From assembly GCF_900046475.1 (NCBI RefSeq), contig NZ_FCOU01000007.1, positions 1-64,000 on the forward strand: a stretch of 64,000 nt of DNA. Reading direction: 5' to 3'. The notes below the pieces were generated by a model that saw nothing but the letters and a program-made list of their open reading frames with translations, made no database searches and was not told the DNA's origin. The first letter of the stretch is position 1. Each line of letters begins with the position of its first letter. This stretch comes from Collinsella ihumii (GTDB lineage: Bacteria; Actinomycetota; Coriobacteriia; Coriobacteriales; Coriobacteriaceae). The position numbers and the translations under genes were made by a program. Positions 1 to 64,000 of this stretch are shown here, piece by piece.

Positions 1-267
1 TAACTCCTTGCCGCGCGGCGGGGCCGCGCAGGCGGGCACCTTGAGAACCGGATACTGCGAGGAACTTTAGGGAAGACGAGCACCGATCCCGGTGCGATCG
101 TGTACCAGAAGAACCAAGTGACGAGTGAGGTCTGGCTTGACGCCAGGCCCCGCGAAGTTCCTTTTAACTCCAGAAGATGCGAACGCATACGAGATGGATC
201 CGATCGGCGTCATGCCGGCCGGACGGGCACCCCGGCCTCACGGCCCGCTCCGAGCGGGCCTTTGAAT
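1..267 (+). promoter_or_regulatory. rRNA operon leader with antitermination/processing-like motif and a hairpin just before 16S
   Basis: No gene is seen here; the short open frames overlap the rRNA transcript. Positions 39-60 read ccttgagaaccggatactgc plus ga. A close copy (ccttgagagccgcatagcga) lies in the 16S-23S spacer at 1901-1920, so the motif occurs before both large rRNAs, as expected for an antitermination or processing signal. Positions 242-260 form an 8-bp hairpin (ggcccgct/agcgggcc) followed by ttt, eight bases before the 16S 5' end. The promoter is probably left of the window. Confidence 0.55.
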
Positions 268-1775
<1,508 letters not shown>

Positions 1776-2148
1776 CTAGGGAGAGACAGCTTCCATGGGA
1801 AGAGACGAAGTGAATATCTCACAATTGCTACGGCCAGGTGTGCCCGCTCGGCCTTCCCCGGTTTCCCCGCAGCGTCCGGTCCCCGGGGTCGCCCCGCGTA
1901 CCTTGAGAGCCGCATAGCGAGCCCGGACGCCGACACGGCGTCCGGCGAGAGCGAAATACGATTCGATAGCGATATTGACAGAGTGAAGAACGGATATCGA
2001 TTCTGCGACATGTACACGGATTGATCGAAACGATCCTTATATATGGGTAGTAGCAATGAGCATCTGGTCGCCGGGGCGGATACCGCCCCGGCCGGTATGT
2101 TCGCGCCGCCCCGGGGGACGCCCCCGGGGCGCGGATATCAGACGGCAA
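1776..2148 (+). other. 16S-23S internal transcribed spacer, no tRNA
   Basis: A spacer of about 370 nt. I looked for tRNA-Ile/Ala signatures (TTCGA loop, CCA end) and found none. It holds a copy of the leader motif (1901-1920), a hairpin around 1925-1945 (cggacgccg/cggcgtccg) and GC-rich inverted stretches at 2070-2130 (ccggggcggat and accgccccgg; ccccggggga and cgcccccggggc) that probably belong to the 23S processing stem. Confidence 0.75.
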
Positions 2149-5124
<2,976 letters not shown>

Positions 5125-5222
5125 CACATCACTCCGACCGCATCGGACCGCGGACGCTCCCGAGACTCGCTGTGCGGCCCTCAGGGGCACGCGGGCGCCC
5201 CCGGGGCGGAGCGCCGCCCACC

Positions 5223-5339
5223 GGTCAGCGGTCCTGGCGGCCGGGGCACGCCCGGTCCCATTCCGAACCCGGAAGCTAAGCCGGCCAGCGCCGATGGTAC
5301 TGCGGGGGAAGCCCGTGGGAGAGCAGGGCGCCGCTGACC
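5223..5339 (+). rRNA. 5S ribosomal RNA
   Basis: About 117 nt. The terminal stem ggtcagcgg / ccgctgacc closes the molecule, and the internal cccattccgaacccggaagc loop B/C segment is typical of 5S rRNA. It lies about 100 nt after 23S with no tRNA between them and is followed at once by the operon terminator. Confidence 0.95.
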
Positions 5340-5360
5340 GGTGGACGGCGCTTCGTCGCA

Positions 5361-5406
5361 GGGGAGGGCCCCGCGGGATGTTCCCGCGGGGCCCTCCCCT
5401 TTTTTC
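5361..5406 (+). terminator. rRNA operon intrinsic terminator
   Basis: A perfect GC-rich stem (ggggagggccccgcggga / tcccgcggggccctcccc, 2-nt loop) is followed by six T residues. It sits 20 nt after 5S and is the clear end of the rRNA transcription unit. Confidence 0.95.
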
Positions 5407-5685
5407 ATGCCGCGATTCCGCGGGGGGCTCCGCCTGCTGCGGAGGCCCTCCCGTCGCGGATTCTTGCATAGCCGCTGATGCCGCCCGCCGGGCGATCTGG
5501 CGCGGTTCCGCCGGCTTCGGCGGCCTGGAGGACGAGGGCGCGCGGTATGCATAGCGGGAGAAATCGCGTTTCGGGGCTTCCGCCTGCTGAGGCTGTCGTG
5601 GTTCCTGCGTGCTTCTACGTCGTATCTCTCAGTTGCTAGTACAATACCTATGCATGTGCATTTGTAGATGATTTAGGTGGTGTAT

Positions 5686-6207
5686 ATGGCAGAGGCGGGA
5701 ATCGGTGTCGACATCGTCGAGATCAGCCGCATGGAGCAGATTCTCGAGAGGACGCCTTCATTTGCCCAGCGCCTGTTTACTGATGAGGAGCGGGCGTATT
5801 GCGATGCTTCTGCACGTCCTGCGTCGCATTATGCTTGCAGGTTCGCTGCTCGGGAAGCTGTCCTTAAAGCGCTCGGTACCGGTTTTGGTCAAGGTGTCGG
5901 CCGATCTGATGTTTCCGTATCTCGTGATAAGAACGGCAAGCCCCTTGCTGTCCTGAGCGGCCGCGCTGCAGAGATCGCCCAGCATCAAGGTATTGTTGAG
6001 GTCGCCTTGTCCTTATCGTTCACCACCGATTTGGCCATTGCGAACGCCCTTGCCATTACCGCCGATGTTCGCCCTAAGCCAAAAGATGTTAAAGAAGATG
6101 ATCGGACGAAGATCGCAAAATCCTTTCGTGAGGCTCGTGCGGTCCTCGACGAGCTTGATAGCGCATCTATCATTGAGCTGTCCGCCTCGGACGGCGAAAC
6201 GGCCTAA
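5686..6207 (+). CDS. acpS: holo-[acyl-carrier-protein] synthase with C-terminal extension
   Basis: Transfers 4'-phosphopantetheine from CoA to acyl carrier protein, activating fatty-acid synthesis in the cytoplasm. The N-terminal GVDIVEISRM motif carries the metal-binding Asp and the AAREAVLKALGTGF motif carries the metal-binding Glu. ATG 5686 is preceded by ttaggtgg at a good distance; a GTG at 5677 would overlap that site. The enzyme core is normally 120-130 residues, whereas this protein has 173. The last 45 residues after the final strand are charged (KPKDVKEDD and following) with no family I recognise. It begins the acpS-nnr-alr-udg-tsaE-tsaBD cluster and codes less GC-rich than the genes after it. 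The gap to nnr is 17 bp, so the two are probably co-transcribed. Confidence 0.93.
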   Translation: MAEAGIGVDIVEISRMEQILERTPSFAQRLFTDEERAYCDASARPASHYACRFAAREAVLKALGTGFGQGVGRSDVSVSRDKNGKPLAVLSGRAAEIAQHQGIVEVALSLSFTTDLAIANALAITADVRPKPKDVKEDDRTKIAKSFREARAVLDELDSASIIELSASDGETA

Positions 6208-6224
6208 CTGAAACGGGAGCTTAT

Positions 6225-7841
6225 ATGAAGCCTATTCTGAGTACCGAAGAAGTAGTCAAGCTCGAGAACATTATCGAGCGTGAAGGCACGTCCAAAGCTG
6301 AGCTTATGGAGCATGCGGGCGAGTTCGTAGCTTCGACAGCTCTTTCGTATCATCCGAAGGAGGTTGTTGTTCTTGTCGGCTTTGGCAACAACGGCGGTGA
6401 CGGTTGGGTTGCGGCCGACATCCTGCAGCAGCATGATGTCCATGTCGTCGTCGTGTCTCCCGTTGAGCCCAATGAGGTTCCGTCTGCTTTGGCGCGCCAT
6501 GTCGCCCGTCGTACCGCGGGGCGTGATGTCGAGATCGTCGTCGGTCCCTCGCGCGATGAGCTTGCAGCTCTTCTGGTGAAAGCCGATCTTGCCATCGATG
6601 CGATTTTGGGAACCGGCTTCCATGGAGAGGTTCGTCCGCCGTTTTCCATCTGGATCCCGACGCTGAACGACAGTTCTCCTCGCGTGATTTCCGTCGACGT
6701 CCCCTCCGGTTTGGATTCTGACAGCGGCGTTGCCGCCGATCACTGCGTGCGGGCTGATAAGACGGCCACCATGATCGCCCCCAAGATAGGCCTCTATAGC
6801 GCCGACGGCCCCCAGTTTGTCGGAGAGCTCGTGTGCGGCGAGCTTTACGATCGGTTGGATGAGGTTATCGACGATGTCGATCATGCGGCTGAAATCGTTG
6901 AGCCTGCGGACCTGGTGGATTACATCGAGCCTCTGCCTGCCAACGTCAACAAGTATTCCCGCGGATCGGTGCTCGTGGTCGCGGGGTCCGCTCGGTATCC
7001 CGGTGCCGCCATGATGGCCGCGAAGTCCGCAGCGCGTGCGGGCGCCGGCTATGTTGCTGTCGCTGCGCCCGATGCGTGTGCGAATCTGATTCGCATGGCG
7101 CTTCCCTCGATTCCGGTCATCGCCATTCCGTCCGATTCACGCGGATCGTTCGGTGCCGCTGCGCGCCAAGTGGTGTGCGAGATCGCAAAGAAATATGATT
7201 GCGTGCTCTGCGGGCCCGGGATGACGACGGCATCCGGCTGCATGCAGGTTGTCTCCGGCCTGCTTGAACTCGACGTGCCGCTTATCTTGGACGCCGATGC
7301 TCTCAACTGCCTTGCGCGTCTTTCGATTGACGGTATCGACAAGACTCCCGAGCTCTATCGTCGCGAGGCCCCGCTCATCTTGACGCCTCATCACCGTGAG
7401 CTGTCTCGCCTGGTGGGTGACGTTCCGGTTGACGACCTGGGTACTGCCATCGATGCCGCCCAGCGCATCGAGTGGGCGGTCGGATCGGATAATCTGGTCG
7501 TGGTCGCGAAGGGCGCGACGACGGCTATCGTGGGCGTAGAAAAGGTGCTCATTCCCATCTCGGGACCCGCCTCTCTTGCGACGGCCGGGTCGGGGGATGT
7601 GCTCGCCGGTATTATGGCGGGGACCGTTGCGACCGCCCATGGCGACGTTGATCGCTGGGAGCTGCTGTGCGCCTACGCGGTCGCCGTTCATTCCTATACG
7701 GGGTTTGCCGCAGCCGCCGAATATGGCGAGAAGAGCGTTATCGCCACGGATCTGATCGACCTGATCGGCGAGGCGCTTCAGCTTGTGGAAAACGAGGCCT
7801 GCAAGGATTTGGGAATTCTGACCGATGGGGAGGCTGAGTAG
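6225..7841 (+). CDS. nnr: bifunctional NAD(P)H-hydrate epimerase / ADP-dependent NAD(P)H-hydrate dehydratase
   Basis: Repairs hydrated NAD(P)H. The N-terminal YjeF domain (about residues 1-215; GFGNNGGDGWVAADIL) epimerises the hydrate. The C-terminal ribokinase-like domain (about 230-538) dehydrates the S form using ADP; it shows GSARYPGAAMMAAKSAARAG, LTPHHRELSRL and the ATAGSGDVLAGIMAG nucleotide loop. The length of 538 aa fits the fused family. ATG 6225 follows acgggag. The pairing with acpS and alr is common in actinobacteria and is seen here as well: alr starts 3 bp after the stop. Confidence 0.95.
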   Translation: MKPILSTEEVVKLENIIEREGTSKAELMEHAGEFVASTALSYHPKEVVVLVGFGNNGGDGWVAADILQQHDVHVVVVSPVEPNEVPSALARHVARRTAGRDVEIVVGPSRDELAALLVKADLAIDAILGTGFHGEVRPPFSIWIPTLNDSSPRVISVDVPSGLDSDSGVAADHCVRADKTATMIAPKIGLYSADGPQFVGELVCGELYDRLDEVIDDVDHAAEIVEPADLVDYIEPLPANVNKYSRGSVLVVAGSARYPGAAMMAAKSAARAGAGYVAVAAPDACANLIRMALPSIPVIAIPSDSRGSFGAAARQVVCEIAKKYDCVLCGPGMTTASGCMQVVSGLLELDVPLILDADALNCLARLSIDGIDKTPELYRREAPLILTPHHRELSRLVGDVPVDDLGTAIDAAQRIEWAVGSDNLVVVAKGATTAIVGVEKVLIPISGPASLATAGSGDVLAGIMAGTVATAHGDVDRWELLCAYAVAVHSYTGFAAAAEYGEKSVIATDLIDLIGEALQLVENEACKDLGILTDGEAE

Positions 7842-7844
7842 GCC

Positions 7845-8996
7845 ATGGTGCTTCGCAAGGAGCCTCTGACGCGATGGGCGTGGGTCGAAATCGACCAGGG
7901 CGCGCTTCGTCGCAATACGCGTGCGTTTAAAAACCTCTTGGGGCCGCGACAGCGCCTGTGCTGCGTCGTGAAGGCGGATGCGTACGGTCATGGGGCTGTT
8001 GCCTGCGCAAAGGTCATGCACGCCACAGGGACCGACATGTTCGCCGTGGCGACGGTGAACGAGGGGGTCGAGCTTCGCCAGGGCGGGATCGCCGAGCCGA
8101 TTTTGGTGCTGAGCGAGCCCCCGATGGCGGCGATCGACACGCTGCTCGAGCACAATCTCATGCCCTCCATCTACACATCGGAGTTCGCCCTCGCCTACGG
8201 AGAGCGCGCGGTGAGCTGCGGCACGATCGGCAAATACCACATGGCGATCGAGACGGGCATGAATCGCATCGGCGTGCACTATGCCGATGTCCTCGAGTTC
8301 CGGCGCGAGATCGATTTCCATCGCGGCATCCATTGCGACGGCGTGTTCACGCATTTTGCGACTGCCGACGAGTCGAACGGCTGGGACTATAAGCTGCAGT
8401 GCAAGCGTTTCGACGAGGCGGTCGCCGCCATGAAGGATGCGGGATATGAGTGCGGTATCGTCCACTGCGACAACACCGTGGCGTCGATCCTCGACGGCTC
8501 GACGCATTACGATATGATTCGCGCGGGCATCGGTCTGTACGGATTGCAGCCCAGTGAGGTCACGCGTCCCGTGTTCCCGCTCGACCCCGTCATGAGCGTC
8601 AAGGCGCGCGTGACGCGAACTGCGCACCCGGCAATGGGAGAGGGTGTCGGGTACGGCTTCACCTACCGCGTTCCCCGCGCGCGCGTGCAGATCTGCACCT
8701 TGCCGCTCGGCTATGCGGACGGTCTGTCCCGCACGCTCTCGAATCGCATGGACGTGCTGTATCGCGGCATGCGCATCCCCCAGGTGGGAAACATCTGCAT
8801 GGATCAGATGATGGTCGCGATTACCCAGACTTCCCGCCAGCAGATTCCCGAGGCCCAGATGGGTGATATCATGACCGTCGTCGGGCGCGACGGGGACGCC
8901 GAGATCACGATGGACGAGATGGCGCAGCTGCGCGGCACCATCAACTACGAGGTTGCGTGCGGGTTCGGCATGCGGCTCGAGAAGATCTACTGCTAA
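7845..8996 (+). CDS. alr: alanine racemase
   Basis: A PLP enzyme that interconverts L- and D-alanine for peptidoglycan. VVKADAYGHGA carries the PLP lysine (about K43), and VGYGFTY near residue 268 matches the catalytic-Tyr region. At 383 aa it has the normal fold-III TIM barrel plus beta-domain length. ATG 7845 lies just after the nnr stop with ggggaggc upstream, which indicates translational coupling. The C-terminal NYEVACGFGMR motif is typical of the family. Confidence 0.96.
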   Translation: MVLRKEPLTRWAWVEIDQGALRRNTRAFKNLLGPRQRLCCVVKADAYGHGAVACAKVMHATGTDMFAVATVNEGVELRQGGIAEPILVLSEPPMAAIDTLLEHNLMPSIYTSEFALAYGERAVSCGTIGKYHMAIETGMNRIGVHYADVLEFRREIDFHRGIHCDGVFTHFATADESNGWDYKLQCKRFDEAVAAMKDAGYECGIVHCDNTVASILDGSTHYDMIRAGIGLYGLQPSEVTRPVFPLDPVMSVKARVTRTAHPAMGEGVGYGFTYRVPRARVQICTLPLGYADGLSRTLSNRMDVLYRGMRIPQVGNICMDQMMVAITQTSRQQIPEAQMGDIMTVVGRDGDAEITMDEMAQLRGTINYEVACGFGMRLEKIYC

Positions 8997-9005
8997 GGAG
9001 CACCC

Positions 9006-9665
9006 ATGGGCGTGATGCATATTCCAGGGCATGAGCACCAGAAGCCACGCGAGGTCTCCCTCGAGGAGATCAGCTCTGTGCTGGGGGATTGCCGCCTGTG
9101 CCCGCTGTACGAGACGCGCACGAACATCGTGTTCGGTGTGGGCAACCCCCATGCGCGTGTGATGTTCGTGGGCGAGGCCCCCGGGCGCAATGAAGACCTG
9201 CAGGGAGAGCCGTTTGTGGGCAGGGCCGGAGAGAACCTGAACGGGATCCTCTCGCTCGCAGGGCTCAAGCGGGAGGATATCTACATCGCGAACGTGCTGA
9301 AGTGCCGTCCTCCGGGAAACCGCGATCCTCGGCCCGATGAGGTGCTCGCCTGCTCGCCGTTTTTGCGGGAGCAGATTCGCAGCATCTGGCCGGATATCAT
9401 CGTGACGCTGGGGAACCCTGCGACGCATTTTGTGCTCAAAACCGAAATCGGCATCACGAAGCTGCGCGGGAGGTTCCATCAGATGGGGCATTTCGTGGTC
9501 ATGCCGACCTTCCATCCGGCGGCGGCGCTGCGCAACCCCGCGTGGCAGAAGTTGATCGAAGAGGATTTTCGCATGCTGGGAGACTATCTCGAGCGTCATC
9601 CCGCCGATGCTCCCGTTGCGCCCGCGTCGGAGCACTCCGACGCGCTGCCGAAGGTCGTGGAGTAG
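9006..9665 (+). CDS. uracil-DNA glycosylase, family 4 ([4Fe-4S])
   Basis: Excises uracil from DNA. The catalytic GEAPGRNEDLQGEPFVGRAG motif, the Cys pair LGDCRLCP (about C29/C32), KCRPPGNRDP and the later Cys in VLACSPF supply the four ligands of the family-4 iron-sulfur cluster. TFHPAAALRNP near residue 170 is the HPA(S) motif. At 219 aa it has a normal length with a short tail. aaggag precedes ATG 9006. It is inserted between alr and tsaE in an otherwise standard actinobacterial cluster, 9 bp after alr. A degenerate relative is encoded at 24860. Confidence 0.93.
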   Translation: MGVMHIPGHEHQKPREVSLEEISSVLGDCRLCPLYETRTNIVFGVGNPHARVMFVGEAPGRNEDLQGEPFVGRAGENLNGILSLAGLKREDIYIANVLKCRPPGNRDPRPDEVLACSPFLREQIRSIWPDIIVTLGNPATHFVLKTEIGITKLRGRFHQMGHFVVMPTFHPAAALRNPAWQKLIEEDFRMLGDYLERHPADAPVAPASEHSDALPKVVE

Positions 9666-9666
9666 C

Positions 9667-10203
9667 ATGGCGCTCAGCCGAATCGGAGCCGGCCGCTTTG
9701 TGAGCGAATCGGTCGAAGACACCATGGAATTCGGGCGGCTCATGGCAGGAGAGGTGCGCGATGGCGACGTGTTAGTGCTCACCGGGGGCCTGGGCGTGGG
9801 AAAGACCCATCTGACCAAGGGACTCTCTGCCGGGCTGGGGGACACCCATCCGGTGACCAGCCCCACCTTTGCGCTCATGGCGGTGCACGATGGCGGGCGG
9901 ATCCCCTTGTTCCATTTTGATCTGTATCGTCTGGAGCATGCGTATGAACTCGAGGATACGGGCGTGTACGACGTGCTGGGATACGAGGGCGTATGCGTGC
10001 TGGAGTGGGGGGAGCAGTTCCAGGACGAGCTGACCGACGAGTTCCTCTCCGTGGTGATCCAGCGCGATCCGGAAGACGAGACGAGACGCTTGGTGTCGCT
10101 TGAGCCGCACGGCGTTCGAGCGCAGGAGCTTGCGCGTGATATCGATCTGGCGGCGGCCCGCATCGCGGGCGCGCCTGACGCGACGGGAAATGGATGCAAT
10201 TGA
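9667..10203 (+). CDS. tsaE: tRNA threonylcarbamoyladenosine biosynthesis ATPase TsaE
   Basis: The P-loop ATPase of the t6A37 tRNA modification complex. The Walker A motif GGLGVGKTHLT lies at residues 40-50 (K46), with TSPTFALM, FHFDLYRLE and LEWGEQF as further family motifs. At 178 aa the length is normal when ATG 9667 is used, which begins one base after the udg stop with gtggag upstream. Longer readings starting at 9607 overlap udg and are less likely. The stop tga shares its last base with the next gene's ATG (10203), so TsaE is coupled to its TsaB/TsaD partner. Confidence 0.95.
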   Translation: MALSRIGAGRFVSESVEDTMEFGRLMAGEVRDGDVLVLTGGLGVGKTHLTKGLSAGLGDTHPVTSPTFALMAVHDGGRIPLFHFDLYRLEHAYELEDTGVYDVLGYEGVCVLEWGEQFQDELTDEFLSVVIQRDPEDETRRLVSLEPHGVRAQELARDIDLAAARIAGAPDATGNGCN

Positions 10204-12650
10204 TGTCAGATGCAGATGAGATGCGATCGTTGATCTTGGCGTGCGATACGTCGACCGATATGCTGGCGTGCGCGCTGGCGTGGTGGCCGGCGCACGGCGT
10301 GTCGCCTGCGGCCGCCGCGGGCGTTGAGGTTCTCGCCCGAGCCGACCATCTGTGCCGTCGCCATGCGAACGTGGAACTGGTCGATACCGTTGCCGCGGTG
10401 CTCGAGAAGGCCGGAAAAGCCATGGACGACGTCGACGCGGTGCTGGTCGGGCGCGGTCCCGGCTCGTTCACGGGCGTGCGTATCGGGATCTCCACGGCAA
10501 AGGGCCTTGCGCGCGGTGCCAATGTCGATCTGTTCGGCGTCTCGACGCTCGACGCAACCGCATGGACGGCATGGCGAGCGGGCGTTCGTGGTCTCGTGGG
10601 CGTTGCCGCCGATGCCATGCGCGGCGAGGTGTACCCCGCGCTCTACCGTCTTGACGAGAGGGGCGCGGTGCGGCTCTATGAGCGCGAGCGCGTCGTAAAG
10701 GCCTCGGTCGCCATCGAAGAGTGGTCCTCCCGTCCCGATGCGCACGAGATTCAGCTGACCGGCGACGGCTTGGTGCGCTACGGCAACCGGTTTGAAGAGG
10801 CGGGCCTGATGGCGCGCGTGCTGTCGCGCGATCTGTGGTGGCCGACGGGTGAAGGGCTGCTGCTTGCCGCCCGCGCGCTTATCGACAAGGCGGGCGGATC
10901 CGAGGCGGCGCTTGGTTCCGGAGACCCCGCGCTCGTGCTTCCCATCTACACGCGTCTGTCGGATGCGGAGGAAAACGAGCGCAGGCGCCTTGGCCTGGCG
11001 GAAAGCGCTCATATGGATACGACCGGCGTTGCCGACGAGCTTGCCGGCAGGCATCTGCAGCTGAGGCCCATGGGCGCCGCCGATGCGGAAGCGGCCTCGG
11101 AGCTCGAGGCGGCTTGTTTCGAGGGCGCGGGGCATGCTCCGTGGACGCCGACGATGTTTTTGGACGAGCTGGGAGACGGGGTCGCGGCGCCGCGCTCCTG
11201 GTGGGTGGCCCATGATGATGGCAAGCTCATCGGCATCGCGGGGGGTATGGTCGTTGACAAGGACGTTCAGGTACTAGACGTCGCGGTCGACGCGGGCTAT
11301 CGTCGTCAGGGCATCGCGCGCAAGCTGCTCGCGCACGTAAGCTATGACGCGCAGATGCTCGGCTGCGAAAGCGCGTCTCTCGAGGTCGAAGCGGATAACG
11401 CCGCCGCCGTCGCGCTCTATGAGGAGCTTGGGTTCTCTCAGGTGGGGATCAGGCGCGGCTACTACGGCCCCGGTATCGATGCCTGCGTCATGAGCGCCTC
11501 GCTCCCGTTGGCCTTGCCGGTTGATGCGGCGTCTCCCGAGCCGACCTCCGCCGTCCATCGCGCCTGGCCGCTTTCCGAGCCCCGCCGTACGGATGCCGAG
11601 CTTGCTGAGCTCGATCGTCGAAAGCCCGTGCTCGCTATCGAGAGCTCGTGCGACGAGACGGCCGTCGCCATCATCGACGCAGACGGTACCCTGCTGGCGA
11701 ATCAGGTTTCCACCCAGATCGATTTTCACGCTCGCTTTGGCGGCGTGGTGCCCGAAATCGCCTCCCGCAAGCATGTCGAGGTCATTGTCGGCGTCGTCGA
11801 TGCCGCGCTCGAGGAGGCGGCGGAGGCGCTCGGTCTCGAGGGTGGGGCGCTGTCGCCCAAGGAGCTCGCTGCGGTGGGCGTGACGCAGGGCCCGGGTCTT
11901 GTCGGCGCGCTGGTGGTCGGCGTGGCGTTCGCCAAGGGCTTCGCCTATGCGGCGGGAAAGCCACTCATCTGCGTGAACCATCTTGAGGGGCATCTGTATG
12001 CCAACCTGCTGACAACCCCCGACCTCAAGCCCCCGTTCATCTTCACGCTGGTGTCCGGCGGTCACACGATGCTCGTGCACGTGCGCGCGTGGGGCGATTA
12101 CGAGGTGCTGGGGGAGACGCTTGACGATGCGGTGGGCGAGGCGTTCGACAAGGTCGCGAAGGCGCTCGGGCTCGGGTATCCCGGAGGGCCGATCATCTCG
12201 CGCCTTGCGGAGGACGGCAACCCCAAGGCCATAGACTTCCCGCGCGCCCTGAATCGCAAGGGAGATTACCGCTTCTCGCTCTCAGGGCTCAAGACCGCGG
12301 TCATGCTCTATATCGAGCAAGAGAACAAAGCGGGCAGGCCTATCCATCTGCCCGACCTCGCAGCCTCGTTCGAGGCAGCGGTTTTCGACGTCCAGTACAA
12401 GAAGGCGCGCAACGCATTGCGCGAGACGGGGGCAAAGGAGTACTGCATCGGCGGTGGCGTTGCAGCCAATCCCCACTTGCGCGACATGATGGTCAGGAAG
12501 CTGAGCCGCCAGGGGATCAGGGTGACCGTGCCTCCGCAAAACGCGTGCACCGATAATGCCGCCATGATCGCCGTCGTTGCGCGAGAGAAGTTCTTGAAAG
12601 GTGAGTTCTCGGACTTCTCGATCGATGCGGATCCCAACATGACGCTTTAG
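10203..12650 (+). CDS. TsaB-RimI-TsaD three-domain fusion protein
   Basis: One 815-residue polypeptide holds three enzymes that are usually separate. Residues 8-230 are TsaB-like (ILACDTSTDML; GRGPGSFTGVRIG near 83), the scaffold of t6A synthesis. Residues 285-430 are a GNAT acetyltransferase of the RimI type (YRRQGIARKLLAHV; NAAAVALYEELGF), which acetylates ribosomal protein S18 in E. coli. Residues 474-815 are TsaD (AIESSCDETAVAI; HLEGHLYANLL with the metal His pair; SGGHTMLV; GGGVAANPHLRDM; CTDNAAMIA), which moves threonylcarbamoyl onto tRNA A37. All key motifs are intact, so the fusion looks functional. The start is taken at ATG 10203, overlapping the tsaE stop; ATG 10194 is in frame and possible. 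The gene order equals the separate tsaB-rimI-tsaD order of other actinobacteria. Confidence 0.95.
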   Translation: MSDADEMRSLILACDTSTDMLACALAWWPAHGVSPAAAAGVEVLARADHLCRRHANVELVDTVAAVLEKAGKAMDDVDAVLVGRGPGSFTGVRIGISTAKGLARGANVDLFGVSTLDATAWTAWRAGVRGLVGVAADAMRGEVYPALYRLDERGAVRLYERERVVKASVAIEEWSSRPDAHEIQLTGDGLVRYGNRFEEAGLMARVLSRDLWWPTGEGLLLAARALIDKAGGSEAALGSGDPALVLPIYTRLSDAEENERRRLGLAESAHMDTTGVADELAGRHLQLRPMGAADAEAASELEAACFEGAGHAPWTPTMFLDELGDGVAAPRSWWVAHDDGKLIGIAGGMVVDKDVQVLDVAVDAGYRRQGIARKLLAHVSYDAQMLGCESASLEVEADNAAAVALYEELGFSQVGIRRGYYGPGIDACVMSASLPLALPVDAASPEPTSAVHRAWPLSEPRRTDAELAELDRRKPVLAIESSCDETAVAIIDADGTLLANQVSTQIDFHARFGGVVPEIASRKHVEVIVGVVDAALEEAAEALGLEGGALSPKELAAVGVTQGPGLVGALVVGVAFAKGFAYAAGKPLICVNHLEGHLYANLLTTPDLKPPFIFTLVSGGHTMLVHVRAWGDYEVLGETLDDAVGEAFDKVAKALGLGYPGGPIISRLAEDGNPKAIDFPRALNRKGDYRFSLSGLKTAVMLYIEQENKAGRPIHLPDLAASFEAAVFDVQYKKARNALRETGAKEYCIGGGVAANPHLRDMMVRKLSRQGIRVTVPPQNACTDNAAMIAVVAREKFLKGEFSDFSIDADPNMTL

Positions 12651-12675
12651 GGAAGCGCCGATCGGTCCGCGTTCG
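12651..12675 (+). repeat. copy of dispersed gcgccgatc repeat
   Basis: ggaagcgccgatcggtccgc directly follows the tsaBD stop. It is the most diverged of four related intergenic copies (others at 15930, 24221 and 33695). Confidence 0.4.
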
Positions 12676-12723
12676 TCTTCTCGAAAAGGGGGAACGGAGA
12701 ATCGATGGCGCGAGCGGGGACGG

Positions 12724-13386
12724 CTATCGGCCGAGCGCGATGTCTACGAGCTGCTGCTGCGTGTCGACGATGAAGTCGGCCCCTGCCGCCTCGAGTTCCG
12801 TGCGGCCGCGGAATCCCCAGGTGACACCCGCTACGGCGAGGCCCGCGTTGTGACCGGTCTCCACATCTACGTTGGAGTCGCCTACGTAGAGCGTCCGCTC
12901 CGGTGCGGCATCGAGCTGCTCGAGAACATGAAGCGTGATGGGCGCTGCCGGCTTGGGATCGAACTGCGCCGTATGGCCCTGGACGACGGCGAATCGACCG
13001 GTTCCGAAATAGCGCTGGATCAGCGGGCGGGCGGCGGCATGGTCCTTATTGGTGAGGACGGCGAGCGTCAGCCCCGCCGAGCGCAGCGCATCGAGCATCT
13101 CGATCGTTCCCGGGTAGGGGGCCGTGTGGTCCTCCTTGTGGAGGTCGTAGCAGGTCCGGAACTCTGAGAGCACGCGCTCGAACAGAGCCCCGTCCCCTGC
13201 GAATTCAGCGGGCATGAAGCGTTCGACTAGCTTCTGCATGCCGTTTCCCACCTTGTAGCGATAGGCGTCGATGGGAAAGGTCGGCCAGCCGTGTGCCGCG
13301 CAAACGCGGTTCGCGCTGCGCGCGAGATCCTCGAGGGTGTCGAGAACAGTGCCGTCGAGGTCGAAGATGACATGGGTGAAGGGCAT
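12724..13386 (-). CDS. HAD-family hydrolase, phosphoglycolate-phosphatase-like
   Basis: A haloacid dehalogenase phosphatase of 220 aa. FDLDGTVLDT at residues 8-17 holds the nucleophile and acid Asp, VLTNKDH is motif II, and LYVGDSNVDVETG is the motif III/IV region. The substrate is not evident; the cap-1 type matches phosphoglycolate or pyrophosphate phosphatases. ATG 13386 follows taggagcaccgcccat; upstream in-frame sequence overlaps hypE and is not used. It lies 13 bp after hypE and is probably the last gene of the hyp operon. Confidence 0.88.
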   Translation of the reverse strand: MPFTHVIFDLDGTVLDTLEDLARSANRVCAAHGWPTFPIDAYRYKVGNGMQKLVERFMPAEFAGDGALFERVLSEFRTCYDLHKEDHTAPYPGTIEMLDALRSAGLTLAVLTNKDHAAARPLIQRYFGTGRFAVVQGHTAQFDPKPAAPITLHVLEQLDAAPERTLYVGDSNVDVETGHNAGLAVAGVTWGFRGRTELEAAGADFIVDTQQQLVDIALGR

Positions 13387-13399
13387 ATGGGCGGTGCTC

Positions 13400-14437
13400 C
13401 TAGCAAATTCGGGGAAGCTGCTCGCCGACGAGCATGTCGAGGACGCGCGTCGACCCCCAGGGGGTTCGCACGCGGACATACGGCTCGGTGCCGCAGGCGA
13501 GCTCGCAGACGGTTCCGATGATCGCGGCGTGCTTTCCGTAGCGAGATGAGCGCATGGCTGCAAGCGCCGCCTCGGCTTCGTCGGCCGGCACGATGGCGAC
13601 CATCTTGCCCTCGTTGGCGACTTGAAGAACGTCGTAACCGAGCATCTCGCAGGCGCCGCGAACCTCGGGGCGCACGGGGACGGCCTGCTCCTCCACCTCG
13701 AGGACGGTGCGGCTGGCGGCAGCGAACTCGTTTAAGGTGCTGGCGATACCGCCGCGGGTCGGATCGCGGAAGCAGCGGACATGCGGCGCGGCGTCCATGA
13801 CGGCCGCGATGAGATGGTTGAGGGGTGCGGCGTCGCTCACGATGTCGGTAGAGAAGGCGAGGCCTTCGCGCTGGCCCATGACGGCGATGCCGTGATCCCC
13901 CAGCGTGCCGGAGAGCACGATGACGTCGCCGGGCGCGCAGTTCGCTCCCGAGAGGTCGACGCCGGCGGGGACCTCCCCGACGCCCGCGGTGTTGATGTAG
14001 ATGCCGTCGACGCCGCCGCGCTCGACCACCTTCGTATCGCCGGTGATGATGCGCACGCCGGCCTCGCGTGCCGTGTCGGCCATCGACGTCACGATGCGTC
14101 GGAGCGCATCGAGCGGATAGCCCTCCTCGAGAATGAACCCGCACGAAAGGTAGCGAACGTGCGCTCCCGATGTGGCGACATCGTTGACCGTGCCGCACAC
14201 CGCCAGCCTGCCGATGTCGCCGCCGGGAAAGAACTGGGGCGTCACGACGAAGCTGTCGGTCGAGAGCGCGATGCGGCCCGTGGCGGGAAGCTCGGCGACG
14301 CCCGCGTCGTTTCCGACTACGAGTTCGGGAGAACCGAACGCCTCGAAGAAGATGTCGTCGATGAGGTGCTTCATCATCTGGCCGCCTGAGCCGTGGCCAA
14401 GGAGCACCGTTTGCTCGTCCATTGATCTCATATCCAT
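13400..14437 (-). CDS. hypE: hydrogenase maturation protein HypE
   Basis: Dehydrates the thiocarboxamide that HypF places on its own C-terminal Cys to thiocyanate, the source of the CN ligands of [NiFe] hydrogenase. GHGSGGQMMKHLI near the N-terminus, the AIR-synthase-like fold (IALSTDSFVVTP; GTVNDVATSGA; DPTRGGIASTLNE) and a C-terminal PRIC ending with the essential Cys are visible. At 345 aa the length is normal. Start ATG 14437 is preceded by ggagagctg; ATG 14422 is a weaker alternative. It lies 19 bp after hypD. Confidence 0.96.
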   Translation of the reverse strand: MDMRSMDEQTVLLGHGSGGQMMKHLIDDIFFEAFGSPELVVGNDAGVAELPATGRIALSTDSFVVTPQFFPGGDIGRLAVCGTVNDVATSGAHVRYLSCGFILEEGYPLDALRRIVTSMADTAREAGVRIITGDTKVVERGGVDGIYINTAGVGEVPAGVDLSGANCAPGDVIVLSGTLGDHGIAVMGQREGLAFSTDIVSDAAPLNHLIAAVMDAAPHVRCFRDPTRGGIASTLNEFAAASRTVLEVEEQAVPVRPEVRGACEMLGYDVLQVANEGKMVAIVPADEAEAALAAMRSSRYGKHAAIIGTVCELACGTEPYVRVRTPWGSTRVLDMLVGEQLPRIC

Positions 14438-14456
14438 CAGCTCTCCGGGTGACTCG

Positions 14457-15575
14457 CTAGCGGTCTTTAAAGCGGAAGGAGGCGGCGCAGCTTCCCTCGC
14501 TGGAGACCATGCATGGTCCGATGGGGTGTTCAGGGGTGCAACCGCGATCGAACAGCGGGCACTCGCCAGGCGCGATGCGACCGCGGAGCACATCGCCGCA
14601 GCGGCATCCGCGCGGCTCGACGGTCGGCTCGACCTCGATATCGAACCGCCTGGACGCATCGAAGGCCGCATAGGCCTCGCGCAGCCTGAGCCCTGAGGCG
14701 GGAAGCTCGCCGAGCCCGCGCCAGAGGGCGTCGCACGGCTCGAAGACCTCGGCGCACAGGCGCTGCGCGACCGTGTTGCCCTCGCGGTGCGCGCCGCGAG
14801 GGTAGGCGTTTTTGATATCGGGGGCGCCGGAGATGACCATGCGCGCAAGCATCTCGATGCCGGCGAGAATATCGACGGGCTCGAAGCCCGTGATGACGCC
14901 GGGGGTGGAGAACTCGTCGACGAGGAATCGATAGGGCGCCGCCCCCGTGATGGTCGAGACGTGTCCGGGGAGCAAGAAGCCGTCGATGCGCGTCTGCGGG
15001 TCGTCTTCGATGGCGCGGAGCGCCGCGGGCGTCGCCTTGTTCGCACAGAACAAGGAGAAGTTCGAAAGACCGCGCTCGGCGGCCTCGAGAACGCAGGCTG
15101 CCATGGCGGGCGTGGTCGTTTCGAATCCGACGCTGATGAACACGACCTCGCGCGCAGGGTTCTGCGCGGCGATATCGAGGGCGTCGAGCGGCGAGTAGAC
15201 GACGCGGATATCACGGCCGGCCGCCTTTTCGGCAATAAGCGAGGTGCTCGATCCGGGGACGCGCATCATGTCTCCGAACGTGGCGATGATGACGCCGTCG
15301 AGGCGGGCGAGCGCGATGGCCCGGTCGATATCGCGGTTCGCCGTGACGCACACGGGGCATCCTGGGCCGGAGAGCAGGTGCAGGCCTTCGGGCATAACGG
15401 AGCGGAACCCGTATCGGCCGATGCTGACGGTATGGGTCCCGCATACCTCCATGAGATAGATGACGCGGTCTGCGACCAGGGCGTTGATGCGCGCGATGAG
15501 CTCGCGAGCAAGGTCAGGGTCGCGAAACGCCGCGAAATCCGCGGTGCGCGGCATCCGGTTCGGGGAGGCGCTCAT
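14457..15575 (-). CDS. hypD: hydrogenase maturation protein HypD
   Basis: The iron-sulfur scaffold on which, with HypC, the Fe(CN)2CO unit of [NiFe] hydrogenase is assembled. MEVCGTHTVSIGRYG and SGPGCPVCVT hold the conserved cysteines, and FGDMMRVPGS and VFISVGFETTTPA are further family motifs. The C-terminal Cys motif (ECPLFDRGCTPEHPIGPCM) supplies the [4Fe-4S] ligands. It has 372 aa. Its ATG (15575) overlaps the hypC stop by 4 bases, which implies coupling. Confidence 0.97.
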   Translation of the reverse strand: MSASPNRMPRTADFAAFRDPDLARELIARINALVADRVIYLMEVCGTHTVSIGRYGFRSVMPEGLHLLSGPGCPVCVTANRDIDRAIALARLDGVIIATFGDMMRVPGSSTSLIAEKAAGRDIRVVYSPLDALDIAAQNPAREVVFISVGFETTTPAMAACVLEAAERGLSNFSLFCANKATPAALRAIEDDPQTRIDGFLLPGHVSTITGAAPYRFLVDEFSTPGVITGFEPVDILAGIEMLARMVISGAPDIKNAYPRGAHREGNTVAQRLCAEVFEPCDALWRGLGELPASGLRLREAYAAFDASRRFDIEVEPTVEPRGCRCGDVLRGRIAPGECPLFDRGCTPEHPIGPCMVSSEGSCAASFRFKDR

Positions 15576-15829
15576 GCGGTGGCCCCGTCGGGGGCGGGGA
15601 GCTCCTCGGCCACGAGCTCGTCCATCTCCCGGATGAGCTCGATGGTCTCGCGCGCCTCTTCGGGATCGATGATCTGGATGCCGAATCCTGCGTGGACGAG
15701 CACGAAATCGCCGACGCGGGCCTCGGGGACCAGCCGCAAGGAGATGTTGCGCGTCGCCCCGAGCATATCGACTTCTGCGGTCGAGGCGTCAATGATGCGG
15801 GTGATGGCGCCCGGTACTGCTAGGCACAT
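15572..15829 (-). CDS. hypC: hydrogenase maturation chaperone HypC
   Basis: A small HypC/HupF chaperone of 85 aa that shuttles the iron unit with HypD. Mature HypC starts with Met-Cys, and this protein begins MCLAVPGAI, which fixes ATG 15829 as the start; the upstream in-frame extension lacks that property. LGATRNISLRLVPEA and GDFVLVHAGFGIQI are the OB-like core strands. The ORF overlaps hypD by 4 bp. A perfect 12-bp hairpin lies 18 bp upstream. Confidence 0.95.
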   Translation of the reverse strand: MCLAVPGAITRIIDASTAEVDMLGATRNISLRLVPEARVGDFVLVHAGFGIQIIDPEEARETIELIREMDELVAEELPAPDGATA

Positions 15830-15846
15830 GGCATGCTTCTCTTTCT

Positions 15847-15873
15847 GCGGCCGCATCCTTCGGATGCGGCCGC
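15847..15873 (-). terminator. hairpin between hypF and hypC
   Basis: A perfect 12-bp stem (gcggccgcatcc / ggatgcggccgc) with a 3-nt loop. On the transcribed strand it is followed by agaaagagaag, not by T residues, so it is more likely an mRNA-stabilising or attenuating hairpin than a full terminator. Confidence 0.55.
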
Positions 15874-15929
15874 GACGCGTTGATCGAGAAAATGGTACCG
15901 CTCCGCTGTCATGGGGGCAATGTCGCTAA

Positions 15930-15954
15930 GGAAGCGCCGGTCAATTGCCTTCGC
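15930..15954 (+). repeat. copy of dispersed gcgccgatc repeat
   Basis: ggaagcgccggtcaattgcc continues as ttcgc in the 214-bp gap between hypF and hypC. It matches copies at 24221 and 33695 closely. Confidence 0.55.
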
Positions 15955-16043
15955 GCCGGCCCGCTGCCGCGCGCGAAGCGAAGGCGCCAGGTGATACCGG
16001 CGGTGTTGCAGCCGAGGTTCGCGCATTTCGCCCGCGTGCCGGG

Positions 16044-18547
16044 CTATCGGCGTGCGAGGTGCGCCCGCGCCACCGCCGCCTGGCCGTAGGCGATGCATCC
16101 GTCGTTGACGGGGACGGTGGTGGGGATGAGCACGCGCATCCCTGCGTTCTCAAGAAGCGCGGCCGTGCGCGTGAGCAGCAGGCGATTCATGAACACGCCG
16201 CCCGAGAGCGCTACGGTCCGAATGCCGGTGCGCAGCGAGACGAGGCGCGCGGCATCGGCGGCCGCCTGCGCGACCGCCTCGTGAAGGGCGAGCGCGAGAG
16301 TATCGGGATCGATGCCGGCGGCGATGCCGTCGAGCAGGCCGAGCACGGTGGGCTCCATGTCGAGTACAAGGGGACCGTCGCATTCGGATCGAGGGGCGCG
16401 CACTCCGTCGGCCTTTTGCGGGCGGGCCTGGGCGTCTTGGCCGCGCTCGGCGGCGTGGTGTATCGCATAGGGGAGCCCATGGATCGCGCATGAGGTCACG
16501 GCGCCTTCGTCGCGCTCGAGCGCGCGCGTCGCGGCGGCCTCGAGCTCGATGGCGGGCTCGCCTTCATAGGTTGCGTGTCCGCAGATGCCGAGTATCGCGG
16601 CGCAGGCATCGAGGAATCTGCCCATGCTGCTGGTGAGGGAGCTGTTGATGCCGCGCTCGACCATGGTCGCGGTGATGGAGCGCTCCTGCTCTGAGAGCAT
16701 CTCGATCAAGGGGGCGGCGCCTGCGTGGCCGAGCAGGCCGTCGCGGGCGAGCAGGGAGAATGCGCAGCGCCGGGCATCGCGAATGCTGGCGACTCCGCCG
16801 GGGAGGCGCCAAGGGCGCAGGTGCGCCGCGCGCGTGAAGCCGCGAAGGTCGGCAACGAGGATCTCCCCGCCCCACACGGTCCCGTCGTCCCCGGCGCCCG
16901 TGCCGTCGAACGCGATGCCGATGACCGGCTCGTCGGCATCGTGGATGCCGCGTGCCGCGGATTCGGCGATGACCGAGGCGATATGCGCATGATGATGCTG
17001 CACCTCGACGAGGGGGATGTCGTGCGCTCGGGCGTGCCGGCGCGCCCATTGGCTCGACAGGTATGACGGGTGCGCATCGCAGGCGAGCGCAGCGGGGGTC
17101 ACGCCGAACAGGGATTCCAGGCGCCCGAGGGCATCGCGCCACGCTTCGAAGGTGGAGCCCCGCTCGATATCGCCGATATGCTGGGACAGGAAGCACGCGG
17201 CGCTCCCGTCCGGATCGTTGCGCACCAGCGCGAGGGTCGCCTTTTGCTCGGAGCCGCAGGCGAGCAGGTCGGCTCGATGCGCGGCAGCGGAAGGGGCCGG
17301 GGCGCATATCCGCGCGCCCGGCGCACGGGAAGGACGAGGCCGCCTGCGCAGCGCACGACGGAGTCGTCGTAGCGCGAGAGGATGGCCCTGTCGTTTCCCA
17401 GCAGGGCGTCTGCGATGGGGCCGAGGCGCCTCCAGGCGTCGTCATCATCGGTCTCGATCGGTTCGCCGCTGATGTTTCCGCTGGTCATGACAAGGGCGCG
17501 GATTCCGCGTCGGGCGCATGCCGCCATGATGAGATGCTGCAGCGGCGTGTACGGCAGCATGACGCCGATCTCGGGGAGGTCGCGGGCGACGTCGTAGGCC
17601 AGATCGATGCCGCCTTCGCGGCCAGCGCGCGCGAGCAGGACGATAGGACGAACGCTTCCTGCGAGAAGCTCGCGCTCCTGGGCGTCGACGGAGCAGAGGG
17701 ACTGCGCATCGCGAACGGTGCGCACCATGATGGCGAACGGCTTGCCGCTGCGCCGCTTGCGGCGGCGAAGCTCGCGCACCGCGCCAGCATCCTCCGCGCT
17801 GCAGGCCAGATGGAAGCCCCCGAGCCCCTTGATGGCAACGATGCCCCCGTTTTCCAGCAGCTCGGCGCACCGCTCGATGATCGCATCGCTTTCCTCGCGC
17901 GTCGTCCCGAGCGCAGGCGCGCCCGCCGCGCCGCGCCCGTGCTCGCGCCACGTGATATGGGGTCCGCAGGCAAAGCAGGCGTCCGGTTGGGCGTGGAACC
18001 GGCGGTCGGCGGGGTCGGCATACTCGGCGGCGCATTCCGGGCACATGGGGAAGGCGTCCATCGAGGTCGCCGCCCGGTCATAGGGCAGCGAACGGATGAT
18101 GGTGAAGCGAGGGCCGCAGTTGGTGCAGTTGATGAAGGGGTAGTGATAGCGTCGGTCGGCGGGGTCGAAGAGTTCCCGCAGGCAGTCGTCGCACGTCGCG
18201 ATATCAGGCGATACGAGCGTGGTCCGTGCGCCGTCCGCGTCGGATGCGAGGATGGTGAAGCGCGGATCGCCCGGCTCGGGCTCATCGGGGCATTCCATGT
18301 CGCGCACGGAGACCGCGTCGATGCGCGCGGCGGCGGGAGCGTGCCCGCGGAGGCCCTCGAGGAAGGCCTCGATATCCGGGGCGCTGCCGACGGCATCGAT
18401 GTGCACCCCGTCAGGCGCGTTGAGCACCCATCCCGCGATGCGGTGCGCGCGGGCTTCGCGATAGACGAAAGGGCGCATGCCCACGCCTTGCACGATGCCC
18501 GTGACGTGGACGGCCACATGGCGGCGGTGCTCGGCGGGGCCGCTCAT
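16044..18547 (-). pseudogene. hypF: hypF, carbamoyl transferase, broken by a one-base frameshift
   Basis: HypF makes the thiocarboxamide on HypE from carbamoyl phosphate. All its domains are present, but in two frames. The first frame (18547 to a stop at 17099) has the acylphosphatase domain (GIVQGVGMRPFVYREA), two zinc fingers (CDDCLRELFDPADRRYHY; CPECAAEYADPADRRFHA) and the YrdC domain up to RRARGYAPRPLPLP. The second (open from about 17280 to the stop at 16044) continues with LLACGSEQKATLALVR, FLSQHIGDIE, HHHAHIASV, AFDGTGAGDDGTVWGGE and ALSGGVFMN, the Kae1-like half. The switch falls at about 17268-17275, where one base appears to be missing. No slippery heptamer is visible, so a recent mutation or a sequencing error is likelier than programmed frameshifting. 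ATG 18547 overlaps the nikR stop. Confidence 0.88.
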
Positions 18548-18993
18548 GCGTTCAGGTCCAGGCTCGCCCCGGTGGCTGCGCACGTAAGCTCCCCGTGATG
18601 GACGCCGCGCAGGCCGAGGAGCTTGTCGGCGAGCTCGTAGACGCGCGCGCCCTTGCCCCGAAGCGCAAGGATCTCCAGGCAGTTGTGATGGTCGAGGTGC
18701 ACGTGCATCGTGGAGACGATCTCGTCGGTGTAGTCGTGCTGGACCTCGTCGAGGCGGCGCGTCAGGTCTCCGGTGTGGTGGTCGTAGATCATGGTGAGCG
18801 AGCCGATGACCTGCTCGTCCGGCGTGCGCAGGTTTTCGCGCACGAGCGCCGCGCGCATGAGGTCCCGGATGGCTTCCGATCGGTTGCGGGCATCGCCGCG
18901 CCGTGCGATCAAGGCGTCGAACCCGGCAAGCATCTCCTCCGGAACCGCGACGGAGAACCGGACGAGTTCGCCGGCGTTCTCAGGGCAGCCCAC
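18544..18993 (-). CDS. nikR: NikR-family nickel-responsive regulator
   Basis: A ribbon-helix-helix/ACT-domain repressor of 149 aa. The N-terminal RHH strand and helices run from VRFSVAVPEEMLAGFDAL to RSEAIRDLMR. The C-terminal nickel site shows STMHVHLDHHNCLEI with the His-x-His and Cys ligands, and the end of the ACT domain has GVHHGELTC. The start is inferred as GTG 18993, two bases after the preceding gene's stop; no ATG is available nearby. Nickel control fits its place at the head of a [NiFe]-hydrogenase maturation operon. It overlaps hypF by 4 bp. Confidence 0.9.
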   Translation of the reverse strand: MGCPENAGELVRFSVAVPEEMLAGFDALIARRGDARNRSEAIRDLMRAALVRENLRTPDEQVIGSLTMIYDHHTGDLTRRLDEVQHDYTDEIVSTMHVHLDHHNCLEILALRGKGARVYELADKLLGLRGVHHGELTCAATGASLDLNA

Positions 18994-18995
18994 GG

Positions 18996-19244
18996 CTACA
19001 CCAGCCTGACGGTTCCGACGGAGTTGTGATCCGCCTCGATGGCGTCCTCGTAGCCCTCGAGGGCCGCGCGGGCCTGATCGAGGGAGCCCATAGCGGCCTC
19101 GAGCATGGCTCCGATGCGCTCCATGTCGTAGTTCTCGGTGGCGTGCAGCAAATCGTGGCTCCAGCCCCGCGCCATCGCGATCGTGTCGTCGATCTGTTTG
19201 ACGCTCATGGCGAGCTGTCCCATGTTCATGCCGGTATCGTGCAT
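18996..19244 (-). CDS. small protein of unknown function upstream of nikR
   Basis: An 82-aa protein with an excellent ribosome site (aaggaggcacgcg ATG) that starts the nikR-hyp transcription unit. It appears wholly alpha-helical (QIDDTIAMARGWSHDLL; MLEAAMGSLDQARAALEG), acidic, without Cys, and with scattered Met/His (MHDTGMNMGQ). I do not recognise the family. The position 2 bp before nikR suggests a link to nickel handling or hydrogenase maturation, but that is context only. Upstream in-frame sequence to 19532 has no good start. Confidence 0.8.
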   Translation of the reverse strand: MHDTGMNMGQLAMSVKQIDDTIAMARGWSHDLLHATENYDMERIGAMLEAAMGSLDQARAALEGYEDAIEADHNSVGTVRLV

Positions 19245-19539
19245 CGCGTGCCTCCTTCGTGCGTGAGGGAACGCCTCCGTGTGTTTTGCGCCTGACGCCC
19301 GCGTGGGCAGCCAGTGCTTCCAAGTGTAGCGCACAAGGTTCTCGGGCGGCGCGCGCTCGCACGGGCGCAGTGCTGCGGTCTTCCCGGTCGGGTGAGGGAT
19401 CTTGCGGCCCTCTGCTCGCTCCGTCGCCATGCGATGGGGCAGGGCGAATCCGCTCATCGCCAAAATGCAACCGTTCGCCGCCGAAATCAATCGGGATGCG
19501 TGATATCTTTCTATAGTCAATTGCTGTCGCAAGAAATGC
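19245..19539. other. intergenic region between the divergent hyp and PTS operons
   Basis: About 295 bp with no convincing gene. The right end holds a possible -10 (tatagt, 19512-19517) for the PTS operon. I looked for a NikR site of the GTATGA-N16-TCATAC type and did not see one. Confidence 0.5.
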
Positions 19540-19570
19540 GGAAGGTTACTGCGCTCGAGTAGGCCTAACC
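19540..19570 (+). promoter_or_regulatory. RAT antiterminator site for a BglG/LicT-type protein
   Basis: ggaaggttactgcgctcgag plus taggcctaacc follows the LicT-type RAT pattern (GGxxxGTTACTGCxxxxxGCAGGCxxAACC family). Its 3' half is also the 5' arm of the terminator at 19559-19632, so the two structures exclude each other. The gene for a matching antiterminator is second in the operon (20195). Confidence 0.88.
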
Positions 19571-19632
19571 AAAATCTTGAGGACCCGCCACAGGGCGGGA
19601 TGTCTTCGGCTTTTGGTTAGGCCTATTTTTTG
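19559..19632 (+). terminator. conditional terminator in PTS operon leader
   Basis: taggcctaaccaaaa pairs with ttttggttaggccta (15 bp) and is followed by tttttg; an inner hairpin (gacccgcc/ggcgggat region) sits between the arms. It lies 35 bp before the EIIA gene and overlaps the RAT. Confidence 0.92.
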
Positions 19633-19666
19633 TCGATAGTCGACATGTTCGAACAGGAGCGCATCT

Positions 19667-20170
19667 ATGGGCATCTTCTCCAATCTCTTCTCAAAGCAGC
19701 AAGAGCACGCTGCGGCTTCCCGCCCCGAGGTCACCTGCCCCGTTGCGGGAACGGTCGTCAAGCTCGAGTCGGTGAGCGACCCGGTGTTCGCGAGCAAGAC
19801 CATGGGGGACGGCATCGCCATCGAACCGAGCGAGGGCGTGCTCGTCGCGCCGGTCACCGGAACCGTCCAGGCTCTGTTCCCCACGGGCCATGCGGTTGCC
19901 GTGCAGGGCGATAACGGCATCTCCGTTCTGCTGCATATCGGAATCGATACCGTCGACATGAAGGGCGACGGCTTCACGGCCCATATCTCCCAGGGCGACC
20001 GCGTTTCCGCCGGTCAGAAGCTCGTGACGTTCGATTTGAACAAGATCGCCGAGGCGGGCCATCCCGCCACCACGATGGTGCTCGTCGCCGAGTCCACCTG
20101 CGACGGCACCCTGCACACATGCGATGAGGGCGCGGTTGCCCTGGGCGACGCTGTCATCTGGTTTGCGTAA
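19667..20170 (+). CDS. PTS system EIIA, glucose family
   Basis: A cytoplasmic phosphocarrier of 167 aa. The phospho-accepting His is in LLHIGIDTV (H90) and its partner His in GHAVAVQ (H75). CPVAGTVVKLESVSDPVF and MGDGIAIEPSEG are Crr-family motifs. It is a free-standing EIIA that serves the EIICB two genes on, first in an operon under antitermination control. aggagcgcatct precedes ATG 19667. Sugar specificity comes from its partners, not from this protein. Confidence 0.95.
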   Translation: MGIFSNLFSKQQEHAAASRPEVTCPVAGTVVKLESVSDPVFASKTMGDGIAIEPSEGVLVAPVTGTVQALFPTGHAVAVQGDNGISVLLHIGIDTVDMKGDGFTAHISQGDRVSAGQKLVTFDLNKIAEAGHPATTMVLVAESTCDGTLHTCDEGAVALGDAVIWFA

Positions 20171-20194
20171 GACAACGGCGACGAGGAACTACCG

Positions 20195-21064
20195 ATGCTC
20201 ATCAAGCGCGTATACAACAACAACGTCGTTTTGGTTACCGATGATTCCGGCGCCGAATGCGTTGCCGTTGGGCGTGGCCTGGCGTTTTCAAAGCGCGCGG
20301 GCGACGAGGTCGACCAGAGCATGGTGGAAAAGGTCTATACGCTCGATAGCGAGGAGAACCGCACGCGCTTCGAGAACCTCATCAAGAGCATCCCGGTCGA
20401 ATACCTCACCGTCGCCGACGAGATCGTCTCGATGGTTCAGCGCGAATCGGACCTTCATGTGGGCAACAACCTGCTGATCGCGCTCGCCGACCACATCTCG
20501 CTGTCGCTCGAGCGCGAGCGCGCGGGCGTACCCTGCGAGAACCCGCTGCTTATGGAAATCAAGCAGTTCTACAAGCGCGAGTTCGCGCTCGCCCGTCGCG
20601 CCGCGGGCATTATCCACGAGCGCATGGGCATCTGGATCTCGGAGGGGGAGACCGGCTTCATCGCGCTGCACATCGTGAACGCCACGATGGGCCAGCGCGC
20701 CGACGTCCTGGTGCTGTCCATCCGCATGATCCAGGACATCTTGGACATCGTTTCCAGGGACTTTTCGATCACCTATGACGAGGAGTCCATCCAATACGAG
20801 CGGTTCCTCCGCCATCTGCAGTTTTTCGCCCAGCGCGTTTTGGGCGAGGACTCGAAGCAGTCGGAGGACACGTTTCTGTTCAATTTGGGTAAGGACCAGT
20901 ACCCCGCCGCGCTCGCGTGCGCCGAGAAGATCGGGGCCTATGTTGCGGGCACCTACGGTCGCAGCGTGACTGACGCGGAGAAGGGCTACCTGGTTTACCA
21001 CATCATGAATCTCGTACACGCGACGGCCTCAGGCCCGAGCACAGGGGAAAGGAGTACTGAGTAA
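20195..21064 (+). CDS. BglG/LicT-family transcription antiterminator
   Basis: An RNA-binding regulator of 289 aa. The CAT RNA-binding domain lies at residues 1-55 (LIKRVYNNNVVLVTDDSG; GRGLAFSKRAGD). It is followed by two PTS regulation domains: PRD1 about 65-170 with LHVGNNLLIALADHISL and FIALHIVNA, and PRD2 about 175-280 with RFLRHLQFFAQRVL and YLVYHIMNLVHA. The conserved His residues for HPr/EIIB phosphorylation are present. Its target is almost certainly the RAT at 19540. The stop taa abuts the next ATG. Confidence 0.95.
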   Translation: MLIKRVYNNNVVLVTDDSGAECVAVGRGLAFSKRAGDEVDQSMVEKVYTLDSEENRTRFENLIKSIPVEYLTVADEIVSMVQRESDLHVGNNLLIALADHISLSLERERAGVPCENPLLMEIKQFYKREFALARRAAGIIHERMGIWISEGETGFIALHIVNATMGQRADVLVLSIRMIQDILDIVSRDFSITYDEESIQYERFLRHLQFFAQRVLGEDSKQSEDTFLFNLGKDQYPAALACAEKIGAYVAGTYGRSVTDAEKGYLVYHIMNLVHATASGPSTGERSTE

Positions 21065-22666
21065 ATGTTGGGAAAGATTAAGGGCTCGCTGGAGGTGTTC
21101 TCGAAGTCCATCGTCCAGCCGCTGATGTACCTGTCTGTTGCTGGCACCGTGCTGATCTTGGGCATCGTGCTCACCAACCAGACCGTCACTGCGATGGTTC
21201 CGTTCCTGCAGCTGCCGTTTTTCGCCGTGACCGGCCAGATCATCTACAACAGCTTGATGTTCATCGTCAACAACCTGGCTGTCATCTTCTGCGCGGGCAT
21301 CGCGGGCGCTATGGCGAAGAAGGACAAGGGGCATGCGACGCTGATCGGCCTTATGTCGTTCTTCCTGTTCCTGAACGCCAACAACATCATGCTGAACGCC
21401 ATGGGCATGCTTGCCGAGCCCAATGAGATGCTCGGCCTGACCGGCACCGGCCAAAGCGAGGTCCTGGGCATCCAGGTGCTCGACACCGGCGTGTTCGGTG
21501 GCATCATCATCGGCTGCATCGCGGGCGTCGTGTTCAACCGCTTCGGCTCCAAGCAGTTCCCGCTGGCGCTCTCCATGTTCTCCGGCGTGCGCTTCCCGTT
21601 CTTGATCATGATCTGCATCTCGCTGGTGCTGGGCGTTGCCTTCTGCTTCATCTGGCCGCCGGTGCAGGGGGCGATCTCGGCGATCGCCAGCCTGATCCTG
21701 CAGAGCGGCAACATCGGCCTGTTCATCTACGGCATGCTCAACAAGCTGCTCGTGCCGCTGGGCCTGCATCACCTCGTCTACACGCCGTTCCAGTTCTCTG
21801 ACGTGGGCGGTACCCTGACCGTTGCCGGCCAGACCATCGCCGGTGCGTACCCGATCCGTGTTGCCGAGATGGCCATGACCGGCCAGCCCTTCTCCGACAG
21901 CACCTACTTCAACAGCTACACGTTCAACAACCTGTGGCCGTATCTGGGCATCGGCGCCGCCTTCATCGTCACGTCCTATAAGGCCAACCGCAAGAAGACC
22001 GAGTCCATCATCATCCCGCTGATGATCACCGCCGTGCTCACCTGCATCACCGAGCCGATCGACTTCCTGTTCGTGTTCGCCGCGCCGATCCTGTTCGTGA
22101 TCCATTCGCTGCTGTCCGGCCTGTTCCTCATGCTGCTGAAGGTCCTGTCCATCCCCGCTGCCACGTCGGGCGGCATCATCAACATCATGGTGTCCAACCT
22201 CGTGCTCGGCGTCGACAAGACCAACTGGCCCATGATGATCGTTCTGGGCGTGGTCAACGCCGCACTCTACTTCGCGCTGTTCACGCTGCTCATCAAGAAG
22301 CTGCATCTGCACACGCCGGGTCGCGAGGGCGACGAGGACGCCGTTGCCGTCGAGGCCGCCTCTGCCGATTCCGGCACCGCCGCCGTCGCGGCTCCCGCCG
22401 CCGGCTCCGCCGCGGCTGCCTCCGGCGACGACGCCATCCTCGATCTCATCGCCGGCCTGGGCGGCAAGGACAACATCATGTCCGTGGAGAACTGCTTCAC
22501 CCGCCTGCGCGTCAACGTTGCCGACGAGTCCAAGGTCAACGAGGATCTCATCAACCATATGAAGAACAGCGGTATCGTTCGCAAGGGTAACGATATCCAG
22601 GTGATCTTCGGCATGGAGGTCGCAAGCGTGCGCGGCAAGGTCGAGGAGGCCCTCGCCAACATGTAG
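21065..22666 (+). CDS. PTS EIICB, glucose/alpha-glucoside family
   Basis: A sugar permease of 533 aa. Residues 1-420 are the membrane EIIC domain, with many hydrophobic segments and GLHHLVYTPFQF and TEPIDFLFVF as substrate-channel motifs. An Ala/Ser-rich linker (about 430-455) leads to the EIIB domain with the phospho-Cys in ENCFTRLRV (C477). With the GH4 phospho-glucosidase next door, an alpha-glucoside such as maltose is the likely substrate (inference). It lacks a fused EIIA, which is supplied by 19667. The gene starts directly on the antiterminator stop codon. Confidence 0.93.
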   Translation: MLGKIKGSLEVFSKSIVQPLMYLSVAGTVLILGIVLTNQTVTAMVPFLQLPFFAVTGQIIYNSLMFIVNNLAVIFCAGIAGAMAKKDKGHATLIGLMSFFLFLNANNIMLNAMGMLAEPNEMLGLTGTGQSEVLGIQVLDTGVFGGIIIGCIAGVVFNRFGSKQFPLALSMFSGVRFPFLIMICISLVLGVAFCFIWPPVQGAISAIASLILQSGNIGLFIYGMLNKLLVPLGLHHLVYTPFQFSDVGGTLTVAGQTIAGAYPIRVAEMAMTGQPFSDSTYFNSYTFNNLWPYLGIGAAFIVTSYKANRKKTESIIIPLMITAVLTCITEPIDFLFVFAAPILFVIHSLLSGLFLMLLKVLSIPAATSGGIINIMVSNLVLGVDKTNWPMMIVLGVVNAALYFALFTLLIKKLHLHTPGREGDEDAVAVEAASADSGTAAVAAPAAGSAAAASGDDAILDLIAGLGGKDNIMSVENCFTRLRVNVADESKVNEDLINHMKNSGIVRKGNDIQVIFGMEVASVRGKVEEALANM

Positions 22667-22695
22667 GCGCCCCCATCTGGGATGCAATCGCCCAA

Positions 22696-22726
22696 GCGGG
22701 ACCGGCCGCCTTCCGGTCGGCCCCGC
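22696..22726 (+). terminator. intercistronic hairpin between EIICB and GH4
   Basis: gcgggaccggccg pairs imperfectly with cggtcggccccgc, with no T run. It is probably a processing or partial attenuation element inside the operon. Confidence 0.45.
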
Positions 22727-22772
22727 CTGAAAACGTAGGTATTCAGCACATCGTTGAAAGGAAGCAGCGAAC

Positions 22773-24158
22773 ATGATTATCACTTTGGCGGGCGGCGGTT
22801 CCACGTTCACCCCGGGCATCGTCAAGTCGATCGCCCTGCGCAAAGACGAGCTCGAGGTCGACGAGATCCGTCTGTACGACATCAACGAGGAGCGCCAGCG
22901 CAAGGTCGGCGTGCTCGTGGACTGGATCCTGCACGAGGACCTCAAGCTGGACATCAAGCTGACGGTCACCACGGACAAGGCCGAGGCGTTCGCCGATGCC
23001 GACTTCGTCTTCGCGCAGATGCGCGTGGGCGGCTACGCGATGCGCGAGCAGGACGAGAAGATCCCGCTGCGCCATGGCTGCGTCGGCCAGGAGACCTGTG
23101 GCTGCGGCGGTCTCGCATACGGCATGCGCACCATCTTCCCCATGGTGGAGCTCATCGATGACGTGGAGAAGTACGCGAAGCCGACCTATTGGATCCTGAA
23201 CTACTCCAACCCGGCCGCCATCGTTTCCGAGGCCTGCCGCGTGCTTCGCCCGAAGGCGCGCATCATCAACATCTGCGACATGCCCATCGCGATCATCGAC
23301 GTGGTCGCCGCGGCGCTCGAGTGCAGCAAGAAGGACATCGTCTACGACTACTTCGGATTGAACCACTTCGGCTGGTTCACCTCCATCGAGGTGAACGGTG
23401 AGGAGGCGCTGCCGCGTCTGCGCGAGTACATCAAGGAGCACGAGATCCTGCTGCCCGCGGCGTTCTTGGCCGACAAGCAGTCGCTCATGAAGGCCGCCAA
23501 GTCCGGCGACGAGGGCGACGAGAACCCCGAGCAGAACCGCCACACCAAGGGCAGCTGGTACTACGTGTGGAAGGGCGTCTACGAGATCATGGAGCTCTTC
23601 CCCGAGTACCTGCCCAACACCTATCTCAACTACTACCTCCAGCAGAAGGAGTTCGTCGAGCACTCCAATCCCGAGCGCACCCGCGCCAACGAGGTCGAGG
23701 AGACGCGCGAGAAGAACCTCTTCGACGGCATCGACCGCTACGAGAAGACCGGCGAGATCGATGAGAGCGTGTTCTATGCGGGCAGCCATGGCGATTGGAT
23801 TGCCGATCTGGCCATCGCTCTGAAGAACGATACCAAGGCGCGCTTCCTGGTCATCACCGAGAACCGCGGCGCGCTTCCGAACATGCCCTATGACGCCATG
23901 GTCGAGGTGCCCGCCTACATCGGAAAGAAGGGCCCCGAGGTCATCTGCCAGGATCCGATTCCCCTGTTCCAGCAGGGACTCATGATGCAGCAGCTCAACT
24001 CCGAGAAGCTGCTGGTGCAAGGCGCCATCGAGGGCTCCTACGAGAAGGTTCTCCAGGCGTTCACCCTGAACAAGACGGTGCCGTCCATGACGGTGGCCAA
24101 GGAGATCTTGGACGACATGATCGAGGCCAACAAGGGATACTGGCCCGAGCTTCACTAA
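22773..24158 (+). CDS. 6-phospho-alpha-glucosidase, glycoside hydrolase family 4
   Basis: An NAD+- and metal-dependent hydrolase of 461 aa that splits phosphorylated disaccharides delivered by the PTS. The nucleotide loop LAGGGSTFTPGIVKS, the LNYSNPAAIVSE motif, NICDMP (metal Cys) and FGLNHFGWFTS (metal His) define GH4 of the maltose-6-phosphate glucosidase (GlvA/MalH) type. aaaggaagcagcgaac precedes ATG 22773. It is last in the operon and followed by a terminator. A second GH4 at 61301 is a clear relative but diverged. Confidence 0.93.
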   Translation: MIITLAGGGSTFTPGIVKSIALRKDELEVDEIRLYDINEERQRKVGVLVDWILHEDLKLDIKLTVTTDKAEAFADADFVFAQMRVGGYAMREQDEKIPLRHGCVGQETCGCGGLAYGMRTIFPMVELIDDVEKYAKPTYWILNYSNPAAIVSEACRVLRPKARIINICDMPIAIIDVVAAALECSKKDIVYDYFGLNHFGWFTSIEVNGEEALPRLREYIKEHEILLPAAFLADKQSLMKAAKSGDEGDENPEQNRHTKGSWYYVWKGVYEIMELFPEYLPNTYLNYYLQQKEFVEHSNPERTRANEVEETREKNLFDGIDRYEKTGEIDESVFYAGSHGDWIADLAIALKNDTKARFLVITENRGALPNMPYDAMVEVPAYIGKKGPEVICQDPIPLFQQGLMMQQLNSEKLLVQGAIEGSYEKVLQAFTLNKTVPSMTVAKEILDDMIEANKGYWPELH

Positions 24159-24182
24159 GTCGAGCGAAAAGCTTCCGTGCGC

Positions 24183-24217
24183 GGGGCGCGGCCGCTGTCT
24201 GCGGCTGCGCCCCTTTT
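24183..24217 (+). terminator. PTS/GH4 operon terminator
   Basis: ggggcgcggccgc / gcggctgcgcccc with a 5-nt loop, followed by tttt. Confidence 0.8.
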
Positions 24218-24220
24218 CTA

Positions 24221-24246
24221 GGGGATCGCCGATCAATTGCTCCCGT
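24221..24246 (+). repeat. copy of dispersed gcgccgatc repeat
   Basis: ggggatcgccgatcaattgc plus tcccg. The outer bases still form a short stem (ggga/tccc) around the conserved gccgatcaatt core. Confidence 0.55.
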
Positions 24247-24273
24247 GTTGCCCGCTTGCGGTCGACAGGGTCG

Positions 24274-24313
24274 AAAAAGGCGGCGGCTCGCGCGATATGC
24301 GCGAGCCGCCGCC
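24274..24313 (-). terminator. thioredoxin gene terminator
   Basis: A perfect 15-bp stem (ggcggcggctcgcgc / gcgcgagccgccgcc) reads into five T on the minus strand. It lies 55 bp after trxA. Confidence 0.85.
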
Positions 24314-24367
24314 TGGTGAGGGAAGGACGCTGTCAGGAAAGGGAAGGAAGGAAAGAAAGAAACGATC

Positions 24368-24688
24368 TTACAGCGCCTTCTCGATTTCTGCCGCGAGCCT
24401 GGCCTTGGGCATGGCGCCGACCGTGCGCATGGCCTCGTTGCCAGACTTGAGCATGACAAGGGTTGGAATGGACATGACGCCGTACTTCATGGCGATGTCC
24501 TGGTTCTCGTCGACGTTGCACTTGGCGACGACGAGCTTGTCGGACAGCTCGTCTGCGAGCTCGTCGACGATGGGGGAGAGCGTGCGGCAGGGACCGCACC
24601 ACGGTGCCCAGAAGTCGATCAGGACGGGCATGTCGGACGTGAGCAGATCGTTAAAATTCTGGGGAGTGACCTCGTGAATCTTTGCCAT
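24368..24688 (-). CDS. trxA: thioredoxin
   Basis: A cytoplasmic disulfide reductase of 106 aa. The FWAPWCGPCRTL active site lies near residue 30 with WCGPC intact, and the cis-Pro is in SIPTLVMLK. ATG 24688 is set by ataggaggaacc immediately upstream; an earlier in-frame Met at 24712 overlaps that site. It is a single-gene unit, transcribed away from the gene at 24860. No thioredoxin reductase is in the window. Confidence 0.96.
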   Translation of the reverse strand: MAKIHEVTPQNFNDLLTSDMPVLIDFWAPWCGPCRTLSPIVDELADELSDKLVVAKCNVDENQDIAMKYGVMSIPTLVMLKSGNEAMRTVGAMPKARLAAEIEKAL

Positions 24689-24859
24689 GGTTCCTCCTAT
24701 GCGATAACGCATCTAGGTGCGGAAATGTTCGATACGCTCTGGGTTATACCCAGTTGTCGGCATGCGATGCACACGGCGGCATGGATTTGTTCTGCATGCC
24801 CGCGCACCGCTGTCTTCGGCGCGCGGTATGATGCTGGATACTCGGCAGAAGGAGGCCCC

Positions 24860-25420
24860 ATGCGCATATCCACAACAGAGCGGAAAAACGCTTTCGTCCA
24901 GGCGACCAAGCAGGAGCTCGAGGCGCTTCAGGGGCGGGGCGTGCGCATGACGGGCAACGCATTCTCTCCCATCGTGCTGGTGAAAGGCGAGCTGAACGAC
25001 GCGGAGCGTGCGGGCGGGGAGCTGCTTGCGGGCGCTGACGGGGCCGCTTTGCGCTCTGCGCTGGGTGCCATCGGATATGCTCCGGAAGATTTTTGCGGGC
25101 TGTCTTGCACGGCTTCTTCGCCCGAGGGCGATCCGTTGGCAACAGAGGTGTTCCGCGAGGCGTTGGAGGCCCTCGACCCCGAGGCCGTGCTCTTGCTGGA
25201 CGACGCGGCGGCGGACGCGATGCGCGAGGCATATGCCGACGCGCTGGTGGTCATCGAGGACTTCGACACGGCGATGCTCAAGCCCGGCCTTGTCGCCCAT
25301 GTGCTGGGCCGCAGGGTGCTCGCGCTCGATGGGTTCGAGGCCGCCCTGTCCGACAAACGGGAGAAGCAGCGCATGTGGGCGTATATCAAACAGCTTCCTC
25401 CCGCGGGGGCTCCGTATTAA
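24860..25420 (+). CDS. uracil-DNA-glycosylase-like protein, probably inactive
   Basis: A 186-aa protein with a strong ribosome site (agaaggaggcccc ATG). I do not know a named family for it, but its order of motifs follows the family-4 glycosylase at 9006. GELNDAERAGGELLAGADG aligns with GEAPGRNEDLQGEPFVGRAG, SALGAIGYAPEDF with SLAGLKREDIY, DPEAVLLLDDAAADAM with the WPDIIVTLGNPATHF strand, and ALDGFEAALSDKREKQ with the TFHPAAALRNPAWQK region. The four iron-sulfur Cys and the catalytic residues are missing. A diverged, non-catalytic UDG fold is my inference. Confidence 0.7.
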   Translation: MRISTTERKNAFVQATKQELEALQGRGVRMTGNAFSPIVLVKGELNDAERAGGELLAGADGAALRSALGAIGYAPEDFCGLSCTASSPEGDPLATEVFREALEALDPEAVLLLDDAAADAMREAYADALVVIEDFDTAMLKPGLVAHVLGRRVLALDGFEAALSDKREKQRMWAYIKQLPPAGAPY

Positions 25421-25722
25421 CCTGCGCGTTGGCCCGCCGCTGATGCGGAGGCCCTCGTTGTTTGGGGACGTATTCGTTTCAACCCGCACCACCGTTGCTG
25501 CCAGGCTCGACACTAATTCATGAACGTAGAGGGGCAGATTTCGCGTTTCCGCAGGTAAGGAAAGAATAACCCCCGTATTTATTCATGAATGAGCGCAGGG
25601 CAACGACGACCCGGCAGGGGCCCGTGCAGAAGCGCGCGCCGAAGGGGTGTCCCCGATTTGCAAAAGTGCACGCGAAAGGTACGTCCCCGATTTGCATTCG
25701 GTGGTGATGGTGCGGTTTTTCT
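25421..25722. other. intergenic stretch rich in short ggggacg/gtccccga repeats
   Basis: About 300 bp with no gene. It contains gttgtttggggacgtattcg at 25458-25477, gtgtccccgatttgca at 25647 and acgtccccgatttgca at 25681. The first resembles 55747-55766, while the second and third are near-identical to each other. Confidence 0.5.
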
Positions 25723-25768
25723 GAGTCTTTACAGCTGTCTTGTCAGCTGTAAAGACTCGTGTCATACT
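25723..25768 (+). promoter_or_regulatory. NiaR operator overlapping the nadABC promoter
   Basis: A perfect 15-bp inverted repeat, gagtctttacagctg / cagctgtaaagactc (25723-25737 and 25744-25758), flanks tcttgt. The centre ctgtcttgtcag resembles the known NiaR site core (TGTCTTGACA). A promoter runs through it: -35 TTGTCA at 25740-25745, a 17-bp spacer and -10 CATACT at 25763-25768. Repressor bound here would cover the -35. The niaR gene is last in the operon. Confidence 0.87.
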
Positions 25769-25805
25769 CGCAGGCCAGACATAGTCGAAGTCGAGGGGAG
25801 TCGAT

Positions 25806-26738
25806 ATGTTTGGCCCGCAGGCCGCCGAGATGGCGGCGCGCGTTGAGCGTCTCAAACAGGAACGGGACGCGGTGCTGCTCGCGCATTACTACGTCGCACC
25901 CGAGGTGCAGGCGGTCGCAGATTACGTGGGGGATTCGTTTGCCCTGGCCAAGCTTGCCGTCAGCCTGCCGAACCGTGTGCTGGTGGTCGCGGGCGTCGAG
26001 TTCATGGGCGAAAGCATGAAGCTGCTCAATCCCGAAAAGACCGTCTTGATGCCTGACCCTGGGGCCGATTGCCCCATGGCCCATATGATCGATAAGCAGA
26101 CGGTTGACGCCGCCCGAGCGGAATACGGAGACGACCTCGCCGTCGTCTGCTACGTGAACTCGACCGCGGAGGCCAAGAGCTTAAGCGACGTGTGCGTCAC
26201 GTCGTCCAACGCGGTGTCCGTGGTGCGCGCGATGCCGCAGCACCACATCCTGTTCGTTCCCGATCGGAACCTGGGGCGCTACGTGGCCCAGCAGGTCCCG
26301 GAGAAGCACGTCATACTCAATGACGGCTGCTGCCCGTTTCACGCGGCCATTACGGCGCAAGAGGTCGAGCGGCTCAAGCGCGAGCATCCTGAGGCGCCCG
26401 TGCTCGCCCACCCTGAATGCACCGAGCGCGTGCTCGCATTGGCGGATTGCATCGGATCGACAGCGGAGATCATCGAGTACGCGGCGACCCACGATGCGCT
26501 GGAGTACATCGTGGTCACGATGAAGGGGGTCGCGTCGGAGCTCGAGCGTCGGTGCGGCGCCTCGAGGCGCTTCCTGTTCGTGCAGGACTCCGAGTGCCCC
26601 GAGATGGCGAAGATCTCACTGGCGAAGGTCGCCTCGTGCCTGCAGGATATGACGGGCGAGGTGCGCATGGCGGACGGCGATGCATCGGAGCGCGCCAAGG
26701 CGTCTCTCGAGCGCATGCTCGCCTATGCGGGGAGGTAG
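25806..26738 (+). CDS. nadA: quinolinate synthase
   Basis: A [4Fe-4S] enzyme that condenses iminoaspartate with dihydroxyacetone phosphate in NAD synthesis. The three cluster Cys are likely in DPGADCPMAHMI, HPECTERVLA and QDSECPEM, with LLAHYYVAPEVQAVADYVGDS at the N-terminus. It has 310 aa. gaggggag precedes ATG 25806. It is the first gene of the NiaR-controlled operon, 2 bp before nadB. Confidence 0.96.
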   Translation: MFGPQAAEMAARVERLKQERDAVLLAHYYVAPEVQAVADYVGDSFALAKLAVSLPNRVLVVAGVEFMGESMKLLNPEKTVLMPDPGADCPMAHMIDKQTVDAARAEYGDDLAVVCYVNSTAEAKSLSDVCVTSSNAVSVVRAMPQHHILFVPDRNLGRYVAQQVPEKHVILNDGCCPFHAAITAQEVERLKREHPEAPVLAHPECTERVLALADCIGSTAEIIEYAATHDALEYIVVTMKGVASELERRCGASRRFLFVQDSECPEMAKISLAKVASCLQDMTGEVRMADGDASERAKASLERMLAYAGR

Positions 26739-26740
26739 CC

Positions 26741-28144
26741 ATGGTCGATGAAGAGGCAGGTGCGGCGTACGCATCGGATATGAGCTGCGACGTCGTGATC
26801 GTCGGCTGCGGTGTCGCCGGGCTCTACACGGCGCTTTCGCTGCCGAGCTCCATGGATATCGTCATGCTGTCCAAAGGCGCGATCGAGGAGTGCGATTCCA
26901 TGCTCGCCCAGGGAGGCATCTGTGTGCTTCCCGATCCGGCCGATTACGATGCGTATGTTGAGGACACGCTTCGGGCGGGGCACTACGAGAACCGGCGCGA
27001 GAGCGTATCCCTCATGATTCGCGACAGCCGCGACGTCATCAACGACCTTGTGGCCTGCGGCGTGGAGTTCGAGCGCGACGAGACGGGCGAGCTCGCGTTC
27101 ACGCGCGAGGGCGCGCACAGCCGCCCGCGCATCTGCTACCACGCCGACATCACGGGCAAGGAGATCACGACCAAGCTGCTCGCTCGGGTGCGCGCGCTGC
27201 CCAACGTGCGGATCCTCGAGCATACGGCCATGGTTGACCTGATCGACGCTGAGGCGGTCCCGGGCGAGAAGGCCGGGTGCGCGGGCGTCGTCGCCTGCCA
27301 TGTTGACGAGCGGGATTCGACGGCGCGGGCGACGGACCTCGCGTCGGGGCGCGCGGGCGATGCCGGTCCGCGCTTTGCCATCGCGTCGCGGGCATGCGTG
27401 CTCGCGTGCGGCGGCATCGGCGGGCTCTACGAGCGCTCGACCAACTACCCCCAGCTCACGGGCGATGCGTGCGACATCGCGGCGGCGCATGGTGCCGAGC
27501 TGGAGCACATGGATTACGTCCAGATTCACCCGACCAGCCTCTACGTGGGGAACGGGGTGCGCGAGCGGGCGTTTTTGATCTCCGAGTCCTGTCGCGGCGA
27601 GGGCGCCATCTTGCTGAACGCCGCCGGCGAGCGCTTCTGCGATGAGCTGCAGCCGCGCGACGTGGTGTCCGAGGCCATCTACCGGCAGATGGAGGAAGAC
27701 GGAGCGCCGTTCGTCCGCCTGTCGTTCGAGCGCGTGGCCCCAGAGGTCATCAGGACCCACTTCTCGCACATCTACGAGCATTGTCTCGAGCGGGGGTACG
27801 ATATCTGCCGCGAGCCGATACCCGTCGTGCCGGCGCAGCACTACTTCATGGGCGGCATCCATGTGGATCGCGATTCCGCGACCTGCGTGCCGGGGCTCTA
27901 CGCGGTGGGCGAGACGAGCTGCACGGGCGTGCACGGCAAGAACCGCCTGGCGAGCAACAGCCTGCTCGAGGCGCTCGTGTTCGCGCGCCGCGCCGCGTAT
28001 CACATGGTGCACGGGAGCAGCCTGCAGCCGCGCGAGATCGGCGAGCCGCCTCTTGACGGGCGGCACCGGAGCTGCGGGATCGACGGGGCCTCGATCGATG
28101 AGATATGCACGATGCGCGCGGGCGCACCCGCGACCGCGCGATGA
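26741..28144 (+). CDS. nadB: L-aspartate oxidase
   Basis: An FAD enzyme that makes iminoaspartate for NadA. The dinucleotide-binding VVIVGCGVAGLYTAL is near residue 14, followed by LAQGGICV, the active-site HTYGG-equivalent region (IHPTSLY; HYFMGGIHVD) and GETSCTGVHGKNRLASNSLL. At 467 aa it is slightly short of the usual 530 and lacks much of the C-terminal helical domain, as in many actinobacteria. The start ATG 26741 has ggggagg just upstream, with 2 bp to nadA. Confidence 0.95.
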   Translation: MVDEEAGAAYASDMSCDVVIVGCGVAGLYTALSLPSSMDIVMLSKGAIEECDSMLAQGGICVLPDPADYDAYVEDTLRAGHYENRRESVSLMIRDSRDVINDLVACGVEFERDETGELAFTREGAHSRPRICYHADITGKEITTKLLARVRALPNVRILEHTAMVDLIDAEAVPGEKAGCAGVVACHVDERDSTARATDLASGRAGDAGPRFAIASRACVLACGGIGGLYERSTNYPQLTGDACDIAAAHGAELEHMDYVQIHPTSLYVGNGVRERAFLISESCRGEGAILLNAAGERFCDELQPRDVVSEAIYRQMEEDGAPFVRLSFERVAPEVIRTHFSHIYEHCLERGYDICREPIPVVPAQHYFMGGIHVDRDSATCVPGLYAVGETSCTGVHGKNRLASNSLLEALVFARRAAYHMVHGSSLQPREIGEPPLDGRHRSCGIDGASIDEICTMRAGAPATAR

Positions 28145-28156
28145 AAGGAGACGGCC

Positions 28157-29011
28157 ATGAACCCTATCACCATGCGCCTGCACGCCGACGAGCTGATCAT
28201 GCAGGCGTTGCGCGAGGACATCACGTTCGAGGACGTGAGCACGGCGTCCGTGTGCCCGGAGGCGCGCCCCGCCGAGGTCCAGCTGATCGCCAAGGCAGAC
28301 GGCGTCATCGCGGGACTCGACGTGTTCGAGCGGACCTTCACCCTGCTCGATGAGGACGTGCGGGTCGAACGGTACGTGAAAGACGGCGACGAGGTGGCGC
28401 GCGGCCAGCTGCTCGCCCACGTGCGAGGGGACGCACGCGTGCTGCTGTCGGGCGAGCGGGTCGCGCTGAACTATCTTCAGCGCATGAGCGGCATCGCCAC
28501 CTACACGCGCCGGATGGTCCGAGCGCTGGAGGGGACGTCGACCAAGCTGGTGGACACGCGCAAGACCACGCCGGGCCTGCGCATCTTCGAGAAGGAGGCT
28601 GTCGCGATCGGCGGCGGGCGCAACCACCGCTACAACCTCTCGACCGCCGTCATGCTGAAAGACAACCATATCGACGCGGCGGGCGGCATCGCGCAGGCGG
28701 TCGCCGCGGCGCGGCGTCACGCCTCGTTTACCTGCACGGTCGAGGTGGAATGCGAAAACCTCGCCATGGTGCGCGAGGCGCTCGAGGCGGGTGCGGATAT
28801 CATCATGCTCGACAACATGGCGCATGAGGCCATGGCCGAGGCGATTCGCCTGATAGGCGGTCGGGCGCGCACCGAGGCGTCCGGCAATGTCGATGCGGAC
28901 AACATCCGCGCTCTGGCCGACCTCGGCGTGGACTACATCTCGTCGGGCGCGCTTACGCACTCGGCCCCGATTCTCGACCTCTCGCTCAAGCACCTGCGCC
29001 TGTTGGATTAA
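28157..29011 (+). CDS. nadC: nicotinate-nucleotide pyrophosphorylase (quinolinate phosphoribosyltransferase)
   Basis: Converts quinolinate and PRPP to nicotinate mononucleotide. DTRKTTPGLRIFEKEAVAIG, GGGRNHRYNLSTAVMLKDNH, VEVECENL and SSGALTHSAPILDLSL are all in order. It has 284 aa. aaaggag precedes ATG 28157, 12 bp after nadB. Confidence 0.97.
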   Translation: MNPITMRLHADELIMQALREDITFEDVSTASVCPEARPAEVQLIAKADGVIAGLDVFERTFTLLDEDVRVERYVKDGDEVARGQLLAHVRGDARVLLSGERVALNYLQRMSGIATYTRRMVRALEGTSTKLVDTRKTTPGLRIFEKEAVAIGGGRNHRYNLSTAVMLKDNHIDAAGGIAQAVAAARRHASFTCTVEVECENLAMVREALEAGADIIMLDNMAHEAMAEAIRLIGGRARTEASGNVDADNIRALADLGVDYISSGALTHSAPILDLSLKHLRLLD

Positions 29012-29048
29012 AGTCAGATATGTTGGGTCAGCAAGAGGAAGGGTGTGC

Positions 29049-29594
29049 ATGAACGGATCTGAGCGGCGACATGCGATCGTGAGCGAGCTGCGGTCGGCGT
29101 CCGGGCCGGTGTCGGGCCGTGCGCTGGCGGAGGCTGTCGGCGTGAGCCGCCAGGTCGTGGTGCAAGACATCGCCCTTCTGCGCGCCGACGGGCACGATAT
29201 CGTCGCCACGAGCCGCGGGTATGTGCTGCGCGACGCGACCGCGCCGGCGGTGCCCACCCGCCTCATCAAGGTCCACCACACCCTAGAGCAGCTGGGCGAC
29301 GAGCTCAACACCATCGTCGATTGGGGCGGCACGGTCCTGAACGTCATGGTGAACCACCGCGTCTACGGGGCGATCACCGCCGATCTGGACGTGCGCAACC
29401 GCCGCGACGTCGAGCGCTACCTCGAGGGCATCCGCTCGGGCAAGAGCTTCCCGCTCATGACCGTGACGAGCGGCTACCACTTCCACCGCATCGCGGCCGA
29501 CAGCGAGGAGGCGCTCGACGAGATAGAGGCCGCGCTCGCCGCCAAGGGCTATCTGGCCGAGGTCTTTCCCTACGAAAAAGACGTGGTCGAGTAG
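29049..29594 (+). CDS. niaR: niacin-responsive transcriptional repressor NiaR
   Basis: A repressor of NAD synthesis and niacin uptake. The N-terminal winged HTH (residues 1-60; GRALAEAVGVSRQVVVQDIA) is followed by a 3H domain with KVHHTLEQL, VNHRVYGAI and SGYHFHRI, whose histidines bind metal and niacin. It has 181 aa. Terminal position in nadABC with a matching palindrome on the promoter (25723) indicates autoregulation. gaggaagggtgtgc precedes ATG 29049. Confidence 0.94.
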   Translation: MNGSERRHAIVSELRSASGPVSGRALAEAVGVSRQVVVQDIALLRADGHDIVATSRGYVLRDATAPAVPTRLIKVHHTLEQLGDELNTIVDWGGTVLNVMVNHRVYGAITADLDVRNRRDVERYLEGIRSGKSFPLMTVTSGYHFHRIAADSEEALDEIEAALAAKGYLAEVFPYEKDVVE

Positions 29595-29642
29595 GGCCTT
29601 TTGGCTACGAATCCGAACAATCTGCCGCTTTCTCCGTAATCG

Positions 29643-29675
29643 AAAAAGGCCCAATCCGGAGCGCGGATTGGGCCT
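29643..29675 (-). terminator. terminator of the anion-transporter gene
   Basis: aggcccaatccg / cggattgggcct stem with a 5-nt loop, reading into a five-T run on the minus strand. It lies 53 bp beyond the transporter stop and may also stop the nad transcript from the other side, though without a good T run on that strand. Confidence 0.82.
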
Positions 29676-29727
29676 GCAAAGGAGGGAGAGCAAATGTTGC
29701 TGGATGGTTGCTGGGTAACACCGAATC

Positions 29728-31059
29728 TTAGAAGATCGGGTACAGGATGGACAGCCAGACGACCAGAACGAGGATGAACAGGATGGTCGGGAACCAGCCC
29801 ATCTTGAACATGGTCTTGAGGTCGTAGCCGCCGGCGCCCATGCAGTAGGCAACAGAAGCCGTTGCGGTCGGCATGATGAACGCGATTTGCGTAGAAGCCT
29901 GGACGCAGATGAGGCTGCCAACGGGATCGGCACCAAGGCTCATGCAGATCTGAATTGCGATGGGGTAGAAGATGAAGTTCGTCGTGCGGTTGTTGAGGAA
30001 GTTGGTGCAGATGTAGGGGCCGACCGAAAGCATCAGGTAGTACAGCGGCGTGATCGGGAAGTTGTTGACGACAGAGGCGACAGCGTTGCCGATCATATCG
30101 CCAGCACCGGTCTTCGCCAGGGCGCTTGCCATAACGAGGCCGCCGACGAACATGAGCCAGACCCACAGGGGGATGGCCTTGGAGGCCTCTTTGGGCTTGA
30201 GGACGCCGGTGAAGATCATGAGCAGGGCACCCGCCAGGGTGATGTTCCAGTTCTCCAGGACAAACGGCAGCTCAAACACGTTAATCACAAGCAGGCCGAT
30301 GGTGACGCCGAAGAAGATGACCAGCGCTGCGGTCTCGTGGAAGCTGGAGAGCGGAGCCTTCTCGAGCGCCTTCTTGGCGCGCTCGCTGCCGCCACCCTCC
30401 ATATCGTCGATGCCGACGATAGAGACGACCGGGCGGTCGGGGGTGAACTTGGTGGCGATGAAGCAGCAGTAGATGAACGAGACGATCAGGACGGGCAGAC
30501 GGCCGATCATAGGATCGAAGATCTCAGCGGTCGGGGCAGCGCCCAAGGCCTCGAGCTGAGCATTGTACTGAGCGTACATGGTCGCGCAGCCGCCGATGGG
30601 CAAAGATGCCATGTTGGCGATCGTCAAAACGGCGAAGGGGAACATGACCTTCGAGGGGCTGTAGCCCATATCCTCAACCGTTGCTGCCAGCATGGGCGAC
30701 AGGATGCAGAAGACCGCCAGGGCGCTGGGGATGAACATATCGAGGATGACGCCGATGGCACCATATCCGAGCATGACCTTTGCCAGGCTGCCGTTTGAGA
30801 CCCGGTGGACCAATTCAGCGATGCGGCGCACGAACTGCGTCTTGTTGAATCCTGCCGACACGACAAACATCGTGCATGTCAGAAGGCCCGTCGTGTTACC
30901 GAAGCTCTGAATGATGGCCTCTTCGTCGACGCAGCCGGTCACGAAGTACAGCAGGATGCCGAGCACCGTGGTGGTGGCGATTGACTTGTAGGGATTCCAG
31001 ATGAACAACACCATAAGCAAGATGGTGATGGCAAAGCAGATCATGACCTGCATGTCCAT
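29728..31059 (-). CDS. SLC13/DASS-family sodium:anion symporter-like permease
   Basis: A membrane protein of 443 aa with about 11-12 hydrophobic segments in two repeats. Each half has a re-entrant loop: LTIANMASLPIGGCATMY, and FLNNRTTNFIFYPIAI with the partner STQIAFIMPTATAS. These fit divalent-anion transporters (di- or tricarboxylates, sulfate). Substrate is not decidable. gaaggaggagacc precedes ATG 31059. It follows the metallo-hydrolase gene with a 76-bp gap and may share its transcript. Confidence 0.85.
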   Translation of the reverse strand: MDMQVMICFAITILLMVLFIWNPYKSIATTTVLGILLYFVTGCVDEEAIIQSFGNTTGLLTCTMFVVSAGFNKTQFVRRIAELVHRVSNGSLAKVMLGYGAIGVILDMFIPSALAVFCILSPMLAATVEDMGYSPSKVMFPFAVLTIANMASLPIGGCATMYAQYNAQLEALGAAPTAEIFDPMIGRLPVLIVSFIYCCFIATKFTPDRPVVSIVGIDDMEGGGSERAKKALEKAPLSSFHETAALVIFFGVTIGLLVINVFELPFVLENWNITLAGALLMIFTGVLKPKEASKAIPLWVWLMFVGGLVMASALAKTGAGDMIGNAVASVVNNFPITPLYYLMLSVGPYICTNFLNNRTTNFIFYPIAIQICMSLGADPVGSLICVQASTQIAFIMPTATASVAYCMGAGGYDLKTMFKMGWFPTILFILVLVVWLSILYPIF

Positions 31060-31135
31060 ATGGTCTCCTCCTTCCGTTACATGAACCTACGTTGAGATGG
31101 ATTTCTTTGCAGCCGATTACCTCCCCTCGTTCAAT

Positions 31136-32044
31136 CTATGCTGCTGAAATGCTGTTGCAGATGCTGTACCACTGGTACGGCTTGGGGTTGAACGCCACGC
31201 CGGGGTAGCCGTCCGCCTTCAGCACCCCGTTCACGCGCCCGAAGTACTCGTTTAAGTCCTCGCCCTTGGCGCGCGCGTTGTTGTGGTGCAGCGGCATCAT
31301 GAGCTGGGCGCCCATGGCCTCCATCTGGCGGGCGTACTCCTCGGGGGTGTACGAGCGGATGCGGTGGCGAAGCATCAGGTTCGGGGCCTTGTCGCGCACG
31401 TGGCGCACGTGGTCGGGGTAGTCGCGCCCCGCCGAGAAGTCGATGCGGTAGTTCTGCGGGGTCTCGATCAGGAAGTTGAAGCAGAACATGTTTCCGAGAC
31501 CGCTGCAGCTATTGGGGCCGGGAATGCCAAAGACCTCGCTGCCGGCATATGCGGAATCGCGGTCGCTGGGGCGAAGGAAACGGCCCTCGCGGAAGGCGCG
31601 GTTGTCGTGCGCGCCCGGGTAGACCGTGAGCGTGAAGTCGTCCAGGTAGTAGGTGTTGCCCGGGTACAGCGGCATGATGGCCCCATACGGGATGTCCTCC
31701 ACACGGGCGAGTTCCTCGGCCGCACCCGCGGGCACCAGCACCCGCCCGTAGAACTTGTTCCAGAGGTCGCCGGCGATATTCATGTGGTCGCCGTGCACAT
31801 GGCTGATCAAGATGTAGTCGGCGCCCGTGAAGTCATCGACGGAAAAACCCGTCTGGGCGTATACCTTCAGCGAATTTTCCTGGCGTTTATCGAGCGTCTC
31901 AAGACCCTTGAGGTTGTCGCCCTCCCAGTAGAAGGGGTCGGTGACGATCGTCTTGCCGTTGGGCAGCACCATCTCGTAGCACTGGACTGAGATCCAGCGG
32001 ATGCGCAGCGCCTCGGACTGAACGGATTCGACATAGTCGCTCAT
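31136..32044 (-). CDS. metallo-beta-lactamase-fold hydrolase, UlaG-like
   Basis: A predicted metal-dependent hydrolase of 302 aa. ILISHVHGDHMNIAGD is the metal HxHxDH motif, PGAHDNRAF and MPLHHNNA give further His ligands, and TDPFYWEGD is the early Asp. This arrangement is closest to L-ascorbate-6-phosphate lactonase and related proteins, but no ascorbate PTS is nearby, so the substrate is open. aggaggacacagt precedes ATG 32044. The flanking LysR regulator and anion transporter suggest a small carboxylate-use locus (inference). Confidence 0.82.
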   Translation of the reverse strand: MSDYVESVQSEALRIRWISVQCYEMVLPNGKTIVTDPFYWEGDNLKGLETLDKRQENSLKVYAQTGFSVDDFTGADYILISHVHGDHMNIAGDLWNKFYGRVLVPAGAAEELARVEDIPYGAIMPLYPGNTYYLDDFTLTVYPGAHDNRAFREGRFLRPSDRDSAYAGSEVFGIPGPNSCSGLGNMFCFNFLIETPQNYRIDFSAGRDYPDHVRHVRDKAPNLMLRHRIRSYTPEEYARQMEAMGAQLMMPLHHNNARAKGEDLNEYFGRVNGVLKADGYPGVAFNPKPYQWYSICNSISAA

Positions 32045-32309
32045 ACTGTGTCCTCCTGAATAGTGTGAAATGTGCCGGTGGCTTCACTCTATCGAAGGGC
32101 CATTGATGAGACAAACGACTTTTATTATTCATTTCAGGAAAAAAATTCAACAAAAATTGAAGCTCTCAGATGAACGGTCGGTTTGCGTGGATAAACGGTC
32201 GACCTGCGCAAATTTGTCTGGGGGAGCAAGAGGAACAAATTCGTTTTCTGTCAGTCCGCCAGAGGGGCATGGGCTATCGAATCGGTTGTCGCGGGAACGT
32301 GCTGGGCGG
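32045..32309. promoter_or_regulatory. promoter region of the UlaG-like gene with LysR-type half-sites
   Basis: A 265-bp gap. ttcaacaaaaattgaa (32146-32161) is a dyad of the T-N11-A type used by LysR proteins. Two direct copies of aacggtcg start near 32173 and 32194. The AT-rich 32115-32165 stretch stands out from the GC-rich surroundings. No gene is seen. Confidence 0.45.
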
Positions 32310-33221
32310 CTACGCGTCGTGGCCGAAGAGGGATTGAATCGTTTCCTGGAGATACAGCAGCGACGGATCCGCCTGGTTGCCCTTGACGGTCACCATGCAG
32401 ATTTGCTTTTCCGGCTCCGAGAGGCCGGGGAGGCACAGGTACCTGTATCCCGCATGGGTGAATGGCGGTTCGGCGACGATGGCGTTGCCCAATGCGTGCG
32501 TCACGGCGTTCAGGGCGCCTCGAACATCCCTGACGTACATGCGGTTGTTCGGCCATTTTCCCAGCTCGGTAAAGAATCGCTGCGCCGCCGCACCCGATTG
32601 CGTGCGGGTGATAATGTGGATGAAAGGCTTCTCGAGCCACCCATCCCCCTCGAGGACCGGATAGGGATACCCCTCGCGCGGCACAGCTTGAAGAATGAGG
32701 GGCGACTTGTCGGGCACCGCAAGCACGAGGCGGCAGGTGCGCAGCATCGTGTAGTCGAGCCCCGGCCGTTCGCGCGGACCATAGGCGAGGCAGACATCGA
32801 TCCTGTTGTTCTCGAGATCTGTCAAAAGGCTGGCCGACCCGCCTTCGCGCACGGAGATGGAGCGCACATGCGGAAGCGCAAAATACCGCGGGAGAAGCTC
32901 GTCGAACACAAAGTCCGCGAAGCCCATGCCAAAGCCCAGGCGTATGGAATCGGCCTCGCTGTTTTTCATTTGCAGGATTCTGTTTTCGAGCTCCTCGTCG
33001 ACGCGCATGATCTGTTTGGCATGGTCGACGTACACCTGGCCGATGGGCGTGAGGACCAGGCGCCTGCCCCGGCGGTAGAACAGCGGAGTTCCCAGCTCGT
33101 CCTCGATGCGGTGCAAAGATTTGCTCAGGGCGCTTTGCGTGATGCAGAGTCGGTCGGCCGCGGTGGTCAAGCTGCCTTGGTCGGCTATCTCTGCAATGTA
33201 GGAATAGTCTTTGATATTCAT
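32310..33221 (-). CDS. LysR-family transcriptional regulator
   Basis: 303 aa. The N-terminal winged HTH (GSLTTAADRLCITQSALSKS) is followed by a linker helix and a two-lobed effector domain. The start ATG 33221 (MNIKDYSYIAE) is in the usual place relative to the HTH, with aaggg upstream; an ATG at 33263 would add 14 residues. It is transcribed in the same direction as the hydrolase and transporter and is probably their regulator (inference from position). Confidence 0.9.
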   Translation of the reverse strand: MNIKDYSYIAEIADQGSLTTAADRLCITQSALSKSLHRIEDELGTPLFYRRGRRLVLTPIGQVYVDHAKQIMRVDEELENRILQMKNSEADSIRLGFGMGFADFVFDELLPRYFALPHVRSISVREGGSASLLTDLENNRIDVCLAYGPRERPGLDYTMLRTCRLVLAVPDKSPLILQAVPREGYPYPVLEGDGWLEKPFIHIITRTQSGAAAQRFFTELGKWPNNRMYVRDVRGALNAVTHALGNAIVAEPPFTHAGYRYLCLPGLSEPEKQICMVTVKGNQADPSLLYLQETIQSLFGHDA

Positions 33222-33283
33222 GCTCGCGCCCTTGGATTGCACCGAATGCTTTTTCGCTACCAAGTATGTAGTCTAGCGGAAAC

Positions 33284-33319
33284 GAAAAAAGCCCGGCTCC
33301 TCGCGGAACCGGGCTTTTT
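33284..33319. terminator. bidirectional terminator, ferredoxin gene
   Basis: aaaaaagcccggctcc / ggaaccgggcttttt: a GC stem with A run before and T run after, so it works on both strands. It ends the ferredoxin gene at 33355. Confidence 0.88.
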
Positions 33320-33354
33320 GCTGCTCTGATGCGATCAGACGAGCGCGGGAGCAG

Positions 33355-33537
33355 TTACTCCTCGATCTCGGTGATGGCGCCGGCGGGGCAGGCCTCCTGG
33401 CAAGCGCCGCAGGCAACGCAGGAATCCTCGTCGGTCACGGTAGCAACGTCGTTGAGCTCGAGAACGCCCTGGGGGCAGGAGTCAACGCAAACGCCGCAGG
33501 CGATGCACTCGTCAGCATCAATGATAGGCTTAGCCAT
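33355..33537 (-). CDS. 2[4Fe-4S] ferredoxin
   Basis: A 60-aa electron carrier. CIACGVCVDSCPQGV and CVACGACQEACPAGA are two complete CxxCxxCxxxCP cluster motifs. ATG 33537 is chosen because upstream in-frame sequence is low-quality and agagagga lies just before it. It is a monocistronic unit closed by the terminator at 33284. Confidence 0.95.
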   Translation of the reverse strand: MAKPIIDADECIACGVCVDSCPQGVLELNDVATVTDEDSCVACGACQEACPAGAITEIEE

Positions 33538-33835
33538 GGTCGTATCCTCTCTGTGCGATACACAACGTGCACCCGGCGACACAGGCGAATGCGCGCCGAG
33601 TTTTGCTGCGCTTAACATACCACGTGGGGGCATCATTGCAACCCTTGAGCGAGTGATTTACATACCGTTCGCCGAGTCAACTTCGGTTGACTGAAGAAAG
33701 CGCCGATCGATTGCTTTCGCACCTTACGGTCCGTGCCGGGCACCTGCGCGCTCAGGCTGCATCGGCGCAGCCCAACGGCGCCGTCCTCCCTCCATTGCGG
33801 TTGAGGGGTCCCCGGGTGCCGCCCTCCCGGGGAAA
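33538..33835. other. intergenic region left of the inverted-repeat element
   Basis: No gene is seen. It includes a UUCG-loop hairpin agtcaac/gttgact at 33675-33692 and a dispersed repeat copy at 33695-33720. Confidence 0.5.
33695..33720 (+). repeat. copy of dispersed gcgccgatc repeat
   Basis: gaaagcgccgatcgattgct plus ttcgc. Here the ends form a perfect short stem gaaagc / gctttc. Confidence 0.55.
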
Positions 33836-34042
33836 GTGGCTAGAAATTTCGATTCTGCTGTAGACCAGCTCGGATAAGGACGTCCGCCTTGACCGTAATG
33901 TCGGTATCGACCGCCTACGATACCGTCGCCATGGTCTCAGGCGCCTCGAATACGGCCTCGACAGGGGGATGCGCGGCGTCGACAGCGGGTTTCGGGCCCG
34001 ATTGAGCGGTGCCGCTACAGCAAAATAGAAATTTCTAGCCAC
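33836..34042. repeat. 207-bp element with 28-bp terminal inverted repeats
   Basis: The ends gtggctagaaatttc... (33836-33863) and ...gaaatttctagccac (34015-34042) are inverted copies with 26 of 28 bases matching. Inside, cggtatcg and cgataccg (33902-33925) form a perfect 8-bp hairpin. No coding frame fits. It may be a MITE-like non-autonomous element or a structured RNA; no target-site duplication is obvious in the flanks. Confidence 0.7.
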
Positions 34043-34153
34043 ATTCGTCCGGAAGAGGGGCGCGGCCGGGGCAGCACGAGGGCGGAGACTGCGGGCGCCC
34101 GGCGCGGTTTTGCGTCCGTGAAGGGCGAGGAGCGCCCCTTCTCCAGCTTTTTT

Positions 34154-34191
34154 AGAAAATCTTATATGGAATGACTTAGATTTTGTATAAG
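34154..34191 (+). promoter_or_regulatory. heat-shock regulatory element upstream of dnaK
   Basis: agaaaatcttat is followed by gacttagatttt and gtataa. The pattern AAATCT-N15-AGATTT then TGTATA is shared almost base for base with the clpB upstream region (57323-57360). HspR is encoded in this operon, so this is the best candidate for its site even though it differs from the actinobacterial HAIR consensus. Confidence 0.78.
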
Positions 34192-34290
34192 TGGGCCTAT
34201 AAGGGGATATAGTATGGTCGAACGAAAAAACGCGTGGCGTCGGGAGGCCCCGAGCCACCCGGCACGTAACAGAAAGAAGAGGGATATATC

Positions 34291-36189
<1,899 letters not shown>

Positions 36190-36191
36190 TC

Positions 36192-37019
36192 ATGTCCGCC
36201 CGCAATGACCACACGGAGGCGGCCGCCGCTGCCGCCTCCGCGGATGCTGAGGAGAAGGACGTGAAGATTCCCGTAGAGGCAGCCGACGAGGCAACGGAGG
36301 CTGTCGAGACCGAGACCGCTGAGAACGAGCAGCCAGTCGAGCAGGAGGAGGTGCCCGCCATGACTGAAGAGGAGATGGTGGAGGCCGCAATCCGGGCAGG
36401 CGAAGAGGCCGCCAACGACGACTTCAAGGTGAAGTACGAGCAGGTGTCCGCCGAGCTCGCCGAGGTTCGCGCCGAGCTCGATGCCGCGGGCGAGGCGAAG
36501 GAGGCCGCTGAGGCGAAGGCCGCCGACGCCGTCGACCGCGCCACGCGCCTGCAGGCGGATTGGGAGAACTACCGCCGCCGCACGGCCGCCGAGCGCCTGG
36601 CCGAGCAGGCCCGCGCGACCGAGAAGCTCGTGACCGCCCTGCTGCCGGTCGTCGACGACATCGAGCGAGCGATCGCCCATGCGCGCTCCCAGGAGCTTGC
36701 CGACGACTTCAAGCAGTTCGTGGACGGCGTCGACGCGGTGCACAGCAAGCTGATGGGCGTGTTCGAGCACGAAGGGGTCGAGACGATCGATCCCAAGGGC
36801 GAACCGTTCAACCCGCTTGAGCACCAGGCGGTCGGACGCGTCGAGGACGCCGGCCAGTACGACGAGACGGTCAACGACGTGTATCAGAAGGGCTACCGCA
36901 TGGGGGACCGCATCCTGCGTTCCGCCATGGTCACGGTGACCTATGGTGGCGCCAAGAGGCCTGCCGAGGAGGCGGAGCAAGCGCCAGAGGGCGAAGCCTC
37001 TGAGGGGACCGAGGAGTAA
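36192..37019 (+). CDS. grpE: nucleotide exchange factor GrpE
   Basis: The DnaK exchange factor, 275 aa. The N-terminal 75 residues are an acidic, disordered extension (TEAAAAAASADAEEKD). Then comes a long coiled coil (about 80-130), the WENYRRRTAAER motif and the C-terminal beta-domain with VGRVEDAGQYDETV and GYRMGDRILRSAMVTV. It starts 2 bp after dnaK. It is longer than the usual 180-200 aa because of both tails. Confidence 0.95.
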   Translation: MSARNDHTEAAAAAASADAEEKDVKIPVEAADEATEAVETETAENEQPVEQEEVPAMTEEEMVEAAIRAGEEAANDDFKVKYEQVSAELAEVRAELDAAGEAKEAAEAKAADAVDRATRLQADWENYRRRTAAERLAEQARATEKLVTALLPVVDDIERAIAHARSQELADDFKQFVDGVDAVHSKLMGVFEHEGVETIDPKGEPFNPLEHQAVGRVEDAGQYDETVNDVYQKGYRMGDRILRSAMVTVTYGGAKRPAEEAEQAPEGEASEGTEE

Positions 37020-37122
37020 GACTCAAGGGCTCCGGGGCGCCAAGCTCCGGGGCCCTTATTCATGAGAGGGACGTGTGCGCCGCGCATCGTGCGGTGCGCA
37101 GGCAGAAAGGAGGGGGCGTACC

Positions 37123-38079
37123 ATGCCGCAGGGCAAGAATTTCTATGATGTGTTGGGGGTCCAGAAGAACGCCTCCGACCAAGAGATCAAAAAGGCGTTC
37201 CGCAAGCTCGCGCAGAAGTACCATCCCGACGCGGGCGGCGACGAGGCGAAGTTCAAGGAGATCTCCGAGGCGTATGAGACGCTCTCGGATCCCAAGAAGC
37301 GCAAAGAGTATGACCAGATGCTGATGTTCGGCGGCATTCCGGGCGCCGGTGGAGGCGGTTACGCCTACTCCGGCGGTGCCGGCGCCGGCGGTTGGAGCGA
37401 TATCTTCAGCAGCATCTTCAACGGAGACGGGGCGTTCGGTTCGGACTGGGCGTCGAACTTCGGCGGGATGGGTGGCGCCGGCTCGCGCGCCGCGAACCGG
37501 CCGCGCAAGGGCAGCGACCTGTCGCTTTCGGTCGATGTGTCGGCAGAGGATGCGTTCCGCGGCGTCACGCACAAGGTGACGTATCGAATCCCCTCGACCG
37601 GTGAGCAGCAGACCATCACGGTCAGCGTCCCCGCCGGAGCGGTCGATGGTGGCAAGCTGCGCTATAAGCGGCGCGGCGAGTACGGCGTCAACGGCGGCGA
37701 GCGCGGCGACCTGGTGGTCACCACCAATGTCGCCGAGCACCCGCTGTTCAAGCGCAAGGGAGCCGATGTCACCATGGAGCTGCCGATCTCGGTCTACGAG
37801 GCCGCGCTCGGTTGCGCCGTGGACGTGCCGACGCCCGGCGGTGCCACCGTGCGCCTCAAGGTGCCGGCGGGCACGCAAAGCGGCAAGACGTTCCGCTTCA
37901 AGGACATGGGCGCACCCGATGTGAAGCATCGCGGCCGCACGGGTGCTCTGCTGGTCAAGGTCGCCGTTCAGGTGCCGACGAGCCTGTCGGGAGACGAGAA
38001 GTCCGCGCTCGAGAAGCTGCGCGACGCCGACCGGCGCGATTATCGCGCGGACGTGAACCGCTACCGCGCTAAGATGTAG
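37123..38079 (+). CDS. DnaJ-type co-chaperone without zinc finger (CbpA/type II)
   Basis: 318 aa. The J-domain (residues 5-70) carries the HPD motif in [16 protein letters not shown] Gly-rich stretch (about 70-125) is followed directly by two C-terminal beta-domains ([29 protein letters not shown]). The CxxCxGxG zinc repeats of true DnaJ are absent, so it is a DnaJ2/CbpA type, yet it sits in the dnaK operon where zinc-finger DnaJ is usual. ATG 37123 follows aaaggaggggg. Confidence 0.92.
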
Positions 38080-38090
38080 GTGATTATCCG

Positions 38091-38121
38091 GCACCGGAAG
38101 GGCCGCGCGCCCTTCCGGTGC
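38091..38121 (+). terminator. hairpin between dnaJ and hspR
   Basis: Perfect 12-bp stem gcaccggaaggg / cccttccggtgc with a 7-nt loop and no T run. It may lower hspR transcription relative to the chaperones. Confidence 0.6.
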
Positions 38122-38141
38122 ATGAGGGTCTGGGGATTGAT

Positions 38142-38555
38142 ATGGCTGATGATGCACGCAATAAACCGCTCTATATGATTTCGGTTGCCGCAGAGCTCAC
38201 GGGCATGCATCCCCAGACCCTGCGCGTATACGAGTCCAAGGGACTGGTGAATCCGCAGCGCTCGGGCGGCAACACGCGCCTGTATTCGCGCGCGGACATC
38301 GAGCGCCTGGAGCTCATCAACCAGCTGACCGACGAGGGCATCAACCTTGCCGGCGTGGTGCGCATCCTCGACATGAAGGAGCGCGCGGAGGAGCGCGAGC
38401 GCGAGATGGAGAAGCTTCGCGCCCGCGTGCGCGAGCTCGAGGAAGAGGTCCACGAGTTCAAGATGCAGAAGAAGATCACCGCGCTCGCCCCGCGGGACGG
38501 GTCGGCCGATCCGCATCAGGTTCTTCGCGGCTTGCTCGGGGGCGGCGACCTGTAG
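38142..38555 (+). CDS. hspR: heat-shock repressor HspR, MerR family
   Basis: 137 aa. The MerR-type winged HTH spans residues 8-75 (ISVAAELTGMHPQTLRVYES; GGNTRLYSRADIERLELI), followed by a coiled coil (about 80-115, EEREREMEKLRARVRELE) and a short tail. HspR with DnaK as co-repressor controls dnaK and clpB in actinobacteria. The shared element before dnaK and clpB here fits that circuit. ATG 38142 is preceded by ggggattgat; an ATG at 38118 is possible. Confidence 0.94.
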   Translation: MADDARNKPLYMISVAAELTGMHPQTLRVYESKGLVNPQRSGGNTRLYSRADIERLELINQLTDEGINLAGVVRILDMKERAEEREREMEKLRARVRELEEEVHEFKMQKKITALAPRDGSADPHQVLRGLLGGGDL

Positions 38556-38564
38556 GTGCGTTGC

Positions 38565-38637
38565 CTGAAATTCTAGGGACAGTCCCTGAAATTTCACCAT
38601 CGGAATGAAATTTCAGGGACTGTCCCTAGAATTTCAG
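38565..38637. repeat. perfect 32-bp inverted repeat between convergent hspR and lysR genes
   Basis: Arms 38565-38596 and 38606-38637 are exact reverse complements around the 9-nt loop ccatcggaa. Each arm contains its own dyad, agggacagtccct. The right arm ends on the base before the LysR stop codon. There is no T run, but the position between convergent genes would suit a two-way terminator. Confidence 0.9.
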
Positions 38638-39510
38638 TTATCCCCAGAGCTTGCGGATCTTGGTGAGGAAGGCCTCGGCTGCCGGCGAGAACTCCTGGTA
38701 GCGCTTCCATGCGATGGTGACTTCGGCATGAATGGCCGGTTCGAGCGGCCTGAACGCAAGGCCGCTGTCGAGAGAGGTGTCGACGATGCCCTCGAGGCTC
38801 ACGACGTAGCCCACGCCGCGCCTTGCCAGCAGGGCGGCGTTGAAAAGCAGGTTGTAGGTCGCCACGATATCCAGTTCGGCAAAATCATGCTTGAACCAGC
38901 TGCGCATCTCGCGGCTCGCCTGCCGTGAGAATATGAGCGGCCGGTCGATGAGGTCCTCTGCGCGTATCGCGCGCTTTTGCGCCAGCGGGTCATCGGCGCG
39001 CATGAAAACGCCCCAGGTGTCTTGCGCGGGAAGCTCGATGACCTCGTAGCGCGACAGGTCGGTGTGCCCGATGAAGACGCCGAAGTCGAGCCGGCCGGTG
39101 TCCAGCCGCTCGCTGACATCCTCGGCGTTGCCGCTGTAGAGGGAAAAACGCAAAAGCGGATAGGTCTCCTGCAGTTCCGCGACCGCGTCGGCGACAAGCC
39201 CCATGGCCTGCGTCTCGCCGCCGCCGATGCGCACCTCGCCGGCAAGCGTGTCGGCCGATATGAGGAACTCGGCCTCCGTGCGCCCGACCAGATCGACGAT
39301 CTCCTCAGCGCGACGGCGCAGCCGCATGCCGGCCTCGGTGAGCTCGATACGGCGGCTGCCGCGTTCGAACAGCTTGCAGCCGAGCTCGTGCTCGAGCTCC
39401 TGCATCTGGCGCGATAGCGACGGCTGCGAGATGTGCAGCACGGTCGCGGCGCCCGAAATAGTGCCTTCGCGGGCGATCATCAAGAAATACTGGAGCGGGC
39501 GAAGTTCCAT
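38638..39510 (-). CDS. LysR-family transcriptional regulator
   Basis: 290 aa. The N-terminal HTH (GTISGAATVLHISQPSLSRQ) is followed by the effector domain. MELRPLQYFLMIAREG is a standard LysR start, which fixes ATG 39510. It is the second gene after the TetR regulator on the minus strand (70-bp gap) and divergent from the alcohol dehydrogenase and redox genes, which it may control (inference). Confidence 0.92.
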   Translation of the reverse strand: MELRPLQYFLMIAREGTISGAATVLHISQPSLSRQMQELEHELGCKLFERGSRRIELTEAGMRLRRRAEEIVDLVGRTEAEFLISADTLAGEVRIGGGETQAMGLVADAVAELQETYPLLRFSLYSGNAEDVSERLDTGRLDFGVFIGHTDLSRYEVIELPAQDTWGVFMRADDPLAQKRAIRAEDLIDRPLIFSRQASREMRSWFKHDFAELDIVATYNLLFNAALLARRGVGYVVSLEGIVDTSLDSGLAFRPLEPAIHAEVTIAWKRYQEFSPAAEAFLTKIRKLWG

Positions 39511-39580
39511 GGGGCCCTTTCGTTCGTTGCGGTCCTGCCGGCATCGGGGCACATCGGCCGAGCTGGTGCGAAGGTGCGCG

Positions 39581-40216
39581 CTACCGCGCCGCGAGGCACA
39601 TGGCGATGAAGTCGCGCATGGTGCGCTGGAAGTCGACCTCATGGCGCTCGATGCCCAGTTCGGCAAGGGCCGCCGCCATGAGGGGGCTTCGGAAGCAGAC
39701 GCTCACGTATCCGACGCCGTGGAAGTAGACGGTGGTGATGAGGTCCTCCATGCGCGCGCGGTCGAGCTCGAGGATGCTGGCAAGCCGGTCGGCGAATGCG
39801 CTCATGTCGGCATAGTAGCCGCGCTTGAACGCGACGAGCCGCTCGAGGCTCACGTTGATCTCGATGATGCCCGCCAGGATCTCGCCGAGGCGGAAATAGT
39901 CCTGGTGGGCGCTGGCGATGCCCGCCCATATCTCGGCCACGATGTCGGCGCCAAAGCCGCACCCTTCCGGAAGCGCGGCGAGCAGCGCTTGAAAGTACGC
40001 GTGACATTCGTCGGCGTCGAGCGCGAGGAAGATCTCCTCTTTGGTGCTCGCATACTTATAGATGTTGGCTCGCGACCAGTCGAGCTCCTCGGCAATGGTG
40101 GTCAGCGTGATTTCGTGATAGGGGCACTGCGCGAACTGGCGCTTCGCCGCCGCCTTGATTTCCGCAAATCGCTGCGCCTTCTGTTCGTCGCTTCTCGCGC
40201 GCACAAATGATCCCAT
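39581..40216 (-). CDS. TetR-family transcriptional regulator
   Basis: 211 aa. The HTH lies at residues 30-60 (LTTIAEELDWSRANIYKYAS), with an all-helical ligand domain after it. acaggagacgacc precedes ATG 40216. It is divergent from the iron alcohol dehydrogenase (179-bp gap), the usual arrangement for local control. The gap has the short dyad tgac-gttgt-gtca at about 40293 but no long operator palindrome. Confidence 0.9.
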   Translation of the reverse strand: MGSFVRARSDEQKAQRFAEIKAAAKRQFAQCPYHEITLTTIAEELDWSRANIYKYASTKEEIFLALDADECHAYFQALLAALPEGCGFGADIVAEIWAGIASAHQDYFRLGEILAGIIEINVSLERLVAFKRGYYADMSAFADRLASILELDRARMEDLITTVYFHGVGYVSVCFRSPLMAAALAELGIERHEVDFQRTMRDFIAMCLAAR

Positions 40217-40395
40217 GGTCGTCTCCTGTAACACGTTTGATCAGAACTATACCATACGCAACAAGATGACTCCTTCACTCCTATGGAAATAACGTGACGT
40301 TGTGTCATTACGAAAATAAGAAACACAGCGTTAGTTATAGTTGAGCCAATCAACAACAGCGTGTTGCTTTGGTTTCATCGACGGAAGGATTCGCC

Positions 40396-41571
40396 ATGCT
40401 TGGTAATTTTACGTTCCACAACCCCGTCAAGCTCATCTTCGGCACGGACGCCATGAACATGCTCACCGACGAGCTGCGCGCCTACGGCCCGGTGGTCCAG
40501 CTCGTCTACGGCGGCGGCTCCATCAAGAAGAACGGAATCTACGACCAGGTTGTCAAAGCGCTTGAGGCTGCGGGCAAGACGGTGGTGGAGGATGCCGGCG
40601 TCATGCCCAACCCTACGGTCGAGAAGCTGAACGAGGGCATCAAGATCGCGCGCGACAACCATGTCGACTTCATCCTCGCGGTGGGCGGCGGTTCGTGCAT
40701 CGACTATGCCAAGGGTGTCGCGGTGTCGGTGAATCTGCCCGAAGACGTCGACCCATGGCAGAAGTACTGGGTCGACTTCGAGGAGCCGACCTGTGATGTC
40801 GTGCCCGTCGGCTCGGTGCTCACCATGGTCGGCACCGGCTCCGAGATGAACTGCGGGTCGGTTATCACCAACCATGAGACCAAGATGAAGGTCGGGCATG
40901 TCTTCGCCAATCCCGACGTGTTCCCCAAGTTCGCCGTGCTGAACCCGGAGTTCACGTACACCCTGCCGGCCTATCAGATGGTCGCGGGCATCTTCGACAT
41001 CATGAACCACATCACCGAGCAGTATTTCTCGGGCACCGACGACAGCACGAGCGACTACCTGTCTGAAGGCCTCATGCGCTCGCTCATCCACGCGAGCCGC
41101 GTTGCCGTGAAGAACCCGCATGACTACGAGGCGCGCTCGAACATCATGTGGTGCGCCACGTGGGCGCTCAACACGCTCGTCGCGTGCGGTAAGACCACGG
41201 ACTGGGAGGTCCACATGCTCGGCCAGGCGGTGGGCGCGCACACCGACGCCACGCACGGCATGACCCTTGCCGCCGTCGCGCTGCCGTACTACCGCCTGAT
41301 TATGCCCTATGGGGTGGCCAAGTTCGCGCGCTTCGCGACGAACGTGTGGGGTGTGTCGCCCGAGGGCAAAAGCGACGAGGAGCTCGCCGCGGCCGGCCTG
41401 GATGCCATGGAGGCGTGGATGCGCGAGATCGGCTGCGTGATGAGCATCTCCGAGCTCGGCGCCACCGAGGACATGATCGAGGGCCTTGCGGACAGCACGC
41501 TGGTCATGCAGGGCGGCTACCACGTCCTCACGCGCGATGAGATCGTCCGCATCTTCCGCGAGAGCCTGTAG
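40396..41571 (+). CDS. iron-containing alcohol dehydrogenase (butanol-dehydrogenase-like)
   Basis: An NAD(P)-dependent group III dehydrogenase of 391 aa. The N-terminal Rossmann half has [16 protein letters not shown] and [13 protein letters not shown]. The metal site uses Asp/His from [15 protein letters not shown] and the two His of [36 protein letters not shown] is the nucleotide-loop region. The [15 protein letters not shown] start is typical of YqhD/BdhA-like enzymes acting on aldehydes. ggaaggattcgcc precedes ATG 40396. Confidence 0.93.
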
Positions 41572-41677
41572 GTCTATCGAATGTGATGACATCGTGGCCC
41601 GTATGCGGGCCACGCTCGGTAACGGCAGGGAAGCCCGGCGGCACGGGCGGCCTATGCGATGGAGGGGAGAGAAGATC

Positions 41678-42142
41678 ATGGCGAAGACACTGGTGGCATA
41701 TTTCTCGGCGAGCGGGGTGACGGAGTGCGTGGCACGCAAGGTCGCGGAGGCGACGGGCGCCGACCTGTACCAAATCGAACCCGCGGAGCCCTATACGGCG
41801 GCCGATTTGGACTGGCGCGACAAGGGCAGTCGCAGCTCGGTGGAGATGAACGATCCTGCGAGCCGGCCCGCGATTGCGAGAGGTGTTGCGGATATGGCCT
41901 CCTACGACACGGTGTTCGTGGGCTTCCCCGTCTGGTGGTATGTGGAGCCGCGCATCGTCGACACCTTCTTGGATGCGTACGATTTTGCGGGTAAGACGAT
42001 GATCCCCTTCGCCACCTCGGGCGGCAGCGGCATCCCCGGTGCCGAGAAGAGCCTTGCCGAGCGCTGCCCTTCGGCTACGTGGAAGCCCGGCCGTCTGCTC
42101 AACGGCGGCGATATCGCCGCTTGGGCCGCAGCGCAGGTGTAG
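41678..42142 (+). CDS. flavodoxin family protein
   Basis: A cytoplasmic FMN protein of 154 aa. [20 protein letters not shown] is the phosphate loop; [14 protein letters not shown] and [10 protein letters not shown] contact the flavin. ggaggggagagaagatc precedes ATG 41678. It is 106 bp after the alcohol dehydrogenase and 46 bp before a second flavodoxin. Confidence 0.9.
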
Positions 42143-42182
42143 GCAGGTCTCTTGACAGTCGGTTCGTCCGTTTTTCGAGAGA

Positions 42183-42875
42183 ATGGAGATGGCCTTGTTC
42201 GATGTTGATTCGCCGGTCGAGCGCCGGGCGCTGCTGAGGCGCGCCGGTGCAGTTGCCGCCCTGCTTCCGCTGGGCGGCCTGCTGTCCGCGTGCGGCGAGG
42301 TGGAGGCGGGCGCCAATGGCGACGAGCCGTCCGGTAGCGGTTCCGCCGCATCAGACGGCGCTTCGTCTGGCGTCGACCAGGCGTCAGCCGGGTCTGCCGG
42401 CTCTGTGTTGGTGGCGTATTTCTCGGCAACGGGCAACACCGCCGGCATAGCGAGCGCCGTTGTCGAGCATCTGGGTGCAGACACCTTCGAGATCAGTCCT
42501 GCTCAGCCTTATGCAGATGTCGATCTCAATTACAACGACGATGGAAGTCGCGTGAGCCAGGAGCGCGCCTCGGATGCACGCCCTGAGCTTTCCCAAGATA
42601 TCCCCGATGGTTTTGCCGATTACGATATTGTGTTTTTGGGTTACCCCATCTGGTGGGGTGAGGCCGCGTGGCCGCTGCGCACCTTCGTGGAGGCTAACGA
42701 TTTTTCAGGCAAGGTCGTGGTTCCGTTTTGCACCTCGGCGAGCTCGGGAATCGGTGGCAGTGGCGAGGCGTTGGCCGAGTTGGCCGGTGCGGGCGATTGG
42801 CGCGAGGGGTCGCGCTTCTCGGGCTCTGCTCCCACTGTCGATGTGGCCGACTGGGTCGACGGCCTAGGCCTGTAG
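42183..42875 (+). CDS. exported flavodoxin-like lipoprotein
   Basis: A 230-aa flavodoxin fold behind an export signal. Residues 14-37 read ERRALLRRAGAVAALLPLG then LLSAC: paired Arg as in Tat signals, a hydrophobic core and a lipobox Cys (about C37). An unstructured Gly/Ser/Ala linker (about 40-75) leads to the flavodoxin domain (VLVAYFSATGNTAGIASAV; GYPIWWGEAAWPLRTF; PFCTSASSGIGGSG). It should act as a membrane-anchored FMN electron carrier outside the cytoplasm. Tat export would suit a folded flavoprotein. ATG 42189 is an alternative start. Confidence 0.87.
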   Translation: MEMALFDVDSPVERRALLRRAGAVAALLPLGGLLSACGEVEAGANGDEPSGSGSAASDGASSGVDQASAGSAGSVLVAYFSATGNTAGIASAVVEHLGADTFEISPAQPYADVDLNYNDDGSRVSQERASDARPELSQDIPDGFADYDIVFLGYPIWWGEAAWPLRTFVEANDFSGKVVVPFCTSASSGIGGSGEALAELAGAGDWREGSRFSGSAPTVDVADWVDGLGL

Positions 42876-42983
42876 GCGGCTCCGGACTTGCTTTACATGC
42901 GTCTTCGCTGCGGGGCGTTTTTCCCAGCAGCGTGGGCCGACAGACGTCAAGAAGGTGCGTGGCACGACGGATAGGAGGACAAC

Positions 42984-43316
42984 ATGGCAATCACGGTGAA
43001 CCTGTATTACACGGGCAAGGACGGGGCGGCACGCGCGTTCGCCCAGGAGATGGAGGAGTCCGGCACCGCCGACGCGATTCGCGCGGAGGAGGGCAACGTC
43101 CGCTATCGCTATTTTCAGCCGTTGGACGACCCCGAGACCGTCCTGCTCATCGATGCATGGCGTGACCAGGACGCGCTCGACGCGCATCATGCCTCGCCGA
43201 TGATGGCGAAGATCGCCGAGCTGCGCGACAAGTACGACCTGCATATGGTGGCCGAGCGCTACGTCACCGATGAGGACGGGCTGCCCGATCGCGACGCCGC
43301 CTTCATCCGTCAGTAG
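42984..43316 (+). CDS. ABM-domain (quinol monooxygenase-like) protein
   Basis: A 110-aa dimeric ferredoxin-like-fold protein. AITVNLYYTGKDGAARAFAQ and EGNVRYRYFQPLDDPETVLL and DAWRDQDALDAHHAS follow the antibiotic biosynthesis monooxygenase (YgiN) pattern, which oxidises quinols or small aromatics without a cofactor. ggaggacaac precedes ATG 42984. It sits within the redox cluster. Confidence 0.85.
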   Translation: MAITVNLYYTGKDGAARAFAQEMEESGTADAIRAEEGNVRYRYFQPLDDPETVLLIDAWRDQDALDAHHASPMMAKIAELRDKYDLHMVAERYVTDEDGLPDRDAAFIRQ

Positions 43317-43410
43317 GGCCCGCTCGCCCGTCGCGATGTCCGCGGGCCGCGCCATCTGCCCCCATGGCGGATGGCCCGGCCGGTATTTCTATGTTCAAGG
43401 AGGTAGGTGC

Positions 43411-43947
43411 ATGAATATCGTCGTGCTTCAGGGAAGTCCGAACCGGAACGGTTCGACGGCGCTTGTTGCCGAGGAGTTTTCGCGCGGTGCGCGCGAAGCG
43501 GGGCATACGGTGGAGCGCATCGACGTGGCGCACGAGGACGTGCGGCCCTGCGCGGGCTGTGTTGCGTGCGGCTACGGTGCCCGCCCATGCGTCCAGCGCG
43601 ACGCCATGGCGTCCATCTTGGACAAGATCCTCGGTGCAGATATGGTCGTGTTTGCTACGCCGTTGTACTACTACGGCATGACAGCGCAGCTCAAAGCGGT
43701 TATCGATCGGTTCTGCTCCGAGAATTCCGCAATCACCGGCAAGCATCTCAAGGCGGCTTTGCTGACCGTTGCGTGGAACGCGGACGGCTGGACCTTCGAG
43801 GCGCTTGAAGCGCACTATCGGACCATCGTGCGCTACCTCGATATGGAAGATCGCGGCATGGTGCTCGGCGCCGGTTGCGGCACGCCGTCCATGACGCGCG
43901 CGACGAAGTACCCGCTTGAGGCGTACTCGCTCGGCCTGTCTCTGTAG
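43411..43947 (+). CDS. NADPH-dependent FMN reductase / flavodoxin-fold oxidoreductase
   Basis: 178 aa. The FMN phosphate loop is LQGSPNRNGSTALVAEEF, followed by a Cys-rich PCAGCVACGYGARPC (about residues 49-63) and ATPLYYYGMTAQLKAVIDR. The Cys motif is frequent in iron-sulfur-flavoprotein relatives, here in the CxxCxxC spacing that often binds or senses via thiols. aaggaggtaggtgc precedes ATG 43411. Confidence 0.9.
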   Translation: MNIVVLQGSPNRNGSTALVAEEFSRGAREAGHTVERIDVAHEDVRPCAGCVACGYGARPCVQRDAMASILDKILGADMVVFATPLYYYGMTAQLKAVIDRFCSENSAITGKHLKAALLTVAWNADGWTFEALEAHYRTIVRYLDMEDRGMVLGAGCGTPSMTRATKYPLEAYSLGLSL

Positions 43948-44050
43948 CCGGCCTCTTGCCGTTTGTGCCGACGGCTGCTGATGGGATGCCGTTTTTCCGT
44001 TCGGCCTCTCGCGACGCCAGTTCAGAGCGCCTGTTTGAAGCGCTGGCATA

Positions 44051-44081
44051 TTGACTTGGAGTCGACTCCAAGGAGTACGGT
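44051..44081 (+). promoter_or_regulatory. MerR-type promoter with 19-bp spacer and central palindrome
   Basis: -35 TTGACT (44051-44056), 19-bp spacer, -10 TACGGT (44076-44081). The spacer is filled by a perfect 18-bp palindrome, cttggagtcgactccaag (44055-44072). The overlong spacer with a centred dyad is the signature of promoters remodelled by MerR-family activators. No such activator is adjacent, so it must act in trans. Confidence 0.85.
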
Positions 44082-44139
44082 TCTTGTGTACAAGATGGGG
44101 CGGATGCGGTTCGCCCTGCAGAAGGAGAGAGAGGAAAGC

Positions 44140-44847
44140 ATGGCTATCACTGATGGATTCAAGGCGACAGACCCTGAATACGCGGGGATCGTCGAGGCGT
44201 TTTTGGCCGAGGCGGCAGGCGACGAGACCCAGTCCCTCCCGGCTCGCACGCGCTATCTGGCAATCGTGGCGGCGCTTCTGGGCTGTCAGGGCATCGATGC
44301 GTTCGGCGCCGTAGTGCCCGAGGCGCTTCGTGCCGGCGTGACCCCGGTCGAGCTCAAGGAGGTCGTGTACCAGGCGACCGACTATCTGGGATTCGGCCGC
44401 GTCATGCCGTTTGTGGGCGCGATGAACGAGGCGCTCGATGCCGCCGGCGTCGCGCTGCCGCTCGAGGGGCAGGCGACCGTGACGCCCGAGACGCGCCTGG
44501 CCGCCGGCAACGACGTGCAGATCGAGGCTTTCGGCGAGGGCATGCGCGAGACATGGGCCAACGGCCCCGCCGAGCGCGCGACGGTCAACCGCTGGCTCGC
44601 GGCGAACTGCTTCGGCGACTACTACACCCGTCACGGCCTCACGCTTGCCGAGCGCGAGATGGTCACCTTCTGCTATCTGGTGGCCCAGGGCGGCTGCGAC
44701 CCCCAGGCGACCGCGCATGCCGCCGGCAACTTCAACGTGGGCAACGACCGCGCGTTCATGTACGCCGTGGTTCACCAGATCCTGCCGTTCATCGGCTATC
44801 CCCGCAGTCTGAACGCGCTTGCCTGCATCGACGCGGCGGCGAAGTAG
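44140..44847 (+). CDS. carboxymuconolactone decarboxylase family protein, two domains
   Basis: 235 aa with two CMD/AhpD-like all-helical repeats: residues 20-100 (RTRYLAIVAALLGCQGIDAF) and 150-230 (LTLAEREMVTFCYLVAQGGC). The AhpD CxxC pair is not intact, as only single Cys residues remain in each repeat, so peroxidase activity is doubtful. ggagagagaggaaagc precedes ATG 44140. First gene of the operon driven by the MerR-type promoter, with the aldo/keto reductase 46 bp on. Confidence 0.88.
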   Translation: MAITDGFKATDPEYAGIVEAFLAEAAGDETQSLPARTRYLAIVAALLGCQGIDAFGAVVPEALRAGVTPVELKEVVYQATDYLGFGRVMPFVGAMNEALDAAGVALPLEGQATVTPETRLAAGNDVQIEAFGEGMRETWANGPAERATVNRWLAANCFGDYYTRHGLTLAEREMVTFCYLVAQGGCDPQATAHAAGNFNVGNDRAFMYAVVHQILPFIGYPRSLNALACIDAAAK

Positions 44848-44893
44848 CGTCCGTTTGGCGGAAGTGCGTTCGGTTTTGGAAGGAGCGATTCGC

Positions 44894-45910
44894 ATGCGCT
44901 ATGCGACGTTGGGGCACTCGGGCATCAAGGTGTCCCGTATCTGTCTGGGCGGTATGAGCTTCGGCGAGCCGTCCGCGGATTTCCATCAATGGACGATCGG
45001 CCCGGAAGAGACGCGTGCGGTCATCGGTCGCGCTCTCGATGCGGGCATCAACTTCATCGACACCGCCAACTGCTACGCCCGCGGCACGAGTGAGGAGTTC
45101 ATCGGTCGTGCCCTGCGCGACCTGGGCGTTGCGCGCGATCGGGTCGTGCTTGCGAGCAAGGTCTACTTCAACGAGGGACGTCTGTCGCCCGCGGCGATCG
45201 AGCGCGAGATCGACGGCACGCTCTCTCGGCTGGGGACCGACTACCTCGACCTCTACATCATCCATCGCTTCGATTACGACACGCCGGTCGAGGAGACCAT
45301 GGAGGCGCTCGATGCGCTCGTTCGCGCCGGCAAAGTGCGCGCACTGGGCGCGAGCGAGATGTACGCCTACCAGCTGCATACCATGCAGGAGGTGGCGCTG
45401 AAAAACGGCTGGACGCCGTTTACCAGCATGCAGTGCCACTATAACCTGCTGTATCGTGAGGACGAGCGCGAGATGGTCCCCGTCTGCCGCCAGTTCGACA
45501 TGGCGCTCACGCCTTACAGCCCGTTGGCTTCGGGGCACCTGTGCCGCTCCACCTGGGATTCCGATTCCGTGCGCAGCGCCACCGATGCCACCATGCGCAA
45601 CAAGTACGATGCCGCGCGCGACAACGACATGCGTATCGTTGAGCGTGTCGCCGAGGTGGCGGCACGTCACGAGGTGCCCATGGCGCATATCGCCCTTGCC
45701 TGGCACTGGGCGCGCGGCGTGGAGGCGCCCATCGTGGGTTGCTCGCGCCCCGAGCGGGTGGACGACGCCGTGGCGGCGCTCGATGTGGAGCTCATGGCCG
45801 ACGAGGTCGCGTATATGGAAGAGCCCTATGCCGCCCACGAGCTTGTGGGGCCGCTGGGTCGCCCGGGCGAAAAACCGCTCGCGGGCACGACGGACCCAGC
45901 CCGCAAGTAG
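44894..45910 (+). CDS. aldo/keto reductase
   Basis: An NADPH-dependent TIM-barrel oxidoreductase of 338 aa. The catalytic tetrad is in INFIDTANCYARG (Asp, Tyr), LASKVYF (Lys) and YIIHRFD (His). GVEAPIVGCSRPE is the C-terminal cofactor clamp. It is of the YajO/Gpr subgroup. aaggagcgattcgc precedes ATG 44894, and the cupin gene follows in the same direction. Confidence 0.94.
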   Translation: MRYATLGHSGIKVSRICLGGMSFGEPSADFHQWTIGPEETRAVIGRALDAGINFIDTANCYARGTSEEFIGRALRDLGVARDRVVLASKVYFNEGRLSPAAIEREIDGTLSRLGTDYLDLYIIHRFDYDTPVEETMEALDALVRAGKVRALGASEMYAYQLHTMQEVALKNGWTPFTSMQCHYNLLYREDEREMVPVCRQFDMALTPYSPLASGHLCRSTWDSDSVRSATDATMRNKYDAARDNDMRIVERVAEVAARHEVPMAHIALAWHWARGVEAPIVGCSRPERVDDAVAALDVELMADEVAYMEEPYAAHELVGPLGRPGEKPLAGTTDPARK

Positions 45911-45988
45911 AGGCGGCGGCAACGTTGGTAAGCGTCGGGCCGCCTTGCTGGATGCGGGCTGCCCGCATCATCGATTAAGGAGGAGCAT

Positions 45989-46405
45989 ATGGCAACCGCA
46001 GATTTCACCCCCATGTTCGGCATGGGCAACCCCAACGACGCGTTCGCGCAGTATTTCATCGGCAACTCGTATCTCAATCCGCTGACGAATGCGGCTGAGT
46101 GCGGAGTCGGCCTGGCGAATGTGACCTTCGAGCCGGGGTGCCGCAACAACTGGCATATCCATCATGCCGACAAGGGCGGCGGCCAGATTCTCATCTGCAC
46201 CGACGGCCGCGGCTGGTATCAGGAATGGGGCTCCGAGCCTCAGGAGCTTACCCCGGGTACCGTCGTCGTCATTCCTGCCGGCGTGAAGCATTGGCACGGC
46301 GCGGCGCGCGACTCGTGGTTCTCCCATATCGCCTTCGAGGCGCCGGGCGAGAACTGCAGCAACGAGTGGCTCGAGCCGGTCGACGACGCGTCCTACCCCG
46401 CGTAG
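45989..46405 (+). CDS. cupin domain protein
   Basis: 138 aa. Motif 1 NNWHIHHADKGGGQIL gives the metal His pair and motif 2 PAGVKHWHGAARDSW the last His. Such cupins are regular partners of carboxymuconolactone decarboxylase and aldo/keto reductase genes. taaggaggagcat precedes ATG 45989. Enzyme activity is unknown. Confidence 0.92.
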   Translation: MATADFTPMFGMGNPNDAFAQYFIGNSYLNPLTNAAECGVGLANVTFEPGCRNNWHIHHADKGGGQILICTDGRGWYQEWGSEPQELTPGTVVVIPAGVKHWHGAARDSWFSHIAFEAPGENCSNEWLEPVDDASYPA

Positions 46406-46418
46406 GGGAGATGACCCG

Positions 46419-46454
46419 GGGCCGGTACGTTTTGGGATGGAAACGTACCGGCCC
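46419..46454 (+). terminator. probable terminator after the cupin gene
   Basis: Perfect 14-bp stem gggccggtacgttt / aaacgtaccggccc with an 8-nt loop. There is no T run, so efficiency is uncertain. Confidence 0.6.
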
Positions 46455-46505
46455 TGCTGCGAGCATTGTCTGCTACGATGGGCGCGTCCGATCAGGAGGT
46501 GTGCC

Positions 46506-46790
46506 GTGGACCATTCCGAAACTGAGCACTACAAGTTCTTCAACCATGCGTCGTGCGAGTTCTACCCGTGCCACGACATGCCTGCGGAGCAGCTCAACTG
46601 CCTGTTCTGCTATTGCCCGCTGTACTGCTTGGGAGATACCTGCGGCGGCAATTTCCGCTACGTGGGCGAGCACGGAGACATCAAGGACTGCTCGGCCTGC
46701 ACCGTGCCCCATCGCGTGGAGAACTTCGATTACATCATGCGCCAGTACCAGCGCGTGAAGGATATCGCCGCCCGCCGCGAAGGCGCGTGA
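46506..46790 (+). CDS. cysteine-rich small domain protein
   Basis: 94 aa with nine Cys, matching the Cys-rich small domain family (PF04071 type): YKFFNHASCEFYPCHDM, LNCLFCYCPLYCLGDTC and DCSACTVPH in order. The ligand is presumably a metal. In other genomes relatives lie near cobalamin genes; none are seen here. The start is GTG 46506, set by caggaggtgtgcc upstream; the longer reading from 46437 runs through the preceding hairpin and is unlikely. Confidence 0.9.
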   Translation: MDHSETEHYKFFNHASCEFYPCHDMPAEQLNCLFCYCPLYCLGDTCGGNFRYVGEHGDIKDCSACTVPHRVENFDYIMRQYQRVKDIAARREGA

Positions 46791-46851
46791 TCGGCGTTTC
46801 ACAAGGGGGTGGTTCCCTCTTATTCCACCTGCTTTCCAGACGTGTTCCTAT

Positions 46852-46893
46852 CGCCGGCAAAAATCGCGCGCTCAGCGATTTGCCGGCGTTTTT
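46852..46893 (+). terminator. intrinsic terminator
   Basis: cgccggcaaaaatcgc / gcgatttgccggcg followed by ttttt. It ends the Cys-rich small-domain gene. Confidence 0.85.
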
Positions 46894-46983
46894 CTTTGCC
46901 ATGTTGCTATGGGCGGCAATAAGAACCATGAGCCTGCCGACCGCAGAATATGGAGCCACAACGCACGGGAGGAGGGTCGAACC

Positions 46984-49656
46984 ATGAAGAGGATGACCAC
47001 TTCAAAGCCCCTTGTCATGTTGCTGACCGTTGCGTTGATTGCGGTGTTCATGATCCCCTGTCCGGTGCGCGCGGATGAGTCCGCGGCCGACGGGGTCGCT
47101 TCCCCGGGGCAAACGGAATCCGTGCTGCAGCCTGAGCACGTCGTCGATGAGGCGGACGTGATGGAGGGCAGCGGGCCTGCCGACGCGGCAGGAGCATCCG
47201 ATATCGTTGGCGACGAGGAGGTCGTCGAGGCGGGTCTGGCGTCTGATCAGGTCGTGCAGGCGCAAGAGACGCAGCCCGCTGCGCAGACTTCCCCGACCGC
47301 GATAACGGTGCGGCCCGTATCTCCCGACAGCCTGACGTCGGTGGGGGATGCGGTGTACTGCCTGCCGGCAGACGGTGCCGGCGCAACCGTCGATTTGCCC
47401 GCAGTGTCGGTTGAGCCCGAAGGGGCCTCGGACGCCGTGACGTGGACATCGTCCGATGAGACGGTAGCCTCGGTCTCCAATGGCCTTGTTTTGCATGCTC
47501 CGGGCATGGCGGTGCTGACCGCGACCTCGGAGCTGGACGGGACGGTGAGTGCGCATGCGCGCATCTACGTCGTGGACGGTTCCCCGACGACCGTCGATGT
47601 CGACGGCTCGGGATGGCTGGTCGAGTCGTTTGACGGCCTCGATCTCGCGGCAGAGGTGCAGGCGCTCGACCAGGCCCTCACCGAGGCGCTCGGCGAGGGC
47701 GAGACGATCCAATTCGTCGGCACCCTCAGCTACAGCGTTCCGACCGATGAGGGGGCCGCTAGCTCTGGCCCCGCCGGCGCGGACCTGTATTTTCCCGTGC
47801 CCGATGGAGCGACGGGCGATGCGATGACCATCATGTTCTATCCCGATGGCGGGACGGGCATCGAGGTTGCGGCGCCCCTGTCGTTCGACGAGGCGGGCCT
47901 TCTGCTCGGCGCACACGTCGAGATTGCCTTCGACGGGGACGGGTTCACGTTGAACGGGGTGCCCGCCGCGACGGTGTGCGGGCAGTACGAAGTTATCGGA
48001 AGCGTCGACGCCAAGGTTCTGCTCGCGGAGGAGCTGGATGCCGCCCGCGCCGAGCTTGCCGAGCTGGCTGTACTCGACGACGCGGAGCTGGGCGAGGCGG
48101 CCGATGGGACGCGCTACGTGACGCGCGATCAGTTCGACCAGATATCGAATCTGCTCGACGCCATCGAGGCGCAGCTGAAGATCCGTGCGAGCGAAGAAGA
48201 CGTCGAGGTGTTTCGTCAGCAGGTCAGAGAGCTCCGTCACGATGTGGCCGAGATGCCGATGACCGTCCAGGTCGACCGCGGGGCGCTGGAAGAGGAGCTC
48301 GCGGCGGCCGACGCCGTGCGTGCCGAGGTGACGGTTTCCGAGCACGGGCGCGACGTGCTTCACGGCGGCACATGGGCAGCGTCTGCCGATGCGGCCGCAT
48401 TTGACGCGGCGATCGCGGATGCGCGCGCCGTATATGGTGCCGGGGACGCGACGAGCGATGAGATCGCGGCGGCGCGCGACGCGCTGGCCGAGGCGCAGCG
48501 TGTGTTCGAGGCCGCCTGCAGCGTGGCGGAGGTGTCTCTCGAGGCGCTCGAGAGCGAGCTCGATGCCGCCGCCAAGGTGGATGACGGCGTCGTGACCGTG
48601 GCACAGGCGCTCGATGCGGCGCCCGGCGCGCGCTGGGTGACGCAGGAGGCGGCGAATTCGCTGGCTGCAGCCGTGGACGCGGCGAAAGCCGTTGCGGCCA
48701 AGGAGCTTTCCGCGCTGACGCAGGATGCAGTCGACGCGGCGACCTCCAAGCTCATGAGGGCGAATGCGGGCTATCGGGAGTCCATCGCGACAAAGCCCGC
48801 GATCGAGGACATCAAGATTGAGCGCGCGGAGGCGAATGTCGGGCGCGACATTGTCCACATGCTCCCGGGCAGCCCCCTTGCGCTCAAGCCGGTGTTCACT
48901 CCCGCCGAGTCTGCAGTGGCGGTGACGTGGTCCTCCTCCAACACCTCCGTCGCGACGGTTGACGCTGACGGCAAGGTCACGGCGGTGGGTGACGGCGCGG
49001 CGACCATCACCGCGACAACGCGCGCGTTCGATGGCGTGGAGAGCAAGACGGCCGTGTTCACGGTCGTTCCGATCGGCTGCGGGGCCCGGTGGACCTACGA
49101 GAACACGGCCGCGGGCATCGTCGTCGAGGGCGTTCCCTCCGGAGTCGACGTGACGGCAGATGTCGTGACGGGGTCCCAGGGGTTCCCGGTCGGAAAGCTT
49201 GGTCGCGATGATCGCGCTGTCGCCGGCGTGTTCGTAACGCTCGCAACGGGGTCCGAGCACACCGTGGTCGGCATCCCGATCGAGGGCATGAGCGCCCGTA
49301 TCCCTCTTGGGACCGATGCGTATGACGGCAAGAAAGTCGAAGCGACGCTGTACGGAGATGACGGTTACACCTACACGTATACGGCGACGGCAAGCGGCGG
49401 AACGATCTATCTGACGATTCCCGCCGGAGGCTACGTGGAGACCATCGCGCGTGCCGCCCTGCTGGCGGAAACGCCCGATAAGCAGGGCGATCCCGCCAAG
49501 CCCTCCGATGAGGCGAAGCCGTCTGACGATGACGTGCGCGAGCGCCTCGCCCAGACGGGTGACGAATCGGTGGCGGCGATAGCCGCTCTCGGCGGCGCCG
49601 GTGCTCTGGCAGCGGTGTCCGGTATCGTCTTGATTCGAAGGAGGAAGATCTCGTAA
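46984..49656 (+). CDS. cell-wall-anchored surface protein with Ig-like and helical repeat domains
   Basis: 890 aa. A signal peptide ends near residue 30 (CPVRA). An acidic region follows, then a Big2-like domain (about 95-195; AVTWTSSDETVASVSNGLV), a beta-rich region (200-335), alpha-helical FIVAR-like modules (about 420-600; RALEEELAAADAV-like starts at DRGALEEELAAAD and SLEALESELDAA), and a second Big2 domain (about 605-697; VTWSSSNTSVATVDADGKV). The C-terminus has LAQTG (855-859), a hydrophobic helix and RRRKIS, a sortase sorting signal with Ala in place of Pro. It is a likely adhesin or matrix-binding protein; the ligand is unknown. No sortase is nearby. Confidence 0.9.
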   Translation: MKRMTTSKPLVMLLTVALIAVFMIPCPVRADESAADGVASPGQTESVLQPEHVVDEADVMEGSGPADAAGASDIVGDEEVVEAGLASDQVVQAQETQPAAQTSPTAITVRPVSPDSLTSVGDAVYCLPADGAGATVDLPAVSVEPEGASDAVTWTSSDETVASVSNGLVLHAPGMAVLTATSELDGTVSAHARIYVVDGSPTTVDVDGSGWLVESFDGLDLAAEVQALDQALTEALGEGETIQFVGTLSYSVPTDEGAASSGPAGADLYFPVPDGATGDAMTIMFYPDGGTGIEVAAPLSFDEAGLLLGAHVEIAFDGDGFTLNGVPAATVCGQYEVIGSVDAKVLLAEELDAARAELAELAVLDDAELGEAADGTRYVTRDQFDQISNLLDAIEAQLKIRASEEDVEVFRQQVRELRHDVAEMPMTVQVDRGALEEELAAADAVRAEVTVSEHGRDVLHGGTWAASADAAAFDAAIADARAVYGAGDATSDEIAAARDALAEAQRVFEAACSVAEVSLEALESELDAAAKVDDGVVTVAQALDAAPGARWVTQEAANSLAAAVDAAKAVAAKELSALTQDAVDAATSKLMRANAGYRESIATKPAIEDIKIERAEANVGRDIVHMLPGSPLALKPVFTPAESAVAVTWSSSNTSVATVDADGKVTAVGDGAATITATTRAFDGVESKTAVFTVVPIGCGARWTYENTAAGIVVEGVPSGVDVTADVVTGSQGFPVGKLGRDDRAVAGVFVTLATGSEHTVVGIPIEGMSARIPLGTDAYDGKKVEATLYGDDGYTYTYTATASGGTIYLTIPAGGYVETIARAALLAETPDKQGDPAKPSDEAKPSDDDVRERLAQTGDESVAAIAALGGAGALAAVSGIVLIRRRKIS

Positions 49657-49712
49657 GCGGCTCAAGGACCAGTGAGGCTGTACGTTTCGGTCATCAGCGA
49701 GATCACGGGACT

Positions 49713-49818
49713 ACCCGCTAACGGTGCCCAGTAACTGTACCCAGAACTGAGAGAGAGGGCCTTCCAAGGGGCCCTCTCTCTCAGTTCTGGGTACAGTTAC
49801 TGGGCCCTATGAGCGGGT
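49713..49818. repeat. long hairpin repeat, copy 1
   Basis: A perfect 36-bp inner stem (49726-49761 with 49770-49805; motif gtaactgtacccagaactga). A partly decayed outer stem acccgct / agcgggt brings the element to 106 bp. Same family as 57105-57212; substitutions between copies are compensatory in the stem. It lies just after the surface-protein gene. The 49657-49937 gap has nothing else recognisable. Confidence 0.92.
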
Positions 49819-49937
49819 GGCCTGGTAGAGGCGGTGGCCGAGCCTTGCTCGAGGGGCCTCGCTTCACGATGCGCTGCGATCGCCGCCTCGCCCTGCGGGA
49901 CTTGGATGCCTTTATGTAGCGTTTCCCTTGGCGGATC

Positions 49938-51008
49938 TTAGTAGGAGATGGCGCTCGGCGAGAAGTCCTCTGCGACGGCTATCGCGATGTCCGCCGCCGC
50001 GCGGATGTCTTGCGGCGCGCAGATGGAGGCGCCTGCGTGGATGTAGCGGCAGGGGACGCCGGCGACCACGCAGGGGATATCGAGCTGATGGATGACGCCT
50101 CCGTTGGTTCCGCCGCCGGTGCGCACGGAGGTCTGCGCGGGCAGGCCGCGGGACTGGGCGACTCTGAGCACATATCGCTGAAAACGCGGATGCGTGATCA
50201 TGCAGCGATCGAAGTAGCGGAACATCGGTCCTTTTCGCAACGCGGTCTGGATCTCGTCGGCGGGCGTGAACGTGTCGTCTGCCGGGCATCCTTCAAACAC
50301 GAACGCGGCAGCGGGCTCGATTGCGCGCACGGCGGCGCCGATGCCCCGCTCGCCCATCTCTTCCTGCGCCGAGATGCAGCCGATGACGTTGACCGGCAGG
50401 TCGTCGCGCTGCGCGAGCTCTCGCAGCGCGAGCAGCAGGGCGCACACGCCCGCGCGGCAATCGAAGGCCTTGCCAATCGCGATGTCGCGCTGCTCGTCAT
50501 ATGAAAACGTCGTTGCCGCCACGAACGGCTCGCCGATGCGCACGCCGAAACGCTCCAAGGCGTCTTGCTTCGAGGTCGCGCCGACGTCGAGCGTAAGCGG
50601 CGCCTTGCCGTCGGCGCGCTCGGTGGCGGTCCAGAAGTGCGGCGGCTTGACGCCGACGACGCCGCGGATCCAGGCGCCGGCGCCCGTGCGCACGAAGACG
50701 TCCTGGCCGGCGAGCGTCCCGGGGGCGATATGGCCCAGCTCGACGAAATTCATCGTGCCGCCTGCATGGATCGCTTGCACCATGCCGCCGACTTCGTCTC
50801 CATGGGCGTCGAACAGCAGCGTCGGCTTGTCCGCATCGACGGTATGCGGCGTGATGATGACGTCAAGCAGGCTGTTGACCTCGACGTTCGCCCAGTCGGC
50901 GCAGAACGCGCGCACGATATCGACCACCTCGTCCTCAAAGCCCGAGGGGGCTTTGGCGTTCGAGAGGCGGGCGAGCAGGTCGATCAGTTCGGCATCGTCG
51001 GCATGCAT
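49938..51008 (-). CDS. M42-family metallo-aminopeptidase
   Basis: A cytoplasmic di-zinc peptidase of 356 aa (glutamyl aminopeptidase/TET-like). FDAHGDEVGGMV carries metal His and Asp, KAFDCRAGVCALL the bridging Asp, ISAQEEMGERG the catalytic Glu pair, and RTGGGTNGGVIH with RYIHAGASI the last ligands. ggaaaggacctgcc precedes ATG 51008. It is a single-gene unit. Confidence 0.92.
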   Translation of the reverse strand: MHADDAELIDLLARLSNAKAPSGFEDEVVDIVRAFCADWANVEVNSLLDVIITPHTVDADKPTLLFDAHGDEVGGMVQAIHAGGTMNFVELGHIAPGTLAGQDVFVRTGAGAWIRGVVGVKPPHFWTATERADGKAPLTLDVGATSKQDALERFGVRIGEPFVAATTFSYDEQRDIAIGKAFDCRAGVCALLLALRELAQRDDLPVNVIGCISAQEEMGERGIGAAVRAIEPAAAFVFEGCPADDTFTPADEIQTALRKGPMFRYFDRCMITHPRFQRYVLRVAQSRGLPAQTSVRTGGGTNGGVIHQLDIPCVVAGVPCRYIHAGASICAPQDIRAAADIAIAVAEDFSPSAISY

Positions 51009-51120
51009 GGGCAGGTCCTTTCCACGGGGCTATCGCTTACTCGAGCAATGAGCATAGAGGACGCTGAGGGCTGAAGTTCTGTCAACGAGGCAAGTCCCCA
51101 CGATTTTATCTATGCAAATA

Positions 51121-51170
51121 ACCTATAGCTAGCTATACCTTATAGGTCTTTTACATAGCTGACAGCGCGT
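51121..51170 (+). promoter_or_regulatory. operator-like palindrome and promoter before the ABC operon
   Basis: acctata...tataggt (51121-51127, 51141-51147) is a dyad around gctagctataccta-like AT-rich sequence. It is followed by a possible -35 TTTACA near 51150 with an imperfect -10 17 bp on. It is the only AT-rich spot in the gap. Confidence 0.45.
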
Positions 51171-51202
51171 CATACCATGATGGCTACCAGAAAGGAGTGA
51201 CC

Positions 51203-51478
51203 ATGGGTGAATTGAGCGAAGATCTTGAGCGGTGCCTGTGCGATTGCGATTGCGATGCCGAGCGGACTGCCAAGGCAAAATGCTCGTGCGAGGAGGGGCG
51301 CGTGCGCGAGACGAAGCGCGTACTGCTCGGAGAGCGCCAGCGCCTGCTCGACGAGATGCATGCCTCTCAGAAGGGCATCGATGCCATCGACCATATGCTG
51401 CATCGCGTGAGCTGCGAATGCGCGCCTCGCCGGCCCTGGGGCAAGGCTGCAGAAGGGGAGGATGGTTCCCGTGAGTGA
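51203..51478 (+). CDS. small Cys-rich protein of unknown function
   Basis: 91 aa with aaaggagtgacc before ATG 51203. The N-terminal third holds a dense Cys/Asp/Glu stretch (CLCDCDCDAERTAKAKCSC). Then comes a basic amphipathic helix (RVRETKRVLLGERQRLLDEM) and a second pair in VSCECAP. It could bind metal. I do not recognise a family. Its end overlaps the permease start, so it is translationally linked to the importer. Confidence 0.75.
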   Translation: MGELSEDLERCLCDCDCDAERTAKAKCSCEEGRVRETKRVLLGERQRLLDEMHASQKGIDAIDHMLHRVSCECAPRRPWGKAAEGEDGSRE

Positions 51479-52145
51479 TCGCGTGGCGGAAATCCTTTTA
51501 GATTCATTCTCCAGGATCCTGATTCCAGGTTTGACCGCGACGATCCCGTTGGCGCTCATCTCGTTTGCCATCGCCCTGGTGATCGCCATGGCCGTGGCGC
51601 TCGTGCAGTACGCGAAGGTTCCCGTGCTCACGCAGATCGCGCGCTTCTACATCTGGATCATCCGCGGCACGCCGCTGCTCGTGCAGCTCTACGTCGTGTT
51701 TTACGGCCTACCCGATTTCGGAATCGTGCTCGATCCGTTTCCGGCGGCCATCATCGTGTTCTCCATCAACACGGGCGCCTATTCGGCCGAGACCATTCGC
51801 GGCGCGCTCGAAGCGGTGCCGTCCGGCCAGCTTGAAGCGGGCTATTGCGTGGGCATGAGCTACATGCAGATCATGCGTCGCATCCTGCTGCCGCAGGCGA
51901 TGCGCTCGGCGTTCCCGCCGCTTTCCAACGAGCTCATCGCGCTCGTGAAGGACACGTCGCTCGCTGCGAACATCACGGTGCTCGAGATGCTCATGGCCAC
52001 GCAGCAGATCGTGTCGCGCACCTACGAGGCGCTTCCTCTGTACTTGGAGGTCGCAGCCATCTACCTGCTGTTCTCCACGGTTCTCACGTGGCTGCAGGGC
52101 ATTGGCGAGAAGAAGCTCGCGTCGTTCGGCATGGAGAGGGGATAG
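51462..52145 (+). CDS. amino-acid ABC transporter permease
   Basis: An inner-membrane permease of 227 aa (HisM/GlnP type) with about five hydrophobic segments. It has the RGTPLLVQLYVVFYGLP motif and the EAA loop EAGYCVGMSYMQIMRRILLP, which docks the ATPase. The start is either ATG 51462 or GTG 51471; the latter has better spacing to ggggagg. It overlaps the Cys-rich gene. Confidence 0.94.
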   Translation: MVPVSDRVAEILLDSFSRILIPGLTATIPLALISFAIALVIAMAVALVQYAKVPVLTQIARFYIWIIRGTPLLVQLYVVFYGLPDFGIVLDPFPAAIIVFSINTGAYSAETIRGALEAVPSGQLEAGYCVGMSYMQIMRRILLPQAMRSAFPPLSNELIALVKDTSLAANITVLEMLMATQQIVSRTYEALPLYLEVAAIYLLFSTVLTWLQGIGEKKLASFGMERG

Positions 52146-52148
52146 GCC

Positions 52149-52901
52149 ATGGCTCAAGAGATGCTGACACTCGAGGGTGTGCGCAAATCCTTCGGAGATG
52201 TCGAGGTGCTGCACGGCATCGACCTGACGGTGCATCGCGGCGAGGTCGTCGCCATCCTGGGGCCATCTGGCTCCGGCAAGACGACGCTCTTGCGCTGCGC
52301 GAATTTCCTCGAGCGTGCGGATGCGGGCACGCTTGCGCTGGGTGGCGAGAGCTTCGATTTGGCGCATGCGACCAAGCGCGAGGTCGCTGCCGTGCGCAAG
52401 AAGACCGCATTCGTGTTCCAGAGCTACAACCTCTTTCGCAACCGCACCGTTTTGGGCAATGTGACCGAGGGCCTTATCGTTGCCCGCAAGATGCCGCGGG
52501 CTCAGGCAGAAAAGATCGCGCGGGACTGTCTCGAGCGCGTCGGCATGGGAGACCGCGCCGACGCCTACCCGGTCCAGCTCTCCGGCGGTCAGCAGCAGCG
52601 CGTCGCCATCGCGCGCGCCATGGCGACCGATCCGGAGATCATCTACTTCGATGAGCCCACCAGCGCGCTCGACCCCGAGCTGACCATCGAGGTGCTCGGG
52701 TCCATGCGCCGGCTCGCCGAGGACGGCATGACCATGCTCGTGGTCACCCACGAGATGGGGTTCGCCCGCAACGTCGCGGACCGCGTCGTCTTCATGGAGG
52801 GCGGTTCGGTGGTGGCGACGGCGCCGTCGGCCGAGTTTTTCGAGCATCCGGATAACGACCGCGTGCGCGCGTTTCTGCGCACGGTGGGCGGCGAGGGCTG
52901 A
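52149..52901 (+). CDS. amino-acid ABC transporter ATP-binding protein
   Basis: 250 aa. Walker A GPSGSGKTTLL (about residue 37), signature LSGGQQQRVAIARAM, Walker B IIYFDEPTSALDPE and the H-loop VTHEMGF are intact. GlnQ/HisP subfamily. It starts 3 bp after the permease. Confidence 0.97.
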   Translation: MAQEMLTLEGVRKSFGDVEVLHGIDLTVHRGEVVAILGPSGSGKTTLLRCANFLERADAGTLALGGESFDLAHATKREVAAVRKKTAFVFQSYNLFRNRTVLGNVTEGLIVARKMPRAQAEKIARDCLERVGMGDRADAYPVQLSGGQQQRVAIARAMATDPEIIYFDEPTSALDPELTIEVLGSMRRLAEDGMTMLVVTHEMGFARNVADRVVFMEGGSVVATAPSAEFFEHPDNDRVRAFLRTVGGEG

Positions 52902-52988
52902 GGGGCGACGCTCGCGGCTGCGATGGTCGCGTCGGCCCTTTTGGCTCATTGCAGGGTGTCAAAACTGAATGGAAAGGAATCGATAGCA

Positions 52989-53819
52989 ATGTTGGAAAAC
53001 AAGGTTTCCCGTCGAAGCTTCCTGTCGATGGTCGCCGGCGTCTCGATGCTCGGCCTTGCGGGTTGCAGCGGCGGCGATGGCGCTTCCGGCTCCACCGGGT
53101 CCGAAGGCGGCGACCTGCTCGAGCAGATCACGGAGCGCGGAGAGATGACGTTCGCCACCGAGGGCACGTGGAGCCCCTGGACGTTCCATGACGAGGACGG
53201 CGACCTGACCGGCTTCGATATCGAGGTGGCACGCGCCATCGCTGCCGAGCTCGGCGTCGAGGCGAGCTTTGCCGAGGGCGAGTGGGACGGCCTGCTTGCA
53301 GGCCTGGATTCCGGTCGCTACGACACGATGGCCAACGGCGTCTCGGTCACCGAGGAGCGCGAGGAGAAATACGATTTCACCGACCCGTATGCCTACAACA
53401 CCATCGTGGTCATCACGCGGAGAGACTCGGACATCGCGTCCATGGAGGACCTGGCGGGCAAGACGACAGCCAACACGCTCGGTTCGAGCTATGCGATCCT
53501 TGCCGAAGCCAACGGCGCGACCAACACGGGCGTGGACGACTTCAACCAGACCATCGAGCTGCTCGAGGCGGGTCGCATCGACGCGACGCTGAACGACGAG
53601 GTCGTCTTTTACGACTACATGGCCCAGCACCCCGATGCGGACCTGAAGATTGCGGCGGAAAACGACGAGCCCACGCACGTTGCGTTCCCGCTGCGTCGCG
53701 AGGAGGCGACAGCGAGCCTGCTCGCGGCCATGAACGAGGCAATCGCCACCCTGCGCGAGAACGGCACGCTGTCGGAGCTCTCCCAGGAGTTTTTCGGCAT
53801 CGATATCACCGAGGCGTAA
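52989..53819 (+). CDS. amino-acid ABC transporter substrate-binding lipoprotein
   Basis: 276 aa. NKVSRRSFLSMVAGVSMLGL followed by AGC gives a signal with a Tat-like RR and a lipobox Cys (C27). The remainder is a bacterial extracellular solute-binding family 3 domain (LTGFDIEVARAIAAEL; WDGLLAGLDSGRYDTMANGV; EREEKYDFTDPY). A polar amino acid or cystine is likely but not decided. gaaaggaatcgatagca precedes ATG 52989. Confidence 0.93.
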   Translation: MLENKVSRRSFLSMVAGVSMLGLAGCSGGDGASGSTGSEGGDLLEQITERGEMTFATEGTWSPWTFHDEDGDLTGFDIEVARAIAAELGVEASFAEGEWDGLLAGLDSGRYDTMANGVSVTEEREEKYDFTDPYAYNTIVVITRRDSDIASMEDLAGKTTANTLGSSYAILAEANGATNTGVDDFNQTIELLEAGRIDATLNDEVVFYDYMAQHPDADLKIAAENDEPTHVAFPLRREEATASLLAAMNEAIATLRENGTLSELSQEFFGIDITEA

Positions 53820-53868
53820 GGGATCGATGGCGCGATCCTTTCGCCTCGCTCGCTTCCTCGCGCCGCCG

Positions 53869-54762
53869 TCATCTTCCGCGGCGGTGCTCCCCGTGATGGC
53901 CGGCGCCGCTCTCGGCGGTGTAGGCGCTTTGCGACTCTTCCGAATCGCCGTGCCGATGGCCCTCGTCTGAGCATCCGCCTGCGGCGGAGGAGATATCGAC
54001 GTCTTCCGCATCGGCGCAATCGAGCAGCTCGCGCATGGTCATGGTGCTCGCCTCGTCCACTGAGATGTTGACGCCGCTGTCGACGAGTTCCTGCCAGACG
54101 CGGTATTTGCCTATGCCCATGCCGGCGAGCTCGGCCTCATGGTGCTCCTCTTCGCTCGCGTGCGCGCAGCTCACCTGCCCGGTTCCGGCTGAGTCGAGGC
54201 AGCGCGTGCCGACCGACTCGAGTGTGGCCGCCTGCGCCTCGTCGTCGCAGGTCACGGTCATCTGCACCGTGGCCCCGTCGGCGATATAGGCCTGGAGCTC
54301 GTCTTCCAGCGAATCCATCGCGTCTTGATACGGCATGCCCTCGACCTGGGCCGCCGCGAGCAGCTGCTCGCCGTCATCGTTGTAGGCACGCGTGCTCGCC
54401 ACGCGATCGAAGCGGTTGATGCCGAGCTCGATTGAGGGATTCACGTCGATGGCTACGTAGGCGTAGGGCTGCGAGGCCCATGCCACGCCGCCGATGCCGA
54501 GCGTTGCGAGCACCAGGCAGGCAGCGAGCGCGGCGACGAGGGGGACATGGCGGCGCCGGGCGCGCGCGTGGGCCCCGGCGGCTCCTGCCACGATATGAAG
54601 AGAAGGGGCCTCCGTCGCGCTTCCGCTGCCTGTGCCGTCGGCGTCATCCGCCTGGTGCGCGCGTTCGGCCTCAATGCGCGCGAGCGTTCTCTCGGCGAGT
54701 CCTGTGGGCATATGCGCGCCGTCGAAGGCCCCTCGAACGCGCCGTTCAAGCTTGTCGGTCAT
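53869..54762 (-). CDS. RsgI-like membrane anti-sigma factor
   Basis: 297 aa. About 85 cytoplasmic residues are followed by a transmembrane helix (VPLVAALAACLVLATLGIGG), then an extracytoplasmic RsgI-type domain (YAYVAIDVNPSIELGINRFD; AYNDDGEQLL) and a C-terminal His-rich tail (DEGHRHGDSEES; GHHGEHRRGR). The Asn-Pro in DVNPSIEL is where RsgI relatives are reported to self-cleave. No sugar-binding module is attached, unlike clostridial RsgI. The start ATG 54762 overlaps the sigma gene stop and has gggaggccct upstream. Confidence 0.87.
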   Translation of the reverse strand: MTDKLERRVRGAFDGAHMPTGLAERTLARIEAERAHQADDADGTGSGSATEAPSLHIVAGAAGAHARARRRHVPLVAALAACLVLATLGIGGVAWASQPYAYVAIDVNPSIELGINRFDRVASTRAYNDDGEQLLAAAQVEGMPYQDAMDSLEDELQAYIADGATVQMTVTCDDEAQAATLESVGTRCLDSAGTGQVSCAHASEEEHHEAELAGMGIGKYRVWQELVDSGVNISVDEASTMTMRELLDCADAEDVDISSAAGGCSDEGHRHGDSEESQSAYTAESGAGHHGEHRRGR

Positions 54763-55247
54763 GATAGGGCCTCCCTCAGCCGCTTCTTCCCGCGTGAGAT
54801 CCATGAGTACACGGTGCCCACCGGCATGCCGGTCATCTGGGAGATCTCGCGCGCGGTATAGCCTTCGTACAGGGCCAGGTACAGCTGCGTTTTGGGCGGA
54901 TCCCCCAAGGAGTCGAGTGCCCCGAGCACTTCGGCAAGCTCGAGGGCCGCGCGGTCGTCTGCGGCCCCCAGCTCCCCCTCGCGTCCCTGCTCGGCCATCT
55001 CGTCGACCGATTCGTTGTTGTTCCGCGCCGCCTTGAGGACGTCTTTGCAGGTGTTGATAGCGACGCGAAGCAGCCATGCCTTGGCGTGGCCGTCATCGTT
55101 GAACGGGGCGTCGTGCAGGGCGTATTTGAGAAATGTGTCCTGAAACGCGTCCTCGGCGTCCGCGGGGCGCAGATAGAGCAGACAGGCGCGCCAGACGGCA
55201 TCGCCGTAGGCGCGGACTGCCTGCTCTATATCGGACGATGCCCGCAT
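54759..55247 (-). CDS. ECF-family RNA polymerase sigma factor
   Basis: 162 aa. Region 2 (AYGDAVWRACLLYLRPADAE and DAFQDTFLKYA) and region 4 HTH (YEGYTAREISQMTGMPVGTV, YSWISRGKKRLREAL) are clear. A Ser/Asp/Glu linker lies between. The start is ambiguous: ATG 55247 is chosen; ATG 55301 would add 18 residues and overlap the upstream gene. It is paired by a 4-bp overlap with the RsgI-like anti-sigma gene. Confidence 0.92.
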   Translation of the reverse strand: MRASSDIEQAVRAYGDAVWRACLLYLRPADAEDAFQDTFLKYALHDAPFNDDGHAKAWLLRVAINTCKDVLKAARNNNESVDEMAEQGREGELGAADDRAALELAEVLGALDSLGDPPKTQLYLALYEGYTAREISQMTGMPVGTVYSWISRGKKRLREALS

Positions 55248-55264
55248 GCGCGCACGCTCGCTTT

Positions 55265-55618
55265 CTAGCAATGGACATGCGCGCGGTGCTGTCCGGTGCA
55301 TCCGTTTTTGTGCAGATGATGCCCTGTGCGCGCACGTCCCCCGCCCCTATTGTTGCAGAGATCACGCTGGTTGCGGCATGCCGAATTCGCGCAGTTGTCG
55401 CATATGCCGTCGCTGTCGGCATCGATGTAGGAGGGGCACGAAGTCTGCACGCCCGATCCTGCCGCAAGGCTGCTCGTCAGACTTGTTCCCGAAGTCGCGT
55501 CCGCGGTGCTCGCCGCGTGCGCGGGCATGGCGGCGATAAGCCCAGTGCCGAGTATCGCTGCTGCCGCGATTGCCACGATGGCGCCTGTTACGGAGGTATG
55601 TTTGCCCGAAGCGCTCAT
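55265..55618 (-). CDS. secreted Cys/His-rich small protein with DxDxDG calcium-like motif
   Basis: 117 aa. A signal peptide runs to about residue 35 (AIVAIAAAAILGTG; AMPAHA). The mature part has CPSYIDADSDGICDNCANSA, a DxDxDG loop of the thrombospondin-3/dockerin type bracketed by Cys, and ends in a Gly/Arg/His-rich tail (GRARTGHHLHKNGC). gagaaaggatcatc precedes ATG 55618. It sits first in the transcription unit with the ECF sigma and its anti-sigma, whose tail is also His-rich. Function unknown; it could be the signal partner or target of the sigma factor (inference). Confidence 0.83.
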   Translation of the reverse strand: MSASGKHTSVTGAIVAIAAAAILGTGLIAAMPAHAASTADATSGTSLTSSLAAGSGVQTSCPSYIDADSDGICDNCANSACRNQRDLCNNRGGGRARTGHHLHKNGCTGQHRAHVHC

Positions 55619-56117
55619 GATGATCCTTTCTCTAGGTTCTCTAGGCCGCCTGCATCCGCAGTCGGCTTTCTTCCCGTCATCATGAACACGACTGGGGCCG
55701 CGGGATCCTTGCAGCGATAGCGATCTTTTTTAATTGCCATGATGGGTTGTTCGGGGACGGGTTCGTTTCAACCCATGCTCGATGTCACGACGGTTTCTGC
55801 GGAAAGCTCTAACGAAATATGCATGCCAATCCGAGCAGAACGAGAAAACACGAGGTGGAAAGCCATGCTGTATTGGCCGTTATGCAAAACGTCCGAGCTG
55901 TTCCCGCAGAATCCGTCGCGTCGGTTTTTGCGGGAAGGCGCGTAGCGGCCTAGGCGCCTGCGGCGTGTCGCCGCCGCGGCCCATCGGCCCCTCCTGGGCG
56001 CCCCTCTCGGCAGGGCGGGTTGCCCCCGCGTCGTCTGCTCGCAATGAATACGGAATGGTGCGCGAGGCATATCCCCAGGAAAGCTATACGGTTCCAGCAT
56101 ATAAGAATATGACATAT
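55619..56117. other. intergenic region with a ggggacg repeat copy
   Basis: About 500 bp. tgggttgttcggggacgggt at 55743 continues as tcgtttcaaccca and is bounded by tgggttg/caaccca. Its core matches 25458-25477. I see no credible gene in the rest. Confidence 0.5.
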
Positions 56118-56152
56118 AGGTATTTGAAATACCTGCAGAAGGCTTGCAGAAT
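56118..56152 (+). promoter_or_regulatory. promoter with overlapping 17-bp palindrome
   Basis: aggtatttgaaatacct (56118-56134) is a perfect dyad. It overlaps a -35 TTGAAA (56124-56129), which is followed by a 17-bp spacer and -10 CAGAAT (56147-56152), 27 bp before the lipoprotein ATG. Confidence 0.6.
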
Positions 56153-56179
56153 ACTGGGGGGAGAGAGGAGGTTGCGTCT

Positions 56180-56740
56180 ATGCATCGGACATCAACATGG
56201 GGCTCCATGAGGATCCATGTCGCCTTGGCGGCCGCGTTCGCATTCGCCGCTCTTTCCCTGAGCGGCTGCGGATCCGTGCAGAAGCGCGCGACGGGGTCTG
56301 CGTCTGAAGCGCCGCTGCCGGCATCGCGGCATGCGGCGTCTGCAGCCGGCGATAACGAGCGGACGGGCGCAGTGAGTGAGGAAGGGGATCAGGCGGTGCA
56401 GAGCATCACGCTTACCATCAACGGGACGGCGTATACGGCGACGTTGGAAGACACCGAGGCGGCGCGTGCGCTCGCGGAGCGGCTGCCGCTGTCGCTTTCG
56501 ATGTCGGAGCTGAACGGCAACGAGAAGTACTGCTACCTCGATGAGGACCTGCCCACGAGTTCTTCTCGTCCGGGCACCATCCAAGTGGGCGATATCATGC
56601 TGTTCGGCAGCGACTGCCTCGTCCTGTTCTACGAGACGTTCTCGAGCAGCTACAGCTATACACGGATCGGTCGCATCGACGACCCGTCAGGCTTGGCGCA
56701 GGTGGTCGGCAGCGGTTCCGTCACCGTGGCGTGGGAGTAG
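56180..56740 (+). CDS. lipoprotein with cyclophilin-like fold
   Basis: 186 aa. A signal peptide with lipobox LSLSGC (about C35) and a Ser/Ala linker lead to a cyclophilin-like domain from about residue 75 (SITLTINGTAYTATLEDTEA; LPLSLSMSELNGNEKYCYL; GTIQVGDIMLFGSDCLVLFY). These solitary domains are common in gut bacteria and are often encoded beside flavodoxins and aldo/keto reductases. gagaggaggttgcgtct precedes ATG 56180. Confidence 0.87.
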   Translation: MHRTSTWGSMRIHVALAAAFAFAALSLSGCGSVQKRATGSASEAPLPASRHAASAAGDNERTGAVSEEGDQAVQSITLTINGTAYTATLEDTEAARALAERLPLSLSMSELNGNEKYCYLDEDLPTSSSRPGTIQVGDIMLFGSDCLVLFYETFSSSYSYTRIGRIDDPSGLAQVVGSGSVTVAWE

Positions 56741-56797
56741 GGGCGGCATTCGAGACACAGCTCGAGACGCTGGCCAAAGGAGTCTCCGGGTACGACG

Positions 56798-56980
56798 GTG
56801 GGCACGAGCGTATGCGGCGCCCTGCCCTGCCTGGCTCTCGGCGTGCTGTTCACCGTCTTCCGCCTGCGTTGCGCTCATGCGGGCGAGTGCATCGGCTGCG
56901 GTCATTGCGACAGCCGCTGCCCGTTCGGGGTGGCCCAGTCCGAGCGCATGGGAATCATCGCGGATCACTTCGGCCTGTAG
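56798..56980 (+). pseudogene. remnant of an aldo/keto reductase C-terminus with [4Fe-4S] motif
   Basis: A 60-codon frame ends with AGECIGCGHCDSRCPFGVAQ and SERMGIIADHFGL, which looks like the ferredoxin-type tail of the [4Fe-4S] aldo/keto reductases. The body of the enzyme is absent: upstream sequence to the lipoprotein stop has no matching frame. There is no good ribosome site. Best read as the last fragment of a deleted gene; a short translated ferredoxin-like peptide cannot be excluded. Confidence 0.6.
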
Positions 56981-57104
56981 CTTATTACCCTTCGAAGGGG
57001 GCTGGCCGGTTTAGTGCACATCCGGCATGTCGTGCCGGGCGCGCGATCGCCGCGCATCGTGAAACGAGGTCCTGCGGAAAGTTCGACCACCGCCTCTACC
57101 AGGT

Positions 57105-57212
57105 TACCCACTAAACGGGCCCCGTAACTGTACCCCGAACTGCGGGAGAGGGCCCCTTGAGAGGCCCTCTCCCGCAGTTCGGGGTACAGTTACGGGGCCC
57201 GTTTAGTGGGTA
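57105..57212. repeat. long hairpin repeat, copy 2: perfect 50-bp stem
   Basis: Arms 57105-57154 and 57163-57212 are exact reverse complements over 50 bp, with the 8-nt loop ccttgaga. It contains the family core gtaactgtaccccgaactgc. It is related to 49713-49818 and lies between the gene remnant and the clpB promoter. No T run follows. Confidence 0.95.
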
Positions 57213-57322
57213 GTCCCGTTGTTCTACCGATGGCCAGGAGTGCATCGGGACATGCATCAGCGTTTCCTTAACGGAGGCTCATGCGAAATGCTTTTGTCTC
57301 TGTCCATTGGTAGTTGCGCACT

Positions 57323-57362
57323 AAGAAAATCTTATGTATGTAGACTTAGATTTCTGTATAGA
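57323..57362 (+). promoter_or_regulatory. heat-shock regulatory element upstream of clpB
   Basis: aagaaaatcttat then gacttagattt then ctgtata: AAATCT-N15-AGATTT plus TGTATA, aligned without gaps to the dnaK element at 34154. It is about 85 bp before the clpB ATG. Confidence 0.78.
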
Positions 57363-57445
57363 GCGTCGCAAAAGCGGTAACAATACCTCTCGAACAGATG
57401 AATGCCGCCCCGCAGGGCGGCAACACCCCAAGAGAGGTGAGGCAT

Positions 57446-60070
<2,625 letters not shown>

Positions 60071-60091
60071 CGCCTGCGTGGCGACGTGTAC

Positions 60092-60130
60092 GGGCGGGGC
60101 GCCCCGGGATGCTTCCGGGGCGCCCCGCCC
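60092..60130 (+). terminator. clpB terminator
   Basis: Perfect 16-bp stem gggcggggcgccccgg / ccggggcgccccgccc with a short loop and tgattatt after it; a weak T tract. Confidence 0.7.
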
Positions 60131-60231
60131 TGATTATTGGGCCGGCTTGCGCGCTGCGGGCGGCTGCTGGCGCCGCGGGGACACAGGCTCCGCGCCGAGC
60201 GGCCCGGCGCGGAGCCGCCCGATCGTGCCGC

Positions 60232-60987
60232 TCAGTCCCCCTGGGCCTGCTGGACGCGCTCGAAGAAGCGCTCGAAGACCAGCTCGAACACGTAGTGGAA
60301 CATCAGGCGGCTGTCGAGGTCCATGTCGCCGTAGCGGATCTGCTTCTCCACGGTGAACAGGGGGATGTCCGCGAGCTTTGACAGCGAGTTCTTGGAGAGC
60401 CCCGTCATGGTCACGATCGTGCTGCCGCGGCTCTTGGCGATGGAGGTCGCCTCGACGGACACCTCGGTCTCGCCGCTGATGGACACGCTGAACACGAGGT
60501 CGTTCTGCCCGAGCTGCTCGGCATAGTGGCGCATGACGTGCCGCTCGCTCAACGTGTCGGTGTTCTTGCCCATGACGCGGAGCTTCTCCTCCATCTCCAG
60601 GCAGGGGAACTTCGAGAGGCCCGAGCAGAAGAAGACGATGTGCTCGGCGCGCTCTATGGCGCGGGCGACCTCCTCGACGGTCCGGTCGTGCACGAGGTCC
60701 TTGGTCTGGATGATCTGCAGGTCGAGCGGGATGGTCTCGATGGCATAGCGGTTGCGCTCGAGCGAGAGCAGGTAGGAGTGCTTGAGGTCGGTGAAGCCCG
60801 TGAAGCCGAGCTTGTGGGCGAGGCGCACGATGGTGTTGGGCGCCACGAAGAAGTGGGCCGCGATGCCCTTCGACGTCGCCTGCGAGAGGTCTCCCCGAAG
60901 GGAGATGATGTAGCGGAGGATCTGGGATTCCAAGTCGTTGAGATGCTTCTCGCCCGACTTGACGTGTTCGTAAAACGAGTCCTGCAC
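60232..60987 (-). CDS. RpiR-family (HTH-SIS) transcriptional regulator
   Basis: 251 aa. The N-terminal HTH_6 (residues 15-80; SKGIAAHFFVAPNTIVRLAH) is followed by a SIS sugar-phosphate-binding domain (IVFFCSGLSKFPCLEMEEKL; LVFSVSISGETEVSVEA). It is divergent from the GH4/PTS genes, so it probably responds to the phosphorylated sugar they handle. The 313-bp gap holds three gtgtcgcgc-type repeats. Confidence 0.93.
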   Translation of the reverse strand: MQDSFYEHVKSGEKHLNDLESQILRYIISLRGDLSQATSKGIAAHFFVAPNTIVRLAHKLGFTGFTDLKHSYLLSLERNRYAIETIPLDLQIIQTKDLVHDRTVEEVARAIERAEHIVFFCSGLSKFPCLEMEEKLRVMGKNTDTLSERHVMRHYAEQLGQNDLVFSVSISGETEVSVEATSIAKSRGSTIVTMTGLSKNSLSKLADIPLFTVEKQIRYGDMDLDSRLMFHYVFELVFERFFERVQQAQGD

Positions 60988-61106
60988 GGCAGCGACACCT
61001 CCCCGTCAGCTTTTCAAACATCGTAATATCCCATGGCTCGAGGCTTTTCCGGAGTCAATCGTCCGCAAACGGTCGCATCTCGTTCGCCAGCGGTACCTCG
61101 GCCCGC

Positions 61107-61155
61107 GTGTCGCGCGACACGGGTTCGTGTCGTGCGCTATCCCGTGTGTCGCGCA
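61107..61155 (+). promoter_or_regulatory. triple gtgtcgcgcg repeat, candidate RpiR operator
   Basis: gtgtcgcgcg (61107), gtgtcgtgcg (61127) and gtgtcgcgca (61146) recur at 20- and 19-bp spacing, about two helical turns. The first is half of a perfect 16-bp palindrome, cgtgtcgcgcgacacg (61106-61121). This is the only structured DNA in the RpiR-GH4 gap (60988-61300); a possible -35 ttgact is at 61273. Confidence 0.55.
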
Positions 61156-61300
61156 GCCGTTTCCCCTGCTCAGGGTCATGGTGCGCTCGTGCGCGTAGCA
61201 CAATATGGGCAACGGGAGGGACGCGGGCACGGTGGCCGCGGAACCGCATCGCGCTCCCCCGCGCAGCGTCAGTTGACTCTAGTTTCGGGGAGTGGTTCTC

Positions 61301-62626
61301 ATGAAAGACAAGCTCAACATCGTTCTCATCGGCGGGGGCTCCACGTGGTGCCCGGGCATCCTGAAGGCGCTCACCAAGCATCTCGATATCTTCCCGCTGA
61401 ACCGTGTGTGCCTGTACGACATCGACGCCGAGCGCCAGGAGCCCATCGGCGAGTTCGGCAAGGTCCTGTTCGCCGAGGAGGCGCCCAGCGTCGAGTTCAT
61501 CTACACCACCGACAAGGACGTCGCCTACACCGACATCGACTTCGCCCTGTGCCAGATCCGCACCGGTGGCTACGAGATGCGCAGCAAGGACGAGAAGATC
61601 CCTCTGTCCATGGGCATCATCGGCCAGGAGACGGTCGGCCCCGGCGGCATGGCCTACGGCATGCGCTCCATGCGCGACATGGTCGAGATCGTGAACGATG
61701 TGCGCGAGCGCAGCCCGGAGGCGTGGATCATCAACTACACCAACCCGGCGGCGATCGTGGCTTACGGCCTGGACCGCATCTTCCCGGACGAGAAGCGCGT
61801 GCTCAACATCTGCGACCAGCCGGTCAACCTGCTTCGCTCTTACGGCCGCCTGCTCGGCCGCGACATGACCAACGTCGAGCCCGTGTACTTCGGCCTCAAC
61901 CACTTCGGCTGGTTCACGCACCTCTATGACGAGGAGGGCAACGACCTCGTGCCGCTCGTCAAGGAGTACACCGAGAAGAACGGATTCCTTCCCGTCGACG
62001 CCGAGCAGCGCGACCAGTCGTGGCTCGACACCTACGCCATGGTCAAGGACATGCTCGAGGACTTCCCCGAGTACCTGCCCAACACCTACCTGCAGTACTA
62101 CCTGTATCCGGAGTACAAGCTGGCACATCTCGATCCCAACTACACCCGCTCCGACGAGGTCATGAACGGCCGCGAGAAGCGCGTGTTCACCGAGTGCCGC
62201 CGCGTGGCCGAGGCCGGAACCGCCAAGGGCTCCTCGGTCGTGCAGAACGACGCGCACGGCGACATGATCGTCGAGGTGTCCTCCGCCATCTACCGCAACA
62301 CCCGCAAGACGTTCATCGTCATGGTCCGCAACGACGGCATCATCGAGGGCATGCCCGACGATGCTATGGTCGAGGTCGCCGCGAGCGTGGGCAAGAACGG
62401 TCCCGACCCGTATGCCGTGGGCAAGATCGGGACGTTCTACCGCGGCCTCATGGAGAACCAGTACGCATACGAGCGCCTCACCGTCGAGGCCTGGATGGAG
62501 GGGTCCTACGAGAAGGCGCTGCAGGCGCTGACCCTCAACCGCCTGGTGGGTGACGCCAAGAAGGCCCGCAAGGTGCTCGATGCGCTCATCGAGGCCAACA
62601 AGGGCTACTGGCCCGAGCTCCGCTAG
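61301..62626 (+). CDS. 6-phospho-alpha-glucosidase, glycoside hydrolase family 4 (second copy)
   Basis: 441 aa. NIVLIGGGSTWCPGILKAL is the NAD loop; IINYTNPAAIVAYG, LNICDQPVNLL (metal Cys) and FGLNHFGWFTHLYDE (metal His) are the GH4 core. It shares the layout of the 22773 protein but is clearly diverged, and it lies next to a different EIIC. The start is ATG 61301 with cggggagtgg upstream; GTG 61292 is in frame but less likely. Confidence 0.92.
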   Translation: MKDKLNIVLIGGGSTWCPGILKALTKHLDIFPLNRVCLYDIDAERQEPIGEFGKVLFAEEAPSVEFIYTTDKDVAYTDIDFALCQIRTGGYEMRSKDEKIPLSMGIIGQETVGPGGMAYGMRSMRDMVEIVNDVRERSPEAWIINYTNPAAIVAYGLDRIFPDEKRVLNICDQPVNLLRSYGRLLGRDMTNVEPVYFGLNHFGWFTHLYDEEGNDLVPLVKEYTEKNGFLPVDAEQRDQSWLDTYAMVKDMLEDFPEYLPNTYLQYYLYPEYKLAHLDPNYTRSDEVMNGREKRVFTECRRVAEAGTAKGSSVVQNDAHGDMIVEVSSAIYRNTRKTFIVMVRNDGIIEGMPDDAMVEVAASVGKNGPDPYAVGKIGTFYRGLMENQYAYERLTVEAWMEGSYEKALQALTLNRLVGDAKKARKVLDALIEANKGYWPELR

Positions 62627-62764
62627 CGAACCGACGTCGGGCGGCGCGTCGCGGGCGGATGGCAGGGGATCGTCCGCGGCGCGCCCGCTCGGCGCTGCGC
62701 TGTAACTGTCCGCGGGGCGCGGGGCATCCCGCCCGTCGCGTCCCGATGTCAGAGGGGACTGAAC

Positions 62765-64000
62765 ATGAACAAAGATGAATTGCTGGCGAAGTTCCAGCGT
62801 TTGGGCAAGGTCCTGATGACGCCCGTTTTGATCTTGCCTATCGCGGGCATCCTGCAGGGCTTCGGCAACGCCTTCACGAGTCCCATGCTGCTCGAGTACG
62901 CGCCATGGTTGGGGACCCCGGCGATCGCCATCTTCTTCTCGATCCTGAAGGCGGCCGCGGGCGTCGTGATGAGCAACATCCCGCTTATCTTCGCCGTGTG
63001 TTTGGCCTATGGGTTCGCCAAGGGGGAGAAGGCCACGGCGGCGCTGTGCGGCATGATCGGCTACATGACGCTCAACGCCGTGATGGGCACGTTCCTGACG
63101 GCGATCGGCACCATCGACCCGGAGAACCTGGCTACCGGCCAGAGCACCATCCTGGGCACGATTACGCTCGATACCGGCGTGATCGGCGGCCTTCTGGTCG
63201 GTGCGCTCGTCGCCTACCTGCATAATCGCTTCTACAAGATCGAGCTGCCGGCCGCGCTGTCCATCTTCAACGGCGTGAAGTTCATCCCGGCGGTCACGAT
63301 CGTGGGATGCAGCGTGCTCGCGCTGGTGCTCTCGCTCGTGTTTCCGCTCGTCCAGACGGCTCTGGGGGCGCTTTCCGACTTCATCCGCGCCACCGGCGTG
63401 TTCGGGTCGTTCGTATACGGCGCCGGCGAGCGCCTGCTGCTTCCCTTCGGCCTGCATCACTTCGTGTACCTGCCGTTCTTCTTCACCTCGCTCGGCGGTA
63501 CCGAGGTCATCGACGGCGAGACCATCTCCGGCGCCGTGAACATCTACAGTGCCATCCTGGGCTCAGCTACCACCCCGTTCGATATCAACGTGAGCCGCTT
63601 CGTCATGAACGGCAAGGTCATCTTCGCCATGTTCGGCCTGCCCGGTGCCGCGCTCGCCTTCTACAAGACGGCGCTGCCCGAGAACAAGAAGAAGACCGGT
63701 GCGCTCATGATCGCGCTCGTCATCCCGTGCGTGCTGTCCGGCATCACCGAGCCGCTCGAGTACTCGTTCCTGTTCATCGCGCCGGTGCTGTATCTGGTCC
63801 ACGCCATCATGGCCGGCCTTGCGTACGCGTTCACGTTCCTGCTGAACTTCAACGTCGCCGGCTCCGCGACGTTCGGGGGCCCGCTGCTGTCGCTGATCTT
63901 CAACGGCATCCTGGGGGCGAGCAAGGGATCCGGCTGGATGTCCATCCTCATCCTCGGCCCGATCTGGTTCGCGACGTACTTCTTCGTCTTCAAGACGCTG
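62765..64000 (+). CDS. PTS EIIC component, glucose/maltose family (cut by window end)
   Basis: A membrane permease with 412 codons visible, still open at the window edge. It begins MNKDELLAKFQRLGKVLMTP with gaggggactgaac upstream. Motifs ILPIAGILQGFG, LPFGLHHFVYLPFFF and GITEPLEYSFLFIAP are those of glucose/maltose-family EIIC. Any EIIB would follow beyond 64000. It is in one unit with GH4 61301 and probably imports its disaccharide. Confidence 0.93.
   Translation, partial: MNKDELLAKFQRLGKVLMTPVLILPIAGILQGFGNAFTSPMLLEYAPWLGTPAIAIFFSILKAAAGVVMSNIPLIFAVCLAYGFAKGEKATAALCGMIGYMTLNAVMGTFLTAIGTIDPENLATGQSTILGTITLDTGVIGGLLVGALVAYLHNRFYKIELPAALSIFNGVKFIPAVTIVGCSVLALVLSLVFPLVQTALGALSDFIRATGVFGSFVYGAGERLLLPFGLHHFVYLPFFFTSLGGTEVIDGETISGAVNIYSAILGSATTPFDINVSRFVMNGKVIFAMFGLPGAALAFYKTALPENKKKTGALMIALVIPCVLSGITEPLEYSFLFIAPVLYLVHAIMAGLAYAFTFLLNFNVAGSATFGGPLLSLIFNGILGASKGSGWMSILILGPIWFATYFFVFKTL

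Follow-up and report, generated by a model that had tools for sequence, protein, structure and literature searches.

A perfect hairpin and a related copy

The window, i.e. the whole stretch of 64,000 nucleotides of Collinsella ihumii DNA analysed here, holds two copies of a long palindromic element (Table 1). At 57105-57212 the sequence-only reading had described a perfect 50-bp palindrome with an 8-nt loop, and all 50 of the 50 arm positions are indeed paired around a loop of that length; by repeat finding the inverted repeat can be extended to 53-nt arms (98%, a 2-nt gap and one mismatch). These coordinates hold for the hairpin but not for the extent of the element, since homology with other copies spans approximately 57034 to 57259 and the conserved flanks thus enlarge it. 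When folded as single-stranded DNA the 226-nt element reached -91.9 kcal/mol, compared to a mean of -41.0 kcal/mol for 200 shuffles (z -15.65).

Table 1. Features of the two copies in the window.
Feature	Position	Strand	Basis
Left flank (...GCATCGTGAAACGAGG...GACCACCGCCTCTACCAGG), outside the hairpin	57034..57104	+	Approximately whole length common to copies C9 and C7a; inner part common to several others
Left arm	57105..57154	+	Sequence; 50/50 pairing with right arm
Left-arm unit A	57105-57117	+	Sequence; tandem-unit pattern
Left-arm unit B	57118-57130	+	Sequence; tandem-unit pattern
Left-arm unit C	57131-57142	+	Sequence; tandem-unit pattern
Inner stem of left arm	57143-57154	+	Sequence
8-nt loop	57155..57162	+	Sequence; DNA fold
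Right arm: inner stem, then C', B', A' in reverse order	57163..57212	+	Sequence; pairing
Right flank (GTCCCGTTGTTCTACCGATGGCC...GCATCGGGACATGCATCA)	57213..57259	+	Common to several well-matched copies
Copy C7a	49713..49818	-	Core 49726-49805 perfect over 36 bp; mismatches in the outer 14 pairs
Left flank of C7a	49819..49887	-	Similarity search matches 49705-49887 on - strand
Start of right flank of C7a	49705..49712	-	Comparison with other copies

The arms are composed of 12-13-nt units, for which TACCCGCTAACAG, GGCCCAGTAACTG and TACCCAGAACTG are the types; after these comes an inner stem, e.g. AGAGAGAGGGCC. With up to two mismatches allowed, 29 of the 31 matches to the tandem-unit pattern fell within the palindrome family, and the reversed control gave 6. 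Read by eye, several divergent copies have three units in the left arm and two in the right; in the majority of well-matched copies there are three in each arm. Many copies have a left flank ending in CTACCAGG; for the right flank the types RTCCCGTGG...CCGATGGCC and GTGTTCNACAC are seen. Tandem units inside each arm could be taken as an array of protein-binding sites (TACCC...AAC units) with the symmetry required by a dimeric protein, and palindromes with a similar core, ACCCAGAACYRGTTCTGGGT, occur in a genome of the same order (G221; 17 sites with at most two mismatches, some in 41-bp tandem arrays). However, the G221 arrays may be unrelated, a perfect dyad of 50 bp far exceeds the need of such binding sites, and the unit letters vary strongly between copies, and we therefore regard a binding-site array as very improbable.

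The second copy, C7a, had been noted as a related element with a perfect 36-bp stem, and the hairpin is as described: its five mismatches all fall in the outer 14 pairs, outside the perfect run. The paired letter differences between the two hairpins, quoted as cases in which both arms had changed together, are present as well. At 46437-49938 a gene for a Big_2-domain protein and the C7a palindrome sit between an M42 peptidase gene and a gene for a cysteine-rich protein. In three Collinsella genomes these two outer genes adjoin directly, with neither a Big_2 gene nor a palindrome between them. The M42 peptidase is closest to those of C. tanakaei ET10 and ET30 and of an uncultured Collinsella (79%).

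Other inverted repeats are found in the window. A separate perfect palindrome of 32 bp with a 9-nt loop lies at 38565-38637 and carries a GGGACAGTCCC motif, which is also found within 43- and 45-bp stems elsewhere (L086:6794-6881 and L094:2553-2644). An imperfect inverted repeat at 33825-34053 contains GGCTAGAAATTTC, and the related AAATTTCTAGCCACTTTCGCC is part of the C3b flank, with a less exact counterpart in that of C9.

A dispersed family found in one species

In the 2.84-Mb genome, blastn gave 10 loci with the hairpin as query, itself among them, and 12 with the flanked element. A covariance model built from 11 copies gave 30 matches, corresponding to 15 loci found on both strands, of which 11 were the training copies. 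The proposal of a dispersed family, made from two copies, is thus supported. The sequence-only reading had set it against the case of two copies only that are absent from relatives; there are 15 loci, yet the model found no match at E ≤ 0.01 in 42 other Collinsella genomes (strict filters, at most 82 candidates scored per genome). Blastn with the flanked element agreed, matching 1 of the 43 genomes of the genus.

A model search across the order (297 genomes, own and genus included) gave weak matches of 29-32 bits in three other genomes; with 11 candidates scored per genome this search was insensitive and recovered 11 of the 30 known matches in the own genome. One of the three is a plain hairpin beside an apparent tRNA (L165), and another looks coding (L166). 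The third (L167) comes from a set of palindromes that repeat in tandem every 41 bp and have a core resembling that of the element; it is a lead to a possible relative. The ACCCAGAACYRGTTCTGGGT core of G221 (L167, L191, L195 and L196) resembles unit TACCCAGAACTG of the long element. Exact-core scans of genome contigs and viral contigs, from which records near the own genome may be absent, gave no match, and neither did a distant blastn against phage and plasmid records. The element thus appears to form a species-restricted family of non-autonomous dispersed palindromes, approximately 110-230 bp long and present at 15 loci. From this dispersal we infer that the family is, or has been, mobile.

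The neighbours of the copies are ordinary, unrelated genes. According to simple ORF calls most of the 15 loci are intergenic (C5, C15 and C12b overlap a called frame, the start of which may be wrong), and the neighbouring genes are convergent at four loci, divergent at three and co-directional at eight, as would be expected from random placement. In copy C7c the outer stem alone remains, as after a deletion between the arms.

Sites corresponding to those of two copies were sought in congeners. The HD neighbour of the C11 site was present at 25 of the 29 congener ETF-alpha loci fetched; in 8 of these 25 the gap was read, and no such palindrome was seen, some gaps having other stem-loops and none being alignable base by base. 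A comparison at the PTS EIIA/HPr site of C12 was dropped, the congener matches being partial and mostly 41-61% identical. In one congener (G019; L136:459-548) a 45-bp palindrome with at most one mismatch and no loop lies beside an HD-domain gene.

A MITE, i.e. a derivative of an insertion sequence now lost that was moved in trans through its ends, would likewise present itself as scattered copies with unrelated neighbours and with conservation beyond the hairpin, the flanks here being of at least two subtypes. On the other hand, the flanked 226-nt element matched its own copies alone in the genome (E ≤ 0.001, a search that would miss short shared ends), phage and plasmid records gave no match, its ends differ from copy to copy, and no target-site duplication was recognised at the copies, with relatives too distant to offer an alignable empty site. 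A MITE origin is therefore possible but doubtful.

The two arms change together

A check for covariation had been proposed in the earlier reading, and it was run on 11 and on 14 copies; the arms match within a copy while the copies differ from each other. In the 11-copy alignment 82.4% of 546 cells were paired, compared to 34.8-47.2% when the partners were slid, and the covariation score was 0.172 compared to 0.028-0.081. The paired fraction, the covariation score and the number of cells changed on both sides were each reached in 0 of 500 shuffles, and the number of pairs changed on both sides in 9 of 500; the number of further pair types was unremarkable, being matched in 129 of 500.

Whole arms were also swapped among 14 copies, C7c being excluded because its core is missing. 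The summed within-copy arm difference was 92, and none of 20000 permuted sums fell below 101 (mean 132.6); the 2-nt insertion that shifts C5 and the left arm of C11, cut to 32 columns, weigh equally on the observed sum and the reassigned ones. The own partner arm was the nearest in 9 of the 14 copies, the exceptions being C10, C9b, C15, C11 and C3. Among the six copies with at most three differences, variation between copies is seen in 9 of the 31 outer core columns, and at each of these nine both arms of every copy have the same letter. One further outer column is mismatched, in C10 alone, and most mismatches of these six copies are found in five loop-proximal columns, outside the 31 counted. 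Since the copies share descent, some of the paired changes are inherited, and the figures are not counts of independent events on a tree. Taken together, the results suggest that one arm has repeatedly been rewritten from the other.

Copying between arms or selection for a hairpin

Selection on the hairpin and copying of one arm onto the other were the two alternatives offered in the sequence-only reading, and they proved to be the right pair. A hairpin kept by selection as an RNA element (a processing site, a messenger end or a small RNA) would be in line with the very stable fold and the covariation. However, no preference for wobble pairs was observed (18 G-U versus 29 C-A of 546 cells), and among eight copies 12 pairs occur in more than one Watson-Crick type, eight of them with a transversion swap that cannot pass through G-U. 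The region 56700-57500 gave neither a terminator-like nor a promoter-like site, and Rfam, searched with 10 of the 15 loci, gave a neighbouring tRNA alone above the gathering score, with microRNA and other rows below it. The gene orientations resembling random placement, and the failure to find the family in 42 congeners, also argue against an RNA function, and we consider it improbable. No host function is indicated.

The distribution of mismatches is informative as well. In six of the nine imperfect copies (C7a, C9, C1, C15, C12 and C11) the mismatches are patchy, judged from the longest perfect run compared to shuffles (p<0.05, uncorrected), and in C10, C3 and C9b they are not clustered; C5 was excluded because of gaps, C7b has no mismatch, and C3b, C11b, C12b and C7c fall outside the alignment. 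In C7a, C9, C1 and C12 the mismatches are outermost, in a part on which selection for pairing may act less strongly; C15 alone has the reverse arrangement. In the inner half of C15 the left arm is of a newer type (GAGAGAG) and the right arm of an older one (GAAGTG, GAGTGAG), with 24 perfect outer pairs, and this copy looks half converted. The right arms of C9 and C1 have kept an old outer unit, TACCCGGCAACGG, and have a further inner unit close to the left-arm unit, from which it departs in the first two letters and, in C1, in two more. In C12 the unit found on both arms resembles the old right-arm unit (as read by eye), and copying may therefore go in both directions. On balance, the evidence leans towards fold-back copying of one arm onto the other, which fits better than selection for an RNA hairpin.

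A REPIN family and a RAYT-like protein in the same genome

The earlier reading likened the element to REP-type palindromes moved by a transposase acting on hairpins, and stated that no transposase was present. As to the Y1 family, this is correct for contig C7, where no match was found, but not for the rest of the genome, which has two. The search for a REP-type (Y1) transposase that it proposed gave a RAYT-like Y1 protein of 261 aa at C9:242440-242778 (PF01797, 34.7 bits with a cut-off of 23). The other match, at C3:227149-227433 (L050:5150-5434), looks like a truncated IS200-type frame with the start seemingly missing. Near this frame are inverted repeats of approximately 370 nt, 90-96% alike and approximately 2.2 kb apart (L050:5557-8442).

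On both sides the RAYT-like gene is flanked by tandem REP repeats of the GCAAATTGGGGACGTACC type (C9:242032-242817, equal to L051:4533-5318 on the minus strand). The REP pattern GCAWATNGGGGACGTACC occurs with up to two mismatches at 107 places in the genome and in the reversed control at none. Twenty inverted REP pairs were picked from the listed places, and 19 of them were used as REPIN doublets with 31-nt arms, L219 being dropped for its longer spacer. The arms of the 19 doublets differed in 17 of 589 cells, compared to a permuted mean of 72.6 (0 of 20000 reached 17), 10 columns vary between copies, and nine doublets are perfect. With all 20 pairs and some outside flank the value was 96, compared to a mean of 175.7 (0 of 5000).

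These findings bear on whether the long element is itself REPIN-like, moved by a RAYT/Y1 transposase as a single-stranded hairpin, with the arms kept paired by selection for an intact hairpin in transposition. Both a RAYT-like protein and a REP family of 107 sites are present, the REPIN arms covary in the same manner, and compensatory changes on both sides of REPIN hairpins in Pseudomonas are reported to be common (PMC3116915). In addition, CTAC/GTAG strings are seen by eye at the feet of many copies of the long element: 8 of the 15 have CTACCAGG at their left foot, and 4 have CTAC beside the other arm when this is read in the direction of the hairpin. In REPs, GTAG lies 5' of the hairpin, however, and the tetramers of the long element face the other way. 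Moreover, its stem is longer than that of a REP, and the RAYT-like gene is flanked by the other palindrome family. None of the 15 loci lies near the RAYT-like gene (C9:242440) or the Y1 match on C3, and of the 100 of 107 REP places listed, those within 100 bp of a locus are at C1 and C9b alone, which is approximately what intergenic crowding would give by estimate. The own RAYT was set aside as mover of the long palindrome because the repeats flanking it differ. Movement as a REPIN is thus unlikely in our opinion, and the link to REP-type elements remains an analogy.

A model for the long palindrome and the apparent lack of SbcCD

The best explanation, and one that we hold to be probable, is a family of non-autonomous dispersed palindromes, the arms of which are kept alike by hairpin-templated copying. 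Folding back would take place while the DNA is replicated or repaired, or while it is single-stranded in transposition, and part of one arm would then be resynthesised with the other as template, a short repeat such as TACCC allowing the polymerase to return. In this way a single mutation could either be removed or end up in both arms, and the shorter arm could gain a 13-nt unit. New sites would likely be reached by means of a transposase that is lost or acts on hairpins.

The probable reason why long palindromes are tolerated is that this genus seems to be without the hairpin nuclease SbcCD. SbcCD cuts hairpins at long palindromes. With an SbcD profile none of the 43 genomes of the genus scored above the cut-off, compared to 8 of 14 controls (13 of 14 at a looser threshold). 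Weak matches were seen in two of the 43, the own genome (19.7 bits, a 292-aa frame) and G026; the former was judged by eye to be another metallophosphoesterase. Since SbcD is missing throughout the genus while the family is found in one species, its absence is at most a permissive factor. Other stems with at most one mismatch occur as well: 140 kb of the own genome (pieces chosen around these families) has stems of 43 and 45 bp, and among 350 kb of relatives there are stems of 45 and 31 bp from congeners and of 35 and 31 bp from Olsenella.

Going further, it may be proposed, tentatively and as a speculation we would not favour at present, that this is an apparently SbcCD-less lineage with self-perfecting palindromes, in which the arms of two unrelated dispersed families (up to 53 nt long and, for the REPINs, 31 nt) are rewritten by fold-back copying at such a rate that each palindrome evolves as a unit, with mutations passed on to both arms and with arm growth by 13-nt units taken from the partner.

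Paired changes in a hairpin are often taken as proof of selection on RNA. In this one genome two palindrome families exhibit strong paired change without a preference for wobble pairs, and the longer one is matched patch by patch; copying between arms may therefore mimic the signal of RNA selection. The imperfect, half-converted and perfect copies form a series that makes the question of copying testable, and the apparent absence of SbcCD is a concrete permissive factor to test.

Comparison with known palindromic elements

In searches of the open literature on Collinsella palindromes, small bacterial palindromes, REPIN/RAYT, and REP with template switching, the element was not described among the matches listed, and it is a new, apparently species-restricted form of small dispersed palindrome. 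It resembles REPs and REPINs with their RAYTs in being a dispersed hairpin with paired changes on both arms, and a REPIN family and a RAYT are present in the same genome. REPs are palindromes of 20-40 nt with a GTAG tag at one end (PMC3733652), whereas the present element is long, with a stem of up to 50 perfect pairs, is built from tandem units, and was found at 15 loci away from the RAYT. With ERIC, RUP, NEMIS/Correia, RPE and further MITE-like bacterial palindromes of approximately 100-170 bp (PMC2229807), it shares the dispersed palindromic units, but here no parent insertion sequence was recognised, and the arms are perfect or nearly so in several copies, the comparison with these families being one of description.

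Concerted arm evolution in long, perfect inverted repeats is also known from the coding palindromes of Nematomorpha mitochondria (PMC6649704), although those repeats lie within organelle genes and do not form a dispersed family. In yeast, the arms of inverted repeats are homogenised by template switching (PMC8604942). A parallel in mechanism is quasipalindrome correction, in which imperfect inverted repeats are perfected with the nascent strand as template; such template switching is known from E. coli (PMC7202029) and has been proposed for RNA stems (PMC8794818). In contrast to these cases, the copying suggested here is read from naturally occurring copies of a single bacterial element, which are dispersed and form a series that includes the gain of a unit.
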